Assembly (NCBI GenBank): GCA_021732085.1 | Contig: JAKFVQ010000019.1 | Coordinates: forward strand, 1-64,000 | Source: Candidatus Obscuribacterales bacterium | Lineage (GTDB): Bacteria; Cyanobacteriota; Vampirovibrionia; Obscuribacterales; Obscuribacteraceae | DNA: 64,000 nucleotides | Direction: 5' to 3' | In this document: positions 1 through 64,000 of the stretch, one piece after another | Position numbering within the stretch: position 1 is the stretch's first letter | How the letters are laid out: the number at the start of each line of letters is the position of its first letter | Notes under the pieces: generated by a model | The model's database searches: none | Told to the model about the DNA's origin: nothing | What the model saw: only the letters and a program-made list of their open reading frames with translations | Translations under genes and position numbers: made by a program

Positions 1-223
1 GAGCGGGGTAAGATTCCAGCGAAATTTTACTGACTGGGAGCGGGTAAGATTCCAGCGAAATTTTACCGACTGGGAGCGGGGTAAGATTCCAGCGAAATTT
101 TACCGACTGGGAGCGGGGTAAAGATTCCAGCGAAATTTTACCGACTGGGAGCCGGGTAAAGATTCCAGCGAAATTTTACCGACTGGGAGCCGGGTAAAGA
201 TTCCAGCGAAATTTTACCGACTG
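1..223. repeat. Tandem repeat array A, six hairpin-forming units of 36-38 bp
   Basis: Six head-to-tail units start at 1, 38, 74, 111, 149 and 187. Each has the skeleton GAGCGGGGTAA(A)GATTCC, AGCG, AAATTTTACCGACTGG. Within a unit the GTAA(A)GATT arm can pair imperfectly with AAATTTTAC, giving a short hairpin. Units differ by one-base indels in the G/A runs and by GAGCGG versus GAGCCG. The array is cut by the left window edge, so the total copy number is unknown. There are no variable spacers. Array B near 62114 has the same skeleton. Confidence 0.9.
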
Positions 224-534
224 CCGACCGACGGAGCGCCGAACTGACACTTGGAGCCATCCGGCGACTTGTCTATGCCCGAGTTGACCTGGTTCTTCCG
301 ACTATGTACTGAGAGCTCGTCTACGATTGGCTTCTAATCAGCCTCTTTTTTGATTTCAAAAATTAATGTTGGCATTTTCCCGTTGGGGTCGGGCGCTGCG
401 GCGGGTACTAATCAAGTGCTGAGCCTGTAGTGATATGGATGTCAAGTATTTGGGTATGGAGTCTTTGGCGATACACAGTCCTCTTAACGACGCGCGTTTG
501 AGTTTCACAGAACTCAAGTCGGAGGGGGCTGCTT
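224..534. other. Intergenic region before the giant secreted gene
   Basis: About 310 bases without a convincing gene. It holds the last partial copy of the repeat and then the untranslated region of the downstream gene. A weak GGCT/AGCC hairpin followed by six or more T lies near 329-351 and could end a transcript coming from the left. A strong Shine-Dalgarno run (GGAGGGGG) is at 521-528. Confidence 0.5.
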
Positions 535-3500
535 TTGTTTAAAATTCGAGGCTATCTTCAATTACTTCTTTCCGCCCAGCTTCTAGTCGGAGTTTGGGGT
601 TATACAGCTTCGGTGACCCAGGCATTTGCCGAGGGGTCCGGCTCAAACTCCAACACCACCCCGACACTGAACAATACTAGCGGTCTGACTGGAACGACGG
701 CTTCTCATGTTGGCGAACTAGACCTCTCTTCTACTGCAGCAACTATTTCAGGGGCTCTGCTTCCCGGCGCAGCTCAAGTCACCGTAGGAGGCGCTGCCAC
801 CACTTTCGACCATAACTCGATGTTGACTCCTGCGCAATACCTTGCGGCCATACAGTTCTTCAATGGTGGTCAAACGCTGACTATTGGCCAAAATGGAGCC
901 GCTTCCGGTGGAGTCGTGAACCTGACCGGCAACGGTAGCCTCGGCAATATTCTTGTTCCCACCGGTGTCAGTGGCATTTTGGACTTCGGCTCCATGCAAA
1001 ACATCAACCTTGCCGGAAGTCTGACCAACGGCGGTAATCTTTATCTAGTTTCTTCAAACCAGAGCGTCACCTCCGGTGTTTTGAGTGCTTTCAACATCAC
1101 CAACACCTCACTGATAAGCTCTATCGTTCCCCAAAGTCTCGGGCTCAATGGGCTGGTTTCAAACTTCAGCTTCACGCTCAACGCAATCAACAATATCGTC
1201 AATACCGGCACTATTTCGAGCGCCGGTTCATTGAACATGGTAGCGGGCAATCAAATCATCAACTCCAGCTTGAACAACTCGGTCTTGGCGAACATAAGTG
1301 CTGTTCGCGACGTGAACATGATTGCAGCCAACATCACTAATTCAGGTCAGATTGCGTCGGCACTGGCAAATATCAATGTAATGACGACCAATTTGATGAA
1401 CTCCGGCTTGCTGAATTCAGCAAAAGGTGACATCAGCGTCAGTAATCTAATTACAAACGTACTCGACATAAACAATGTCGGCGGTGTGATCCGAGCCCAA
1501 GATTCACTCGATTTTCTCAGTTCAAGCCGCTCGACTGCTTCCAAAATTTTGCTTGAGGGCGGTATCCTCGATGCAGAACGGATTTCCTTTACTGACCGCC
1601 GTGGTCTCGTATCCGTCGATGTTTCCGATATTTCTTCCAATGTTAGTTTCACTGCACGCAACGTAATTTTGAATGTTGCCGAAGGCACAGGTGGGTTGAA
1701 CCTGAGCGGGTTGAACAAATCCCGCTCGGTCGAACTTAGCTATTTTGGAAGCGGCGACGTAAAAACAACTGGCTTCAGGACTCGTGGTAACGACGTAAAC
1801 ATCATCACCAGTGGCGCTATCAACGTCACCGGCAACATCGTCACGACACCTGTTGGAAGTGGCGATGCTGGCTCGATTCTTTTGGAAGCCGGCGGCAATC
1901 TCTCTCTCAAGTCCCTTAATACAAGCGCCAGAAGCAATGGCGATGCCGGTGATATTTCACTTGTAACCGGCGGTAATCTTTCGACTGGGACATTGACAGC
2001 ACGTGGTGCTGGTGATGGCGCTGGCGGTGCAATCCTTGTCGTATCCGGTGGCAACATGAAGACTGGCGCCGTCAACAGTTCCGGTGCAGGAGATGGAGCC
2101 GGCGGTGACATATTCGGCGCGGCTGGCGGCAATATGCGCTTGGGCGCAATCACGACGGTTGGGTCAGGAGACGATGGCTCCGGTTCGCTTTTCCTGGCTG
2201 CCGGCGGCACATTACGTACGGGTGTAATTAATACAGGTTCGACCGGCGTGGCTGACGGTGGCGACGTCCACATCGAGGCTGGGTCGACACTGCGCACTGG
2301 CAACATAATTGCTAACGGATCCGGACAACTGTTCTCTGGTGACGGCGGTCAAATAACGCTTAGCAGCGGCAGTTCTTTGCAAACAGGCAGTATCAGCACA
2401 AACGGCGCTGGTATCAATGGTGATGGCGGAGATATTAGCCTAAAAGCCGGAACGACAATTAAAGCAGCCAACATTAATAGTATCGGCAGTGGCTTCGGCG
2501 ATGGCGGAGATGTAACCCTTTCCTCCGGAACTGGTATTACCACAGGTGACGTGAATGCCTCCGGCGGTGTATTGGGCCGCCCTGGCGATATCGAAATAAC
2601 TGCTGGAACCAGCGGGCATGGAAATGTCACGGTGAGCGGCATCACTGATAATGGACTGTTCGGTGGGGGAACCGTCACAATCACAACGCCTGGAACAATC
2701 AATGTCAGCGGAACCATCACAGCAATTAACGGAACCGTCACTCTAAACAGCAGTGACTACAATGTTGGCGATATTGATGTCGGTTCCGGCAGTATCCAAA
2801 TCAATCCTAATGGAAAGAACGATACCCCTATCGTTATCAATCTTTCTGACCTCACCAAATACGGTGAAGCCAATGTGGTCGTTGGTGGCGCCGAAGGCTT
2901 TAAGAACGATATCGTCATTAAGACCGATTGCAACCAATGTTTTAGCAATGTCTCCAGCGTCACGATTAATACGCAAGGAGACTATATTGCCAGCGGCACC
3001 ACGTTGACGCTTGACTCGAATCAGTCTTTCCATGTAAATGCAGGCGGAAACATTAGTACCGGTACCGTGAATGGCGGACAATCCGTTAGCTTTGTAGGCT
3101 CGGGCACCATCACGGTTGACGGTGCTATCAACATGCCTAATGGTAACGTTCAACTGTCTGGCAGCGGTTTTGACATATCCGCTCCCATTAATGCCGCTGG
3201 TGGGACCGTTTCGCTTTTGCCGATTGAGTCTACCACTATTAACGGCAATCAAGTCGGTAACATTTCAGCAAGCGTATTGAATATTGGTAACGGTCAAGCA
3301 TCGCAATCGGTTAGCTTGCAAGGGCAAACCAATTTGACCGGAATCCAAGGCGCTGTCAATGTCAATCTCGGTGGAGACTACAACACATCGGGCGCCAGCA
3401 TTCAGCTCGGCGACAATACATCTTATGTCGTAAACGCAGGCAATATTTACAGTGGCGCTGTTACAGGCGGAGCTGCAGTCGTAATGAATTCGCAGCAAGA

Positions 3501-6189
3501 GCTTTCCGTCACTGGTGATATCTTCACGACTCGCGGTCCAATTGTTTTGAACGGCGATCTTAGCAATTCTGGCGCTCCAGTAACTTTTGCTCCCGGCATT
3601 AACATCACGGGCTTATCCATTTCTGTAACCTCAATTGGTGGCGATCTGACAAGCGGTGCCAATTTGAAATCATTGAATGCAGAAATCGCAATGTATTCCG
3701 GCGGCGCGCTGAACCTTTTGGATAATTCCAGTGTCTCTGCCAGAACAGATGTTTCGCTTCGCGCGATGGGTGATATCGAGCTTGGTTCATCAGGCGGATC
3801 CGGCGTTGCCATATCAGCTGGCGGCTTAAGCTCCGGTATTGATCCATTCGGACGCACAGGAACATTCGCTTCCGGTGATGCCGTCTCGGCAGGCAACATC
3901 ACTATTAATGGATATATGGACGGCTCGGGTTCCGGCGACCTAAACGTCGGGAAGAACACAACAATCGTTGCGGCGGGCAATGGAAGCAAGGGCGGAAACC
4001 TTACCTTGCTCAGTGGCGGCGATCTTAATGTCGAAGATAACACTAAAATTGGTGCCTTCGGTGGTGACCTCTCGCTCGGTGCCTGGGGCAGTATTGAAAT
4101 AGACGGAAGTACGCTGGTCTCTGCGGCTACGGATAATCAAACTGCTGGCGGATCCTATGTCGGTGGTCGCATGGCGATTGTGGCTGGTCTTCCTGATATG
4201 AAAGTCGCTGAGGTGCTCGGCACTATTGCCTCAAACAGAAGCTCAGCAAACACGCAAACTGCTGGCTATGACTTGACTGGCAATACAATAAACAGCACCG
4301 GCGGTTCGGCAATCGAATTGGTTTTCGATGACAAAGATCTCAAAACTCTGACCTCAAATAACATTGTGTTGAGTGGCGGGGTGCTATTCCTCGATCCGCC
4401 ACCTGATCCGACCATTCCCCATACCGTAACTATTTCCGGTACTTCCATTAATGTATTCGGTCCTACAATTACAGCTGCGCCTGGTGGCGTCGGTGGTAAT
4501 ACAGGTAATGTCGGCGGCGTCGTCAATCCTCCTGTTGTTGTCGTTCCAGGAGGCACGACCGGCGGTGCTACAGGTGGAACCACAGGCGGCACAACCGGTG
4601 GCGGCACAACCGGTGGCGGGACAACCGGCACGATTCCGGTATTGCCGGGCGGCGGCACCACAATTGGTAGTACCGTCCTTGGAGTTCCCACAAGCGTAGT
4701 AAATCCTAACGACACTACTGCTCGCACAGCAAACACATCGTCCCAGCAGCAGCAATCAACACTGGGAATCAGTTTCAACGGTAATTCGCCGCTTGGAACG
4801 GACACTCTGGATGATGATACAACTCAGCCCAGCATGAGGCAGTCATTGTTCTGTTCACGCCTTCAGGTCTTGAAACCCAATGACGAAGTTGATGATGACA
4901 GCTGGATTATCGCATCAGGCAGCTGCGAACCGTTTACCTTCGAAGAGCATGACGGTTCGTTGATTGTTGGCTCTGGACCTGCAAAATTGGCTCCGGCATC
5001 TGATCGCACCTTGCTACTTAAGGAAGGAAAGATTCTTGTAGTAACAGTGGATCGCATTCACGTGGTGCGCACGCCGCTCTGCAATATCACGATTCCGGTT
5101 AACACAGCCACTGTCGTCGAGGTTGATCCCAAAACTAATCTGGTCCGAATCGCAGACCTTGCCGGTGGCAAGACTTCCGTCACGATTTGCAGAAACGACG
5201 AGACCTTTATTCTTTCTGCAGCTCCCGGAGAGCAGCTCATACTCGGTGAGTCCGGCGTTATTGACACTGCCTTCTCACAGCTGAATGTACCTAATGTTTC
5301 ATACGAAAAGGTCGCAGCCTGGCAGATCGAAATGTCTGGATTGCGCGGTCAAAAACTGAAATTCGATCGTAATCAAATGGCGCTTGCTGAGCCTCTTTTG
5401 AATTGCAGCAATCGTTGCGTCAATCAAATTCAAAATCGGCGCATTGAGCAACTTCTCCAAAGCATGAAGACCGATGAAACCATTCTTAAAACGATGGGCA
5501 ACCAAGGCAAAGGCAAGCAGCTCATTGAAAGCGAGTTGCCTGAGGCTATCAGCAAGCTAAGACCAATTAGTTTTGAGACTGGAGCCGCTGTCGAAGATCC
5601 TGGATTCGGCCTCGCCAGCATCAATGTCGGCGGAGCGCTGGTTAAATACGTCGGGAAATGCAAGGTTTCGCTTGCAAGCCCAGGTCTGCTGCATCTGCAG
5701 GACGGCGAAATTCTAGTTCACGCACAAAAGACGACTGTCGTGAAAGCTGGCGCCAGCCATATTGAAGTGAAAGCTGGTTCGATGGCGACCATTGCTTCTC
5801 GTGATGGAATGGTCACGGTGCGCAATCTGTTCGAGAAGAAGCGCACAAGCATTTCTGCATCAGTTGCAGGAAAGAAAAATGTGGGAGTACAGATTGGTCA
5901 GGAATTGATCGTCGGACCCAAAGGGTTGCCTCTGTATCGCGCGCTCAGCGCCGATCCTGTTGGTCGCCGTCGTATGCGAAATATTGACCTGCCAACGGGA
6001 CATTCTTGCTATTCCTCTGAAGTGTCCCTTACTTCTCTGCTCCAGAACTCGCCCGTATTGGCTCACCTAATCCGTAGTACAGGTGATGAGGATCGCGCCA
6101 TTGCTGGTCGCATAGCCAAAGCTGCTGTCTGCCTAACCATCGTTACCCAAGGGCACGGCAACTACACAATGCATGGCAGCCAGGAATAG
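535..6189 (+). CDS. Giant secreted haemagglutinin-like protein with two C-terminal FecR-like domains
   Basis: This 1884-residue protein starts at TTG 535, six bases after a GGAGGGGG ribosome binding site. Residues 1-32 look like a Sec signal peptide. Residues about 40-1330 are rich in Gly, Ser, Asn and Thr in short irregular repeats (GGNxxxG, SGGxI), typical of a parallel beta-helix like filamentous haemagglutinins. A Gly/Thr (GGTTGG) linker lies near 1345-1370. Two FecR-like beta domains follow, near 1490-1600 and 1715-1800, then a helical tail module at about 1805-1875. I saw no two-partner-secretion domain at the N-terminus, no autotransporter barrel and no neighbouring TpsB gene. It is probably a cell-surface or matrix protein. 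The C-terminal modules recur in the sensor kinase at 48350-52075. Confidence 0.8.
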   Translation: MFKIRGYLQLLLSAQLLVGVWGYTASVTQAFAEGSGSNSNTTPTLNNTSGLTGTTASHVGELDLSSTAATISGALLPGAAQVTVGGAATTFDHNSMLTPAQYLAAIQFFNGGQTLTIGQNGAASGGVVNLTGNGSLGNILVPTGVSGILDFGSMQNINLAGSLTNGGNLYLVSSNQSVTSGVLSAFNITNTSLISSIVPQSLGLNGLVSNFSFTLNAINNIVNTGTISSAGSLNMVAGNQIINSSLNNSVLANISAVRDVNMIAANITNSGQIASALANINVMTTNLMNSGLLNSAKGDISVSNLITNVLDINNVGGVIRAQDSLDFLSSSRSTASKILLEGGILDAERISFTDRRGLVSVDVSDISSNVSFTARNVILNVAEGTGGLNLSGLNKSRSVELSYFGSGDVKTTGFRTRGNDVNIITSGAINVTGNIVTTPVGSGDAGSILLEAGGNLSLKSLNTSARSNGDAGDISLVTGGNLSTGTLTARGAGDGAGGAILVVSGGNMKTGAVNSSGAGDGAGGDIFGAAGGNMRLGAITTVGSGDDGSGSLFLAAGGTLRTGVINTGSTGVADGGDVHIEAGSTLRTGNIIANGSGQLFSGDGGQITLSSGSSLQTGSISTNGAGINGDGGDISLKAGTTIKAANINSIGSGFGDGGDVTLSSGTGITTGDVNASGGVLGRPGDIEITAGTSGHGNVTVSGITDNGLFGGGTVTITTPGTINVSGTITAINGTVTLNSSDYNVGDIDVGSGSIQINPNGKNDTPIVINLSDLTKYGEANVVVGGAEGFKNDIVIKTDCNQCFSNVSSVTINTQGDYIASGTTLTLDSNQSFHVNAGGNISTGTVNGGQSVSFVGSGTITVDGAINMPNGNVQLSGSGFDISAPINAAGGTVSLLPIESTTINGNQVGNISASVLNIGNGQASQSVSLQGQTNLTGIQGAVNVNLGGDYNTSGASIQLGDNTSYVVNAGNIYSGAVTGGAAVVMNSQQELSVTGDIFTTRGPIVLNGDLSNSGAPVTFAPGINITGLSISVTSIGGDLTSGANLKSLNAEIAMYSGGALNLLDNSSVSARTDVSLRAMGDIELGSSGGSGVAISAGGLSSGIDPFGRTGTFASGDAVSAGNITINGYMDGSGSGDLNVGKNTTIVAAGNGSKGGNLTLLSGGDLNVEDNTKIGAFGGDLSLGAWGSIEIDGSTLVSAATDNQTAGGSYVGGRMAIVAGLPDMKVAEVLGTIASNRSSANTQTAGYDLTGNTINSTGGSAIELVFDDKDLKTLTSNNIVLSGGVLFLDPPPDPTIPHTVTISGTSINVFGPTITAAPGGVGGNTGNVGGVVNPPVVVVPGGTTGGATGGTTGGTTGGGTTGGGTTGTIPVLPGGGTTIGSTVLGVPTSVVNPNDTTARTANTSSQQQQSTLGISFNGNSPLGTDTLDDDTTQPSMRQSLFCSRLQVLKPNDEVDDDSWIIASGSCEPFTFEEHDGSLIVGSGPAKLAPASDRTLLLKEGKILVVTVDRIHVVRTPLCNITIPVNTATVVEVDPKTNLVRIADLAGGKTSVTICRNDETFILSAAPGEQLILGESGVIDTAFSQLNVPNVSYEKVAAWQIEMSGLRGQKLKFDRNQMALAEPLLNCSNRCVNQIQNRRIEQLLQSMKTDETILKTMGNQGKGKQLIESELPEAISKLRPISFETGAAVEDPGFGLASINVGGALVKYVGKCKVSLASPGLLHLQDGEILVHAQKTTVVKAGASHIEVKAGSMATIASRDGMVTVRNLFEKKRTSISASVAGKKNVGVQIGQELIVGPKGLPLYRALSADPVGRRRMRNIDLPTGHSCYSSEVSLTSLLQNSPVLAHLIRSTGDEDRAIAGRIAKAAVCLTIVTQGHGNYTMHGSQE

Positions 6190-6194
6190 CGCCG

Positions 6195-7355
6195 CTAATC
6201 CTCGGTTGAGTCTTCTTCCTCGTCCGATTCTGCAAGGTCTTGGTCGTCATCTTCCAATTCATCATTGCCAGACTTACGGAACTCCGTCAGATCCTGCCTG
6301 CCCTTTCTCTTTGAACTGGAGCGAAAGCGCTCGTTCAAGCGAGGAAGCACGCGAGCTTTGGCATGTCCGCCCACAATTTTTTTTGTTGCAGCATCGACTT
6401 TTGAACTGGTTTCTTTTTTTATGTTTTTCGCAGTCTGGGCATCAGCCATGATGGCACAATAACTAACGTAGCGGGACTCTGCAATCTTGCTATGTTCACT
6501 TTCCAGAGTCTCAAGAACCTTGCAGCCATCCTCGACCAAATGCTGGCAGTTGGAGAATTTGCACTTTGGTGCCAGTTCAATAATCTCTGGAAACTGCCAG
6601 GCAACATCAGCTGGCTCAGGGTATTCCAGTTCTCCTATATTGAAGCCTGGCGTATCAATAATCCATCCCGATTGCAGATGTGGCGGATGATTTTTCTCAA
6701 ACAACGGCACTTTGTAAAGTTCGCTATATGTAGTTGTATGACGACCTACGAGCAAGTCTTCGTTTATATCTACCTTAAGTTCGAGCTCTGGAATGAGTAG
6801 ATTTATGATGCTCGACTTACCTACACCTGATGGTCCAATAAGTGCCGAAGTCTTTGCCGTCACACGGTTTTTGAGCTCCTCTATTCCTTGTCCGGTTTTT
6901 GCTGAAAGAAAAAGAATTTTGTATCCCAACGGTTCATAAATGTTTCGTAAAGCCGTCATCTCGTCCTTTTCGGCGAGATCGCACTTATTCAAACAGATGA
7001 AACTCCTGAAGTGCTCTAGCTCTAGCTGCAATTGGACTAGATAACGATCACATAATAATGAGTTCCATTCCGGCTGATGGATGGCCTGTACAATGAAGAC
7101 CTGATCCAGATTGGCGATGAATGGTCTGGTCAGCAGATTCTTGCGTGGAAGCCTTGCACTAATAACTGCAGTACCGCGTTCAGTTTCGGATAAGGCGGGC
7201 TCGACTTCGTCGAGATCAACGAGGTCGCCAGCGAAGATGGCTACGCCTTCCTTCTTCAAACGAGCCCGGACCGGACACTGGAATATGGCATTCAGCTCAT
7301 CCGAATGCACAAGATATCCACCAGCGTGCCTTCTAAGAACCCTTCCTGAGATCAA
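6195..7355 (-). CDS. rsgA: Ribosome small subunit biogenesis GTPase RsgA
   Basis: This GTPase acts late in 30S subunit maturation. It shows the circularly permuted G-motif order of the family: NKCD (G4, residues 123-126), SAKTG (G5, 151-155), GPSGVGKSS (G1, 174-182), then HTTT and DTPG (G3, 234-237). An OB-fold-like region precedes the G domain. A zinc knuckle follows, with Cys265, Cys270, His272 and Cys278. At 386 residues it is longer than usual because of a Lys/Arg-rich stretch and a very acidic tail (about 340-386). The start is TTG 7355, preceded by GGAG on the minus strand. It is divergent from typA, with about 107 bases between them. Confidence 0.95.
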   Translation of the reverse strand: MISGRVLRRHAGGYLVHSDELNAIFQCPVRARLKKEGVAIFAGDLVDLDEVEPALSETERGTAVISARLPRKNLLTRPFIANLDQVFIVQAIHQPEWNSLLCDRYLVQLQLELEHFRSFICLNKCDLAEKDEMTALRNIYEPLGYKILFLSAKTGQGIEELKNRVTAKTSALIGPSGVGKSSIINLLIPELELKVDINEDLLVGRHTTTYSELYKVPLFEKNHPPHLQSGWIIDTPGFNIGELEYPEPADVAWQFPEIIELAPKCKFSNCQHLVEDGCKVLETLESEHSKIAESRYVSYCAIMADAQTAKNIKKETSSKVDAATKKIVGGHAKARVLPRLNERFRSSSKRKGRQDLTEFRKSGNDELEDDDQDLAESDEEEDSTED

Positions 7356-7462
7356 CTCTATCTCCGATTCCCAATCCGAAAATCAATATAAGACCGACAA
7401 CGACGAGTTACTGATGCCATCAAGGCACTAACAGCATACAATACTAAAGCGAGTAAAACGTA

Positions 7463-9304
7463 ATGGCGACCCAGCTAATGGAAAAAAACATGGAATCCAC
7501 CACAAGTAAGCAGAAGAACTCTGCTGTCGATCACATTCGCAATATTGCGATTATTGCCCACGTCGACCACGGTAAAACGACCTTGGTTGATGGATTCCTT
7601 CATCAGACGGGAGTTTTCCGCGAGAACCAAGAAGTGGACACCTGCGTCATGGACTCCAACGAACTGGAGCGTGAGCGCGGTATCACAATTCTGGCAAAGA
7701 ATACAGCCATCGAATATCAGAAGCACCTTTTGAACATCGTCGATACCCCTGGGCACGCTGATTTCGGTGGCGAGGTCGAGCGTATTTTGGGGATGGTTGA
7801 TTCAGCCCTCCTCATCGTCGACGCAGCCGAAGGTCCGATGCCTCAAACGAGATTCGTTTTACGCAAGGCGCTGGAAAAAGGTCTTTGTCCAATCGTTGTG
7901 ATCAACAAAATTGACCGTCCGAACATTGATCCGCACGTCGCAGTGGACAAAGTTTTCGATCTGTTCGTAGAGCTTGGTGCCAATAATAAGCAATTGGATT
8001 TCCCTTATGTATTCGCCTCCGGGGTCAAAGGTTTCGCCAAACACAAAATGGAAGACGAAGATGTCGATCTTCGCCCCCTGCTGGACCTTATCATCAAGCA
8101 CTGTCCGCCTCCCTCGGGCGATTCAGAGGCACCCTTGCAAATGCAAGTCAGCATTCTGGACTACAGTGAATATCTCGGTCGTATAGCCATTGGACGTATC
8201 TACAACGGCGTAATGAATGACGGTCAGCAAGTCGTGCTTATTAAGGATGGCGATCAAATGACCAGGGGAAGAATTAGCAAGCTTCTCAAATTCCAGGGCT
8301 TGAAGCGCTATGAAGCAAGCAACGCATCTGCCGGTGAAATCGTGGCAATCGCAGGGTTCGCTAACGCGAATGTCGGTGACACTATCAGCAATTCAGATGC
8401 ACCATCAGCGCTACCACGCATTGAAGTTGATGAGCCGACTATGAAAATGTCCTTCCTTGTGAATGACAGCCCATTTGCCGGTCAAGAAGGGAAGTTCGTC
8501 ACTTCTCGCCATTTGCGAGATCGCCTTATAAGAGAACTAGAAACTAACGTGTCCTTGCGTGTTGAAGAAACAGACAGCACCGATACCTTCCTCGTCAGCG
8601 GTCGCGGCGAGCTTCACCTGGGCATCTTAATTGAAACAATGCGTCGTGAAGGCTATGAATTCCAGGTCTCCCGTCCTGAAGTTATCGTCAAAAATGTCGA
8701 TGACAAAGTGCTCGAGCCTTACGAAAAATTGATTATTGATGTTCCTGAAGAGTTCATGGGTTCAGTGATTCAAGAACTTGGACCGCGCCGTGCTGAGCTG
8801 CAGAATATGCATGTCGATCGCGGTCAGGGTCTCCTGGAATTCGTGGTGCCAACCCGCGGATTGTTGGGCTTCCGCAGCGAGTTCCTGCGACTCACCAAAG
8901 GCAACGGTGTCATGAATCATGCCTTCCATGAGTTCAAAGACTGGTCAGGCGATATTGCGCGCCAGCGCAATGGAGCCCTTATTGCTTGGGAAGAAGGCGT
9001 TGCAACCGGTTATGCTTTAGCGGGCGCCGAAGATCGCGGCGTATTCTTCATTTCTCCTGGCGTCCGTGTTTACGGTGGCATGATTGTCGGCGAATACACC
9101 CGCTCTCAAGACCTGGACATCAACGTTTGCAAGACCAAGAAACTTACGAACATGCGGGCAGCTGGAAGCGACACTCTCGTCACACTGCAAGCTCCACGTG
9201 AAATGGTTCTTGAGAAATGTTTGGAGTGGATTCACGACGACGAATTGGTCGAAGTAACTCCTCAAACCATAAGAATGCGCAAACGCCAGCTTTCTCGCCG
9301 CTAA
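7463..9304 (+). CDS. typA: Translational GTPase TypA/BipA
   Basis: A ribosome-associated GTPase of the elongation factor family, linked to stress and low-temperature ribosome assembly. G motifs are clear: AHVDHGKT (32-39), RGIT (72-75), DTPG (94-97) and NKID (148-151). They are followed by beta-barrel, EF-G-like III/V and TypA-specific C-terminal regions. The length of 613 residues is normal for the family, with about 20 extra residues at the N-terminus. ATG 7463 is the first start; an internal ATG at residue 7 or 10 is possible because the ribosome binding site is weak. The Rieske gene follows after 12 bases and is probably co-transcribed. Confidence 0.95.
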
Positions 9305-9316
9305 GGGGGGCGATGG

Positions 9317-9625
9317 ATGCTCGGATATGTCAGAGTAGCCAGCGTAAAAGATATCGCACCCGGTAAATGCCTTGCAGTTGAAGCCGGCGGCAACAAGATT
9401 GTGCTGGTCAACGCCGGCGGCAATATCTATGCGCTGGAAGACTCTTGCTCTCACCTGGGTGCGCCGCTTTCGCTCGGTTTTGTGGCGAAGGACAGCATCG
9501 CCTGCGAGTGGCACGGGGCTTGCTTCGATTTGAAAACTGGCGAGGCGCTCTCTGCCCCGGCTAAAGAAGCTGTGCCGGTCTTCGAGATCCGCATAGTAAA
9601 TGAGGAAATCGAGGTCCTAGTCTAA
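9317..9625 (+). CDS. Rieske [2Fe-2S] ferredoxin-like protein
   Basis: A small soluble Rieske protein of 102 residues, of the type serving as electron carrier for dioxygenases or nitrite reductase-like enzymes. The cluster ligands are visible as C44-S-H46 and C63-E-W-H66 in the usual CxHx(16)CxxH spacing. No signal peptide or membrane anchor is present, so it is cytoplasmic rather than a cytochrome bc/b6f subunit. The start ATG 9317 has a GGGGGG ribosome binding site seven bases upstream. It lies 12 bases behind typA. No partner oxygenase is adjacent, so its redox partner is unknown. Confidence 0.9.
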   Translation: MLGYVRVASVKDIAPGKCLAVEAGGNKIVLVNAGGNIYALEDSCSHLGAPLSLGFVAKDSIACEWHGACFDLKTGEALSAPAKEAVPVFEIRIVNEEIEVLV

Positions 9626-9688
9626 GACTGCAGCTAAATTGTGTCGGACGGGTACAACTCAAATAAGTGACCCACAGGTGCCGATACC

Positions 9689-10180
9689 ATGAAAATTCCG
9701 GCTTCGCTCAAACAAAAAATGTATGTGGTTGTAGCGCTTGGAGCTCTGTCTCCGACGCAGGCCGAAGCGCAAAGTGCAGCAAGCCCTGATTCCTCGTCAA
9801 ATTCAGAATACGCGAATCGTCCAATTCCGCGCGGACTGAGATCTTCTTATGAGCGCCCAGAGGCAAGATTTCGAGAGTTGAAGCGAATGCTGGAGCGCAG
9901 AGCAGCCGCTAACGGTCCCACTGCCGACAGTTCGGATTCAGCGTGGTCCGCCCAGCATAGCAACAGAACCGGTCAGCAGGCGACACCTGTCGGTCGAAAA
10001 ACTGCAAAAACCGGTGCTCCGATTTCCAGCGGAGATGGGACTACTGCAGCTGGAACTAAAGGAGTTGTTTCTCAAAACGCGGGAAAAACACCGCTACCCG
10101 GATTGCAAAACGCTCTGGAACAATCTGACCAGCGAATTCCAAAATTAAAAGACCCCTGCTACGGCTGTGGTCGCGGATAG
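9689..10180 (+). CDS. Putative MNIO-RiPP precursor 1, exported, ends in CYGCGRG
   Basis: I do not recognise a named family. The 163-residue protein starts with a signal-peptide-like segment (MKIPASLKQKMY then a hydrophobic core, with an AEA-Q cleavage-like site near 25-28). Next come a Ser/Asn-rich stretch, an Arg-rich probable helix (about 55-72), a Ser/Gly/Thr-rich linker and the terminus CYGCGRG. The only two cysteines are C157 and C160. The gene 47 bases downstream encodes a paralogue sharing the same beginning (MKIPxSLKxKMY..ALGA) and the same CxxCGRG end while the middle differs. A DUF692/MNIO enzyme gene follows. The architecture of signal peptide, linker and terminal cysteines therefore suggests a ribosomally made peptide modified on its cysteines. 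This is inference. Confidence 0.65.
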   Translation: MKIPASLKQKMYVVVALGALSPTQAEAQSAASPDSSSNSEYANRPIPRGLRSSYERPEARFRELKRMLERRAAANGPTADSSDSAWSAQHSNRTGQQATPVGRKTAKTGAPISSGDGTTAAGTKGVVSQNAGKTPLPGLQNALEQSDQRIPKLKDPCYGCGRG

Positions 10181-10227
10181 AAGAAATTACGTTAGAGATG
10201 AGAGCCTTATTTAATTGGAGATTTGAA

Positions 10228-10608
10228 ATGAAGATTCCGCACTCACTCAAGGAAAAAATGTATTTGGCAATGGCTCTGGGCGCTTTTTGCCAGCTTGCCG
10301 TTGATGCAGAGCCAGAACTGAATTCGTCTTCCAGCAGTTCGACTAATTCGGCAAGCCGCGCTAGTAAGGCTGGGGCTCCGGCTACACAAAACACTGCGAA
10401 CGGCTCGACAAATCGTGCTCCGGCTGTGAACGCTGATGACCGCAGGCGTGCCCTTCGAGAACGCTTCGAGAAGATGCGCAAGAATCCAAATTTGCGCCGT
10501 GAAACTGTCAATGGTGCCCCAAAGAAAAGCAGCTCCCTCGAGTCTAAATCAGTGCAAACATCCGAAGCGATCAAAGCTCGTGAATGTGTGGAGTGCGGCA
10601 GGGGCTAG
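10228..10608 (+). CDS. Putative MNIO-RiPP precursor 2, exported, ends in CVECGRG
   Basis: Paralogue of the preceding gene, 126 residues from ATG 10228, which has GGAG about ten bases upstream. An in-frame ATG at 10198 lacks such a site and would spoil the match to the paralogue. Residues 1-27 resemble a signal peptide (MKIPHSLKEKMYLAMALGA). A Ser/Thr/Asn/Ala-rich region follows, then an Arg-rich helix at about 70-92, a Ser-rich stretch and CVECGRG with C120 and C123. The only other cysteine, C21, lies in the presumed signal peptide. The stop codon is one base before the start of the MNIO gene, implying translational coupling. I infer that it is a second substrate of the same enzyme. Confidence 0.65.
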   Translation: MKIPHSLKEKMYLAMALGAFCQLAVDAEPELNSSSSSSTNSASRASKAGAPATQNTANGSTNRAPAVNADDRRRALRERFEKMRKNPNLRRETVNGAPKKSSSLESKSVQTSEAIKARECVECGRG

Positions 10609-10609
10609 C

Positions 10610-11572
10610 ATGCTTTCATCGTCCAAAAAAGACGTTCTTTGCGGACTCTCACTGATGAATTCGCCTGATTTTCTTGCGGCCAGCCTGCCCCTATTTGATG
10701 ACGGGGAGGTTGAAGTTCTGGAGTGGAGCTTCGATGTGAGCTGGGAGAACAAGCTAGAAGACTGGGCTTCAGAGCTTGTGAGTTTCTACAGCATTGAGAA
10801 CAAATTGATTGGACATGGTGTCAATTTCTCCGTTCTTTCCGGGAAATGGTCAGAAGCCCAACAGGAATGGATCGAGCACTTTCGACAGGAATGCTCAAAG
10901 CATTCGTTTATGCATGTCTCGGAACATTTTGGCTTCTCTAGAGCCGGAAATGTAATTCAAACTAGTCCGCTCCCTGTTCCTTTTTCGAAGGGCGCTTTAG
11001 CACTGGGTGTTGAGCGGCTGAAGCTTATGTCCGAGATTGCGAAGGTACCGATCGGTCTAGAGAATCTTGGATTTGCATTCTCGCTGGACTGCGTAAAGGA
11101 GCAGGCAGATTTCATAAGCCAATTGCTGGAAAAAACTGATGGGTTTTTGCTTCTTGATCTGCATAATGCCTACTGCCAAATTGCTAATTTCAAAGTGGAC
11201 GCAGAGGATTATTTCGCACTTTATCCAATGGAACGAGTTCGAGAAATCCACATATCAGGCGGCTCCTGGTCTCCGGATAAGGATGGAAACTCAATACGTC
11301 GAGATACGCACGATCACGAAGTGCCTGATGAGGTTTTTGAGCTGCTCCTGCAAGTATTGTGGCGTTGCCCCAATCTCAAGGCTGTAATACTTGAGCGGCT
11401 AGGAAATACAATTCGCTCTCAAGATGAAGCCGCACGTTTCCGTTCCGACTACTTGCACATGAAAAAACTGATTCAACTTTTTTGTGCCGAAAGTTATACA
11501 GACGTCATCCCGCCATTAGTCTCTAATCGCCAGTCCATTCAAGGAAACACACAGGTAAGACAGCATGATTGA
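10610..11572 (+). CDS. DUF692/MNIO family multinuclear non-haem iron oxidase (RiPP maturase)
   Basis: The protein matches the DUF692 family (MbnB, TglH, ChrH and bufferin maturases), TIM-barrel enzymes that use two or three iron ions to rearrange cysteine or other residues in peptides. Family landmarks appear in order: H69 in GHG, H102 and SEH at 104-106, LEN (150-152), LDLHN (182-186), IH (213-214), DTHDH (232-236) and E262. The chosen start ATG 10610 has AGGGG six bases upstream and follows the precursor stop by one base. It gives 320 residues, slightly above the family norm of about 270-300. A longer reading from 10436 would overlap the precursor gene and is rejected. The 3' end overlaps the next gene by eight bases. 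Assignment to the family is strong; the chemistry performed is unknown. Confidence 0.9.
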   Translation: MLSSSKKDVLCGLSLMNSPDFLAASLPLFDDGEVEVLEWSFDVSWENKLEDWASELVSFYSIENKLIGHGVNFSVLSGKWSEAQQEWIEHFRQECSKHSFMHVSEHFGFSRAGNVIQTSPLPVPFSKGALALGVERLKLMSEIAKVPIGLENLGFAFSLDCVKEQADFISQLLEKTDGFLLLDLHNAYCQIANFKVDAEDYFALYPMERVREIHISGGSWSPDKDGNSIRRDTHDHEVPDEVFELLLQVLWRCPNLKAVILERLGNTIRSQDEAARFRSDYLHMKKLIQLFCAESYTDVIPPLVSNRQSIQGNTQVRQHD

Positions 11573-11768
11573 GGATGAGGAGCTGGCACGCTATCAAGAA
11601 ACCCTGATCCAAGCCGCTCTGTATGGTGACACTGATTCGCCGCTGAAAGACTTGTTGCTAGCTGATCATTCCTTGGCAGCGCAACACCTATGGATTCAAG
11701 GGTGGGAGGCTCGAATGGGCGACCTGGCAAGGTATTTGACACAGAACTGGGCTGTTGAAGCTGAATAG
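11565..11768 (+). CDS. Small protein overlapping the MNIO gene, candidate partner of the maturase
   Basis: A 67-residue, mostly helical, acidic protein whose ATG lies inside the last codons of the MNIO gene (ATGATTGA overlap), so the two are translationally coupled. MNIO enzymes usually need a second protein that binds the leader or the precursor (MbnC, TglI, DUF2063 proteins). The sequence has an LARYQ..L..A pattern near the start and a W....RM..LARYL segment near the end. These remind me of the short domain fused to the C-terminus of some actinobacterial DUF692 proteins, but I cannot confirm this without a profile search. A partner role is inferred from position only. Confidence 0.6.
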   Translation: MIEDEELARYQETLIQAALYGDTDSPLKDLLLADHSLAAQHLWIQGWEARMGDLARYLTQNWAVEAE

Positions 11769-11816
11769 TGAACCTTAAGCCTGAATCAGGGCTTCGCTGG
11801 CTCAGCATGCTATTCT

Positions 11817-13685
11817 TTGCCTGTCGATCTTGGTGCGATCTTGCTCAGAAACTCCAAAACTGACAGCCGGCAAGACGTTGAGGCTTTGAACTCAACTCAG
11901 CCCGAGCTTGAGGGTGGCGCTAAGCCTGCTTCGCATAATAAGGACTTGGGCTATCTACAAAAACACCCTGATTGGTGTGTTCTTGTCTCTCTGCTATTTG
12001 TTCAAATTGCGTGCTTCTTGCCCATTTGTTTTCAGGTTGGGTTCTACCTCGACGACTGGCTGACATTTTGGAATTTGCATTTCGCGCCGCACAATCCTAT
12101 TGATTTGATCAAAGCAAGCTTCAGCGATCCCCGCATGGTGACTCGCCCTGTGCAATGTCTTTACTACGGGATAAGCTATTTTTTCTTTGCTGATAGACCT
12201 TTGCCCTATCACCTGCTGCGTTGCGCACTTGAGTTTCTTGGTGTCGCTTGTTTGTATTTAGGTCTCTTGCGACTTAGTGGACAGCGCATTTTTGCCACCC
12301 TTGGAGCGCTGTTTTTCATTCTCTACCCCAATCATGATGCTACGCACTATTGGATTGGAGCCGGTCTTGGTCCGGGCTTTGGTCTGTCACTATATTTGGC
12401 AAGCTTTTATTTGCTGATCGAATCGGCAAAAGCCGAACTGCTTAACAGGCGTCTAGCTTGGTATTTTGGCTCTTTAGTTGTGTTTGCATTGTCTGCATTC
12501 TGCTATGAATCATTCTTGCCCATGCTTTCCTTGAGCTTTTGTGCGCTTACGCTCAGCTACCCACCCAGCGATGGGAAAAGCCCACCATCATTATTGAAAC
12601 GCACAATTTCCTCTCTTTTATACCTGCTACCTTTTGTGCTGGTCGCCTTATGCGAGCCGGTCTATCAAAGGGTTTTGCTACCTCGGATTAGTAAGACTTT
12701 TCTATCTCCATCAACATTCGATTTGAATTATTTCCTTTCCGTTTTCCCGGCAGCAGCCAATGTGTCCTTCGGACCTGGCTTCTTCAATTTCTGCTTTGAA
12801 CGGGCTCGCGACGCCCTTATTTCAATTTCGCCTCTGTCTGCCTTTCAGGCTGTGGGCACTGTAATTGCTGCTATTGCTGCCTTGCTGATCTCCGAAAAAA
12901 CCTCAAAAGATTCCTCACTTGAGCAATCATCATCCGTCATTCAGGAGGGCTTTAGATCGCTGCCCTACATCGTTTCTGGTGCTCTGGTTTTCGTTTGCTC
13001 TTACCTGACATTTGCAGTTGCGCAGGGTTACACGCCCGTCCTTGATACCATGCTCAATCGCGTGAACATCGGCGGCTCAGTTGCTATGTCGATCATTTTT
13101 GCCGCTCTGGTTTGCTCTCTGTTGAATGCGAAGTCGCCCCTGGCAGCAACGAATTGGAAGTTGGTAGCTCTAACGCTTCCCTTTGTAATATTCTTCGCTC
13201 TAGCTGATTTGGGCTTGTCTGCTTTTTGGATTTGCTCCTGGGAAGTGCAAAAAAATACGCGTTTCCTGATTCAAAAGCACGCTGACCAGATCAAAGCTGG
13301 AGACAGCATAATCCTCGCCCATATTCATCGGTACCTAATGTGGGCACCGGTTTTCGATGGCACCTGGGATTTTCAAAGTATGCTGCGGATGACCTTGAAT
13401 CGGAACGACGTTCAGGGCGGTGTAATCAGCGATCGGCTTTCGATTCAAGGAACTAATGTGGTCGATAATTCCCTCGGCTATGTCTGTGCCAGTTATCCGG
13501 CCGACAGGATTATTGTCCTATTTCCGTCCGCGGAAAAATGGTTACGGACCGCCACTGCGGCTGGATTTGTTGAAGCGATCGAAGAGAATAAATCTCAATT
13601 GTTATTAGAGCAAAGTACCTTTGATAGATGGCGAGCTAATCTATCTAACGCCACAAGATCACCATCTGCTGAGCAGCATAAGTAA
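11817..13685 (+). CDS. Polytopic membrane protein, GT-C glycosyltransferase-like
   Basis: A 622-residue protein with a soluble N-terminus of about 50 residues and roughly eleven hydrophobic segments. After the first membrane segment comes YLDDW (near residue 79), an acidic pair in the first outer loop. This is typical of GT-C enzymes that use polyprenyl-phosphate sugars (PMT/ArnT-like). The next segments resemble the family too (FFFADRPLPYHLL, ILYPNHDATHYW). A soluble stretch of about 150 residues forms the C-terminus. The start is uncertain: TTG 11817 is the first possibility after the in-frame stop at 11766, and it has no good ribosome binding site. It lies 48 bases after the MNIO cassette on the same strand, and could belong to that operon or be independent. 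Confidence 0.6.
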   Translation: MPVDLGAILLRNSKTDSRQDVEALNSTQPELEGGAKPASHNKDLGYLQKHPDWCVLVSLLFVQIACFLPICFQVGFYLDDWLTFWNLHFAPHNPIDLIKASFSDPRMVTRPVQCLYYGISYFFFADRPLPYHLLRCALEFLGVACLYLGLLRLSGQRIFATLGALFFILYPNHDATHYWIGAGLGPGFGLSLYLASFYLLIESAKAELLNRRLAWYFGSLVVFALSAFCYESFLPMLSLSFCALTLSYPPSDGKSPPSLLKRTISSLLYLLPFVLVALCEPVYQRVLLPRISKTFLSPSTFDLNYFLSVFPAAANVSFGPGFFNFCFERARDALISISPLSAFQAVGTVIAAIAALLISEKTSKDSSLEQSSSVIQEGFRSLPYIVSGALVFVCSYLTFAVAQGYTPVLDTMLNRVNIGGSVAMSIIFAALVCSLLNAKSPLAATNWKLVALTLPFVIFFALADLGLSAFWICSWEVQKNTRFLIQKHADQIKAGDSIILAHIHRYLMWAPVFDGTWDFQSMLRMTLNRNDVQGGVISDRLSIQGTNVVDNSLGYVCASYPADRIIVLFPSAEKWLRTATAAGFVEAIEENKSQLLLEQSTFDRWRANLSNATRSPSAEQHK

Positions 13686-14010
13686 CGCAGAAGGCTGATC
13701 TTGCTGCGTACAGTTGCGAAGATGCCGCGGCGCATCCCACGGTTGAAAGCGGACAATGCAGCAGCGCCGAATGCGCGAGCATTCAACGCGTAAAACCGTG
13801 TGCTGCAAAACTGCCAAGCTCAGCTTCGCATTTTGCTATTCATTACTCAAACCGCGAATGTATTGGCGATACTTTCAGGCGGTTTACCTGTTCAGTCTCT
13901 CAGGGACGAGCGTATCTTCCTCCGAGCAGAACCGATTCCAAGCAGCGGCCTGCCGGTCCGGTTCTTAGAAAATATTAAATGCTTGTTTTCCAACAAGTGA
14001 ATTGGAAAGC
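13686..14010. other. Intergenic region between convergent genes
   Basis: About 325 bases between the GT-C-like gene and the PP2C gene, which point toward each other. I see no convincing gene. A small inverted repeat CTTGTT/AACAAG with a TTCC loop lies at 13982-13997, 14 bases past the PP2C stop, and may be part of a terminator. The first part is GC-rich and has short open frames without ribosome binding sites. Confidence 0.5.
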
Positions 14011-14757
14011 TTAATCTTCCTCAAAATATTTGACGGCTATTACTGTCACGTTGTCAGGCGCTCCGCCTTCCAGGGTGATTTCTACCAGCTTCTTGCATGC
14101 AGCTTCCGGATTTTCTGACTCGTGAAGGACGCTTGCAATCTCTTCGTCCTGCATGACTGCAGTCAGCCCATCCGTACAGAGCAATAGCCAGTCGCCATCA
14201 GCTATTTCACGAGGATTCTTTTCCAAATCGACTCGGTCTTTATGTCCGACGCACCGAGTAATAAAGTGCTTGAAAGGTGACTCTTTCATTTGCTCTTCGG
14301 TGATGTGTCCACCCCGATAGAGCTCCATGACTAGTGAATGATCTTGTGTCAGGACCTGGATTTCGCCGTTTCTTACCAGGTAGGCTCGCGAGTCGCCGAC
14401 ATGTCCAATATGTACGCAACCATTAGCATCTTGGACAGCAATGACAACCGTCGTGCCCATTCCCTTAACTGCTGGATTCTCTTCTGAAAAGCCGTAAACC
14501 GTGTCGTTGGCTTTGTTTACAGCTTCGCCGAGCCACTCATCAATGCCGTCCTTGTCATCTGCCTCAGGGGCACTGTCCTTCCAAAAATTCTCGATCGAAG
14601 TAACCGTTAGACGCGAGGCGGTAGAGCCACCTAGAGCGCCTCCCATGCCATCAGCTACAACGAAGACGCGGTTGTCTTCACTGATGAAGTAATTGTCTTG
14701 ATTGTCTGCTCTTTTGACTCCCTGATCGCTCAGAGCGGCAGCGGTCCATTTCAACAT
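14011..14757 (-). CDS. PP2C-type serine/threonine protein phosphatase (Stp1/PrpC-like)
   Basis: A metal-dependent protein phosphatase of 248 residues, the usual size for bacterial Stp1/PrpC enzymes that oppose Hanks-type kinases. Metal-site motifs are intact: DNQDNY (18-23), DGMGG (36-40), GDSR (121-124), CTDGL (194-198) and PDNVT (234-238). There is no signal peptide and no membrane segment, so it is cytoplasmic. No Ser/Thr kinase gene lies in the window. It is divergent from the hybrid histidine kinase at 14906, with about 150 bases between them that should hold both promoters. Confidence 0.93.
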   Translation of the reverse strand: MLKWTAAALSDQGVKRADNQDNYFISEDNRVFVVADGMGGALGGSTASRLTVTSIENFWKDSAPEADDKDGIDEWLGEAVNKANDTVYGFSEENPAVKGMGTTVVIAVQDANGCVHIGHVGDSRAYLVRNGEIQVLTQDHSLVMELYRGGHITEEQMKESPFKHFITRCVGHKDRVDLEKNPREIADGDWLLLCTDGLTAVMQDEEIASVLHESENPEAACKKLVEITLEGGAPDNVTVIAVKYFEED

Positions 14758-14905
14758 TAGTTATAAGAAAGATAGAGGAGTTTCGTTCTTCATCCGTAAG
14801 GGATTATATAAGGTTTGAGACCAGACAAAAGAGATATTGGCGGCAAAGTATTTCTTCAGTCATTAAACTCGCTTACGACATGGATTTGTCAGTAGAAAGC
14901 AAGCA

Positions 14906-17086
14906 ATGGACGAGAATGCTAAGCGGAAAATTCGTGACCTTCAGAAGAAGATTGCTTTCTTAGAAGAGCAATTGGAGACGCAGCAGCGGCAGTCTGAAGA
15001 GCAGACGCGCGCCCAGGAGTCTTTGACAGCCAAGTTATCTCAGGCTCGCGACCAGGCGCTGGAAGCGTCACGCCTTAAATCTGAATTTTTGGCCAACATG
15101 AGCCACGAAATTCGAACGCCGTTAAATGGCGTAATCGGAATGAGCGATCTTTTGCTGAGAGCCAAGCTGGAGCCCGAGCAGCGCGATCACGTAAATATCA
15201 TTCACGAATCAGCAAAGGTACTTCTTGACATAATCAACGATATTCTTGACTTCTCGAAAATTGAAGCTGGAAAAGTCGAACTGGAAATTCTCGATTTTGA
15301 ATTGCAGGCGATTGTTGAAGCCACTGCTGAATTGCTGGCTGATAAAGCAAGAAAAAAGAAGATCTCTCTGATGACGTATGTCGATCCTGATATTCCGAAA
15401 TTGCTTCGCGGAGATCCAGGGCATATACGTCAGGTGCTTTTGAACCTGGCAAATAACGCGATCAAGTTCACAGACCAGGGTGAAGTAATTGTCAAGGTTG
15501 AAGCTTGCAAGGAGCAAGTGACCGAAGAGGACGGAAATAGGAGAATAGACAACGAGCAGCAAATCGTTTTGCGTTTTTCAGTATATGACACCGGCATTGG
15601 TATCAGTAAGTCCACATTGGCGAAGTTGTTTTCTCCTTTTACGCAAGCAGACGGATCAATCACGAGAAAATATGGTGGCACCGGACTTGGCCTATCCATT
15701 TGCAAAGGCTTAGTCGAGCTCATGGGCGGTATGATAAGCGCCGACAGCGAACCGAAAAAGGGTTCCGAGTTCTGGTTCACGATTCCTTGTGAGCAATCCT
15801 CATTGAGTAGCGAAAATCCGCCGCTCCCCGAGCAGGACCTGAGAGATAAGCGCATGTTGATTGTGTGCAAGTCTGAGACTGTGGATAAGATTCTCTTTTC
15901 TTACGCTAGGTCTTTTGGTCTTAAAGTCGAGTCAGTAAGAACTTCCTATGAAGCGATGTCAGTGATCCGCCAAGAGAATGTGGCAGGAGATCAGATCCAT
16001 TGCGTGTTGATAGACAGCTCTGGGCTTGAAGCAGAAGCGGTGCAGTTCGCTGATGCTATCGCGCAGGATCCACTTTGTATTGGAACAAAAGTAATTGTTC
16101 TTTCACTCACCCCGCGCAGTAATTCAGACAAACCACATGAGCTAAAGTTCGATGCCTATTTGACCAAGCCACTAAAGCATTTCCAGCTTATGGATTGCCT
16201 GTATGGAATTCTTTCCGAAGCCGGACCACGTGAATTGGATCTGACGGTCACTCAGCAAATCACCAACATTCCTTCCGGAGAAGGACGTTTGATTTTGATT
16301 GCAGAAGACAATCCAGTAAACCAAAAAGTTGCTTTGCTGCAGTTAACTACGCTGGGCTTCAACGGGCATGCTGTTGCAAACGGAAAAGAAGCTGTTGAAG
16401 CCATTTTGAGCGGCAAGTATGACCTCGTTTTGATGGATTGCCAAATGCCGGAAATGGATGGGTTTCAGGCAACCAAAACCATTCGTATGGGCGAGACACA
16501 TTCTGGCGGACGCATTCCGATCATTGCAATGACCGCTCACGCTATGGATGGCGATCGTGAGCGTTGCATTTCCGCTGGAATGGACGATTACATATCCAAA
16601 CCAGTCGATGCAAAGAAACTGCAAAAGGTTTTGGTGAAGTGGATGAAAAAAGGTGCCGAGCCGGAGCGTGCACCGCTTCCTGTGCAAAGTAAGGAAGTCG
16701 AGGACGAAATTCCTACGCACACAATTAGTGAGGACCCTTTGAATATTGCTCGATTGCAGCGCACTTGTGGAGACGACGTTGCAAGAGAAATTCTCGAAGT
16801 CTATGTTTCAGCTGCGGAGACCTTGCTGGATAGCATTGATGTTGAGCGCACCAAACGTGATGCGCGCGCCGTTGAATCTTTGGCTCACCAGCTACAGGGG
16901 TCGTCCGCTGCAATTGGTGCCGCAGAGATGCAGCGCTTGAGTACGAAGTTGGAAGAAATGGCGGCTCAGAATAACTGGGCGCAGGTCAAGATTCTGTGCG
17001 AAGGATTGAAGTGGTCCTTCCGGCGCTTAAGCCGCTATGTTCAATTTGCCTTAGAACACGAATTCGGGCACAACGTTAAAAGCTAA
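14906..17086 (+). CDS. Soluble hybrid histidine kinase with two receivers and an HPt domain
   Basis: A cytoplasmic phosphorelay protein of 726 residues. Order: N-terminal coiled coil (1-55), dimerisation domain with the phospho-accepting H67 in [10 protein letters not shown], an ATP-binding domain with N box near 175-191 and DTGIGIS and GGTGLGLS motifs, a degenerate receiver (about 314-435), a complete receiver with phospho-acceptor D511 in [11 protein letters not shown], and a C-terminal HPt domain with H661 in [12 protein letters not shown]. The first receiver lacks the acidic pair at its first strand (VCKS) and is probably not phosphorylated. No membrane segment or known sensor domain is seen, so the input may act through the coiled coil. 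The output partner is not in the window. Confidence 0.93.
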
Positions 17087-17120
17087 GCCGCCCCTCCTTA
17101 ACGGAGAAGCGGCCTTACCT
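17087..17120 (+). terminator. Hairpin after the hybrid kinase, possible terminator
   Basis: GCCGC (17087-17091) pairs with GCGGC (17109-17113), and inside it CTCC pairs with GGAG. The stem begins right after the kinase stop codon. Only a weak T-rich run follows, so termination strength is uncertain. It sits between convergent genes. Confidence 0.5.
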
Positions 17121-17170
17121 GTGTCTGGTTCGTTTAAGAATCGCAGCTTACGCTGCCGTCATTAGATCGC

Positions 17171-17791
17171 TTAGCACACGTTTAAGCGACGATTTGTATG
17201 GAATCTGGGAAACTTCCCTTCGATAATGCTGCCTGATTTCAGTTTTTGAAGAGTCTCTTGGGCTCTTGCAGCCACGAAAGGATTTTCATCTTCGCTCAGT
17301 TCTTCAAGAATAGAATCTGGTAAATTTGAATTTTCGGCCAGCCTGTAGCGAACATCGGGGTGTTCGTCCTTGGTCAGGCGGTAGAGGATTGTAATCGAGC
17401 AATAAGCGTTTTCTGTTAGCGCCGCACGAACATCTTGATGGCTGTGACCAGCTAAACGCTCCATTGTTTCTTCCGAGCATCGCGGATTGTTGGCGATTAA
17501 TTCGCATACGCGAGCACTGGATGTTTTGCTCAAATAGTCGAGCACGTACGAACTGCAAAATGGATTTGCAGCCAGACGTAGTTCAGCAGAACTGCGCTCA
17601 TGCTCGGCTTCCGTTTCCACTTGATGGAAATTTTGTTGCTCTGTCTCAGCCATTCTGGCTGCCAGCAAAATACGGATTGCCTCTTTCATATGTTTTGGGG
17701 TTTCCCAGCCATACTTGACGATAAAGGACAGGTCTTCCGGCATCCCATCGAGTTGCCGTCCGCCGATTGAACACTCATTCGTCAAATACAT
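17171..17791 (-). CDS. LRV/HEAT-like repeat protein
   Basis: A 206-residue protein. The second half (about 70-185) consists of four to five copies of a 23-24 residue helical repeat: xLAxNPxCSxxxLxxLSxDxxxxVRxx. This resembles leucine-rich repeat variant (LRV) repeats, found in some nitrogen-fixation-associated and binding proteins. Its N-terminus has a different, short charged region. There is no signal peptide. Its job is probably protein binding, but no partner can be named. It is convergent with the hybrid kinase and divergent from the gene at 18048. Confidence 0.7.
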   Translation of the reverse strand: MYLTNECSIGGRQLDGMPEDLSFIVKYGWETPKHMKEAIRILLAARMAETEQQNFHQVETEAEHERSSAELRLAANPFCSSYVLDYLSKTSSARVCELIANNPRCSEETMERLAGHSHQDVRAALTENAYCSITILYRLTKDEHPDVRYRLAENSNLPDSILEELSEDENPFVAARAQETLQKLKSGSIIEGKFPRFHTNRRLNVC

Positions 17792-17836
17792 GAAGACACC
17801 TCCACACCACTTAAATGTATTTTGAACTGTAGTATT

Positions 17837-17863
17837 CCAACATTTCCATTGGAAGAATGTGGC
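17837..17863. promoter_or_regulatory. Imperfect inverted repeat between divergent genes, possible operator
   Basis: The sequence CCAACATTTCC, ATT, GGAAGAATGTGG is an imperfect palindrome lying about 46 bases upstream of the LRV gene, in the spacer shared with the gene at 18048. It may be a protein-binding site. The evidence is symmetry only. Confidence 0.25.
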
Positions 17864-18047
17864 AATTTTATGGAAAAAGGATTATTTCGCGTGCAGAATA
17901 TGGCTCAATGAGCTCCTTTGCGTCCTTATTGATTGAACAAAGATACTAAGGCGGTACCGGAACTGCTTGTCTATAAGTCGTTTCCGGAACGAGAGAAAAA
18001 GTAGACCCTTGGGTAAATAGATATAGTCAGGACGAGGATTTAATCTA

Positions 18048-18860
18048 ATGGGCAGCAGAGACATCGATTCATCGGAAGGCGAGAACAAGCAGTCGGTTAA
18101 GCCACTCGATGACGAATTAAACCCCGGTGAACAGCAGATTCAAGACCTGAACCCCAGCGATGTGCGAGCTGCCCTGGGCAGACTCCAAGAAGACTCAAAT
18201 CTCGGAACTGCAGGCAAAAGCGGCAGCTCGGAGCATTTTAAGACTAAGCCTAGCTCTGAGGAAGGTGCCAAGATAGATAAGGATGGATCCATCTCTTTCG
18301 ATAAGAATCCTCTTGAGAGACCGGAACGTGGTGCTGGCGGAGGTACTGGCGGAAAAGGCGATCGACTTGATCGTGTAAAACCGGATGACTCCATATCTGA
18401 GGACTCCCATGGTATCGGAAATGATATCAATAAACCTGGTGGTGGCGGCAAAGGCAAGCCCTTTGATATTAACTCTCCACGCGAAGTCCAAGCTTGCGTT
18501 GCTCGACCTGAAGAAGGTCCACCTGATGTGAATGCTTGTGTAGTTAAGCTTAAACCAGATGGTACTGAGGAAGATCCGGCTGAAGTTCGACCGCTAGGAG
18601 ATCCTAATCGCAAAGGCTTCCCAGAAAAGGACCAATCGCGCCTCCCACAAGGTTTACAACGTGGCGCTGGTCGCGAGCCTGATGAAGGAACAGCGCCGGC
18701 AATGGGACGAATGCAGGGGAAGGAGCCTCGCGCCCGATTCGAAGGCAAGTCTTTGGAAGTGAAGCCGGAAAATAGAAAACAGCCTTCTGACGAAGAAAAG
18801 AAACGGGCTGAAAAGATCTTTGATGATTTGAAGAAAGCTTTTCACTGGGATCGTAAATAG
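18048..18860 (+). CDS. Disordered hydrophilic protein of unknown function
   Basis: A 270-residue protein without recognisable domain. It is rich in Asp, Glu, Lys, Gly, Pro and Ser, with a Gly-rich segment (GAGGGTGGKGD, later KPGGGGKGK). Two short repeats with single cysteines occur near residues 147-165 (VQACVARPEEGPP and VNACVVKLKPDG). The last 40 residues form a charged helix (DEEKKRAEKIFDDLKKAF). No signal peptide or membrane segment is present. The start ATG 18048 is preceded by AGGACGAGGA. Codon-frame integrity over 813 bases and a good ribosome binding site support a real gene. Confidence 0.7.
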   Translation: MGSRDIDSSEGENKQSVKPLDDELNPGEQQIQDLNPSDVRAALGRLQEDSNLGTAGKSGSSEHFKTKPSSEEGAKIDKDGSISFDKNPLERPERGAGGGTGGKGDRLDRVKPDDSISEDSHGIGNDINKPGGGGKGKPFDINSPREVQACVARPEEGPPDVNACVVKLKPDGTEEDPAEVRPLGDPNRKGFPEKDQSRLPQGLQRGAGREPDEGTAPAMGRMQGKEPRARFEGKSLEVKPENRKQPSDEEKKRAEKIFDDLKKAFHWDRK

Positions 18861-19043
18861 AGATCTGCAATACCTTCGGTTCGCCATGATGAGGAGGGAT
18901 GCGCGTCGAGTTCTCTGTCAGGAGATTCACTGAATCCATCGAACTCTAATTTCTTTCTGACTTAAACACTTATGTTTTCAGCCCGCTTCAGCCCGCTTTA
19001 TTTTTCTACGTATCTGATTGACAAAAATTTTTCTGAGGACATA

Positions 19044-19109
19044 ATGAACCTCATGTTCAGAAATTCAACACCACCAGCACCAAGCAACCCAACCATCCCG
19101 GTGGGCTGA
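19044..19109 (+). CDS. Proline-rich leader peptide of proS (21 residues)
   Basis: A short open frame with a good ribosome binding site (GAGGAC, seven bases before ATG 19044). It encodes 21 residues, of which five are Pro (positions 10, 11, 13, 16 and 19; codons CCA, CCA, CCA, CCA, CCG). It is followed by an intrinsic terminator at 19147-19179 and then by the prolyl-tRNA synthetase gene. The match between the enriched codon and the amino acid charged by the downstream enzyme is what one expects of ribosome-mediated attenuation, as in E. coli pheST. The role is inferred. See the separate entries for the hairpins. Confidence 0.65.
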   Translation: MNLMFRNSTPPAPSNPTIPVG

Positions 19110-19129
19110 CGAGTTATTGCTTTTGCTGG
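19074..19129 (+). promoter_or_regulatory. proS attenuator, upstream pause-like hairpin
   Basis: CCAGCA (19074-19079) plus AAGCAA (19082-19087), both inside the leader peptide frame over the Pro codons, can pair with TTGCTT (19117-19122) plus TGCTGG (19124-19129). This gives a 12-bp stem with one small internal loop. A ribosome standing on the Pro codons would prevent this stem from forming. Confidence 0.55.
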
Positions 19130-19168
19130 AAGTAGACGCATGATTCAAGAGCCGCCGCGAAGGTTGGG
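19088..19168 (+). promoter_or_regulatory. proS attenuator, candidate antiterminator pairing
   Basis: CCCAACC (19088-19094) is perfectly complementary to GGTTGGG (19162-19168), which overlaps the 3' arm and loop of the terminator. This pairing would exclude a complete terminator stem. It would be blocked by a ribosome that reads through to the leader stop codon at 19107-19109, and left free by one stalled at the first Pro codons. Geometry and complementarity are seen; function is inferred. Confidence 0.5.
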
Positions 19169-19179
19169 CTCTTTTTTTT
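19147..19179 (+). terminator. Intrinsic terminator upstream of proS
   Basis: AAGAGCC (19147-19153) pairs with GGCTCTT (19167-19173), with an inner CC/GG pair, followed by a run of eight T (19172-19179). It lies between the leader peptide and proS, not after a full gene, so it is best read as an attenuator. Confidence 0.85.
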
Positions 19180-19258
19180 CGCGTTTAGTTTTTAGCTGAG
19201 GATGCGTAGGCGCAGAATGCGTTGGAAGAATCCGAAGCGTTCAGAGAGGATATCAAAT

Positions 19259-20977
19259 ATGCGTTGGACAAAACTCTTCATTCCGACAATGCGCCACGAT
19301 CCGGCAGGTGTTCAAGCCGTCAGCCATGGGCTTTTAGCACGGGCAGGCTATATTCAACAGCTAATGGCCGGTGCTTATAGTTTGTTGCCACTTGCTCAGT
19401 TAGTCAGGCGCAGAATTATGGACATCATTCGCGACGAGATGAGTTCAATCGGAGCACAAGAATTCTTTCTTTCAGCACTTCAACCGCTAGAACTTTGGGA
19501 TGAGTCCGGAAGAACAAATGCAGTTGCCGATGTGATGTTCAGGTTGAAGGATCGAAAAGGCTCTGATATCGCGCTCGGATTGACTCATGAGGAAGTATTC
19601 ACATCAATTGCCAGAACGAATCTGACTTCTTATAGACAGCTGCCGCAGATCTGGTACCAGATGCAAACTAAATTTCGGGACGAATTACGACCGAAGGGCG
19701 GGCTTTTGCGCGTTCGCGAATTCACGATGAAAGATTCGTATTCCTTTGATGTTGATGAATCGGGTCTCGATGAGTCTTTTCAAGCACATCGTGACGCGTA
19801 TAAAAGGATCTTCTCTCGTTGTGGTCTCAACGCCATATGTGTTGATGCAAGCTCGGGTGCGATGGGTGGTGCCGGCTCAACAGAATTCATGATTTTCTCC
19901 GCCTCTGGTGAAGATTTGATTGTGACTTGTACCGAATGTGACTATGCAGCCAACATTGAAAAAGCCGAGGCGAAAATTGTTGATCATCCAGAGCATAGCG
20001 ACGGCGAATTCGAAAAAATTCACACGCCTGGTGTGCGAACCATAAAACAGCTTGAAGAATTTGGTGAGGGCTTTCCTGCCCATACGCAAATCAAAACGCT
20101 TGTCTATGTTGCAGACGGACGAATTGTCATTGCTCTTGTGCAAGGCGATCAAGAATTAAACGAGGCGAAATTGCAAAGCATTCTGGGCGCGGCCTCTTTG
20201 CGCCAGGCAACTGAGGCTGAAATAGTGGACACACTCCAAGCTTCACCGGGTTCTTTAGGCGCATGCGGCGTGGAATCTGGCGGCGGGGCTAAGGTGTCCA
20301 CCATTATTGCTGATAGGCGATTGCAGAAGCGAAAGAACATGGTGACCGGAGCTAACGAGAATGACTTTCACATAAAGGGTGTCAGCGTCGAGCGCCATAT
20401 CAAAGTAGATGAGTTCGTTGATTTGCATCGTGTCGGGCAAAATGATAATTGCGTTCGATGTGGAGCTGCATTCAAAATTGCAAATGCTCTTGAGCTTGGG
20501 CACATCTTCAAGCTCGGCACACGTTATTCGAGCACAATGAACGCCAATATTCTCCATGCTGACGGGAGCCGTAAGCCGATCCTCATGGGCTCTTATGGAA
20601 TTGGAGTCGAGCGCTTGATGGCTGCTATAGTCGAGCAGCACAACGATGATTTCGGAATAATTTGGCCAAGCTCTGTCGCCCCGTTCAGGGTAATCATCGT
20701 GCCTATTAATTGGCAAAACGAGCAGATGCAATCAGCTGCCCAGGGGCTCTACGATAAACTGCGCGCAGAAGGCATCGAAGTCCTTTTAGATGATCGAGAT
20801 GAACGAGCCGGTGTAAAATTCAACGATGCGGATCTAATCGGGATTCCCGTACGAATCACAGTCGGAAAAAAAGCTGGCGAAGGTATCTTCGAGATGAAAG
20901 AGCGTGCTGAGAAAAACTCCAAAGAGGTCAATGCCGAGCAGCTCATTGCGATGCTGCAAGGTCAGAGCTCGCTTTAG
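19259..20977 (+). CDS. proS: Prolyl-tRNA synthetase (bacterial type with editing insertion)
   Basis: A class II aminoacyl-tRNA synthetase that charges tRNA-Pro. The start ATG 19259 (protein begins MRWTKLFIPT, as in the family) has AGAGAGGA eight bases upstream. An earlier in-frame ATG at 19202 gives a basic extension not seen in the family. Motif 2 is at about 138-163 (FRDELRPKGG and REFTMKDSYSF) and motif 3 at about 441-457 (GSYGIGVERL). Between them lies the YbaK-like editing insertion (about 225-405, with NENDFHIKG), as in bacterial-type enzymes. The length of 572 residues is normal. Expression appears to be controlled by the leader/terminator arrangement directly upstream. Confidence 0.96.
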   Translation: MRWTKLFIPTMRHDPAGVQAVSHGLLARAGYIQQLMAGAYSLLPLAQLVRRRIMDIIRDEMSSIGAQEFFLSALQPLELWDESGRTNAVADVMFRLKDRKGSDIALGLTHEEVFTSIARTNLTSYRQLPQIWYQMQTKFRDELRPKGGLLRVREFTMKDSYSFDVDESGLDESFQAHRDAYKRIFSRCGLNAICVDASSGAMGGAGSTEFMIFSASGEDLIVTCTECDYAANIEKAEAKIVDHPEHSDGEFEKIHTPGVRTIKQLEEFGEGFPAHTQIKTLVYVADGRIVIALVQGDQELNEAKLQSILGAASLRQATEAEIVDTLQASPGSLGACGVESGGGAKVSTIIADRRLQKRKNMVTGANENDFHIKGVSVERHIKVDEFVDLHRVGQNDNCVRCGAAFKIANALELGHIFKLGTRYSSTMNANILHADGSRKPILMGSYGIGVERLMAAIVEQHNDDFGIIWPSSVAPFRVIIVPINWQNEQMQSAAQGLYDKLRAEGIEVLLDDRDERAGVKFNDADLIGIPVRITVGKKAGEGIFEMKERAEKNSKEVNAEQLIAMLQGQSSL

Positions 20978-20990
20978 ATGGCTAACGCAA

Positions 20991-21015
20991 AAGAGGTGCC
21001 GATATGGCACCTCTC
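20991..21015 (-). terminator. Terminator between convergent proS and glnN
   Basis: GAGGTGCC (20993-21000) and GGCACCTC (21006-21013) form an 8-bp perfect stem with a GATAT loop. On the minus strand it is followed by TTTT, fitting termination of glnN. On the plus strand the T run is lacking but the hairpin may still slow polymerase coming from proS. Confidence 0.7.
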
Positions 21016-21071
21016 GGCGATTCTCTTCCGTTACTCTAAACCTTCGACAGCATTTCTTTGCTGCTCGAGCT

Positions 21072-23321
21072 TTAGTAGATGTAGAGCATTTCGCGGAACT
21101 TAGGGAGCGGCCACAGGGAATCGTCAACGAGTCCTTCAAGCTCGTCTGCGACACTGCGGACTGCGTTCATTGCTGGGATCACTTTTTCTTGATAAAAGCG
21201 GGCATGAGAGAGAAGGTCCGAATCGCCTTCATCGACTTCATGGCTGATCGCATCTAGATGCTCAAGGTTCAGCTTCAATTTATTGATGCGCTCAGTGACT
21301 TCGCGAATCATCTTCTCTTGCGGTCCTAGCTCCAGCCCTTGTACTGCATTCTTGGTTTGCAGAACGGCTGTCGCCAATCTGGATTGGTACTCCATGGCCG
21401 CTGGGAGGATCATTGTTGTTCCAATTTGAATGGTGATCAGCGCTTCGATATTGATTGTTTTGCAGTATCCCTCAAGCATGATGCTATAGCGGCTGGTCAA
21501 TTCGTCTTCACTGAGAACATTGAAGCGCTTAAACAGATCCTTAGTTTCAGCACTGACAAGAACAGGAAGTGCTTCAACGGTGTTGTGCAAGTTCGGCAGT
21601 CCACGGCGGGCTGCCTCTTCGTGCCATTCTTTCGAATAGTTGTCGCCATTGAAGATTACTCGCTGATTTTCAGTAAGGACTTCTTTGACTATTTTTTGTA
21701 CGGCCTCTCTGAGTTCGGCTCCGCCTTTCAAAGCTTCTTCAATTTTTGTGGACATGTAATCGAGTGAATCGGCGACCATCGTGTTCAGAACTGTGTTTGG
21801 CCAACCGATTGATTGGCTTGAGCCCACGGCGCGGAACTCGAACTTGTTACCAGTGAACGCAAATGGTGATGTGCGGTTACGGTCCGAATCATCACGCGGT
21901 AATTCCGGCAATGTGCCGATGCCAATTGCAAGAGTTCTTGGACCGGCATCTCCTGATGCTGCTTTTCCAGAGACGATCACTTCGACAATCTCTTTTAGTT
22001 TGTCGCCGAGATAGATGCTCATGATTGCAGGTGGCGCTTCGTTCGCGCCGAGGCGATGATCGTTGGCAGCTGTCGCAATGCTAGCTCTCAACAAGGCGCC
22101 ATACTTGTTGACCGCCCGGATGACGGCTGTTAATACGACCAGAAACTGTTTATTCTCATATGGTGTGCTGCCGGGTTCAAGAAGATTGTTTCCTTGATCA
22201 TCTGCCATAGACCAGTTGTTGTGTTTGCCGCTACCGTTGATGCCGGTAAAGGGCTTCTCGTGGAACAGGCAGCGGAAGCCATGCTTCTGCGCTGTTTTTT
22301 TGAATACTTCCATCAGCACCATGTTGTGATCGGTGGCGATGTTGCTTGATTCAAAAACTGGTGCAACTTCAAATTGCGCCGGTGCAACTTCGTTGTGTCG
22401 CGTCTTAACTGGAACACCTAGTTTGTAGAGTTCTGCTTCCGAATCCATCATGAAAGAGAGAACTCTTTCTTTGATTGAGCCCCAATAATGGTCTTCCATT
22501 TCCTGACCTTTAGGCGGCTTGGCGCCGAAAAGCGCGCGCCCGCAGTTGATCAAATCGGGACGCAGAACGTGGAAGGCCTCATCTATAAGGAAGTACTCTT
22601 GCTCCGGTCCAACGGTGCAGATGACTCTCTTAACTTGTGAGTTACCGAGCACTCTAAGAAGGCGTTGTCCTTCGCGATTGACCGCATCGAGCGAACGCAG
22701 CAATGGTGTCTTCTTGTCGAGAGCATGTCCGCTGTAAGAGCAGAATACGGTCGGAATACAAAGCGTTTTTCCGTTGATGCTCTCCATGATAAAGGCCGGG
22801 CTGGTCGGGTCCCAACCTGTATAACCACGAGCTTCGAACGTTGAGCGAATTCCACCTGAGGGAAAGCTTGATGCGTCAGGCTCACCTTGAATCAAGTTGC
22901 GTCCCGAGAACTCGAGAATAGCGCCTTCGTCTTCACTGGAGGTAAGGAATGAATCGTGCTTCTCTGCAGTCAATCCAGTCATCGGCATGAACCAGTGAGT
23001 GAAGTGCGAGGCACCGCGGCTGATGGCCCAATCCTTCATCGCGTTGGCAACGACGTCTGCCAACGATGGATCGAGCCGTTCGCCGTAATCGAGGCAGCGG
23101 ACGACTGCTTTGTATACGGTCTTTGGAAGCAAGGTTCGCATTGTGGCACGATTGAAAACATTTGTGCCGAACACTTCCGCGATCGGAGTCTTTGTGTAAT
23201 CGAAAGAAGCTTTTACCGGCTGTCTCTCCTGGACAGTTTGAATAGCGTTTTGTCTTTTGTCGCCGGAGCCGTTACTAGAACTCATTCTCGAAGATGCCCT
23301 ATTAATGATTGAGTTGACCAT
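21072..23321 (-). CDS. glnN: Glutamine synthetase type III
   Basis: An ATP-dependent ammonia-assimilating enzyme of the large GSIII class, found in Bacteroidetes, some Cyanobacteria and others. The length of 749 residues is near the GSIII norm of about 700-730. It carries the family sequence near the N-terminus (VFGTNVFNRATMR), the FHEKPF.GINGSGKHNNWS catalytic region and GANEAPPAI. The start ATG 23321 has a GAGGGGGAAAG ribosome binding site; ATG at residue 13 is an alternative. The yjbQ-like gene lies 55 bases upstream on the same strand and the two may be co-transcribed. No GlnB or NtcA-type gene is nearby. Confidence 0.95.
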   Translation of the reverse strand: MVNSIINRASSRMSSSNGSGDKRQNAIQTVQERQPVKASFDYTKTPIAEVFGTNVFNRATMRTLLPKTVYKAVVRCLDYGERLDPSLADVVANAMKDWAISRGASHFTHWFMPMTGLTAEKHDSFLTSSEDEGAILEFSGRNLIQGEPDASSFPSGGIRSTFEARGYTGWDPTSPAFIMESINGKTLCIPTVFCSYSGHALDKKTPLLRSLDAVNREGQRLLRVLGNSQVKRVICTVGPEQEYFLIDEAFHVLRPDLINCGRALFGAKPPKGQEMEDHYWGSIKERVLSFMMDSEAELYKLGVPVKTRHNEVAPAQFEVAPVFESSNIATDHNMVLMEVFKKTAQKHGFRCLFHEKPFTGINGSGKHNNWSMADDQGNNLLEPGSTPYENKQFLVVLTAVIRAVNKYGALLRASIATAANDHRLGANEAPPAIMSIYLGDKLKEIVEVIVSGKAASGDAGPRTLAIGIGTLPELPRDDSDRNRTSPFAFTGNKFEFRAVGSSQSIGWPNTVLNTMVADSLDYMSTKIEEALKGGAELREAVQKIVKEVLTENQRVIFNGDNYSKEWHEEAARRGLPNLHNTVEALPVLVSAETKDLFKRFNVLSEDELTSRYSIMLEGYCKTINIEALITIQIGTTMILPAAMEYQSRLATAVLQTKNAVQGLELGPQEKMIREVTERINKLKLNLEHLDAISHEVDEGDSDLLSHARFYQEKVIPAMNAVRSVADELEGLVDDSLWPLPKFREMLYIY

Positions 23322-23376
23322 TCGATTTGCTTTCCCCCTCTATTAGTATTTTGATCATGCAAACTTTTATTGAAAA

Positions 23377-23808
23377 TCAGGCTCCCATAGCCTTGAGAAT
23401 CACTCGCTTCTTACGCTTTCCATCGAACTCAGCGTAGAAAATCTGCTCCCAAGGTCCAAGATCAAGCTTTCCTTCTGTTATCGGAATCGTAACCTGGTGG
23501 TTTATGAGAATACGCTTGAGGTGCGCATCGCCATTTGTTTCACCGGTACGATGATGTTTGTAATCCGGATTCTCCGGCGCAAGTTGCTCGAGCCATTGAT
23601 CGATATCCTCAATCAGACCATTTTCCCAGTCGTTGACGTAAACACCGGCGGTGATATGCATAGCGGAGACGAGAACAAAGCCTTCCTTAATACCGCTTTC
23701 CTGCACGAATTCAGCAATGTCGTCAGTGATTCGAATGTATTCGCGTGTCTTCTTGGTATTGAACCAGAGGTATTTTGTATATGTTTTGAGCCCGTCTGAA
23801 ACCTTCAT
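23377..23808 (-). CDS. YjbQ/UPF0047 family protein
   Basis: A 143-residue member of the YjbQ family, small homotrimer-like enzymes for which weak thiamine-phosphate synthase activity has been described. Family motifs are visible: [15 protein letters not shown] (about 48-62), H-HRTGE and NGDAHLKR (about 85-98), and [21 protein letters not shown] near the end. The conserved His, Asn, Asp and Glu of the putative metal site are present. Length is normal. It lies directly upstream of glnN on the same strand. Confidence 0.9.
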
Positions 23809-23986
23809 CGATCCCCCGAAAGTCTCTCAATTCTCAATCCCGCCATGATTTTAATGGCGTTAACGGCTTCTATGTCAGCGATGCGAGATCGGCTTGAAAA
23901 GAAGTCCGGCTAAGAATGAGCACCCAGACAGTTTAGCGCTTTAATCTAGAAACTACATTTATTTGTTGCTGAACGCTTCAAATCTG

Positions 23987-25255
23987 CTAATAACCGCGAA
24001 TTCGCTCTAGAAGCTTGGACATTCCGGGCTTAGTGAGGAGATTTGTAGGCGACTGCATGGACTCAATGTTAAGTCTGTCCGTAAATCTTGATAGATTATT
24101 TACAGCATCGTTGTAATTCACCGGCTTGGCATTTGTTGCAATAAGCCTGTTTTCCGCTCCTGACCAGCGAAGATTAACTCCTACTGCAAGCTCCCGTTTG
24201 GGATCCAATACCAAAGTTGCCATGGTGTTTGATTCCAGTTCAGTTTGCAATGCTGCTGCTGCTGCTGCATTGCCTGTTTTGCGAAGCTTCAGGATTTCCT
24301 CTGCTTGCACTGCCCGTCCTTCGTGAAATACAAGGACTCCGTCCTTTGGCAGCGAAACAATTCCGGCTTTGCGAACGGATAAGAAATCGCCGCTAGTCGG
24401 AAGGATTTCAGATTCGTGTGTATGGAAAGCGTAGTCTTTTCGTCCGCCAATAAAGGTTTCTTGTGACGTTCCAGGCAGTCGTGAACTGACTTTGAGCTTA
24501 GCACCGTCAAGCTTCAATATTCGTGCATCTTCAATGCCACGCCAGGGCGTTGATCTTGTCAAATCATCGGCGGCATGAAAAAGATTCAGCCCTCGCTCGC
24601 TATTGGCTAACGGAAGGGATTTTACGTCCGGTCCTACGAAGTGAAGTTTCTCCGGAACCACCTTCCTGAGGGGGAATTCCAGCTTCGCTTGAACGGAATT
24701 TGCAATCGAATTGAGCCTCTCGAATTTCGGAGAAACGCGCAGTCCTAATTTTATTCCTGCCACCATTGCCGGTGCCGTCTCAAAAAGGTCAGCGCCAAGC
24801 CGGGCTAGGGAGTCACTGCCCTGCTCGGCTAACGCTTTTTGTGCAAATACCGTTTCGGCAGAAAGCGCATCGCGCGAGAATTTCAAGGTAGACTCGGCCG
24901 CAACGAATGTAGAGGCAATGCCTACTCCCGAAAGGATAGTTTTTGCTGCCACTGGTGACCGAGCCAGTGCAATCGCTGATACTATCCCGATACCACCTGC
25001 GGTACCAACCTTCAGCGCCGTTCCTGCTATGTTATTTTCAATGTCGTCCGCCAAAGTGCTTACCACTTTACCGGGCACTTGGCTCAGCGTGTCTGCATAG
25101 ACTTTTCCAAGACGATTGAGAACACCCTCTCTTTGCAGATTGCTATCGAGCAGGTCTGCGTTATTCTGATTCTCGGACACAGAAAGCAAAGACAGGCGAT
25201 TCTCCGAAGAGTTCGCCTTTTCTATTCCTGAGGGAAAATCTCTCCCGTCTGCCAT
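23987..25255 (-). CDS. Unknown protein with a JAMM-like HTH...TSGD motif
   Basis: 422 residues from ATG 25255, with GAGGG just upstream; a TTG at 25264 is possible. Residues about 80-125 are a Gly/Ala-rich hydrophobic stretch that could be membrane-associated. In the second half, near residues 273-286, is HTHESEILPTSGDF. This resembles the H-x-H-x(n)-S/T-x-x-D metal site of JAB/MPN (JAMM) isopeptidase-like domains, within a beta-rich context. I cannot confirm the fold, and the preceding conserved glutamate is not evident. No signal peptide. Candidate roles include a metallopeptidase or a secreted effector, both speculative. Confidence 0.55.
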   Translation of the reverse strand: MADGRDFPSGIEKANSSENRLSLLSVSENQNNADLLDSNLQREGVLNRLGKVYADTLSQVPGKVVSTLADDIENNIAGTALKVGTAGGIGIVSAIALARSPVAAKTILSGVGIASTFVAAESTLKFSRDALSAETVFAQKALAEQGSDSLARLGADLFETAPAMVAGIKLGLRVSPKFERLNSIANSVQAKLEFPLRKVVPEKLHFVGPDVKSLPLANSERGLNLFHAADDLTRSTPWRGIEDARILKLDGAKLKVSSRLPGTSQETFIGGRKDYAFHTHESEILPTSGDFLSVRKAGIVSLPKDGVLVFHEGRAVQAEEILKLRKTGNAAAAAALQTELESNTMATLVLDPKRELAVGVNLRWSGAENRLIATNAKPVNYNDAVNNLSRFTDRLNIESMQSPTNLLTKPGMSKLLERIRGY

Positions 25256-25328
25256 GACCCTCAAATCGCTCCAAGCACTCGAATATCCTAAGATACCCGC
25301 AGGCTGGTGTCTTTGGGGAAACTACGAG

Positions 25329-26489
25329 CTAGCGGGTGCTGCTCTGCGTGATGCTTGGATCAAGTGCCAGGGCCTGTCTGAAAGCCTCTTTCGCTTCAGC
25401 CTTTTCACCCTTTTGTTCTAAAACGCGTCCCAAATGCTGCCAAAGGTTGGCGTGGCTTGGGCTTAAGGTCACGGCTACCTTTAATTCGCGGCTGGCTGTA
25501 TCCAGGTCGCCACGTTTTTCTGCCATCCAGCCCAGGTCGACATGATATGCGGCAGCTTTAGGCTGAGATTTGATAGCCTCTTCCAATGCTGATTCCGCTT
25601 CGCTCATTTTGCCGTTGGCGGCTAGGAAGTAAGCTAAGTCGGCTCTTGCTGAACCGTCATGCGGTGCAAGCTCGAAAGTCTTTCGGTAGTGAGATTCGGC
25701 CCGGTTGAAATCGCCCATGTTCGAGTAGGCGTACGCTAATGAACGTTGAATTGCGCAATCTTCAGGTGCCAGGTTAGCTGCCCACTCAAGCTCCACGGCC
25801 GCGTCCTTCCATTTTTGCTGCCGGCAATAGCTCAAGCCCTTTTTGTAGTGCTGTACCATGCCATTCTCGATGAGATTATTTGCTTCTTCATTGCTTAAAG
25901 GTATTGGCTCACCAAGACCTACAGTCATCATGAATTCTGCCACCGATCGAGCTAGATTCAGCTTCATCAGTGAAACCAGGCACTGGTCTCTGTGTGCAAT
26001 TTGCAGTTCTGGGGAGGCGAGAAGCGCCAGGTCAAGCTCTGTCTGTGCCAGATCCCAGTCCATTTGACCCATGTAGACACGGGCGAGGTTCCAATGTTGA
26101 ATAGCTCTTTCTCTTGCTAGCTCAGGATTCTCACCGCCAGTTAGCTCATCGAGACTTTCAAAAACAGAGCCTTCTTTGGCTGGCGCTGTCCCCTCTGCTG
26201 CTGCTAGATCGGTCGAATTAGACTGCGCCGTTTCTGTGGCTTGGGAAGTTTGCTGGCTAGCGGTTTTGCTGTCTGCAGTTTGGGCTGGGTTCGAACCCGT
26301 TGCCGCTGGGCTTCTGTCCGCTTGTGCTGCCGGTTGACCAGCACTTACTTTCGATTGGCTGGCAGTAGAGCTGCCTTCATCACTTTGCGGCGCAGCAAAA
26401 GAAAGTGGAGCCAGGAACAGGCTCAGCGAAACGGCTAACGGAATAGCTTTCGAAATGAATTGATTGGAAATACAGCGACTTGCCGACAT
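25329..26489 (-). CDS. Exported tetratricopeptide repeat protein
   Basis: A 386-residue protein with a Sec signal peptide (hydrophobic core at about 16-32 and an SFAA-P cleavage-like site). An Ala/Ser/Thr/Gln-rich low-complexity linker follows (about 35-110), then at least five TPR units (about 125-380), including WNLARVYMGQMDWDLAQ, LAYAYSNMGDFNRAESHY, LGWMAEKRGDLDTA and LGRVLEQKGEKAEAKEAF. The start ATG 26489 has GAGAGGG upstream. It probably mediates protein interactions in the periplasm. No partner is indicated by the neighbours. Confidence 0.8.
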   Translation of the reverse strand: MSASRCISNQFISKAIPLAVSLSLFLAPLSFAAPQSDEGSSTASQSKVSAGQPAAQADRSPAATGSNPAQTADSKTASQQTSQATETAQSNSTDLAAAEGTAPAKEGSVFESLDELTGGENPELARERAIQHWNLARVYMGQMDWDLAQTELDLALLASPELQIAHRDQCLVSLMKLNLARSVAEFMMTVGLGEPIPLSNEEANNLIENGMVQHYKKGLSYCRQQKWKDAAVELEWAANLAPEDCAIQRSLAYAYSNMGDFNRAESHYRKTFELAPHDGSARADLAYFLAANGKMSEAESALEEAIKSQPKAAAYHVDLGWMAEKRGDLDTASRELKVAVTLSPSHANLWQHLGRVLEQKGEKAEAKEAFRQALALDPSITQSSTR

Positions 26490-26706
26490 GCAAATCCCTC
26501 TCAGGTTGCCTACAAATAAATTATGCCATTAACCTTGTTTCAGGTCTAAAGCATTTTCGCGGCAGTTTGTTCAGGTTTTTCCCTAGTTGACCTGAAGAGG
26601 CAGCAGCCACCGAGGGATTGCCCATTTCTCGGGGCTGAACAAAATGTCACAGTTCCCAAGAGTCAGTTAGAGCCGCTCTCATTTGATTCTGTGCTTATGA
26701 GAATGG

Positions 26707-27564
26707 CTAGACCGAAACAATGCACATATTGTGCTTTTCGGCGAATTCGATCATTTCATCGCGCTCGACGACCATGGTTTCGTTGGCTTCGACAGCGAGA
26801 ACGCCGCCTGGGCGCGGTCCACACATAGAATTGAGTGTGTTCAAGCCAACAGTTGGGATGTCGAAACGCTGATCTTGTCCTGGTTTTGCGACTTTGACTA
26901 CGACGACCGGATTTCTTGCCAGTTCAACGGCGCGGCGGATAGCCTCGTCTGTCCCTTCGATTGCTTCAATTGCCAGAATCATTTCTTCGCGAACGACAAC
27001 AGTCTGACCGATGTCTAGTCTGGCTATTTCTTTGGCGATGCGCTTTCCATACGCGATATCTGCATACTCCTGGGCTGTCGGTTGGCGCTTTGTGAGCACG
27101 CCAATGTCCGGAAATAGTTCTGTGAGAAACTCGGCTTGGGTGCGGACGGTTATACCTTTGCTTTCCAGCAGTTCGCCTGTTGCTCTCTGGATGCTGTCAT
27201 CGCTGAAGTCGCTCAGCTTGCTGAGTTCACGAACGGCAGTCCAATCTAGTTTGGCAATATTCTTCAGAAGGTCCAGTTTCGGCACCTTCCCAACAAATAC
27301 GATCTGTTTTACGAACTCATCTTGCAATAACTTGAGGTTGCGTCCAATCTGACCTGGAGCCACTAAATAAGCTTTATGGCAGTGTGATTCAACTCGTGCG
27401 TGAGCTTCTTCGCTCAAGCAGAGCGCCACGACTTTATAGCCCTTCTCGTGAGCGTTGCGCGCTAGTATCCCTGGCAGCTTGCCGTCTCCGGCAACCAGTC
27501 CTAAGATTTCACCATTACCGGCTTCTGCCGATTTACGTTTTATTGTAGTACTTGCACTTGTCAC
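26707..27564 (-). CDS. lpxI: UDP-2,3-diacylglucosamine pyrophosphatase LpxI-like
   Basis: An LpxI (DUF1009) family protein, which in lipid A synthesis hydrolyses UDP-2,3-diacylglucosamine to lipid X. Family landmarks are GLVAGDGKLPGILA near the start, PGQIGRNLKLL, VGKVPK, VVVREEMILAIEAIEGTDEAI and FDIPTVGLNTL near the end. I favour GTG 27564, which gives 285 residues, close to the family norm. The frame stays open to TTG 27681, which would add about 39 atypical basic residues behind an AAGGA site. The presence of this gene supports an outer membrane. No other lpx gene is in the window. Confidence 0.85.
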   Translation of the reverse strand: MTSASTTIKRKSAEAGNGEILGLVAGDGKLPGILARNAHEKGYKVVALCLSEEAHARVESHCHKAYLVAPGQIGRNLKLLQDEFVKQIVFVGKVPKLDLLKNIAKLDWTAVRELSKLSDFSDDSIQRATGELLESKGITVRTQAEFLTELFPDIGVLTKRQPTAQEYADIAYGKRIAKEIARLDIGQTVVVREEMILAIEAIEGTDEAIRRAVELARNPVVVVKVAKPGQDQRFDIPTVGLNTLNSMCGPRPGGVLAVEANETMVVERDEMIEFAEKHNMCIVSV

Positions 27565-27695
27565 GATTATCAATCCAGGTTGGGGTCCAAATCGAGTTCT
27601 TTTAAACCAGATGCCAAGTTTAGCACTGGGCTGCTGGAGTTTCCCGTCCCTGTTTCTAATCCAGAATGGACGATTCCTCAAGTCATTTCCTTGAG

Positions 27696-27720
27696 CCCCG
27701 GGCTATTTGAGCCCTTGGGG
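27696..27720. promoter_or_regulatory. GC-rich hairpin upstream of lpxI
   Basis: CCCC-GGGCT (27696-27704) pairs with AGCCC and GGGG (27110-based arms at 27710-27714 and 27717-27720) around an ATTTG loop. It lies in the spacer between lpxI and the divergent secreted-protein gene. No T run follows on either side. A role in messenger structure or as a binding site is only a guess. Confidence 0.3.
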
Positions 27721-27850
27721 AGACGATGTCAGTGTAATGGTCCTTGACATGAATTGCCCTTTGTGGCTTAAATTGGGTTAATAGATGCTCCCTTGTTGGG
27801 GCTGGGAATGTAATAACTAGTTCTATCGGGTGTTCAAAGGAATGAAGTCG

Positions 27851-28408
27851 ATGAAATACGAAATGGTTTTTGCGATGGCACTAACTGCTTTAGTGTCGGT
27901 GTCGACTGCTCCCGCTACGGCCCAGTACCGCAACGATAATCCGAATATCCGAAACTTCTATATGGCACGCCAGCAAATCCAAATAATGGATGATGCTCCA
28001 CAGGTCAATGACATGCGCACTAATCCCGGTGCTGGTCAAGCTGGTGGAGCGCCGGCAGTTGCAGCACCGCAGCCGTTGCCCAGAGCTAGCTTCAATAGTT
28101 ACATGGGTGCATACAATGGTGGCAATGCTAGATCTGGTTTGCCGCAAGTTGTGAACGGCGTGCCTCCAAAGCTGCCGTCTGCTCCTGAGCGGACCGGGTT
28201 GAAAGCCAATGCCGGTAAATTGAAAATGAAGTCCACTCCATCTGTTGCAAAAGGACCGACGGTGGCCAAATCATATAAACAGTATGAGACTTATGGTTCG
28301 GCACCTTCGGCGGGCTCGCCCCCCGCTGGCGGATCGCTGTTGAATACAAATACCTCAGTCAAGGGCAGCGTTCTGCATTGGAACAAACGACGTTCTGGTG
28401 GCTATTAG
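27851..28408 (+). CDS. Small secreted protein of unknown function
   Basis: 185 residues from ATG 27851, with AAAGGA nine bases upstream; upstream GTG 27830 and ATG 27842 are less likely. Residues 1-25 form a Sec signal peptide ending in ATAQ. The mature part is rich in Pro, Ala, Gly, Asn and Lys, with an N-terminal NIRNFYMARQQIQIMDD segment and no cysteine. It has no recognisable domain. Its stop codon directly abuts the stop of the convergent nucleotidyltransferase gene. Confidence 0.7.
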   Translation: MKYEMVFAMALTALVSVSTAPATAQYRNDNPNIRNFYMARQQIQIMDDAPQVNDMRTNPGAGQAGGAPAVAAPQPLPRASFNSYMGAYNGGNARSGLPQVVNGVPPKLPSAPERTGLKANAGKLKMKSTPSVAKGPTVAKSYKQYETYGSAPSAGSPPAGGSLLNTNTSVKGSVLHWNKRRSGGY

Positions 28409-28978
28409 CTAGTCTTTCGCTGAAAATAATTTGCTGCATCCGTCCAGGTATTCACGCTGCTTTCGCTCTGCAGCTCCGTCTTCTTGTCGGAACGGTGTGC
28501 GGCGAATGCAGCCGTTAAAGAGATCTTCTAAGCCATATGGCTGCGCGATGCGGAGCACCCCGCACTCATCGAGTCTTACACCGACTGCAGTTGCCGTGTG
28601 GAGAAAATGGGCGATACCATCTACGGTATCGGAAAATTTCCATGGCCATTTTCGCCAGTTACCGAAGCTTGATTGATTCTTTACGTCGAACACCCAGTCC
28701 GGGTGGATAGTGCTCAGCTTTTCTTTTGCTGCCAGTTCGGTCTGCCTTGCTGTTTTAGGGTCAAAGAAAATCAAGTCTATGTCTTTGATTTTGAGGTGGC
28801 AATCATTTTTGAATAAATACTTCCAAGTGGTACTGCGCACAGCTCCGCCTGCAATCCACCAGTCTGGCAAGTTCAAGTCTCGAATATCACTAAGAGTCCG
28901 GTACCAATCTGATCCTTCGATTATCTCTATTAGCCGACTCTCCAGCGAGCTGTGATGGGATGGGAGCGAATAAGTCAT
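28409..28978 (-). CDS. Nucleotidyltransferase family protein (DUF925-like)
   Basis: A 189-residue protein from ATG 28978 (GTG 28999 would add seven residues; neither has a clear ribosome binding site). It has the nucleotidyltransferase core AGGAVRSTTW followed by KDIDLIFFD. It also has the C-terminal region typical of the DUF925/NTP_transf_6 family, AQPYGLEDLFNGCIR. The substrate of this family is not known. It is divergent from the alkyltransferase-like gene. Confidence 0.85.
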   Translation of the reverse strand: MTYSLPSHHSSLESRLIEIIEGSDWYRTLSDIRDLNLPDWWIAGGAVRSTTWKYLFKNDCHLKIKDIDLIFFDPKTARQTELAAKEKLSTIHPDWVFDVKNQSSFGNWRKWPWKFSDTVDGIAHFLHTATAVGVRLDECGVLRIAQPYGLEDLFNGCIRRTPFRQEDGAAERKQREYLDGCSKLFSAKD

Positions 28979-29058
28979 TTGTGTAACGCGTTTTGGCACT
29001 CAAGTATTTACCGTTGGCTGCGGTATTATACTTTAGCTTAGTTGCCGAATTCAAAAAA

Positions 29059-29439
29059 ATGACTGCTCAGAAAAATAACTCCGTCTTTTTCAGTGTCTAC
29101 AAGATCGTGAATCAAATTCCGGAGGGTAAGGTATTTACTTACGGAGCGATCTCAAAACTCATCAGTGGAAGACTGACGGCACAAGGCGTCGGATGGGCTC
29201 TCAATGCTTTGCCTGAAAAACCGAAGCAGAGCGCTAAAGATAAGCCCGAGTTTCATTCAGGTAATGTGCCGTGGCACCGGGTTATTAATGCCAAGGGACA
29301 TACAAGTACAAGCAAAAGACCCGATATGCCGTCAGATCAGCAGCGTGTGATGTTGGAAGGCGAGGGCGTCTTATTTGATCTTGATGGAGTAGTCGATCTC
29401 ACGAAGTATCTCTGGCATGGTCCAAAACCAAAAAGCTGA
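29059..29439 (+). CDS. Alkyltransferase-like protein (ATL)
   Basis: 126 residues related to O6-methylguanine-DNA methyltransferase. The usual active-site PCHRV is replaced by PWHRV, with Trp72 at the place of the acceptor cysteine. ATL proteins with Trp or Ala here bind O6-alkylguanine and flag it for nucleotide excision repair without removing the alkyl group. The DNA-binding segment IPEGKVFTYGAISKL (about 19-33) and the downstream helix are intact. The start ATG 29059 is chosen by homology; no clear ribosome binding site precedes it. Promoter elements probably lie in the AT-rich spacer near 29025-29040. Confidence 0.88.
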   Translation: MTAQKNNSVFFSVYKIVNQIPEGKVFTYGAISKLISGRLTAQGVGWALNALPEKPKQSAKDKPEFHSGNVPWHRVINAKGHTSTSKRPDMPSDQQRVMLEGEGVLFDLDGVVDLTKYLWHGPKPKS

Positions 29440-29512
29440 ACTCATTCAAGCTATTTGCCAATTCAGCTAGTTTAGATAAACTGGAGGAAGAACGCTTGCA
29501 AGGAGATCGCAC

Positions 29513-30172
29513 ATGCTTTTTGCCGATACAATGGCAATCTTTTTTGTAATTCTAGGTCTCTTGCTAGCCTTCCCCTCGCTATGGTTATTGTGTCGAGCTC
29601 TTTGGACCGAGCAAGTGATGCGCTCAAGTGAGATGGTCGGCTTAAAGTCATTCTTCATCGGAATTCCGATTACTGCAATTGCCGTTGTAATAGTGATTGT
29701 TGTAGGAAAATTGCCGGCGTCCTTCGGACAGATCGGTGGGGTGTTGACATTTTCTGCCCTCTTTCTTTACGCGCAAATTGGTGTATCTGGTCTGGCAACG
29801 CAGATCGGTAATCGCTTGCCTTCGCCAGCAGACAAAGATAAAGCCTGGAGACCAACTCTTCGCGGATCGATCATACTGGCATTGAGCTGGTTATTGCCTC
29901 TCGTGGGATGGTTCTTGATTATTCCGGTTTCTGTGATTCATGGAGCGGGCGCGACAACAAGGTCCTTATTTCCGAAGAAAAAAGGCGCAAAGAAAAGTAG
30001 AGGAGCACAAACGCTGTTAAGCGTCGATTCAGCACCGGGCGGGATCGTCGATGATGTGGCTAATCCGGCATTGAGCCATGCCGCTGAAAGTCCTTTGTCG
30101 AATGAGTCAACGCCTGTCGTATTGCTTCCGAATACCGCCGAGCGAGAGGAAAGCAGTGGAGCTGCTTTATGA
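29513..30172 (+). CDS. Membrane protein of unknown function, first gene of DUF1800/DUF1501 operon
   Basis: 219 residues with four hydrophobic segments (about 5-30, 45-65, 72-95 and 118-142) and a hydrophilic, Ser/Ala/Glu-rich tail of 75 residues. GGAGAT precedes ATG 29513. Its last bases overlap the start of the DUF1800 gene (ATGA), so the two are translationally coupled. I do not recognise the family. Position suggests a role with the two exported proteins that follow. Confidence 0.75.
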   Translation: MLFADTMAIFFVILGLLLAFPSLWLLCRALWTEQVMRSSEMVGLKSFFIGIPITAIAVVIVIVVGKLPASFGQIGGVLTFSALFLYAQIGVSGLATQIGNRLPSPADKDKAWRPTLRGSIILALSWLLPLVGWFLIIPVSVIHGAGATTRSLFPKKKGAKKSRGAQTLLSVDSAPGGIVDDVANPALSHAAESPLSNESTPVVLLPNTAEREESSGAAL

Positions 30173-31665
30173 AGCGTAGATCGCTGCTGAAGGCCGCTGC
30201 CCTTGTGTGCGGGACGGCACCACTTACTGCTTGCGAAGATTTCTACAGCGGCGTTTCGCGTGACTGGTTGAAGCAGGAAATTCCTGCAAACATTGGTTTG
30301 CTTTGCGATATCAACATAGATCCTGTTCATCATCTCTTATCGAGAGTGGCTTACGGTCCGTGGCCAGGTGACATAGATGAGGTCAAAAAGATTGGCATAA
30401 AGCAATGGATTGAGCAACAGTTAGCTCCAGAGAAAATTGATGACCGCGCTTGCGACGTTCGGGCTCGACGCTTTGAAACGATACATATGGAGCCTGGAGC
30501 ATGTTTTGAATTCAAGAAAGAAGTCTTGCGCCGCGACATCGTCCGGCATACTGTATTGCGCGCCACCTACAGCAAGCGCCAGCTCTTTGAAGTGATGGTT
30601 TCCTTCTGGACTGATCATATCAACATCAATTTGGATAAAGGTGATTGCATTTACCTGAAGCCATCCGACGATCGCCTTGTTATCCGCAAGAATGCACTTG
30701 GCAAATTTCGAGACTTAATTCGAGCTTCCGCTGTTTCGCCGGCGATGCTCGTCTATCTAGATGGGAAAGACAATCGCAAATCTGGTCCGCATGATGTGCC
30801 GAACGAAAATTATGCAAGAGAGTTACTTGAGCTACATACTCTTGGAGTTCATGGCGGTTATTCGCAAAAGGATGTTTTTGAAGTAGCCAGATGTCTGACT
30901 GGGTGGCGTTTGAAGGGGGAATGGGAACGAGGGATTGTTTATTTCGATCCGGCATTCCATGACAATGGTGAGAAGTATATTCTTTCCAAAACCATTCCAG
31001 CAGGAGGCGGTGAGAAGGATCTTGACCGCGTTCTGGATATTTTGACGCGTCATCCTTCGTGCGCAAAATACATTTCGGCAAAGCTTGTTCAGAAATTCGT
31101 GGCGAATGATCCCCCAACATCATTAGCTGATCTTTGCGCAGCCGAATTTACGCGCACCGATGGTGATATCAAATCCGTTCTGCGCGTTTTGTTCAATTCC
31201 GTGGAGTTTCAAGAGTCTAAGGGAGGAAAGCTTAAACGTCCATTTCATTTCGTTGTCAGCTCACTGCGTACATTGGGAGCTGAGACGCATGCACATGATG
31301 AATTGATCGAGTATCTGCAGCGATTGGGGCAGGCTCCGTTTCAATATCCAACACCGGATGGTTTCCCTGAGGAACCAGGACCATGGCTTGGTACCTTGCT
31401 TTGGAGATGGAAGTTTGCCCTTGCTCTTACTCGAGGATTAGTACCCAGTGTAAAAGTAGAGATTGACTCTCTGGCAAAGTCCATCTGCGGCGAGAACAAG
31501 TTTGAAAGCAGCAAATTGATTTCATATTTTCTCGGTCGCAGTCCCTCTGATTTGGAGATGTCCACACTGGAAGAGTTTTGCAAAAGTTGTCCCAGTACTT
31601 CACCAGAACATAAGGCGGAGCTGCTTGGGCTGATTCTTTGCCTGCCTGCTTTTCAGAGGTTCTAG
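30169..31665 (+). CDS. DUF1800 family protein with Tat/lipoprotein-type signal
   Basis: A 498-residue DUF1800 protein. The N-terminus combines a twin-arginine-like start (KRRSLLK) and a lipobox-like LTAC at 19-22, so it may be exported folded and lipid-anchored at C22. Family segments include HHLLSRVAYGP, FWTDHINI near 138-145, PNENYARELLELHTLG and ARCLTGWR. The function is unknown. DUF1800 genes are nearly always paired with DUF1501 genes, as here, and the pair may process or export a surface polymer. DUF1501 starts two bases after the stop. Confidence 0.9.
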   Translation: MKRRSLLKAAALVCGTAPLTACEDFYSGVSRDWLKQEIPANIGLLCDINIDPVHHLLSRVAYGPWPGDIDEVKKIGIKQWIEQQLAPEKIDDRACDVRARRFETIHMEPGACFEFKKEVLRRDIVRHTVLRATYSKRQLFEVMVSFWTDHININLDKGDCIYLKPSDDRLVIRKNALGKFRDLIRASAVSPAMLVYLDGKDNRKSGPHDVPNENYARELLELHTLGVHGGYSQKDVFEVARCLTGWRLKGEWERGIVYFDPAFHDNGEKYILSKTIPAGGGEKDLDRVLDILTRHPSCAKYISAKLVQKFVANDPPTSLADLCAAEFTRTDGDIKSVLRVLFNSVEFQESKGGKLKRPFHFVVSSLRTLGAETHAHDELIEYLQRLGQAPFQYPTPDGFPEEPGPWLGTLLWRWKFALALTRGLVPSVKVEIDSLAKSICGENKFESSKLISYFLGRSPSDLEMSTLEEFCKSCPSTSPEHKAELLGLILCLPAFQRF

Positions 31666-31667
31666 TA

Positions 31668-32876
31668 ATGGGAGAGGAGCAATCTCGAAGAGCCTTCTTA
31701 AATAAACTTGTCCTTGGGGCCGAAAATGTGGTCCTTAATCCCGGAGGACAGACCCTCGTTTGCGTTTTCCTCCGGGGAGGCGCAGATACACTGAATATGG
31801 TGGCTCCCTATGCTGATCCGAATTATTATAAGGTCCGACCAACTATCGCAATACCTGCTCCCGGCAAGAAGCCGAATTCTGGCCTGAAGCTGGATGACTT
31901 TTATGCATTTCATCCAAAGTTAGCTCCGCTTTTGCCTATATTCCACGGTGGTGAACTCGGCATTGTGCAGGGCGTCGGGACGGATAATCCGACAGGATCG
32001 CATTTTGACGCGCAAGATCAAATGGAGCATGGCTGTGCTTATGGTACACCGGTCAATGGTGGCTGGCTAGGACGTTATTTGCGCACAAGGATAAACGAGC
32101 AGCTGACGCCACTTTCTGCTGTGGCGATTGGTGAAGTCATTCCCGAATCATTTCGAGGCTCGCCGGTAACGACCGCGATACGGCGAATTGAAGAAATTCA
32201 CATGGATCTGCCGCCCGCCGATAACGATGCTGTATGTTCAGCACTTTCTAGGATGTATTCAGCGGATGCTGGAATTCTCAAGGAGCCTGGCAGTTCGACC
32301 ATTCAGCTCTTAAAGCGCGTCGAGAAGTTTAAGAGCAAAACTTATATTCCAGAGAAGGGTGCTGTATATGGCGATGAGCGCTTTGCTCAGGGGCTCAAGG
32401 AGATTGCGCGCTTGATAAAAGCCGAAGTCGGGCTTGAGGTAGCTTGCCTCGATTTAGATGGCTGGGACACACATTTCTTCCAAGGCGGGGCGGACGGAAT
32501 ACATGCCGCGTTGAACGATCAACTCGCCAAAGGACTAGCAGCATTCTATAAAGACCTTCACGCATACAATCACAGGGTAACTACAATTGCTATCACTGAA
32601 TTTGGTAGACGGATTTACGAGAACGGATCTCTGGGAACAGATCACGGCAGAGCTTTTGCCTTCTTCGCTATGGGGGCTGGAGTCCGCGGTGGAAAGATAC
32701 ATGGGCATTATCCGGGATTGCAGGACGATCAATATGAGCTTGGACCTGGAGGGATGCAGATAACCACTGATTACCGTTCTGTACTTGCAGAAATACTTGC
32801 CTGGAGAAAAGCTCCGGTAGAGCTAATCTTCCCTGGTGTTCAGGTGAAACATTCAGGACTAATTGCATCCATCTAG
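31668..32876 (+). CDS. DUF1501 family protein
   Basis: A 402-residue DUF1501 protein, distantly related to the alkaline phosphatase/sulfatase superfamily. Family marks are VCVFLRGGADTLNMVAPY near 36-53, HFDAQDQMEHG, LDLDGWDTH (about 260-268) and ITEFGRR....GSLGTDHGRA near 307-325, which carry the Asp and His expected for metal binding. The N-terminus (QSRRAFLNKLVLGA) is reminiscent of a Tat signal but lacks a strong hydrophobic core. The start ATG 31668 is used; the in-frame TTG 31638 would overlap the preceding gene. Confidence 0.9.
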   Translation: MGEEQSRRAFLNKLVLGAENVVLNPGGQTLVCVFLRGGADTLNMVAPYADPNYYKVRPTIAIPAPGKKPNSGLKLDDFYAFHPKLAPLLPIFHGGELGIVQGVGTDNPTGSHFDAQDQMEHGCAYGTPVNGGWLGRYLRTRINEQLTPLSAVAIGEVIPESFRGSPVTTAIRRIEEIHMDLPPADNDAVCSALSRMYSADAGILKEPGSSTIQLLKRVEKFKSKTYIPEKGAVYGDERFAQGLKEIARLIKAEVGLEVACLDLDGWDTHFFQGGADGIHAALNDQLAKGLAAFYKDLHAYNHRVTTIAITEFGRRIYENGSLGTDHGRAFAFFAMGAGVRGGKIHGHYPGLQDDQYELGPGGMQITTDYRSVLAEILAWRKAPVELIFPGVQVKHSGLIASI

Positions 32877-32995
32877 TTTACTTTTTCCAAAATCCAGCAG
32901 TGATGAATATCGCATTGCTGCCTTATGTTTACAGGAACGAAGAGCAGGCTTTTTCCGTCCCTTGCTGCGGTTTAAACTTCACGGAGGAGAGAATT

Positions 32996-33208
32996 ATGGC
33001 AGAGCCCAGATACGACGAAACTTTCACCAGAACTCAATACGATCGTTCCTCTGAATTCCAGGTCGAAAGAAAACGCGACGACTTCTTAAAAATGGCGATT
33101 TCGCTTGCCGTAGGTTTGGCGATTGGCGGCACAATCGCAGGACTGGCCGGCAACGCCGGGTATGATTCAGTAAGTGATATGAGTAGTCAAACTCAGCAAG
33201 TAAATTAA
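32996..33208 (+). CDS. Small single-span membrane protein
   Basis: 70 residues from ATG 32996, which has a strong GGAGGAGAG site. The first 40 residues are charged and Arg/Asp/Glu/Thr-rich. One Ala/Gly/Ile membrane segment (about 37-57, with glycine zipper-like GLAIGGTIAGLAG) follows, then a short Ser/Gln tail. No known family. The longer reading from 32900 lacks a ribosome binding site. Confidence 0.7.
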   Translation: MAEPRYDETFTRTQYDRSSEFQVERKRDDFLKMAISLAVGLAIGGTIAGLAGNAGYDSVSDMSSQTQQVN

Positions 33209-33312
33209 AGTCCGCGGCGTAGCGGCGCACGATTATCTTGCGGATTTCAGTCTTCAGCTGTTTGCACTTGCCTCAACGGCTGCCGACATGATTCGTTAGC
33301 GCGTCGATGAGA

Positions 33313-34473
33313 CTAAGCTTTTTGCATAATCTTATCTGCTGCCTCAAGTAGAGGCGGCAGATCTTTATGTCGCAGCAAGTATCCATGATTGCCAATCGCG
33401 CGAGAGAATGCATCGTTCATTCTTTCGCTATGCACGATCATTTCGCGGAAGTCGTTTAGTACATCCTCGTGAGAGAGCGAATAATGCAATCTGTCTTTGC
33501 GTCCGACATAAATGATGAAGTACGGGCGTTTGGAGACTTGCGTCGTTTTTCCATTGACCATGATCTCTGCCCATGCTTTGTAAGCATCGAAGTCATTGGC
33601 AAAGTTGAACATATCTAAAGTGAATCCGCCTGGTGGACGCATGTTTACTTCAAGTGGTTTTATTTCACCATCATCCATTCGGAAAAATTCGAAATGGAAG
33701 AAACGCTCGCGAACGTCGAATGCTTTCAATGTGGCTAGACCTGCAGCCTCAACGCTTTTCTCAATTTCGCGTGTGCCGTAATAGTAGATGTCGATGTCTT
33801 TGTTTACCGCATCCATTACGCCTTTATCGTAGTAATGCGATGCTGAGAAGACGATATTGCCGTCGCGATCTGTAAGACCGTCAAAGGTCACGATCTGCGC
33901 CGAGATGAACTCTTCGATGATGTAATCGATGGGGGGCTTGTCGGCGATGTACGCAGCCAGTTCATCTTCGTTAGTTATCTTGTAAGTTTTTGCTGCACCG
34001 ACGCCAATATCCGGCTTGGCAACAACGGGCAAGCCTACTTCTTTGACATAAGCGCGAATTTCTTTTTCATCGTGGCAAACTTTGCCGCGACCAGGATTGA
34101 GACCTGCATCGATGAAAACTTGCTTCATCATGGATTTACGCTTGATCTTGTTGATGTTGTCCATGCGAATGCCAGGAATATTGAAATCGGTGCGCAACTG
34201 CGCCTCCGTCTCCAACCAATATTCGTTTTGCGAATCGATGCGATCGATTTTGCCGGACTTATAAGTGAAATAGCCAAGTGCTTTCACCAACTCCTCGTAA
34301 TTGTGCATGTCGCGCACTTGGAAAAATTCGTCCAAGCAATCGCGTAGCTCCGGACGCAGCTGCTCTTTTGGCTGGTCTGCGATGCCATGAACTTTAGCTC
34401 CTTGTTCTCTCAACCTGACGCAAAAGTTGTAAAAGTTTGGCGGGAAGTGGGGAGACAGAAATACGATGTTCAT
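33313..34473 (-). CDS. ATP-grasp domain enzyme of unknown substrate
   Basis: 386 residues from ATG 34473, with GAAGGT upstream. The N-terminal region (MNIVFLSPHFPPNFYNFC) is a pre-ATP-grasp Rossmann-like part. The ATP-grasp fold follows, with PVVAKPDIGVGAAKTYKI near 160-177, IIEEFI near 200 and metal-binding FHFEFF and EVNMRPPGG near 265 and 280-288. These enzymes join a carboxylate to an amine or thiol using ATP. The substrate cannot be told and no biosynthetic cluster is adjacent. Confidence 0.85.
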   Translation of the reverse strand: MNIVFLSPHFPPNFYNFCVRLREQGAKVHGIADQPKEQLRPELRDCLDEFFQVRDMHNYEELVKALGYFTYKSGKIDRIDSQNEYWLETEAQLRTDFNIPGIRMDNINKIKRKSMMKQVFIDAGLNPGRGKVCHDEKEIRAYVKEVGLPVVAKPDIGVGAAKTYKITNEDELAAYIADKPPIDYIIEEFISAQIVTFDGLTDRDGNIVFSASHYYDKGVMDAVNKDIDIYYYGTREIEKSVEAAGLATLKAFDVRERFFHFEFFRMDDGEIKPLEVNMRPPGGFTLDMFNFANDFDAYKAWAEIMVNGKTTQVSKRPYFIIYVGRKDRLHYSLSHEDVLNDFREMIVHSERMNDAFSRAIGNHGYLLRHKDLPPLLEAADKIMQKA

Positions 34474-34598
34474 GGTGACCTTCTTCAAAATGAAGTGACG
34501 AGAGCGCACACCTCAGTCCATGTCTGGGGCGATTGAATAGATTAACACAAATTGCCCTCGTATAAGGATCTTGGGCTGATTTGTAAATTCAGTGATAA

Positions 34599-35123
34599 CT
34601 AGAGTTCGATTAACAACGGGCTGTCTAGCTGGACCACTGTGCAATCTTCCTTTGTGTCATCTTCATAGACGAGGCATGTAAAGTCAATCTCGCTCTCAAG
34701 AGCTGTCATAGGATAATGCCAAACCCCTGGGAAATAGCTGATGCCCTGGGCTCCGGTTACTATGAATGCTTTCAATGTATTCAAATCAGGCCGATCTTCT
34801 CCGAGGCAGACGATAGCCAGGTAGCGAGCGTTTTTATCCATGGGTAGAAATACTTGCGTGGAATGCTCATGCTTTTCCAGAAGCTTCATCTCAAGCGCAA
34901 CCGTGTTCAGTGCAGAGCACCGGAAGATGCAAACGTTAAGCTTTGCTACATCCGGCCTGAGATTCTCAAGCTTGCAAAGATGATTGAAACGTTTCGAAGT
35001 ACCCATGTTTGCCGGACGCCAGGGCTTGCTATCGCTTGCAGCAATGACGTTTCCGAATTTTGCATAGGCTTCTTCGCTGAGAGGCGCAGTTTTTATCCGC
35101 GTTCGTGCTTCCTCCGCGCTCAT
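34599..35123 (-). CDS. allA: Ureidoglycolate lyase (AllA-like)
   Basis: A 174-residue AllA-family protein. The reaction splits ureidoglycolate into glyoxylate and urea in purine/allantoin breakdown. Family segments: FNHLCKLE, MKLLEKHEHSTQVFLPMD near 79-96, GAQGISYFPGVWHYPM near 123-138, and DFTCLVYED. Length is normal (about 160-170). ATG 35123 has a GAAGG site. It is divergent from malate synthase, which consumes glyoxylate. No other allantoin genes are in the window. Confidence 0.85.
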   Translation of the reverse strand: MSAEEARTRIKTAPLSEEAYAKFGNVIAASDSKPWRPANMGTSKRFNHLCKLENLRPDVAKLNVCIFRCSALNTVALEMKLLEKHEHSTQVFLPMDKNARYLAIVCLGEDRPDLNTLKAFIVTGAQGISYFPGVWHYPMTALESEIDFTCLVYEDDTKEDCTVVQLDSPLLIEL

Positions 35124-35251
35124 GACTTTTACCTTCTCACGTACTACAATGTCGCCCTGTAGTCTAACATAGCCGTGTGAGGCGCCCGTGCTGGTGTGCC
35201 TGGTAGGCGGCTGGCGGAGTTAGCACTTACAAAGTGCGGAGGAGCGAAAAG

Positions 35252-36832
35252 ATGACGACGACAACCAATCAGCTAAAGGTCGAAGCGAAGGTCAGCAAGG
35301 AATTCGCCGAGATTTTGAGTGATGAGGCTTTGGCTTTCATTCTTGAGCTTCATAGGGAGTTCAATCCTCGACGCAAGAATTTGTTGGAAGCAAGGGCCGC
35401 TCGCCAGAAAGAGTTGGATGCCGGCAAAATGCCTTGTTTCTTGCCGGAGACAGAGGAAGTTCGTAAGTCTGATTGGAAGGTCGCTGAAGTACCGGCCGAT
35501 TTGCAAGATCGAAGAGTAGAAATCACAGGACCAGTCGATCGCAAAATGGTTATTAATGCACTCAATTGTGGTGCCAATGTTTTTATGGCCGACTTCGAGG
35601 ACGCCACCACTCCAAACTGGACAAATCTGATTGAAGGTCAGATCAATTTGAAAGATGCGGTTCGTCGAACGCTTTCCTTGCAAACTCCAGAAGGGAAATC
35701 CTACAAACTCAACGACAAAATAGCGACGCTCGTTGTGCGACCGCGAGGTTGGCATCTTCCTGAAAAACATGTGACTTTCGAAGGTGAAACGATTTCAGGT
35801 AGCTTGTTCGATTTCGGTTTGTATTTCTTCCACAATGCAGCCGAGCTTCTTTCACGCAAATCTGGACCCTATTTCTACATTCCAAAGTTGGAGAGTCATT
35901 TAGAAGCAAGGCTCTGGAGCGATGTCTTCAAGTTTGCCGAAAAACGCTTGAACATCCCACAAGGAAGCATACGCGTAACAGTTCTGATTGAAACCATTCT
36001 TGCTTCGTTCGAAATGGACGAGATCCTTTATGAGCTACGTGATTACATCGCTGGATTGAACGCCGGACGCTGGGATTACATGTTCAGCATGATAAAAAAG
36101 CTCAATAAGAAAGCTGATTTTAATTTGCCTGATCGCATCCAGGTAACAATGAATGTGCCTTTTCTTCGCGCTTACTGCGATCTGCTCGTAAAGACTTGTC
36201 ACCGCCGCGGTGCACACGCGATGGGCGGCATGGCTGCGTTCATCCCGAGTCGGAAGGATCAGGAGTTGAATGCTCGTGCAATGGCCAAAGTGACCGAGGA
36301 TAAGCAGCGTGAAACCAGTCAGGGCTTCGACGGTACTTGGGTAGCGCATCCGGATCTCGTGCCCGTTGCGCGCAAGGAATTCGATCATGTACTCGGTTCA
36401 AATCCTCACCAGAAAAACATTCTGCGAAAGGATGTACATGTAAAGCCCGAGGAACTTTTGGATGCGACAGTCGATGGCGGAAAAATTACAGAAGCTGGTC
36501 TTACGAACAACATTAACGTCGCCATTCAATATATAGACAGTTGGTTGCGCGGAACTGGCGCCGCCGCTATCCACAATTTGATGGAAGATGCTGCCACCGC
36601 TGAAATAGCCAGAGCTCAGCTGTGGCTATGGGTCAAACGTGGATCCACTTTGGACGATGGCAGAAAGATCACATCTGAGTTATACACACAGATTCGCAAT
36701 TCCGAGGTCGACCAATTAAAAGTTATGGGCAGCCCGCGTCTGTCTCAAGCTGCCGAGCTATTGGATAAGCTCGTTTTGTCCGATGAGTTCATAGATTTCT
36801 TGACGCTTCCAGCTTACGAGTTGATCGACTAA
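35252..36832 (+). CDS. aceB: Malate synthase A
   Basis: Condenses glyoxylate with acetyl-CoA to malate. 526 residues from ATG 35252 (GGAGG site about eleven bases upstream), the standard size of the A isoform. Recognisable segments: [16 protein letters not shown] near 107-122, [29 protein letters not shown], and [12 protein letters not shown] near 325-336. The final catalytic region has [20 protein letters not shown]. Isocitrate lyase is not in the window, so its glyoxylate may come from the glyoxylate shunt elsewhere or from ureidoglycolate via the adjacent allA. Confidence 0.95.
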
Positions 36833-36838
36833 TACATC

Positions 36839-36871
36839 AAAAAAAAACAGGGTGGGATGAGCCCACCCTGT
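36839..36871 (+). terminator. Bidirectional-type terminator after aceB
   Basis: CAGGGTGGG (36848-36856) pairs perfectly with CCCACCCTG (36862-36870) around an ATGAG loop. Eight A precede it and TT follows, so it would act best on the minus strand, ending transcription from the small acidic-protein gene, while also terminating aceB. Confidence 0.8.
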
Positions 36872-36872
36872 T

Positions 36873-36901
36873 CACTATCTGCACCACTGGCGTAGATAGT
36901 G
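36873..36901. promoter_or_regulatory. Second hairpin behind aceB
   Basis: CACTATCT (36873-36880) pairs perfectly with AGATAGTG (36894-36901) around a 13-base loop. It stands two bases behind the strong terminator hairpin. It may protect the aceB transcript end or help terminate the opposite gene; no T run is present. Confidence 0.4.
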
Positions 36902-36977
36902 CCCCTTTGCCGAACTTCTTACTCAGCGTGCCTCGCGTCGTAAGATTCTTTGAATACAATAGAGCTAGTTCGCCGGA

Positions 36978-37199
36978 TTACTTCTTGTCTTCAGACGAAC
37001 AGCATTGATCGCCTTTAGCTTTTTCGCTTCCGTTTTCCGACTTCTTTTCTTTGCCGCTCTCAGAACTTGCTCCAGAGGCTTCAGACATGTTTTCTTCATC
37101 TGCACCTTTGTTTTCACCGGAGTCGCGTTTCGACTGTTTCATTTCTGTTTCAGTCTCTTTATCTTCCTGCATATCTGGTTTGTCGGTTTCCTTGTCCAT
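36978..37199 (-). CDS. Small highly charged disordered protein
   Basis: 73 residues from ATG 37199 (GAGGA site). Over two thirds of residues are Glu, Lys, Asp, Ser or Gly, and the end carries a CysCys pair (DQCCSSEDKK). No fold or family is recognised. The composition resembles stress-related hydrophilic proteins, but that is weak evidence. The ribosome binding site and adjacent terminator support a real gene. Confidence 0.5.
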   Translation of the reverse strand: MDKETDKPDMQEDKETETEMKQSKRDSGENKGADEENMSEASGASSESGKEKKSENGSEKAKGDQCCSSEDKK

Positions 37200-37401
37200 A
37201 AATTTTATCCTCATTGATTTCTATCAATCAATTCTTCGCTGCTTCGCAAGAGACGTGGCACAAGCATGTCCAGTTCCCGCAGACGTAACCATATATAGTG
37301 GCAAAGCTGCAAACATTGACCATGGGATGAAAGTCTCTGCTTGAAGTCAACCTGGTTTATTGAGAAAATAGGCTAAGTTGATTGCGGGCAGCAAACTAGT
37401 C

Positions 37402-37863
37402 ATGGGTTTCATCGATAAAAAACTGAGAGAGACTGCCGCCGGGCGCTTACTGGCGGAGATGCTTAGCTTAAACTCTGGGCGTGGAATTCCAGCAAAAGAG
37501 AAAAACGCTAAGATCGAAGAGCTGGACAATGTCCTTTTCGCCGATCTGCTAACCAAGAATTTTAAGCGAATTGACACAAATGGCAATGGCATCAGCAAGA
37601 AAGAGCTAGCTTTCGCCATGAGTAAACCGCATGAATTCTCCGCGGATGAATTCACAATGTTGCGTCTGCTCAGTAAGTATTTTGATACCATCGCCAAAAT
37701 GTGCGATGACCAGGAAGAGGGCGAAGCTGTTGTCATAACGGAGTTAGACAAAGAGGTGCTCGTTCAGTTCTTGAAGCATGCTGGAATGACATTGGCTGGA
37801 ATACATGATTGGTTGAGTGTGAACGACAGAGCCATGGGACCACCGCCTTCCAGTCAGGGCTAG
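37402..37863 (+). CDS. EF-hand-like protein
   Basis: 153 residues from ATG 37402 (TTG 37378 also possible; neither has a strong ribosome binding site). Near residues 58-69 is DTNGNGISKKEL, flanked by helices as in an EF-hand. The loop appears one residue shorter than the canonical twelve because the position after the second Gly is already Ile. The rest is helical with a Pro-rich end. No signal peptide. Calcium binding is possible but unproven. Confidence 0.65.
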   Translation: MGFIDKKLRETAAGRLLAEMLSLNSGRGIPAKEKNAKIEELDNVLFADLLTKNFKRIDTNGNGISKKELAFAMSKPHEFSADEFTMLRLLSKYFDTIAKMCDDQEEGEAVVITELDKEVLVQFLKHAGMTLAGIHDWLSVNDRAMGPPPSSQG

Positions 37864-37888
37864 CTCAAGAACTGCAGTATTCGAAGCT

Positions 37889-38548
37889 TTACTCGCAAGA
37901 CTGTCCGTGTTTCTTAAAATAATCCTGATGGTATTCTTCGGCCTCGTAAAACGTTGTAATGGGCTCTAACTTAGTGACGATCGGCGAAGAGAACCTTTTC
38001 GATTTTTGAAGTTCGGCAAGATAAGCCAATGCGGTATCCTTTTGTGCCTTGTTTGCATAGAAGACTTCAGAGCGATATTGATCACCGATATCAGGTCCCT
38101 GTCTGTTTAGAGTGGTTGGATCATGGTGAGACCAGAACACCTCTAACAACTTTTTGTAGCTGATTCTCTTCGGATCAAATTCTACTTGTACAGCCTCAGC
38201 ATGACCTGTGTTGTGACTACAAACATCTCTATAGGTCGGATGGTCCGTGCTGCCACCGGTGTAGCCAGCCCTTGTCGCGATTACACCGGGGACTTTGCTG
38301 AAGATGTATTGAACTTTCCAGAAGCAGCCTGCTGCAAAGTATGCATTTTCCGTGCCGTTCTCGTCTGCAACAGCTGTTTTGCCAACAGTCTTGCTTGATT
38401 TTGCTGGACTTTGTTTTCTAGACGAGCTTTCATCGGCATAAACTGCCACAGACGCTGAAGAGATGAACAGAACGGCGCAAAACATCGAACGAAAAAATGC
38501 GTTCTTTGGCTGAATCGACGAAATAGCTGCAATTTGATATCGAGCCAC
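37889..38548 (-). CDS. msrA: Peptide methionine sulfoxide reductase MsrA, exported
   Basis: Reduces methionine-S-sulfoxide in proteins. The catalytic Cys75 lies in AAGCFWKVQ, followed by GYTGG, YRDVCSHNTGHAEAV, FWSHHDPTTLNRQG.D.G.QYRS and EEYHQDYF. Near the end GQSCE supplies a likely resolving cysteine. The N-terminus (about 1-38) is a signal peptide with a hydrophobic core and AVYA-D site, so the enzyme acts in the periplasm. The start GTG 38548 has an excellent GGAGGTGAT site. No MsrB or electron-donor gene is adjacent. Confidence 0.93.
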   Translation of the reverse strand: MARYQIAAISSIQPKNAFFRSMFCAVLFISSASVAVYADESSSRKQSPAKSSKTVGKTAVADENGTENAYFAAGCFWKVQYIFSKVPGVIATRAGYTGGSTDHPTYRDVCSHNTGHAEAVQVEFDPKRISYKKLLEVFWSHHDPTTLNRQGPDIGDQYRSEVFYANKAQKDTALAYLAELQKSKRFSSPIVTKLEPITTFYEAEEYHQDYFKKHGQSCE

Positions 38549-38850
38549 AGGATCACCTCCAGGTAGTTTTTCTATCCTATATCAATTTGCATCGTCTTGC
38601 ATGGATAAATGCATGTTGTCTAACTCTGCAGTGTCGGAATGATGTCTGTGATTTGTCCTCAAAATGTCCCCATTATGTCAGAAAATTGTATCCAAGTTGT
38701 TTACTAGTTGCGATCCTCAGACTCTAGGCTGTAAAAGGGTTTCGGGTTGTTAAATTAGAACTTACTTATGAATTTCCGACCTAATTGCACGATTGTTTTT
38801 GTTGATTCTCAGGTACCCAAAAAACGGGCAAATTGGTTGAGGGAAGAGAA
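38549..38850. other. Spacer between divergent msrA and the Tad-like operon
   Basis: About 300 AT-rich bases without a gene. It must contain the promoters of both divergent units. I see no reliable promoter consensus or riboswitch. GAGGGAAGAGAA at its end is the ribosome binding site of the vWA protein. Confidence 0.5.
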
Positions 38851-40497
38851 ATGTTCGAGAGTCGTCGTGAGCAAGCACAAAGAAAGGCCGCAGGACAAGC
38901 CTGTTTGCCTCTGATATTCATCGCACTATTTGTGGTGGCAATGTTAGGATTTTTCGCAGTGGAAGTCGCCAGAACGACTATAGTGAGAAACCAACTGCGC
39001 ACTGCCGCCGAGTCGGCAGCATTAGCTGGCATAGCAGCCCTGTCTGGTTCTAGCTTGTTAGATCCGGCTACATCACAAAGACAAGCACTCTCTGCGGCGC
39101 GGATGGTGTTTGAAAAGAACGACGTGTTAGGTCAGATGCTCAGCAATGTAGAAACGGATTTCGGTGCCAGCCCTGATGCTAATCATGTAAAGCTGCAGAT
39201 GCGTTTTTTGAATCCTAAAGCCGGAAATGCACCGGTCGATATTGGTGACCCTAACGGGAAGGTTTTGGAAATCAAGGCTAAATTTGGCATGTCCCCTTTA
39301 GCGGCTGCGTTTGTTGGAATGCAAGGCACTGTCCTGCCCTTGGAAGCTGAGGCTCGTGGAGGTGTCGGCGACCTAGACGTTGTGCTTTGTTTTGATGTGT
39401 CGGGTTCAATGGATGACCAAACAAAGATGACTCATGTCCGCCGCCGATGGGACGCGGGCAGCAGCCGAATCGTTTACGACGTTGTAAGTCAAGGACGACT
39501 TGCTACAGGAGCTGGAGCTGTTCGTCCGCAAGCGCTGGAATATGCCGGTCTCAATGCTGACCTGCGCGGTCCAAATGAAGCCGGCACACCTCCTGGCAAT
39601 TATTCGGCTGCAATTCCGGAAACGGGGATGACGGACGCAGTCGTTAATCTTGACGAAAATGATAGTTTCGCAGGATTCTCAGAAGAGGGTTTCAGTTTTC
39701 CGAATGTGGCTGTAATGGTCGAAGCCTCTCGCGGCAATCTTGAGAACGCCACAGTTTTTGCAGACAGTAAAGCTAATACTGGAGCGGCAGCTGTCGTTTC
39801 CCCAAGAGCTGGCTACCAGGCCAAGTACTTCGAGTTGGCAGCCAAACATACCCATCCGATCGCCGAAGCTAAGGCAGCTGCTGAAGACTTTTATCGGCTA
39901 ATGAATAAGAACGCAAATACACACTTCGGTCTTGTAGCGTTCGACAACATTGTAGGTGAAGATACCACCAGCGCATTCAGTGAGAATAATATCGCTTCTA
40001 CATTTGCAGCTGGTGGCGTCGGACGTTTCCCCGTTCCTGCAGTCTCGTTGAATCCTGCGGAGGCGACTACGAACTTTGAATCTTGTTTGAGTAATGTAAG
40101 CGGTCTGGTTGCTTTCCAAGGCACCAACATCGGTGGAGCGACAGAGCGGGCCGTGCGCATGTTTGAAAGCGGTGCTCGCCGCAACTCCCGCAAGGCGATC
40201 ATTGTATTCACCGATGGTGAGCCGACAGTTGGTGGACCGCTCAGCCCCAATCCTGAAAATAATTGCCGCATGGCAGCTCAGCGCGCTAAGGCGAAGGGCA
40301 TCGCTGTTTACACAGTCGGTCTTGCCCAGAATCCTTCTCAAATGTCAGGTCAGCGCGCTGTCTTAGGTGACGATGTGCCGACCGGGATGGCGTTCATCGC
40401 CGGTAACGGAAGCAAGTTCTTTCCGGTTACCAGCTCCTCCGGTTTGCGAGGCGCATTTGCAAACATCGCCAGACATCTTAGCCAACTCGTACAGTAA
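38851..40497 (+). CDS. TadG-like protein with von Willebrand factor A domain
   Basis: 548 residues. An N-terminal TadE/TadG-like part has a charged start and a single membrane segment (about 18-42), then RNQLRTAAESAALAGIAALSG as in pseudopilin-like TadG proteins. A vWA domain begins with the MIDAS motif DVVLCFDVSGSMDD near 178-191 and ends with KAIIVFTDGEPT near 447-458. Unusually, about 140 residues are inserted directly after the MIDAS loop. ATG 38851 is preferred over TTG 38833 because GAGGGAAGAG is correctly spaced. It is the first of three Tad-like genes and probably acts in adhesion or pilus assembly. Confidence 0.85.
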   Translation: MFESRREQAQRKAAGQACLPLIFIALFVVAMLGFFAVEVARTTIVRNQLRTAAESAALAGIAALSGSSLLDPATSQRQALSAARMVFEKNDVLGQMLSNVETDFGASPDANHVKLQMRFLNPKAGNAPVDIGDPNGKVLEIKAKFGMSPLAAAFVGMQGTVLPLEAEARGGVGDLDVVLCFDVSGSMDDQTKMTHVRRRWDAGSSRIVYDVVSQGRLATGAGAVRPQALEYAGLNADLRGPNEAGTPPGNYSAAIPETGMTDAVVNLDENDSFAGFSEEGFSFPNVAVMVEASRGNLENATVFADSKANTGAAAVVSPRAGYQAKYFELAAKHTHPIAEAKAAAEDFYRLMNKNANTHFGLVAFDNIVGEDTTSAFSENNIASTFAAGGVGRFPVPAVSLNPAEATTNFESCLSNVSGLVAFQGTNIGGATERAVRMFESGARRNSRKAIIVFTDGEPTVGGPLSPNPENNCRMAAQRAKAKGIAVYTVGLAQNPSQMSGQRAVLGDDVPTGMAFIAGNGSKFFPVTSSSGLRGAFANIARHLSQLVQ

Positions 40498-40508
40498 GGA
40501 GACTAGTT

Positions 40509-41096
40509 ATGAATTCTGTGAACCGTCTTCTTCAAAATCGCAATTCAAGCAATAGGAAATTTCAAATGAATACTCAAAAGAAAATAAGAACGAGAAAAGG
40601 TTCATCCTTGCTTGAGCTCCCCTGCACCTTGTTTGTTTTCTTGATTATGTTAATGATGCCGATGTTGAATTTGGCGACCACCACTTTACGCTGCTCCCTC
40701 ATGGGAATGGCTGTGACCGAAGGCGCACATACCGCCTCGAAAGCGCATTCGTACGAAGTCGGTACGACCGAGAAGCCAGCGGCGATGATCTTGGCAAATG
40801 AATTAGTAAATGCTGCCGCCAGCCGTTTCAGCGGTCTTCATGTTGATAGCATTCAAACCGCTATTGTGACCACCAATGTTGCAAGTGGCGAGCTTACTAA
40901 ACAATCAGGAAAATTGACCACTCCTCCTGATTCCTCCAGATTCATCTACCAGATCGAAACTAATGTGCAGGCACATATTGACCCACTTTTCATGTTGTCT
41001 AGCATATTTGGTGCAATTCCTGGAATAACTACTCCTGTTCCGATGAGTTATTCAGCTAGAGAAATTTTTGAGAATCCATCCGGTCTAAATCAATGA
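40509..41096 (+). CDS. TadE-like membrane-anchored protein
   Basis: 195 residues. A basic N-terminus of about 35 residues precedes SSLLELPCTLFVFLIMLMM, a TadE-like segment with the Glu near the start of the hydrophobic stretch. The rest (about 65-195) is exported and Ser/Thr/Ala-rich. AGGAG precedes ATG 40509, and it follows the vWA gene by 11 bases. Likely a minor pilin-like component of the same assembly. Confidence 0.75.
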   Translation: MNSVNRLLQNRNSSNRKFQMNTQKKIRTRKGSSLLELPCTLFVFLIMLMMPMLNLATTTLRCSLMGMAVTEGAHTASKAHSYEVGTTEKPAAMILANELVNAAASRFSGLHVDSIQTAIVTTNVASGELTKQSGKLTTPPDSSRFIYQIETNVQAHIDPLFMLSSIFGAIPGITTPVPMSYSAREIFENPSGLNQ

Positions 41097-41177
41097 ACTT
41101 CAGCGTTGAATAGATGTGAGCGCAAGCAGCCCAGAGACTGAGTTAAGACAAATAACCAATTAGAGAGAGACAGAAAA

Positions 41178-41639
41178 ATGTATACTTCGAAATTTAGAGG
41201 CAATAGAAAACAACAAGGAACTTTGCTAGTCGACTTATCCGTTGCTTGCATTATCGTAATTGCCTTCGCCGTACTTGCTCTTGATTGCGGTGGCGCCATA
41301 ATGGCATTCGGCATAACTGACCGCGCCTGCCGAGATGCTGCCCGTGCCGCGGCCCAAGGCAGCAGCCCCAGCGAAGCACGTCAATTGGCCAATTCTGTCA
41401 TTGGCACTTATGCAAGTTCATCGGGGATTCTTTCCTCCCCGCGCATAGAGAACGTAACTTATACCGATTTCGGAGGGCATCCGCCAGATGGTTCAAGCCC
41501 CTTTGTGACTGTGACAACCTCAGCAAATGCCCGAGTTCTGGCACCTTTAAGTTTTTTTGGACGCGATGTGCTTGCCGGTAACTTTCCGATGAGAAAAACC
41601 TACACGTTCCCCATAGTGAAACTCGATGTTGATTCCTAA
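41178..41639 (+). CDS. TadE/TadG-like membrane-anchored protein
   Basis: 153 residues with a basic start, a TadE-like hydrophobic segment (TLLVDLSVACIIVIAFAVLA, 15-34) and DRACRDAARAAAQG, typical of the first exported helix in TadE-like proteins. A beta-rich region follows. GAGAGAGACAG precedes ATG 41178. It is third in the operon and followed by a clear terminator. Confidence 0.75.
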   Translation: MYTSKFRGNRKQQGTLLVDLSVACIIVIAFAVLALDCGGAIMAFGITDRACRDAARAAAQGSSPSEARQLANSVIGTYASSSGILSSPRIENVTYTDFGGHPPDGSSPFVTVTTSANARVLAPLSFFGRDVLAGNFPMRKTYTFPIVKLDVDS

Positions 41640-41680
41640 TTCAATTTAGTTGTGAATTCCAAGCGGCACTGAAGTCTATT

Positions 41681-41714
41681 AGAAAACGGATCTGTCCAGG
41701 ATCCGTTCTTTTTT
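41681..41714 (+). terminator. Intrinsic terminator of the Tad-like operon
   Basis: AACGGATC (41685-41692) pairs perfectly with GATCCGTT (41700-41707) around a seven-base loop, followed by CTTTTTTG. Confidence 0.9.
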
Positions 41715-41860
41715 GTTCATCCGAACTTCTGTCATTGCTGTTTGCTTTGGGCGAAGTATTGTCGACTGCGAGCATTACAAAACAGTTGCTGAAATGTGCG
41801 GCACGCCTATCCTTACCTGTCCTTACCCGCTAATATACTCACGTGGCTTGGGGGGAAGAA

Positions 41861-42316
41861 GTGAGCTTTCGTCAAACTAGCGCCGATTACTTTCCGTGGC
41901 TTTTGCTCCTGCTAGTGCTTTTCATTCTTCGCGTACTAGGGCAGCTTATCGTTGCGAATTTCGACGTTGCATTTTTGCCTCCAATGCAACAATGGCAATC
42001 GGGTCTCTTGCCCTATCCACTGCTGGTATTTTTCCAAGTGCTCATTATCGGGCTTTACGCACGCATCTGCTACGAGTTTAGGACAGGAAGTGGATTCTTT
42101 GTAAAGCCGAACAAAAAGTTGGCGAAGTCTTTCACTGCTTTTGGTTGCATCTATTTTGCTGCTATGGTTCTTCGTTACATCATTCGCATGGCACTTATTC
42201 CGGAAGCTCGCTGGTTCGATGGAACCCTGCCGATTCTCTTTCACTTGGTACTTGCTGGTTTTATTTTAGTGGTGGCGCACTATCAGAGAAAAATGCTCCA
42301 GTGCGCAGCTTCTTAA
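41861..42316 (+). CDS. Membrane protein of unknown function
   Basis: 151 residues from GTG 41861, preceded by GGGGGGAAG; GTG 41843 is also possible. Four hydrophobic segments (about 10-35, 50-70, 90-112 and 122-142) with short loops. Not recognised. Its end overlaps by four bases, tail to tail, with the glycosidase gene. Confidence 0.6.
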   Translation: MSFRQTSADYFPWLLLLLVLFILRVLGQLIVANFDVAFLPPMQQWQSGLLPYPLLVFFQVLIIGLYARICYEFRTGSGFFVKPNKKLAKSFTAFGCIYFAAMVLRYIIRMALIPEARWFDGTLPILFHLVLAGFILVVAHYQRKMLQCAAS

Positions 42317-44562
42317 TCTAGAACGATTGGCACGCCATTTCCGCGATCAATTATTTCAACTTTTCTTGAGCCATCGTTGGCAGCCGGAAAACGCAAGCTT
42401 GCCTTTCCGTTTCTTACATGAAGTCCTTGCACTGTAAGTTCGCCAAAAGATTCTGGTAGTGTCACTGCACCGACGTGCATAGTTCCAGATTTATCCATAT
42501 TCAGGTGCAGATTTGCCAACAGCATCTGAATAACGCTTCCGGCTGCCCATGCTTGGGGACTGCATGATACGGGATAAGGAACTGGCTCTGAAAATTGTTG
42601 TTTTGAAAATCCACAAAACAATTCTGGCAGCCTGTCGTTAGTTTGGTAAGCTGCCGCATCGAGCATGCCTTGCATTACTCGCCTGGCTGGCTCACCCTTT
42701 CCTAGATCTGCCATGCCTGAGACAATCATTCCATTGTCGTGCGGCCAGACAGAGCCGTCGTGATAACTCATCGGGTTGTATCTGCGCTCTTTTGACGAGA
42801 GCGTTCTGATTCCCCAACCACAGAACATATCAGATTCAACCAGGCGATCTGCGACGAGTTTCTCTTGCTCAGCACTCAGAATTCCGGTACCCAATAAATG
42901 ACCCGCATTGGATGCCACCACATCGCATGCTTTTCCTGAACCATCTAAAGCAAGAGCGACTGTATTCTTATCTGGCATCCAAAAATCTTTTTGAAATTGC
43001 TCCCGGAATAAATCAGCTCTCTTGTGTAGGTCGTTTGAGAGCTGTTTTTCTCCAAACCTATTTGCTAGTTCAGCTGCGGACTTCCAGCTTTCATACAGGT
43101 AAGCTTGGACTTCGCATAATGCTACTGTGCCTTTAACTAGCTCACCGTTGCTGTACATTATAGAGTCTCCAGAGTCCTTCCACCCCTGGTTGCTCAATGC
43201 ACCGTTGCCACCGTAACGCAGATAACCGCCGGCACGTGATTGCTCTAAAAATGCCAGCGCATCTTTGATGTTAGGCCAAAGTTTCTTTGCTAGCTCTTCG
43301 TCTCCTGTCCATCTAACATATCTGCCCATCAGCACCAAGAAAAGTGGAGTGGCATCCACGGTTCCATAATAAGGAATGAAGGGTATTTCCTTGCATCGCG
43401 CCATTTCTCCGAGGCGCAATTCATGCATTATTTTTCCTTTTCGTTCTTCGGTAAATGTGTCATCCTTTTTTCCTTGATAGCTGGCAAGGACGTTGAGAAC
43501 ATCGCGGGCGATATCAGGCGCCACTGGCAGTGTTTGCAATGAAGTAATCAGCTCGTCCCTCCCGAACGCAACTGCAAACCATGGCAGTCCTGCCGCAATA
43601 CACCAGCCTCTGGGCGTGGGTTGGCGGAGGATGTAGAGATCACGAATTGCCTGATCATATAAAGCGTTCAATGTATGATTGGCGCTGCTGATTGATGCTG
43701 TTTTTTTTCGCCAAGAATCGAAATCTGCGCGGTTATCGCGCAGCTGCTCTGCAAAGGGCGCCATGTCTGATGCTTGCAGAAGTTTTTCGTCGCCCAGCTG
43801 GGTTTGCACGGAGAATTCTATGCTGGATGTCTTTCCCGCTTCTAATTCTATGTGTGCGATAGCTTTTGATTTCTCCCAGCGCAGCGCATGAGTGCCGCCA
43901 CCTGATATGCGGCTATTAATAGGCAGGCCGTCAAGTCCCGTGTATTTTAGGTTGATTGAATGAGCATGAACTTCCGTTGGAGAAAAAGTGCCGCGCTTCT
44001 TTCGTACCGAACCTCGTACTTCGAACATATCTGCAAAGTCTGCGCCATACTCAACAGCTAGTTCGACAGTTTGTTTGTCGGTGCTGTAGTTGGTGAGTGA
44101 TACTCGCTCATGTAAGCCATTTCGAAGAGTGAGTTCTCTTTGAAGCAACACTGTTCCTTCAGCGGCCGCTGGTCCTTTTAAATTTGAGTAGAGGAATTTC
44201 CCGGCAAATCCTTCCTTCGTGTTAGCGCTCAGCATCTTAGGAGTCTTGCCATCAATTTTGACTTGCCAGTTACTTAGATATCGCGTGTCGTCCGCATAAA
44301 GCCCAAAACCACCTGCTCCATTTCCGGAGATCATGCCTTGAGTGTCCAAGACTAAGAAGTGTTTGCCGTGCTTTATTACGAGTCTGCTTTCTGCCAGCGC
44401 CGGCTTCTCTTCATTAGGTGGCGGGCTATTCTCTTTTGCTCTTGCTTCTGCTTGAAAGCGCGCATCTTGCGAAGTTTTGCGGCCGCCGTCTTCGCTAAAA
44501 CATAACTGTGTGCTTAACATGCTCAAAAGTACGACGGACAAAAATGAACGTTGAAAAAGCAC
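42313..44562 (-). CDS. Secreted glycogen-debranching-type glycosidase
   Basis: 749 residues. A signal peptide (about 1-23, CFSEDG) is followed by a low-complexity linker. Next comes the N-terminal domain of bacterial amylo-alpha-1,6-glucosidase-like proteins (KHGKHFLVLDTQGMISG, GLYADDTRYLSNW, near 64-105). The C-terminal half is a six-hairpin (alpha/alpha)6 glycosidase region with AGLPWFAVAFGRDELI near 333-348, EIPFIPYYGTVDATPLF and YHDGSVWPHDNGMIVSG near 598-614, which carry the acid/base candidates. The start GTG 44562 has a GAGGAG site. Export is unusual, since related glycogen debranching enzymes are normally cytoplasmic. The substrate is therefore probably an external oligosaccharide. 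Confidence 0.85.
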   Translation of the reverse strand: MLFQRSFLSVVLLSMLSTQLCFSEDGGRKTSQDARFQAEARAKENSPPPNEEKPALAESRLVIKHGKHFLVLDTQGMISGNGAGGFGLYADDTRYLSNWQVKIDGKTPKMLSANTKEGFAGKFLYSNLKGPAAAEGTVLLQRELTLRNGLHERVSLTNYSTDKQTVELAVEYGADFADMFEVRGSVRKKRGTFSPTEVHAHSINLKYTGLDGLPINSRISGGGTHALRWEKSKAIAHIELEAGKTSSIEFSVQTQLGDEKLLQASDMAPFAEQLRDNRADFDSWRKKTASISSANHTLNALYDQAIRDLYILRQPTPRGWCIAAGLPWFAVAFGRDELITSLQTLPVAPDIARDVLNVLASYQGKKDDTFTEERKGKIMHELRLGEMARCKEIPFIPYYGTVDATPLFLVLMGRYVRWTGDEELAKKLWPNIKDALAFLEQSRAGGYLRYGGNGALSNQGWKDSGDSIMYSNGELVKGTVALCEVQAYLYESWKSAAELANRFGEKQLSNDLHKRADLFREQFQKDFWMPDKNTVALALDGSGKACDVVASNAGHLLGTGILSAEQEKLVADRLVESDMFCGWGIRTLSSKERRYNPMSYHDGSVWPHDNGMIVSGMADLGKGEPARRVMQGMLDAAAYQTNDRLPELFCGFSKQQFSEPVPYPVSCSPQAWAAGSVIQMLLANLHLNMDKSGTMHVGAVTLPESFGELTVQGLHVRNGKASLRFPAANDGSRKVEIIDRGNGVPIVLD

Positions 44563-44758
44563 TATTAACTCCTCAAAAGCACTTGCATGTGAAGATGCAA
44601 GTTTCTGCTCTCCAGCTTTGTAGCCTAAATTCTATCATTGAACAAGCTCCATTTCGGGAACCAATCGCCGATAGTCGTGTCTAGAACTGGTGATGTATGC
44701 GAAGCTCTTCGCATACCATATACCACATTTGTCACTGCTGGCTGGAGGAGAGGACGTA

Positions 44759-45082
44759 ATGGGATTGAAGGAAGCGTACCTTGACCGCGTTGAGGCACAA
44801 ATCAAGGAGTGGGATGCTGATTTTGAAAAGATGAAGGCGAAGGCTCAATTAGCAAGCGCTGAAGCCCGGATTGAATACTATAATAAACTCGAAGGGATGC
44901 AAGCAAGAGCAGACCAATTCAAGAAAGATTTCGGCAGCTTTAAAGAATCGTCCGGCGAAGCTTGGGAAGAATTGAAAGGTGGGCTCGATAAAGCCTATAA
45001 TGAAATGTCATCGACATTTTTGGATTTCAAAGAAAGTTTAGATCAAGCGATTGGTAAATTCCACAAGGATAAAGCAAGTTAG
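44759..45082 (+). CDS. Small coiled-coil protein
   Basis: 107 residues, almost entirely charged helix with heptad pattern (LDRVEAQIKEWDADFEKMKA, then YYNKLEGMQARADQFKKDF). It resembles small cyanobacterial-type coiled-coil proteins of unknown role. ATG 44759 has GGAGGAGAGGA directly upstream. The longer frame from 44690 has no such site. Confidence 0.75.
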   Translation: MGLKEAYLDRVEAQIKEWDADFEKMKAKAQLASAEARIEYYNKLEGMQARADQFKKDFGSFKESSGEAWEELKGGLDKAYNEMSSTFLDFKESLDQAIGKFHKDKAS

Positions 45083-45249
45083 ACTGTTGATTGCTCAACC
45101 TGGCTACGCAGACGGAATGCAGTATTTTGTAGCTTCGTTTGATCGGCGTTTTTTATAGAGTAATGAACGGATTAAGCGATCGGATAACGCAGTACCAATT
45201 GCAGTACGCGGATCACAATAGTTGCGGAGTAGTATTAGGATCACTTGTT

Positions 45250-46968
45250 ATGCGATACATGGCATTGGCTTGCGATTATGACGGCACTATTGCCGGTCAT
45301 GGAATCGTAGCCCCCCAGGAGGTTCAGTCATTAAAAAGGCTGGCCGCATCTGGAAGGAAGTTGATACTTGTTACCGGACGACTCTTGGAGGACTTACTTC
45401 AGGTCTTTCCGGAGGTCTCAATGTTCGACATCGTTGTCGGTGAAAACGGAGCCGCGTTGTATAAACCGTCGACAGGTGAGATCAAAGTTTTGGGTGAGGC
45501 ACCGCCGGCGCGCATGATCCAGCTTGCACGTGCTCGCGGAATTGAACCTTTGAATGTTGGCCATGCAATTGTTGATACACGAGTGCCGCATGAAGGTGCG
45601 ATGGTCGAAATTATTCGTGAGCTCGGTTTGGAATGGCAGCTAATATTTAACAAGGGTGCAGTCATGATTCTGCCCACCGGTATCAATAAAGCCACTGGTT
45701 TGAAGGCTGCTTTGAAAGAATTGGGACTTTCGCCGCACAATGTGGTCGGCGTAGGCGATGCCGAAAATGACCACGCGCTTTTGAGCTTGTGCGAATGTGG
45801 TGCCGCTGTAGCCAACGCCTTGCCTACTCTGCAGGAGCGGGCCGACTTGGTCACAACTGAACGCGCTGGCTCAGGTGTAACTCAGTTAATTGAGCGGATG
45901 ATTAGTACAGATCTTTCGGAGCTTGAGACAAAGCTCGTTAGGCACGACCTCAAAATAGGGTCCGAAGAGGATGGCAAGCTTGTGGTCTTGAAGCCATATC
46001 GCAGCGCTATTCTTGTTGCCGGTCCATCCGGAAGTGGCAAGTCTGGTGTCGCACATGCTTTGATCGAGCGACTAGTTGATAGTCGCTATCAGTTTTGCTT
46101 GATTGATCCTGAAGGTGATCTTCAAGAATTGGATAAAGCCGTTGTTCTGGGAAATGCTCAGCGCGCCCCTACTCTTGATGAGATTATGCACTTGTTGCAG
46201 AATCCTTCGGAGAATGCTGTCGTTAACTTGCTGGCAGTTCCAATTCCGGATCGCCCCAACTTCTTTGCTATGTTGACGCCACATTTGCACGAACTATATG
46301 CAAAGACAGGCCGACCTCACTGGCTGATCGTCGATGAAGCTCATCACATCCTGCCATCAGATCGCAGTAAAGGCGGCAGTGCCAGCTTAAACAACATTGC
46401 TGGAAGCACGATGCTTGTCACTGTGCATCCTGAGCACGTTTCGCAAGCCGCGCTTTCGACTATCGATTCGCTGATCACTGTTGGACGTTATCCTCACCAA
46501 ACTGTTCGCTCTTTCTGTACTGCTGTTGGAGTTTCATCCTTGCCAGAATCCGATATTCCTGAATCACATAACGGCAATGTGATCGCCTGGTTTAGAGGTA
46601 CTGATCGGAAGCCTTTCTCTTTGCACATAGAACCAAGCAAGGCCGAACGAAAGCGCCATCGCCGAAAATACGCACAAGGAGACGTTGGTTACGAGCGCAG
46701 CTTCGTATTCCGTGGTCCAGACTCTAAGCTCAAATTGCGAGCTCAGAATTTAGTTATCTTTCTGCAAATGGCAGAAGGCGTGGACGAAGACACCTGGCAG
46801 TTTCACCTGCGCCGGCAAGACTATTCTCGTTGGCTGCGTGGCTCTATAAAAGATGACGAACTTGCTAACGTGGTGGCGGGCATTGAAACACAAAGTTCAA
46901 TGACCGCTGAAGATAGCTTGAAAGCTGTGAAATTCGCTATTGAGGGTCGCTATGGCGGCACCGAATAG
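45250..46968 (+). CDS. Fusion of HAD-IIB phosphatase and P-loop (HerA/DUF87-like) ATPase
   Basis: 573 residues. The N-terminal half (1-220) is a Cof-type HAD phosphatase: nucleophile motif ACDYDGTI (about 6-13), VTGR near 42-45, a C2 cap, and the final GVGDAENDHALL near 170-181. The C-terminal half is an ATPase with Walker A GPSGSGKSG near 257-265, LIDPEGD near 282-288, Walker B-like LIVDEAHH near 358-365, and no membrane segment. ATG 45250 is chosen with AGGA upstream; ATG 45259 is close. HAD-IIB enzymes often act on sugar phosphates; the joined ATPase suggests a regulated or coupled activity, but the substrate is unknown. Confidence 0.85.
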   Translation: MRYMALACDYDGTIAGHGIVAPQEVQSLKRLAASGRKLILVTGRLLEDLLQVFPEVSMFDIVVGENGAALYKPSTGEIKVLGEAPPARMIQLARARGIEPLNVGHAIVDTRVPHEGAMVEIIRELGLEWQLIFNKGAVMILPTGINKATGLKAALKELGLSPHNVVGVGDAENDHALLSLCECGAAVANALPTLQERADLVTTERAGSGVTQLIERMISTDLSELETKLVRHDLKIGSEEDGKLVVLKPYRSAILVAGPSGSGKSGVAHALIERLVDSRYQFCLIDPEGDLQELDKAVVLGNAQRAPTLDEIMHLLQNPSENAVVNLLAVPIPDRPNFFAMLTPHLHELYAKTGRPHWLIVDEAHHILPSDRSKGGSASLNNIAGSTMLVTVHPEHVSQAALSTIDSLITVGRYPHQTVRSFCTAVGVSSLPESDIPESHNGNVIAWFRGTDRKPFSLHIEPSKAERKRHRRKYAQGDVGYERSFVFRGPDSKLKLRAQNLVIFLQMAEGVDEDTWQFHLRRQDYSRWLRGSIKDDELANVVAGIETQSSMTAEDSLKAVKFAIEGRYGGTE

Positions 46969-46996
46969 TTAGCTTATATAACGCTCAATTAGGACC

Positions 46997-47040
46997 AAAA
47001 GAACTCGCTCCTCGCTCATGTAGAGATTGAGTTCTTTTCT
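46997..47040 (+). terminator. Terminator after the HAD-ATPase gene
   Basis: AAAAGAACTC (46997-47006) pairs with GAGTTCTTTT (47029-47038) around a 22-base loop and ends in a T-rich run. It lies 29 bases behind the stop codon. Confidence 0.75.
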
Positions 47041-47063
47041 TGGGAATAGAATTTCTCTTAAGA

Positions 47064-47080
47064 ATTTGCGCGGCGCAAAT
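47064..47080. repeat. Near-perfect palindrome
   Basis: ATTTGCGC (47064-47071), one base, then GCGCAAAT (47073-47080). It lies between two terminator-like hairpins of convergent genes and may be a protein-binding site or an additional terminator stem. Confidence 0.45.
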
Positions 47081-47096
47081 CGAGCAACAAAGAATT

Positions 47097-47124
47097 AAGG
47101 ACCAAACAGGTCCGTTCGGTCCTT
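47097..47124 (-). terminator. Hairpin after the anchored coiled-coil gene
   Basis: AAGGACC (47097-47103) pairs with GGTCCTT (47118-47124) around a 14-base loop, 25 bases past the minus-strand stop codon. The downstream side on that strand is T-rich (AATTCTTTG). Confidence 0.55.
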
Positions 47125-47148
47125 ACAAGTCACGCGATTACAATTGAC

Positions 47149-48201
47149 TTATGCGGTAGCGGGTCTAGTAGTCGTCTTCGCGGTCTTTTCCTTTGGTGTT
47201 GCCGGAAGCTCTTTTGAGGCTTGCGGAAATAGCGTTCGTCTGTGATGCCAGATCAGTACTGCTGCAACCGGTGTACCGATAGCAATTAAGGCTGCGGCGA
47301 TATAAATAGATGTGAGAACCATGGCTATCATATTCTTCAATTCCGCCAGGTTCTTATCCAGTACACCTATCCTCTTGCCCATGGTGGAAATTGGCTCGGA
47401 TAGGTCGTTCAATGGCTTTTGCAATTGAACGATAGGTGGGCGCAAATCCTTCATCGGTTTTTCTAATCTGCCCATCTGTTTGCGCATCCCTGAAATGTCA
47501 GAGCGCATAGAATTGATGGCAGTCTCGACATTACCCATTTGTCCCGTGATGTTATTTATACTTCCTTGCACATTGGACATACTGCTCTGCATGGAAGTCA
47601 TCTTTACCTGGACGTCCGACATTTCTTTGGTAACGCCGCCCATCTTTTCGCCGACAACACCCATCTGTTTTCCAACGTTATTCATGGAACCGTTTACTTC
47701 GCCCATTTTATTTTCGAGACTTTCCATAGATGGTTGCAGAGCGGAAATAGGTCCGGTCAGCTTTACGATTTGCTGTTCCAAGCGCACCGTTTGAGCTTGA
47801 AGCTTCGTCACCGGACGGAACAACCAACCTAAAGGATTAAGACCAGGTCCCTTTTCGACAGGTTCTTGTTTAAGGTCTTGCGGATGTACCTTTGCGCCAG
47901 GAACCTTATTAACTATTTTTGCTTGGCTTGCTGCCAACTTGTCGGTTTGTTTGACCGTTTGCTTGTGTGCGTCCTCGACTGCTTTGCTATCGTTTGTCCC
48001 TGCCACTGGAGGGACTGGCGGCATCGGCGGCGTAGGCGGAACGATTGTCTGCTGAGAGATGAACGACTGGCCTCCTGGTGCCGGTTCGCTAGTGTCAGCA
48101 GCGCACACCGGCGGCATAAGCAAAGTCAGGGCTAGTAATGTGCCTGCCGTATAATTTGCTGATCTCGATAGATCAAATTTTTTCGCATTCGGTGCGAACA
48201 T
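47149..48201 (-). CDS. Exported coiled-coil protein with C-terminal membrane anchor
   Basis: 350 residues from ATG 48201 with a GGGAGGT site. Residues 1-35 are a signal peptide (LLALTLLMPPVCAA). A Pro-rich stretch follows (PPTPPMPPVPPV near 55-66). From about 130 to 295 there is a strikingly regular seven-residue coiled coil with repeated MGxVxxxM/MxxVxxxM units, then a membrane segment (about 298-322, MVLTSIYIAAALIAIGTPVAAVLIW) and a short basic tail. The regular heptads suggest a long rod between membranes or a tether. No family is recognised. Confidence 0.75.
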   Translation of the reverse strand: MFAPNAKKFDLSRSANYTAGTLLALTLLMPPVCAADTSEPAPGGQSFISQQTIVPPTPPMPPVPPVAGTNDSKAVEDAHKQTVKQTDKLAASQAKIVNKVPGAKVHPQDLKQEPVEKGPGLNPLGWLFRPVTKLQAQTVRLEQQIVKLTGPISALQPSMESLENKMGEVNGSMNNVGKQMGVVGEKMGGVTKEMSDVQVKMTSMQSSMSNVQGSINNITGQMGNVETAINSMRSDISGMRKQMGRLEKPMKDLRPPIVQLQKPLNDLSEPISTMGKRIGVLDKNLAELKNMIAMVLTSIYIAAALIAIGTPVAAVLIWHHRRTLFPQASKELPATPKEKTAKTTTRPATA

Positions 48202-48311
48202 AGTAACCTCCCGCTTCCTCACTTCGTCTGTGAGGGCTTCGACGGGCTTCTCATGTCTTTGGTTCCGCTCAGAGCATTGTCTACGACGCTAAAGGTGTAT
48301 TGAAGAGTTCG

Positions 48312-48330
48312 GCGCGCGAAAATTGCGCGC
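48312..48330 (-). terminator. GC hairpin after the sensor kinase gene
   Basis: GCGCGC (48312-48317) pairs with GCGCGC (48325-48330) around a GAAAATT loop, about 20 bases past the kinase stop on the minus strand. No T run follows, so termination is only suspected. Confidence 0.4.
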
Positions 48331-48349
48331 GAAAACTGACAATCTGGAT

Positions 48350-51300
48350 CTATGCAGCAGGATTGTTAGTAGAAGCGTACTGGCTGATGATGTTTCGAAG
48401 ATCGTCTAACTTGAACGGTTTGCTCATATATCCATCCATGCCGGCTGCAAGGCAAGTATCCTTATCGCCCTGCATTGCATTGGCGGTCATCGCAATGATT
48501 GGGATGTGCTTGCCTGAGGCGGTCTCTAAGTCGCGGATTGTCTTGGTAGCTTCTAATCCATCCATCTCTGGCATCTGCCAATCCATAAATATCAAGTTGT
48601 ACTTCTTACTGTGTGCTGCTTCAACAGCCTCTTTGCCATTAGCGACTATCTCGACTGTGCAACCCAGTTTCTCTAAGAGTGACTTGACCATGCGTTGCAG
48701 CACCACGCTGTCTTCGGCTACAAGAATTCGGGTATTGGAAAATGAGCCCTCATACAATTGCATATCTTTGTCGGGTTTTGTGCTGAGTGGTGTCGGCTTG
48801 TCCGTCTCACCGCGTGAAAGTGAAACCATCCACCGCACCAAGTCGTGTTGGGTTAGTGGTGTCGTCAGTGGTGATGCTTGCAAATTTCGTGGAGGCTTAA
48901 TTGAATCAGAATCACGCAAAAACGCGATCGAGATCTTCGCTAATTCAGGATTTGCCTCAATAACTTTTGAGAGCGCTGTGGCGTATAAGCTATCTACTAA
49001 TATAGCGCTGAATGAGCTTGAGTTGAGAGCTGCCTCGATTGCCGCCTCTTCTCCGGAGCGCAGTATTTCAGCATTCAATCCCACCGTTTCCAAATGCCTG
49101 CTCAATATTTCTGGAAAATATGTTTGCGGCGAGAGAATTAAGACTCGTTTGTTTGGTGGATACGTTCCCTCAATTCGAGTTGCTTCCCCTGCGACTCCAG
49201 CCCATGCCGGCAGCTCAAACCAGAATGTCGAACCTTTGCCTTCTTCGCTGTGGATGTGAATCTCTCCGCCCATTAGCTGCACCAATCTCTTGCTGATGGA
49301 AAGTCCCAAACCTGTGCCACCATAGCGACGTGTTGTGGATCCATCAGCTTGTACAAATGGCTGGAATAAGCGAGTTTGAGCCTCGGGAGAGATCCCGATG
49401 CCAGAGTCCTGAACCGTAAATTTGACACGTTCGGCATCATCGCCTGCTACCCTTGTGACGTTGATTACGACTTCGCCCATCGCAGTAAATTTGACTGCAT
49501 TGCCGGCCAGATTGATGAGCACCTGCCTCAGCCGCGCAGGGTCTCCACGGAAATTGTTGTTGACCTCTGGATCGATAAAAGTGAAGAGCTTGAGTCCTTT
49601 TGCCTGAGCTGAAGATGCAAGAATGTCTGACACCTCTTTCATCACCGTATCAAGCGAGAATGCCACTGAATTGACTTCGAGCTTTCCAGCTTCTATCTTC
49701 GAGAAGTCTAGAATATCGTTGATGACAGTAAGAAGTGATTGTGCAGATTCGTTGACCAGACGGGCATAATCCTTTTGCTTATCGTCTAGATGGGTGTTAA
49801 GTAAAAGCTGATTCATACCGATGACCGCGCTTATTGGTGTGCGGATTTCATGGGAGATATTTGCTACGAATTCCGATTTCAAACGCGAACCTTCAACAGC
49901 TTGATCACGGGCGCTCTCAAGATCCTGATTCAGTTGAGCCAATTCGGCTAATCGTAATTCGAGATCTTCATTCAGCCGGACTGTATGAACCTCCAGCTGC
50001 TTGCGATCGGAGATCTCAGCTGCTAATCGAACGTTGCTAGCTTCCAGCTCCCGGGCTCGTAAAAAAGCTGCTCGGGCAAGTGCAAGCGATAACACCATTA
50101 AACCGGCGATCACTAAACCTAATGCCAGAAAAAGATCGGGAAAGCGCCGGACAGTTTCCTTTGCCGATGTAATAGCCCGTCCTACTGGATTGCTGGATTC
50201 CTTCTGGCTTGCTTTCTGATCAAATGAGACTGTTTGCGGGCTTTGTTGAGTGTTTAGAATGTATTGTGCCTGCTTGACAGCCGGCTCGAATTCCAGCGGG
50301 AAGGGACCATAAACTGGGGTCTTGCTGGACTTCTCCTCTTCGTCTGTCCGCGATTCTTGGGTGACGGTAGCCGGCGGCTTGACAGATATAGAGTTGGACT
50401 TTTGGTTTCTTGTTTGATCGGACGCACTAGTGGAGCGCTGGATGCGATCAATTTGTCTTAGCGCATTCACACGAGTCTGGTCGGTTGGAACTATGCTTTG
50501 GGCGGAAGCGGCCGGTGCTAATTGCGAAACAGCGGTGCCGTTCGTATTAATGTTGGAGTGAGCCATGAGAACGGCTTGTGATAGTGCCGTGGTGGTCCCG
50601 GAGCTTCCGCTAGCTGCGCCTCCTCCGGTCCCACCTGAGCCGCCGGAGCTGCCAACACCATTGCCGCCGCCACCGTTGCCGCCACCACCGTTGCCGCCAC
50701 CAGGTAATCCTGGGGGATTGGGCACCGGTGGAAGCTGACCTTCAGACAGGGCAGCAAGAACTGAACTTGCGGTTTGACCGGCTGTGGAAACAACCGTACC
50801 GACCACGCGGGTTGCCGTGCCTAATCCCCGTTCTGCAATTTCTGTGACAGGATTGCTGTTGCCTGCGATCACGAAGCCGGCTCGACCTCTGGTCATATCC
50901 AAAATTGCGGCTGTTTTGACTAGACGATCGAAAACTCGCCTTTCAGACGAATTGGGGGACGATTGCAGAGAACTTAGTAAAGGTTGGTTTTTGATGAGAC
51001 TTGCTAAATTGATCTCGCTGACCGCCATTCTATTGTTGTCCATCATTATTTGATGGCGGCGAGCTACTCCATCTAAAGGGCGAATGGAGGAGGGCTGCAT
51101 GGGTCGGGCTGATGCTAGAAGTTCAAAACCAGGGCGGATAGCAATAACATTCTGGGAACCCGCCATCTGAAAGCGCACATTTTGACCAGCGCTGTCTAGA
51201 TTTTGTATTTGTAAGAGTCCGTTTGTGAGATTGACTAGAACATTCGATTGTCTTCCAATCCATATGTTGCCCAGAGCCGTCTCTAGTAGCACGGAATTTT

Positions 51301-52075
51301 TTGACGACGGTAGAGATAACAAAACGCTACCGCTTGTGAGCTGCATTTTGCCGGCGCCAAGATCGTTTAAATGAGCTTGGCCTGATGAGATGGCAAACTG
51401 GCGCGCATTTGCGGACTGCAATGCTGAACCAATTAATTTAGTATTGAGTACATTTAGACCACGAACAGATTGAACGGTGGGACTGCTGAAAACTGGCAAG
51501 ATCTGTTGAGGTTGTGCTGTAGCGTTGGGCATTAGTGCGCCTGGATGCAGGTTTGTAGTTCCATTCAGGGCACCGTTGATGTTAATACCAGTACTTCCGT
51601 TTAATATTTGCCCAGCATTGGATTGATTCACATTATTCAATAACGTCTGAGTGCTGCCAAGTGCACCACCGGCAATGCCGTTGACTCCGCCTGTTAAACC
51701 ATTAATAGTTCCACCAACGCCGAGTCCATTGACGGCGCCCGTTACGCCTGTGCCGAGTCCGCTTACAGCGCCACTGACTCCTGCGCCAAGACCATTGACT
51801 GCACCGGTAACAGGGCTGAGTACTCCTTGTGCTGGTCCACTAAGGCCCCCGAGTGCCTGATTGCCTGTCGAAACTGTTGACTGAACAAGACTGCCGACAC
51901 CGCCGAAGATACCACCAAGCGGCGAGTTGTTTTGGGGCGTAAAGGTATTGTCTGCATAAGCGAGACTTCCGAGCAAAGTGATCGAAAGTGACAAGAGCAG
52001 TCCTAAAGAGATAACTCTCTTCTCCGGAGTTACAGCTCTAACAATTTTATGATTCTTAGAACTTGCGTTTGCCAT
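48350..52075 (-). CDS. Membrane hybrid histidine kinase with secreted FecR-like ectodomain
   Basis: 1241 residues. A signal peptide or anchor (about 20-41) is followed by Gly/Ser/Ala/Val pseudo-repeats (60-150, such as GLGAGVSGAVSGLGTGV). Next are a FecR-like beta domain (about 205-325), a tail module (about 340-410) also present at the end of the protein at 535-6189, and a Gly-rich linker (GGGNGGGGNGG, about 450-485). A membrane segment near 648-675 leads to a coiled coil, the H box with phospho-accepting His near 742 (NISHEIRTPISA), an ATP-binding domain (DSGIGIS and GGTGLGLS), a degenerate receiver and a complete receiver with Asp near 1164 (FMDWQMPEMDG). There is no HPt domain; the soluble kinase at 14906 does have one. 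ATG 52075 has AAGGTAGG upstream. Confidence 0.9.
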   Translation of the reverse strand: MANASSKNHKIVRAVTPEKRVISLGLLLSLSITLLGSLAYADNTFTPQNNSPLGGIFGGVGSLVQSTVSTGNQALGGLSGPAQGVLSPVTGAVNGLGAGVSGAVSGLGTGVTGAVNGLGVGGTINGLTGGVNGIAGGALGSTQTLLNNVNQSNAGQILNGSTGININGALNGTTNLHPGALMPNATAQPQQILPVFSSPTVQSVRGLNVLNTKLIGSALQSANARQFAISSGQAHLNDLGAGKMQLTSGSVLLSLPSSKNSVLLETALGNIWIGRQSNVLVNLTNGLLQIQNLDSAGQNVRFQMAGSQNVIAIRPGFELLASARPMQPSSIRPLDGVARRHQIMMDNNRMAVSEINLASLIKNQPLLSSLQSSPNSSERRVFDRLVKTAAILDMTRGRAGFVIAGNSNPVTEIAERGLGTATRVVGTVVSTAGQTASSVLAALSEGQLPPVPNPPGLPGGGNGGGGNGGGGNGVGSSGGSGGTGGGAASGSSGTTTALSQAVLMAHSNINTNGTAVSQLAPAASAQSIVPTDQTRVNALRQIDRIQRSTSASDQTRNQKSNSISVKPPATVTQESRTDEEEKSSKTPVYGPFPLEFEPAVKQAQYILNTQQSPQTVSFDQKASQKESSNPVGRAITSAKETVRRFPDLFLALGLVIAGLMVLSLALARAAFLRARELEASNVRLAAEISDRKQLEVHTVRLNEDLELRLAELAQLNQDLESARDQAVEGSRLKSEFVANISHEIRTPISAVIGMNQLLLNTHLDDKQKDYARLVNESAQSLLTVINDILDFSKIEAGKLEVNSVAFSLDTVMKEVSDILASSAQAKGLKLFTFIDPEVNNNFRGDPARLRQVLINLAGNAVKFTAMGEVVINVTRVAGDDAERVKFTVQDSGIGISPEAQTRLFQPFVQADGSTTRRYGGTGLGLSISKRLVQLMGGEIHIHSEEGKGSTFWFELPAWAGVAGEATRIEGTYPPNKRVLILSPQTYFPEILSRHLETVGLNAEILRSGEEAAIEAALNSSSFSAILVDSLYATALSKVIEANPELAKISIAFLRDSDSIKPPRNLQASPLTTPLTQHDLVRWMVSLSRGETDKPTPLSTKPDKDMQLYEGSFSNTRILVAEDSVVLQRMVKSLLEKLGCTVEIVANGKEAVEAAHSKKYNLIFMDWQMPEMDGLEATKTIRDLETASGKHIPIIAMTANAMQGDKDTCLAAGMDGYMSKPFKLDDLRNIISQYASTNNPAA

Positions 52076-52673
52076 CCTACCTTGTCCTTAGCCCTACCGT
52101 CTCCAAAGTTCCATCTAGAAAGAGAATTTGAGTCTTTGCTAGTCGGGAGTGAGAGATATCCGTTAGGAACCGGCTTTCTTCCTGTCTCTATCATGGATGA
52201 TTTCAAGAATTTTTGGGACTGATTAATGAAGATTTTTCTAATAGATGACTATAGAATAAAGTCGGAAGGCGGGGCTGTATCAAGCTTCTTCAGCGTTAAC
52301 TTTATTGTGGGTTCCCGTTTCCCACTACAAGAGTACGGAAAACCCCAGCGTTTAATAGGAGATCCCTATCGACCGAAAGCGGCAAGTTGTAGGCAAAACC
52401 GGCTTCAGTATAAGTAAATGTATCCTCTGCTGTGGACGTTGAAAAAAGAAAGTTTGCTTCATACTATTAAATTTGAAATCCGAAGACCAAACGATGAGCT
52501 GAGCTTGGCGGATCTTTATCCCTAACATTTCTGTTGGAAAATGCAGCGCAGATGTCTCCAATGATGGTGGCACTTAATTCCACTTTCTCCTGTCCGTATA
52601 GCTAGGATTGAGAGTAGAGGAAAACAGGAGTCTGAAAGTAGTCTGCTCTTTTTCGGCTAAAAGGAGAATTTCG
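52076..52673. other. Long spacer between divergent kinase and zinc-ribbon genes
   Basis: About 600 bases without a convincing gene; the short frame at 52226-52417 has no ribosome binding site or recognisable product. Two opposing promoters must lie here. No hairpin with a T run or repeat was seen. Confidence 0.5.
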
Positions 52674-52877
52674 ATGAAGGCAAAAATGTCGAATAAACCG
52701 CCGGAAACAGCTCGGTACATGTGTATGCAATGCAACAAGCAGTTCGCGTTTAATAAAGGCGACCTTATGTGTCCGAACTGTGGAAATAGGAAAAGGTCGG
52801 AACTCGTTCCTATCTATATGAAAAACAATCAGGCAGAGGACAATATGTATACTTCTGAAGATTTTCACGGCGGTTAG
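52674..52877 (+). CDS. Small zinc-ribbon protein
   Basis: 67 residues from ATG 52674, preceded by AAAGGAGAATTTC. Two Cys pairs, CMQC (about 17-20) and CPNC (about 33-36), form a zinc-ribbon-like knuckle within a short basic protein. It probably binds zinc and may contact nucleic acid or protein, as with many small stand-alone ribbons. The next gene follows after 69 bases. Confidence 0.8.
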   Translation: MKAKMSNKPPETARYMCMQCNKQFAFNKGDLMCPNCGNRKRSELVPIYMKNNQAEDNMYTSEDFHGG

Positions 52878-52946
52878 TTTTAGCAATGAACAGTTTTAAC
52901 GCATGCAGCGAAAGGCAGCTGCATGCTGCCGCATGGAGGAATGGTT

Positions 52947-53348
52947 ATGTCAGAACACACTGCCGGGTCACAAGGGCAAAACACGGGCTATCCTCTGAAC
53001 GATACCGTATGTAAGCTCATATCTTTAATTCACAAGAAATCACAGAGCTTGTGCGCTTACAATTCCGGAGCCGATGGAGCTTCTTCGCCTGAGATGAGTG
53101 ATTTGCTTTCGAGGATGAAAAAAGCCGATGAAGACGCTGTTCGAGAGTTGGCACAAAAGCTACGCAGCGAATTAAACAAAGAATTCTGTGAATCAGCTCA
53201 AGGAACTGGCGAGACAGATCCTCTGATTAATTGCACATCGCTACCGCTGCCAAAAGAGGAGGCTATAGCCAAGGTCGAAAATATGAAAGAGGAACAATTG
53301 GTGGATGAAAGTGAAGCTATGGAAAGCGTGAAACAATCAGCCGAATAG
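52947..53348 (+). CDS. Small acidic helical protein of unknown function
   Basis: 133 residues from ATG 52947, with GGAGG seven to nine bases upstream. Residues 1-50 have Ser/Gly and two Cys. Residues 50-80 and 100-133 are charged helices (LLSRMKKADEDAVRELAQKL). No domain is recognised. It lies between the zinc-ribbon and nitroreductase genes on the same strand and may share their transcript. Confidence 0.6.
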   Translation: MSEHTAGSQGQNTGYPLNDTVCKLISLIHKKSQSLCAYNSGADGASSPEMSDLLSRMKKADEDAVRELAQKLRSELNKEFCESAQGTGETDPLINCTSLPLPKEEAIAKVENMKEEQLVDESEAMESVKQSAE

Positions 53349-53408
53349 CGACTTATTTGCCGCCATCCCTAGCACGTAGCGGCTTCTGCTCAGGAAGCGA
53401 GGAGGTAG

Positions 53409-54083
53409 ATGATGTTGGAGTTGAGGACTAGCGCAAATCAGCAAGTGACGCCGCTCAACGTGGCTATACGCAAACGAAGAGCAACGCAGGGATTTAAGCC
53501 AGATCCGATTCCGGATGTGCTGCTAAATGAAATTCTTGAGTCAGCTCTCCTGGCACCATCCGGATACAACTTGCAACCGTGGCGTTTCGTAGTAGTTAAG
53601 GAGGAGGAGGCACGCAAACGGTTGCGCAAAGCTGCTATGAATCAAGCAAAGGTAGAAGAGGCACCCGTGGTGGTGATTGCTTGCGCTGATCCCAATTCTT
53701 GGCGGAAGGATATTGACCGCGTGATTAGGTTGGGACAGGAGGCGGGACAGATTGAGGATGAGCAAACTGCGGAGTTTATTCGCAGTAACGCCACGAAGTA
53801 TCTTAGCTCCACTGACACAAGACTGTGGGCTACTAAACAAACTATGATCGCATATACGCAAATGATGCTCTTAGCTGAAACCTTAGGATTGGATACAGCT
53901 CCGATGGAAGGATTCTTCGAAGACCAAGTGAAAAAAGAATTCGATATTCCCGAAGATTTGATCGTATTGGCGCTTTTGGCTCTCGGCAAGTCCGGGAAAG
54001 CTGACAGACCGTTTGGTGGCCGCTTCGATCTCGATGATCTAATAAGTTTGGATAAATTCGGCAAACCATACGGCGGGAGCTAA
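53409..54083 (+). CDS. Nitroreductase family FMN oxidoreductase
   Basis: A 225-residue flavoprotein. The FMN-binding start is recognisable: IRKRRATQGFKPDPIPDVLL, then ALLAPSGYNLQPWRFVVV near 47-64. The helical middle includes a cofactor-related LAETLGLDTAPMEGF near 155-169, and LALLALGKSGKADRP follows. Nitroreductases reduce quinones, nitro compounds or related electron acceptors with NAD(P)H. GGAGGT lies just before a double ATG (53409/53412). The substrate is unknown. Confidence 0.92.
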   Translation: MMLELRTSANQQVTPLNVAIRKRRATQGFKPDPIPDVLLNEILESALLAPSGYNLQPWRFVVVKEEEARKRLRKAAMNQAKVEEAPVVVIACADPNSWRKDIDRVIRLGQEAGQIEDEQTAEFIRSNATKYLSSTDTRLWATKQTMIAYTQMMLLAETLGLDTAPMEGFFEDQVKKEFDIPEDLIVLALLALGKSGKADRPFGGRFDLDDLISLDKFGKPYGGS

Positions 54084-54280
54084 CGTAATAGACTTTTAAG
54101 TGCGGCTTGGAGTGTTTGCTTCCTCAAACAATCCAGACTCGCTCACGCCAATGATCATAGGCGCGTGTGGGCTATCCCGGCACTTGCAAGCGAGCGAAAG
54201 CGGGTCTGCTTACGAACTCTGGCGGAGTATTTTTACGATTATCGACGTTCGTTTCAATTTGACCGCGCTTCTTTAGGAAG

Positions 54281-55300
54281 CTATGCTGCGCCGCGCTTCC
54301 GAGTGCTTGTCTTTTTAGGATGAGTCTTACTCGTAGATGTGGCGGGCTTGCGCGTCCGCTTCTTCGTTTCGCTTGTTTTATCTTCGCTTTCCGATCTTTT
54401 AGAGGCGCCGGCTGAACTTCTAGTCGATGGACGACGCTTTCGGCTTTTAGAGATGTTTTTCTTCCCGTCGTCCTCAGCTTCATTTGCGTCAGCATCTTCC
54501 GCCGTAGGTCGCTCATTGGCTTTCTTGCCTTCCTTCAAGTTGTTCAGGCTAGCGTTCAGGGCTTCCATTAAATTCAGAACGTCTCCGCGCCCTGCACGTC
54601 GTGGCTCTTCCTCGACAATTTCTTCGCCTTCCAGCTTAGATTCAATTAGCTTGTTGAGCGCCTCTCTGTAGTTATCCGTGTATTTCTCGGGTTCGAAGTC
54701 TTCGGCGAGCATGTCAATCAAGTTCGATGCCATCGTCATTTCTTGCTTTGAGATTTTTGCCTCTCGCGGTTTTGCATTAAGGTCAATTCTAATTTCATCG
54801 GGAAAGAGCAGTGTGGATAAAAGGAGTGTTTCGCCAACTGGTCTTAGCGCACATAATCTTTCTTTGGTTCTAATCGCAACCGTGCCAAGTCCAATCATTT
54901 CCTTCTCTCGCAGAGCATTGACAAATAAATTGTAGGGATGCGCTCCGGTCTTTTCTGGCTCAAGGTAGTAGGACTTCTCGAAATATATAGGATCCATTTC
55001 TTCCAATTTTACGAACCCAGTTACTTGCACAATGTTTTTGCTAGGCAGTGGTAGTTGGTCGAAGTCGTCATCATTAAGCGGAACGTAACGTCCTTTTGCG
55101 TATTCATATCCTCGCTCAACCTCGCCCCACTCGATTTGCCTGTCACAGTTAGGGCACCAGCGTACTTCTTTTATTCTCGATTTGCATTCCTCATGCAGAA
55201 GATGAAAGGAAATATTTTTGTTTTCCGTCGCTGTATATAACTTAACCGGAATGTTCACCATCCCGAATCCTACTGCGCCGCTCCACATTGCTCTTGGCAT
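54281..55300 (-). CDS. ku: Non-homologous end joining protein Ku
   Basis: A prokaryotic Ku homodimer subunit that binds DNA ends and recruits LigD. 339 residues: conserved MPRAMWSGAVGFGMVNIPVKLY start, a Cys-containing segment ECKSRIKEVRWCPNCDR near 38-55, RGYEYAKGRYVPL, and the Ku core up to about 260. The last 75 residues are a Lys/Arg/Ser/Thr-rich tail, longer than in minimal Ku proteins, as seen where the tail aids DNA binding. It is divergent from ligD with about 225 bases between. Confidence 0.96.
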   Translation of the reverse strand: MPRAMWSGAVGFGMVNIPVKLYTATENKNISFHLLHEECKSRIKEVRWCPNCDRQIEWGEVERGYEYAKGRYVPLNDDDFDQLPLPSKNIVQVTGFVKLEEMDPIYFEKSYYLEPEKTGAHPYNLFVNALREKEMIGLGTVAIRTKERLCALRPVGETLLLSTLLFPDEIRIDLNAKPREAKISKQEMTMASNLIDMLAEDFEPEKYTDNYREALNKLIESKLEGEEIVEEEPRRAGRGDVLNLMEALNASLNNLKEGKKANERPTAEDADANEAEDDGKKNISKSRKRRPSTRSSAGASKRSESEDKTSETKKRTRKPATSTSKTHPKKTSTRKRGAA

Positions 55301-55527
55301 AACTAATACCTTCTATGTTGTCTCAGATCACACCGTTTGCAGCTAAGACGCAGTCAGTGGCACACTAAGTTCCGACTCGAATTCTGTTGTGGCGTTATGG
55401 CGGCGAGAACCGCTGGTAGACTGCTCTGAGGAACCGAGCTCTGGAGCTTCCGTCTAAGCTCCAGAATAGGCAGAAACTAGAACCTATGCAGCGCATTGGA
55501 CTGCATGCAGTACATCGGAGAACCGCT

Positions 55528-58470
55528 ATGGCACTAGAAAAGTATAATAAGATGCGCGATTTCGCAAAAACGCCTGAGCCCTCGGGCAAGGCAAAGCGCA
55601 CTAAATCGCGCAAGCTGCAATTTGTGATTCAAAAGCATAATGCGACCAGGCTGCATTATGACTTTAGGCTCGAGCATAACGGAGTACTGCTTTCCTGGGC
55701 CGTGCCCAAAGGTCCCTCGTTAAATCCCGCAGATAAACGACTTGCGGTTCAGACCGAGGATCATCCATTTGAATATAGAAAGTTTGAGGGATTGATTCCG
55801 AAAGGTGAATATGGTGGCGGTGAAGTGATCATTTGGGATAAAGGCACATTCTATCCAGAGCGTGATGGGGAGCCTGTTGAGGATATCGATGAAGCCGAAA
55901 AGGTTATTTCAGACGGCATGAGGCGCGGTAGCTTAAAATTCGTGCTTGAAGGTGACAAACTACATGGCTCTTGGGCTCTTGTTAAATTGAAGAACAAAGA
56001 AAAAGAATGGTTGTTGATAAAACACAGTGACGATTTTTCCACAGCGGATCGAGAGGTCGTTGATGAGGATGAATCGGTCGTCAGTGGAAAGACAATTGAG
56101 GACTTGCAAGAAAAGTACGGTACAAAATCAGAGAAAAAAATCGCTGGCAGCAAAAGGGCAAGCAATGCTAAGCCTCGTATTAAGTCAGCTTATCCTCCGG
56201 TGATACAGCCAATGTTGGCCAGTCTAGCGCCTGAACCTTTTTCTAAAGAAGGCTGGATTTATGAGCCAAAATTCGATGGAATAAGAGCAATTGCATACAT
56301 TCACAAAGGCGACGTTCGCTTACTTTCAAGACGCGGGTTGGATTTAACTGGTCGCTACCCAGTTCTTGCGGACGCTCTAGCTTTGCAGAAGGGAGATCTT
56401 GTTCTGGATGGAGAAATTGTTGCCTTCGATCCGCAGGGGCGTCCTTCCTTTCAACTGTTGCAGCAACGGTCGGGTTTATCGCGAAGCACAGATGTGCGCC
56501 ATGCTGAAGGAACTATACCAATTCAATTTTATGCATTCGACATTCTATACAAGAACGGAACCCTCATGGTCAATAAACCTTTGACCGAGCGCAAAGATGA
56601 GCTGAAGAAGGTTTTACAACAGAACGATAGCATAAGACTTGTCGATAAAATTGAGGGACCCGGGCAAGACGCTTTTAAAGCTTGCGTTGAAAATGGGCTC
56701 GAGGGCATACTTGCAAAACGTGCCGATAGTCTTTATGAGGTGGGCAAGCGCAGCAAAACTTGGCTGAAAGTAAAAGCAACAAAGAGTGATGACTTTGTTA
56801 TTTGCGGCTACACTGCAGGAAATGGATCAAGGGCTAATATGTTTGGCGCCCTTGTACTTGGTTATTACAAGGGCGATGAGCTTAAGTACGCGGGGTCTGT
56901 TGGTACTGGGTTCACTGAAAAATCGATGCAATCGATTTTGAAAACTCTCAAAGGTCTTGAGGTGATGACTTGTCCATTTAGAGAAAAGTCCGCATGCAAA
57001 ACTAAGGCAACCTGGCTTAAGCCAGTTGTGGTCGCACAAGTGAAGTATGCTGAATTCACGCGAGACATGATTTTGCGCGTGCCTGTTTTCCAGCATTTGC
57101 GCTCCGATATTGATCCAAAGCAAACTGGACCGAACCCGATAGTTCAGCCTGGCGCAAGTTCCACTGAGGGGGGCGGCTCAGAATCCAATTCGGCTACAGG
57201 TCAAGTTATTGCTCGATTGAAAGCAACAGCAAATACTTCGTCAAGTAAGGACGAAGCAAGTCGGCAGGTCAGGGTGAGGGCGGACTCGGGTCTGCATGCG
57301 TCAAGAACAGTAAGCAAGGGCCGATTGGCAGCAAATAATACCTCATCGCAGTCTTCCGTGGATAAGAACTCGATCAGCGAACTGCTAGACGCGCTTCAGG
57401 GAAAGAGTGAAAATCTTGCAGTCGAAGTTGAGGGACACAAAATTTCCTTCAGCAGTTTGAATAAGATCTTGTGGCCGGGTCTGGGGCGGAAGTACAAACC
57501 GGTTAGCAAACGAGATTATGCAATCTATCTATGTAAGATGGCGCCTTTGATACTGCCTCACTTGAAAGATCGCCCCCTTACACTGATTCGTTATCCAAAT
57601 GGGGTTGAAGGGAAACGTTTTTTTCAGAAGCACTGGGAGCACAAGGTCCCGGACTTCGTGGAGACAGTGACCTGTTTTTCTGAGAAGGAAAATCAGGATG
57701 ACGAGTTTTTGCTTTGCAACAACCTGCCAACCTTAATGTGGTTGGCCCAAATTGCTGATCTCGAATTGCATACTGTGCACACTCGTATTAATCCGGAGCC
57801 CGATGCGCAGGACATGTCCCGGAAATTCACCGGATCACTCGAAAACATAAACAAGTCTTTGCTGAATTATCCCGATTTCATGGTGCTCGATCTCGACCCA
57901 TATCTATACAGTGGAAGGGAGGCGGCCAATGAAGAGCCCGAACTAAACAAAAAGGGATTCAAAAAAGTCTCCGAACTAGCTCTTATGCTGAAGGAGATTT
58001 TGGATAGTTTGAAATTGAGGGGCTTTATTAAGACCTCAGGCAAGACAGGCATGCATATCTACGTTCCTGTTGTGCGCAATGCGGATAACGAGGAGTTGCG
58101 TTCATTTGCCGCAACGCTAGCAAAACATTGCTTTGAACAAAGACCTGGTGATGTGACAATAGATTGGGCGGTAAAAAAGCGCACCGACAAAGTGTTTTTT
58201 GACTTCAACATGAATGCTCGTGGCAAGACTTTGGCATCAATCTATTCACCGCGCAATTCCATTTTGGGTACAGTTTCAACTCCCCTGGATTGGAAGGAGC
58301 TCGGCTCGGTTTACCCAACTGATTTTACAATGGACACCGTTCCTGACAGAGTCGCTGAAATTGGTGACCTCTGGAGCGATATTCTTTTTGAGAAGAATGA
58401 TCTACAAATGTTTTTAGCGCAGGTACGGAGCAAGGAGGGCGGTAAACGTCGCCGCCGACGCGGACGGTAG
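55528..58470 (+). CDS. ligD: Multifunctional DNA ligase D (PE-LIG-POL)
   Basis: 980 residues from ATG 55528 with GGAG upstream (ATG 55486 adds 14 residues). Domain order: 3'-phosphoesterase (about 1-190, with H37, H43 and D45 in KHNATRLHYDFRL and EGLIPKGEYGGG), ATP-dependent ligase with nucleotidyl Lys248 in EPKFDGIRA (about 220-545), a Ser/Thr/Gly-rich linker (545-635), and the primase-polymerase domain (about 640-960) with LDLDPYLY near 786 carrying the metal-binding Asp pair. The PE-LIG-POL order is that of Pseudomonas LigD. The long low-complexity linker between LIG and POL is notable. A Lys/Arg-rich tail ends the protein. Confidence 0.95.
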   Translation: MALEKYNKMRDFAKTPEPSGKAKRTKSRKLQFVIQKHNATRLHYDFRLEHNGVLLSWAVPKGPSLNPADKRLAVQTEDHPFEYRKFEGLIPKGEYGGGEVIIWDKGTFYPERDGEPVEDIDEAEKVISDGMRRGSLKFVLEGDKLHGSWALVKLKNKEKEWLLIKHSDDFSTADREVVDEDESVVSGKTIEDLQEKYGTKSEKKIAGSKRASNAKPRIKSAYPPVIQPMLASLAPEPFSKEGWIYEPKFDGIRAIAYIHKGDVRLLSRRGLDLTGRYPVLADALALQKGDLVLDGEIVAFDPQGRPSFQLLQQRSGLSRSTDVRHAEGTIPIQFYAFDILYKNGTLMVNKPLTERKDELKKVLQQNDSIRLVDKIEGPGQDAFKACVENGLEGILAKRADSLYEVGKRSKTWLKVKATKSDDFVICGYTAGNGSRANMFGALVLGYYKGDELKYAGSVGTGFTEKSMQSILKTLKGLEVMTCPFREKSACKTKATWLKPVVVAQVKYAEFTRDMILRVPVFQHLRSDIDPKQTGPNPIVQPGASSTEGGGSESNSATGQVIARLKATANTSSSKDEASRQVRVRADSGLHASRTVSKGRLAANNTSSQSSVDKNSISELLDALQGKSENLAVEVEGHKISFSSLNKILWPGLGRKYKPVSKRDYAIYLCKMAPLILPHLKDRPLTLIRYPNGVEGKRFFQKHWEHKVPDFVETVTCFSEKENQDDEFLLCNNLPTLMWLAQIADLELHTVHTRINPEPDAQDMSRKFTGSLENINKSLLNYPDFMVLDLDPYLYSGREAANEEPELNKKGFKKVSELALMLKEILDSLKLRGFIKTSGKTGMHIYVPVVRNADNEELRSFAATLAKHCFEQRPGDVTIDWAVKKRTDKVFFDFNMNARGKTLASIYSPRNSILGTVSTPLDWKELGSVYPTDFTMDTVPDRVAEIGDLWSDILFEKNDLQMFLAQVRSKEGGKRRRRRGR

Positions 58471-58518
58471 TTAGCTCAGGCTAAGACCTGTTCGCTGTTA
58501 GGGCGCAGACAGGACGGA

Positions 58519-58683
58519 TTACTGCAGGAAGACGCATAAGCTGCTAGAGAGCGTCCCTTCGTTGTTAGCCGCTGCAATTCTCACCTTAGCTCCTTCATAC
58601 ATTGCTGTCGGCGGGGACTTTGGCTTGTCTGGCTTGGTTTTACGAGCTTTTGCCTTCGATTTTAGCTTCTTCTGATACCTCAC
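58519..58683 (-). CDS. Possible small basic protein
   Basis: 54 residues from GTG 58683, preceded on the minus strand by CTGAGGG five bases upstream. The N-terminal half is Lys/Arg-rich (VRYQKKLKSKAKARK), the rest mixed with a Cys near the end. It is tail-to-tail with ligD (49 bases apart). It has a good ribosome binding site but no homology signal. Confidence 0.35.
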   Translation of the reverse strand: MRYQKKLKSKAKARKTKPDKPKSPPTAMYEGAKVRIAAANNEGTLSSSLCVFLQ

Positions 58684-58737
58684 AAAACCCTCAGGTTTTT
58701 CTGGTTTATTAGGAGCATGAAAAACGAGGTGAAAACT

Positions 58738-59064
58738 ATGAGAGTACAGAGTTTAGTAATGGCAATTGCGATTGCAGCTATCTTCCCTATCGCTGCTTCT
58801 GCCCAAGGATTTAATAATATCAACATCAATCTGAATGACGTTATGGTCGGCCAAAGGATGCAAGACATGTCGCGCCAGCTTGACAGCGCGAACGCTTCAG
58901 GTTTCATCGGCAGGAAGCATCACAAGCATATGAAAAACAAAAAGGACCATCATATGGCTGTTTTGATGCAGGATGCCAATTCGCAAAATCCGATTATCGA
59001 TATGCATCAATCGGTTGACGCTCAAGCTCCAGTTAGTGCGGTTGACAATCACGTAGCCCCCTAG
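58738..59064 (+). CDS. Small secreted His-rich protein
   Basis: 108 residues from ATG 58738 with GAGGTGAAAA upstream; ATG 58717 is preceded only by a site one base away. Residues 1-23 are a signal peptide ending in ASAQ. The mature part has an Asn-rich start (GFNNININLNDVMVG) and a His/Lys cluster near 63-76 (HHKHMKNKKDHH) that may bind metal. No cysteine. No family recognised. Confidence 0.7.
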   Translation: MRVQSLVMAIAIAAIFPIAASAQGFNNININLNDVMVGQRMQDMSRQLDSANASGFIGRKHHKHMKNKKDHHMAVLMQDANSQNPIIDMHQSVDAQAPVSAVDNHVAP

Positions 59065-59217
59065 TATTGGGCTTCAGATTCTGGGAAGAGTTTAGGGGGC
59101 GCTGGCAATATGCCGGCGCCTTATCACAAGGGCACTTAATTGATTATCTGCTATGGGAAGTGAGACAGGAGGCGCTGCCTGCTAAAATAGTGTCTTTACA
59201 ATTCAAGGGGCGAGGTC

Positions 59218-59778
59218 TTGTCAGTAAAGGTGAAAAAGAAAAATCACAATGACAAGCCAAAGAGGTTCAAGTCCAAACAAGGCGAGCCGCTTGTTCTAAA
59301 GACAAAATTGAAGGGACATGCTTTTGCTGTGCGTCTGCTAACCGATACCTTCGTTTGTGCGTGGGTTCGTGCTGCTTCAGATAGCGGCTTACTCCAAGTG
59401 TTTGTATGCAAAACCCTCTTTGACGAAGCTCCTAGCATCGATTCAATGGCGAAGCATTTCAAAAAATCCAACTGCATTTCGATGTTTCTAAGAAGTGATG
59501 AGAGGCAGCTTGATAGGTGGACCGATTTAGGAGCCTTTAAACCATCCAAGTCGTGGAAAATTCCGAGCACCGTCGGGTGGCAGTTTGCGGACAAAAAACC
59601 TCGTTTGTTTAAGTTCTCAGAATCCTTGAAAGTTATCAGCAAAAAGATCATTTCAAAAAAGGAAGCCGCTGATTTCCCTAATTTTGTAGTCCGCGACTTG
59701 GAAGATTTGCCGAATCTTGCGACACTTTATTTCGATGACAAATTCCCCGAAGAACTGGGCTTGATGTATAGGTTTTAG
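59218..59778 (+). CDS. Unknown soluble protein, first of an overlapping-type pair
   Basis: 186 residues from TTG 59218 (GCGAGGTC site just upstream). A basic N-terminus of about 25 residues is followed by a beta-rich region. GHAFAVRLLTDTFVCAWVRA near 33-52 reminds me faintly of Imm26-type immunity proteins, but this is not secure. No signal peptide or membrane segment. The next gene starts two bases after its stop, so the two form an operon. Confidence 0.6.
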   Translation: MSVKVKKKNHNDKPKRFKSKQGEPLVLKTKLKGHAFAVRLLTDTFVCAWVRAASDSGLLQVFVCKTLFDEAPSIDSMAKHFKKSNCISMFLRSDERQLDRWTDLGAFKPSKSWKIPSTVGWQFADKKPRLFKFSESLKVISKKIISKKEAADFPNFVVRDLEDLPNLATLYFDDKFPEELGLMYRF

Positions 59779-59780
59779 CT

Positions 59781-60638
59781 GTGAGCAATGATGAATTCTT
59801 AGCCTATCATAGTAGCGAATCCCTGAAGAGAGCATTTCTAAATCAGGTAATTAGCGCGCGTGAAAACAAGGTCTTCGCCAAAGCCGCATACAAGTCAAAG
59901 AAAGGTAATAAATCTGATTTTATTTCTTGGCTGGCGCCTAGCGCAAAACCGTCCGAGGCATTACGCACCGTTTCCTTGCGGTTAGGAATTCCGGAAGAGC
60001 TTCTGCTTTTGACGAGCGTGATTTATTACCGAATAAATGAATCGCAATACGTAGCAGAGAAATTTCTTGGAACCGTTGAGGCTGGCTCTGACCTTACAGG
60101 ATGTGCAAACAACATTTTGCACTGGGTCTTGCTTGAGTCAAATTCCTCGTTGATAAATCATTGCAGGAAAAAGAAGAGCAGGGCTCTTATTCAGGCTTGC
60201 GGGGAGTTGTATGCTCCTGGTCAAATTGTTGATCGTGAAATAGCGCGTAAACTTGAGACAGATTGTCGAGAAAGAGCATTGTCTCGCAAAATTAGAAAGA
60301 AGCTTGCACTTCCCGACGGGCAACGTTCTGATATCGATTTGATTCGCCCCGAGTTTTGCGCGCTCTGGGGTGCTGCCCGCGCTGCCGCTTGGCGCGCTAG
60401 AGCTGTTCATACAGGACATTGGGTTTTGCTGGCGGTAGAGGCATGGTTCCGCGCAGAGAAAGAATCTTTCTTGGAGAAGAACCAAAACAATGAGAAGTTC
60501 AAGACTCTTTCAATGAGAGATTATTTTGAGTTTGAAGTGGCACCACTTTTGGCTCAAGAATTGTTTGATATGCTCTTATCTGTAATCCGGGATGCCGCTC
60601 AGGTAACTGAGGTTGAGTCAGACAATAGCTCATTCTAA
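59781..60638 (+). CDS. Unknown helical protein, second of the pair
   Basis: 285 residues from GTG 59781. Largely helical, with an Ala/Arg-rich stretch FCALWGAARAAAWRARAVHTG near 192-212 and charged segments. No domain is recognised, and no signal peptide or membrane segment is seen. It is tightly coupled to the 186-residue protein upstream. Confidence 0.65.
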   Translation: MSNDEFLAYHSSESLKRAFLNQVISARENKVFAKAAYKSKKGNKSDFISWLAPSAKPSEALRTVSLRLGIPEELLLLTSVIYYRINESQYVAEKFLGTVEAGSDLTGCANNILHWVLLESNSSLINHCRKKKSRALIQACGELYAPGQIVDREIARKLETDCRERALSRKIRKKLALPDGQRSDIDLIRPEFCALWGAARAAAWRARAVHTGHWVLLAVEAWFRAEKESFLEKNQNNEKFKTLSMRDYFEFEVAPLLAQELFDMLLSVIRDAAQVTEVESDNSSF

Positions 60639-61206
60639 CTGTTTTCTTAAAAGGCTTTCCTTTTAGTTCGGTTTTACAGTGAATTGGTATCTGTCTGATC
60701 ACGCTAGCTTACGCCGATAAGAACCGCGGCTCTTCGTCATAAGACATATCCTTCTTTTCTCATTGCATTTATATTGCAAAAAACGTACGTCGCGGGCTTC
60801 CTTTTGACTAAGTTTTTGCCAGAGCGCTTATTTAACATGTTACCGTGACGATGGAGCCCTGCGCCGATGGGAGTTTTCCGGGGTTTTGATAAGACCAGTA
60901 GGAATGATTTAGGTCAAAACCAATTTCCGCACGAAAGGAATTGATCACTCTCTAGGTCGCATCTTTGAATACGAGCCCAAGCTTGACTGCTTCAAAGATA
61001 ATTTTGAATCCCGGGCCAATTGCGGCAGCAATCGCAACCTCATAGAAGCCCTTGCTCTATGAAATTATTGGCGTGCTTGAGCTGTCTGCCATCGCTTTTA
61101 TGCATGAGCCGGCAAATAGACAAGAGCCGCTACCGAAGCAAGAAATGTCAACGGCGCGTGGTTGCTGTACATGGAACAATTTCTCCAGTTGTCTCTACAC
61201 TCTTCT
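60639..61206. other. Intergenic region, possible remnant coding stretch
   Basis: About 570 bases without an intact gene. From about 60912 to 61060 one plus-strand frame is open for about 49 codons with protein-like composition, but it has no start codon or ribosome binding site and could be a gene fragment. The frame at 61020-61343 overlaps the opposite gene and is not supported. Confidence 0.35.
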
Positions 61207-61911
61207 TTATGGAGGCAGGAGTACGTAAGATAATACATTCTCATTTTGCGAGGCCGGGTTGCGTCCTTTTATACGTGACACACCTTCTGTTATGCTCAGC
61301 TCCCATGGCATTTCAGAATAGCTTTCGCGCAAATCTGTTTTAAGCCAAAGTGGCAATAGCTCTAACAGGTTCGGTGTGAATTTTTGATCTCGTGGGCTGA
61401 TTTGCGATTTCTTGAATGCTTCATCCATTTCTTTCTTGTGGTGCGTCATGAGTTTCCAGAAAGATACAAACGCTCTTCCAATCTTTTTCTTCAACAGTTC
61501 GATTTTTCTGTTAGCCATTTTGTAGAACACGATGGTTCCTGCCCTGCATCGAAACGAGCTACTGGAGCCGCTCGTCGCGAAAAGGGCTATTGGATTACAA
61601 GACATCAGTTTTAGATCTGCAGTGTTTGCTTTGATTTCTTCATCAAGCTCGTAAATGTCTTTTCCAAATCCTTGCGCTTTTGCAAATGCAATCTCAGCTG
61701 CCGAAGGAAGCGCACCGTCCGGATTGGGGAGCATGTATACCCCAGACGCTACTCTAATAAGCAGCTTTTTTTTAGCCAGATCGCTTGCAATTTTGTAGAC
61801 TTGATATTCTCTTCCGAAACAAAACAACATTCGCACGGCGACTGGGATTCCTTCTCCTAATTGGGAAAAGAAGCCTAATATACGTCCTTTTACTATACCG
61901 ACTGCAGGCAT
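61207..61911 (-). CDS. DUF6088/AbiEi-antitoxin-like regulator
   Basis: 234 residues. The N-terminal half has the arrangement of a winged-helix protein of the DUF6088/AbiEi type: IVKGRILGFFSQLGEGIP, then LAKKKLLIRVASGVYMLPN near 45-63 and PSAAEIAFAKAQGFG. The middle region (ATSGSSSSFRCRAGTIVFYK) matches the beta-rich part of that family. The C-terminal part is helical. Members usually repress their own operon with a toxin or act as defence-related antitoxins. Here no toxin gene follows, so it may be solitary. Start ATG 61911; a clear ribosome binding site (AAGGAG region) lies upstream near 61925-61935. Confidence 0.6.
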   Translation of the reverse strand: MPAVGIVKGRILGFFSQLGEGIPVAVRMLFCFGREYQVYKIASDLAKKKLLIRVASGVYMLPNPDGALPSAAEIAFAKAQGFGKDIYELDEEIKANTADLKLMSCNPIALFATSGSSSSFRCRAGTIVFYKMANRKIELLKKKIGRAFVSFWKLMTHHKKEMDEAFKKSQISPRDQKFTPNLLELLPLWLKTDLRESYSEMPWELSITEGVSRIKGRNPASQNENVLSYVLLPP

Positions 61912-62113
61912 ACAGGATCCTCCGTAGTTAAAGGAGAAAACGTTCTCTACCTTTTAAACGTTTTCGGAGGCAAAAAAGTTCAATGATTTGAATGAGAAAG
62001 GTGGGAATTAATCACTTGAAAAGTTGTTACCCCAGAATCGCTCTGCGGTGGCAAGGAAGACTCTGGAATTTATCTTAGGGGCAATGGGAAATTCGGACGA
62101 ATTGCCAGCCGCA
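61912..62113. other. Spacer before repeat array B
   Basis: No gene seen. It carries the upstream region of the DUF6088-like gene, including GAAAACGTTCTCTACCTTTTAAACGTTTTC (about 61939-61967), where GAAAACGTT and AACGTTTTC form an inverted repeat that could be an autoregulatory operator. Confidence 0.4.
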
Positions 62114-62413
62114 GGGGATGAGTAAAAATTCGTCGGAAACTTTACCGCCATGGGGAGAGTAAAAATTCGTCGGAAACTCTACCGCCATGGGGAGAGTAAA
62201 AATTCGTCGGAAACTTTACCGCCATGGGGAGAGTAAAAATTCGTCGGAAACTCTACCGCCATGGGGAGAGTAAAAATTCGTCGGAAATTTTACCCGCCAT
62301 GGGGAGAGTAAAAATTCGTCGGAAACTTTACCCGCCATGGGGTGAGTAAAAATTCGTTGCAAACTTTGCCCTTCTGGGTGTGAGTAAAATTTCGTCGGAA
62401 ATTTTACCCGCCG
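62114..62413. repeat. Tandem repeat array B, eight hairpin-forming units of 37-38 bp
   Basis: Units start at 62114, 62152, 62189, 62226, 62263, 62301, 62339 and 62376. Core: GGGGAGAGTAAAAATTC, GTCGG, AAACTTTACCGCCAT. In each unit GTAAAAATT can pair imperfectly with AAA(C/T)TTTAC around a small loop. The first and last two units are the most diverged, as expected for the edges of a tandem array. No variable spacers. The skeleton (G-rich start, GTAAA.ATTC, loop, GAAA.TTTACC) matches array A at 1-223. Confidence 0.9.
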
Positions 62414-62509
62414 AGTTTTGCTTGCAAGGTGTAGCAAAATTCGAAAGTCCTTAAAAAATCAATTCACTAGCTTGCCATGAATGGAAATTATTCTATGTGG
62501 GCTGCCTGT

Positions 62510-63343
62510 TTAGCAGAACATCGGACCTTCTCCGCGTTCCCTAAACCATTTCGTGATTATGATTTTGTGACCAGCTTCGATTGGCAATCCTGAGTGCATG
62601 GTCGCGGGATTTGGTGCGCCGTTTATTGTGAGGTTATTCCAAATCACAGCCATACCCTTCTTTGGAGTAAATGTTTTGTTTAGCGCGAAGAATTTTGTCC
62701 CACCGCCCAGCATTCCGTCATTGAGATAAACCATGAAAGTCCATGTACGCTGTCCTCTGTTGCCTGCATATTTCGTGTATTCCGGAGTACTCGGGCTGAA
62801 GTAATCTGTGTGTTGCCTAAACTCTTGACCTATTTCATAACGCTGCACCTGAATTCCTTCGGCATATGCTTGGGTGATTCCGAGTGTTTTAGATATTTTT
62901 TCGTCAATCAATTCAACTTCGGGATCGTGTAGTAATGAAAGGTCGCTTGTGCTGCTGGTTCTATAACCTTGTTCGCCTGTAGTAACAGTCGATGGACGTA
63001 AATACTGGTTTGAAATGGCTATTATTCGATTACATTCCTCCTCGGTCATGAAGTCCTCGAGAGTGTAAATCTGGACTTTTTCTGTTGGAACCTTTATTGC
63101 GCCACTACTTTCCGTACGCGTTAATCTAACGTTCGCGATTGCCCTGTAGTCGATTAAGCTTCCACTTAGAGGGGCTATTGGAAAACTCGAACCCATATGC
63201 TCTTTAATGGTTGAAAGAGCAAAGCCATTCTTTTGCAAAATGCTTACGAGTTCGAATGGGTCGCATTTGCGCTCCAGATTCTCAGTCAACCAGCCCTGCC
63301 ATGTTGCGTCAAATTGTTTTGTGTATTTTACTGTTAGGTTCAC
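62510..63343 (-). CDS. Prolyl 4-hydroxylase-like 2-oxoglutarate/Fe(II) oxygenase
   Basis: 277 residues from GTG 63343, with AAAGGGGCG six bases upstream; ATG 63406 is possible but has no ribosome binding site. The second half is a P4Hc-type dioxygenase: YTLEDFMTEEECNRIIA near 95-111, GYRTSSTSDLS, iron ligands in RQHTDYF near 198-204 and in ATMHSGLP near 248-255, and the 2-oxoglutarate-binding Lys in HKIIITKWF. No signal peptide. Likely substrates are prolyl or similar residues of a protein, or a small molecule. Confidence 0.88.
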   Translation of the reverse strand: MNLTVKYTKQFDATWQGWLTENLERKCDPFELVSILQKNGFALSTIKEHMGSSFPIAPLSGSLIDYRAIANVRLTRTESSGAIKVPTEKVQIYTLEDFMTEEECNRIIAISNQYLRPSTVTTGEQGYRTSSTSDLSLLHDPEVELIDEKISKTLGITQAYAEGIQVQRYEIGQEFRQHTDYFSPSTPEYTKYAGNRGQRTWTFMVYLNDGMLGGGTKFFALNKTFTPKKGMAVIWNNLTINGAPNPATMHSGLPIEAGHKIIITKWFRERGEGPMFC

Positions 63344-63532
63344 AATATTCGCCCCTTTAACTCCCGACAGACCGTTCAGGAAAGATTCCCGGAGAGATCC
63401 ATCCAAATGCTATCGGTCAAAGGGTAAACAAAGCAGTTGGAAAAGCCCCCAGCTGCAAAGGCACGTCAGCGTCTTAATCGCCGCTAGCTGGCTGCGATTA
63501 ATGTAGTGCCCTCATTGTTTTTCGTCCAACGG

Positions 63533-64000
63533 TTAGGTCTGTTTTCGAATGGGGGGCGGATTCCAGTCGCCGTAGAGCGCTTGTTCTTTCGGCGCATACA
63601 ATCGCATTGTTATTCCAAGAACCCCTGATGCTGGTGAAGGTAGCCAATTAGATTCCTTTTCAGCACCGGGGTTCTTGTGCTGAATGTAGATACTGAGTGA
63701 TCCATCTCCATCAGTTTTTAGCGGCATCCACGAACTGATTGCAAATCTGTTGATCTCATTGGCAGTTTGAAATCCAGCGGCATCGTACATGGTAAGTGAC
63801 CAAAATGCATTTGCCGGTGGTAGTTTATCTTTTTCAAAGCGCAAGACATAATTCATTTCGCCCTGTAGCGGTGTGCCAGTTGCATCGGCGTAATTTAGTG
63901 GGTAGATAGCATCTTCTGCCTGATTGGCGCCCAAGCCTACCATGCTTACTATGGACCTTTTTAGATAATAGTTACCATAGACTCCCATAGAGTCTGTATT
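63533..64000 (-). CDS. DUF1254/DUF1214 family protein, C-terminal part, cut by the window edge
   Basis: The frame runs open to the right edge, so only the C-terminal 155 residues are seen. It matches DUF1254/DUF1214 proteins: GVYGNYYLKRSIVSMVGLGA, EDAIYPL, YVLRFEKDKLPPANAFWSLTMYD and AISSWMPLKTDGDGSLSIYIQ, ending GDWNPPPIRK. These proteins, of unknown function, have a beta-sandwich fold and are often exported. The true start lies beyond position 64000. Confidence 0.85.
   Translation of the reverse strand, partial: NTDSMGVYGNYYLKRSIVSMVGLGANQAEDAIYPLNYADATGTPLQGEMNYVLRFEKDKLPPANAFWSLTMYDAAGFQTANEINRFAISSWMPLKTDGDGSLSIYIQHKNPGAEKESNWLPSPASGVLGITMRLYAPKEQALYGDWNPPPIRKQT

Follow-up and report, generated by a model that had tools for sequence, protein, structure and literature searches.

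The window is a stretch of 64,000 nucleotides from Candidatus Obscuribacterales bacterium (GCA_021732085.1, contig JAKFVQ010000019.1). A cluster of four genes in this window raises the question of which modification a DUF692/MNIO enzyme would install on two small proteins that end in CxxCGRG, and to which known systems the cluster is related. The cluster and the gene that precedes it consist of the following features.

9317 to 9625, plus strand: Rieske-type ferredoxin (PF00355, 1.1e-21), possible operon member
9689 to 10180, plus strand: precursor 1 (A1-like), 163 aa, with leader MKIPASLKQKMYVVVALGALSPTQAEA, low-complexity spacer and tag KDPCYGCGRG
10228 to 10608, plus strand: precursor 2 (A2-like), paralogue of precursor 1, 126 aa counted from the ATG parallel to that of precursor 1, with tag ARECVECGRG
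10610 to 11572, plus strand: MNIO (DUF692) enzyme assigned to the ChrH/MelH subfamily (PF05114, NF050165), TIM barrel, 320 aa
11565 to 11768, plus strand: MelHc-like partner, separately encoded ChrH C-terminal helical-bundle domain by profiles, 67 aa

The four cassette ORFs (9689-11768) are located on the plus strand, 3' of the TypA gene and the Rieske ferredoxin gene, and apparently form one operon. The gene order was established from the translations, which agree with the initial annotation in the clustering of two precursors, a DUF692/MNIO enzyme and a small gene, in the single base between precursor 2 and the enzyme (10608/10610), and in the precursor ends that are exactly CxxCGRG (CYGCGRG and CVECGRG). 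The enzyme and the small gene had been described as sharing an ATGA-type overlap; the actual overlap is 8 bases (ATGATTGA). The promoter scan gave nothing beyond chance level.

The entire block is kept in full synteny in another genome of the same genus (G002, whose contig is also survey locus L054, Candidatus Obscuribacterales bacterium), where the precursors end in CLKCGRG and CEECGRG. The identities between both genomes are 95% for TypA, 90% for the Rieske ferredoxin, about 79-80% for the enzyme, 69% for the 67-aa protein, 51% for precursor 2 and 33% for precursor 1. The Rieske ferredoxin was considered as a candidate electron donor. Among the loci compared, it adjoins a ChrH-type enzyme only in the window and in G002, its link to these enzymes is confined to this genus, and the linkage is uninformative because everything around it is syntenic within the genus.

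The profile search that had been proposed for the 320-residue enzyme gave a clear match to PF05114 (1.6e-36, 126.4 bits against a cut-off of 25). The AlphaFold2 model of the enzyme (pLDDT 84) is a TIM barrel with TglH, MbnB and 3bww as its best PDB matches, and its LDLHN and D-x-H-D segments align with TglH. Nine positions (H69, H106, E151, D183, H185, H214, D232, H234, and E262) are invariant among 15 relatives, in keeping with the conserved His/Asp/Glu pattern noted earlier. The domain, the barrel and the ligand pattern together place the enzyme in the MNIO superfamily.

Within this superfamily, the best NCBIfam model for the enzyme is ChrH (NF050165, 8e-101), which ranks first by 70 orders of magnitude, compared with 4.6e-31 for BufB and 7.5e-6 for MbnB. 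Over the barrel, the enzyme shares 49% identity with MelH of Melainabacterium SJ512 and 44% with DybH. These similarities assign it to the ChrH subfamily as in PMC12636315, closest to ChrH, DybH, and MelH, and the earlier reading of the cluster as an MNIO-dependent RiPP-like cassette is upheld. The cassette is not filed as chryseobasin proper because its scores (337.7 bits for NF050165 and 12.9 bits for NF050125) fall below the equivalog cut-offs of 600 and 40. The host genome also encodes three other MNIOs (C7:131440-132222, C6:177952-178731, and C26:25554-26336; L001-L003). They are far better PF05114 matches, they share 32-34% identity with the window enzyme over part of the barrel, and they are read as putative bufferin/HvfB-like enzymes.

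ChrH-type systems were described in 2023-2025 (PMC10214503, PMC12636315). Members of the ChrH family have at their C-terminus a helical bundle (about 7.8 kDa), which Cyanobacteriota encode in a gene of its own, and MelH is inactive without this partner, MelHc (PMC12636315). The 67-aa protein corresponds to this domain. A profile built from the C-terminal domains that fused enzymes of Obscuribacterales carry matches it at 1e-7 (Z=100), and a profile of 22 split partners, built without the window and without G002, finds it as the sole window ORF (3.7e-9; next best 0.19). Its profile score is modest. The protein is predicted to form four helices (pLDDT 91). It has no Pfam match, and the fold search with its model gave no significant PDB match and hence no resemblance to DUF2063/NGO1945 or TglI. 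Judged from both profile matches and the four-helix prediction, the small coupled protein of the initial annotation is homologous to MelHc-type domains and is assigned as the split-off ChrH C-terminal domain, the MelHc equivalent.

Both precursors begin with MKIPxSLKxKMY, then continue with a hydrophobic segment and a site that resembles AxA (AEA/Q and VDA/E). This arrangement, assessed by eye, suggests a signal-peptidase I leader, and both precursors are probably exported as had been proposed. The spacers are rich in Ser, Ala, Asn, and charged residues, and the short carriers are probably disordered. The middles of the precursors have diverged between the window and G002 (to the overall identities given above) while both ends are retained; a kept tag on a drifting middle is as expected if the carrier is recognised by its tag alone. 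The sole Cys pair common to both precursors is the C-terminal CxxC tag.

The precursors had been regarded as an unfamiliar type that differs from chryseobasin-type substrates. This view is not upheld, as CxxCGRG is a variant of the CPxCGxG tag that ends the substrates of the ChrH subfamily, including long secreted Melainabacteria proteins with a separate partner (PMC12636315), and ChrA ends in CPACGMG (PMC10214503). The window precursors exhibit the CxxCGxG end of this subfamily without the Pro after the first Cys (CYGC and CVEC). A pattern search of the whole 4.79 Mb assembly for CxxCGxG followed by a stop gave four raw matches. Two are invalid (one has an in-frame stop and one ends in TGG) and the only valid ends are those of the window's two precursors. 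No orphan tags were therefore found outside the cassette in this assembly, which is 70% complete and may thus lack further tagged genes.

Genome contigs were searched for relatives. A single-protein query found no relatives; an alignment query found 227, of which 80 were kept. These 80 loci and 15 host-family loci were read for near-enzyme ORFs that end in C-x(2-22)-CGxG, and tags with spacers of two or three residues were counted with the window included and duplicates removed. The 79 ChrH-type loci contain 97 tags, where x of CGxG is M in 64, R in 15, L in 14, K in three, and Q in one. Pro is common in these tags and not universal, as 24 of the 97 (the window's two included) do not have it. 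No CxxCGxG-ending precursor was found when 17 further, distant MNIO loci (L001-L003 and L021-L034) were examined with 1.5 kb flanks. A close ChrH-type enzyme was found in 2 of 292 genomes phylum-wide versus 27 of 50 host-family genomes.

The search for CxxCGRG ends next to DUF692 genes that the initial annotation had suggested thus finds 15 R tags beside ChrH-type enzymes in four phyla. These phyla are Cyanobacteriota (Obscuribacterales and an uncultured cyanobacterium MAG, L079), Planctomycetota (a MAG, L065, with CPACGRG), Verrucomicrobiota (a Prosthecobacter MAG, L070, with CEGCGRG), and Bacteroidota (Bacteroidia/Bacteroidetes MAGs L072-L074, L082, and L107). R-tag presence requires at least seven changes on the enzyme tree, a quick tree with several weak branches. 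A single enzyme serves R and M tags (plus K or L) in the Bacteroidota loci and in L042; the loci where R and CGMG tags share one enzyme are L042, L072, L073, L074, L082, and L107. The exact 10-residue end of precursor 1 recurs in L042 on a precursor of 370 aa; its siblings at that locus end in CPACGMG, CPGMCGLG, and CNGRCGMG. Lys or Arg occurs at most three residues before the first Cys in 15 of 15 R tags, in 11 of 79 M, L, and Q tags, and in none of three K tags. The Fisher test for R and K against the rest gives 3e-8, which is taken as a lead and not as a p-value because the tags compared are related to one another and the same data had first drawn attention to the feature.

Several other tag forms were identified in the survey. 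The 305-aa and 337-aa precursors of L042 (the same locus as L130) have natural three-residue spacers (CPGMCGLG and CNGRCGMG), which match the artificial ring expansion CPAACGMG of DybA (PMC12636315). L073, L074, and L107 have three to four precursors per enzyme with tags that differ systematically within the locus (CGKCGKG, CEACGRG, and CPPCGMG, plus CPGCGMG in L073 and L107). Neighbours of Obscuribacterales ChrH-type enzymes, mostly 320-345 aa, end in CGxxxWWx(9-13)CGMG, where the first Cys lies about 16-20 residues ahead of the CGMG Cys. The loci with this end are L041, L043, L044, L048, L081, L110 (a 328-aa downstream precursor), L118 (a Cryomorphaceae MAG with CA in place of CG), L141, L142, L151, and L153. 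Such ends would form a natural ring of far greater size, or fold as a hairpin in which the cysteines come together, and the main texts of the ChrH-type literature (PMC10214503, PMC12636315) contain no description of them. L110 is the published mel cluster, as the computed masses of the LysC fragment LFPQPAPCPACGMG of its precursor (1388.62, and 1384.58 once 4 H are lost) equal the values in PMC12636315.

The chemistry of the relatives and the requirement for MelHc are established in the literature. ChrH-type products contain a macrocycle and a hydantoin with one thiol free or S-methylated (PMC10214503, PMC12636315), and the mel product is a -4 Da macrocycle/hydantoin at the tag (PMC12636315). 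In the path proposed for ChrA, the second Cys reacts first, where H abstraction leads to a thioaldehyde; the Gly amide then attacks, the amide of the next residue yields the hydantoin, and the first Cys closes the macrocycle (PMC10214503). In this scheme, the residue that follows Gly takes part through its backbone NH and not through its side chain. Arg is therefore chemically admissible at this position, given also that CGLG is a naturally accepted tag (PMC12636315). DybH recognises the tag alone, as demonstrated with GFP (PMC12636315).

We consider it highly probable that the window encodes a split ChrH-type (mel-type) cassette that makes a -4 Da thio-bridged macrocycle/hydantoin on CxxCGRG before export. 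By analogy with these relatives, each precursor would be bound in the cytoplasm by the iron enzyme at its C-terminal CxxCGRG tag, and the 67-aa helical protein would serve as the detached C-terminal domain of the enzyme, which is required in the mel system. The enzyme would carry out a four-electron oxidation of the second Cys, after which the amides of the next two residues, Gly and Arg, would convert the backbone to a hydantoin. Addition of the first Cys would give a thio-bridged macrocycle with a net change of -4 Da and one thiol free. The modified protein would then be exported via Sec/SPI with the tag at its C-terminus. An unmethylated product is predicted because MelH is the nearest tested split enzyme. 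The earlier expectation of a modification at the two C-terminal cysteines would agree with this chemistry. The main text of PMC12636315 contains no description of an arginine-bearing CGRG tag and no CGRG or Pro-less tag as a tested substrate.

The tag itself provides the ground for a different product of the same enzyme family, if Arg and the missing Pro divert the reaction to an S-methylated +10 Da product, a -36 Da shunt, or Cys oxidation without a macrocycle. We regard this outcome as unlikely. It is consistent with the product mixture of ArlAH and with the loss of the Pro-Ala turn that is thought to help, and ChrH gives +10 Da while DybH and MelH give -4 Da from the same CPACGMG tag, so that the enzyme sets the outcome. 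However, DybH tolerates CPPC and CPAAC rings, and R tags share locus and enzyme with CGMG tags in the loci named above. A Cys-modified peptide of the bufferin or methanobactin kind that binds metal or copper, as the initial annotation had suggested, appears very improbable. Bufferins are the largest MNIO-made families studied and bind copper (PMC12452194), and the host genome encodes three further MNIOs. However, the window enzyme resembles ChrH far more than BufB or MbnB, the Pfam search revealed no DUF2063 partner in the cassette, the tag is the only Cys pair that the precursors share, and the DybH product is without the UV-absorbing aromatic groups that methanobactins and bufferins contain. 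The metal-binding suggestion thus finds no support in the known products, which are macrocycle and hydantoin. A bufferin cassette was also rejected on its parts, as no DUF2063 partner was seen, precursor 1 has no Pfam match, and precursor 2 matches none of the bufferin families.

Under the preferred split ChrH-type reading, it is possible, although we hold it only tentatively, that CGRG tags are a distinct and recurrent basic subclass (defined by Lys or Arg just before the first Cys and Arg in the hydantoin) with repeated origins in the four phyla. One enzyme would then use them alongside CGMG tags and equip several exported proteins with rings that differ in charge and in purpose. The cassette extends the range of ChrH/mel tags to ends with Arg and without Pro, carried by short, low-complexity secreted proteins of Obscuribacterales. 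It also provides an easily assayed minimal set that consists of two LysC fragments of 9-10 residues, the enzyme and the 67-aa partner. What is conserved in the tag is the terminal CGxG, while the residue x and the placement of the first Cys vary; this pattern constrains the mechanism and helps the detection of further members.

The bufferin, HvfB, MbnB, and TglH enzymes share the TIM-barrel iron-enzyme superfamily with the window enzyme, but they are much less similar and have other precursors and partners (DUF2063, MbnC, and TglI). The dyb system of Dyadobacter crusticola (DybA/DybH, PMC12636315) has a 44% identical barrel, and recognition of the C-terminal tag alone and a -4 Da product would be shared by analogy, whereas the DybH C-terminal domain is fused and DybA is a lipoprotein that ends in CPACGMG. 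The chr system of Chryseobacterium (ChrA/ChrH/ChrI, PMC10214503) shares the enzyme subfamily, the C-terminal CxxCGxG tag and the SPI-type leader, whereas the ChrH C-terminal domain is fused, the chr product is S-methylated (+10 Da), and the window cassette is without the ChrI membrane protein and the ChrE and ChrP genes. The mel system of Candidatus Melainabacteria SJ512 (MelA1/MelH/MelHc, PMC12636315) is similar in its related host group (Melainabacteria/Obscuribacterales), its ChrH-type MNIO (49% identity), its separate helical C-terminal domain, its secreted precursors with a C-terminal two-Cys tag, and its order of precursor, enzyme and partner. The mel tag is CPACGMG versus CYGCGRG and CVECGRG in the window, and the mel precursor is a 34-kDa TPR protein versus low-complexity carriers of 126-163 aa. 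As read from the sequences, what differs here is Arg in place of Met or Leu and no Pro in the tag, together with short carriers that replace the TPR proteins.
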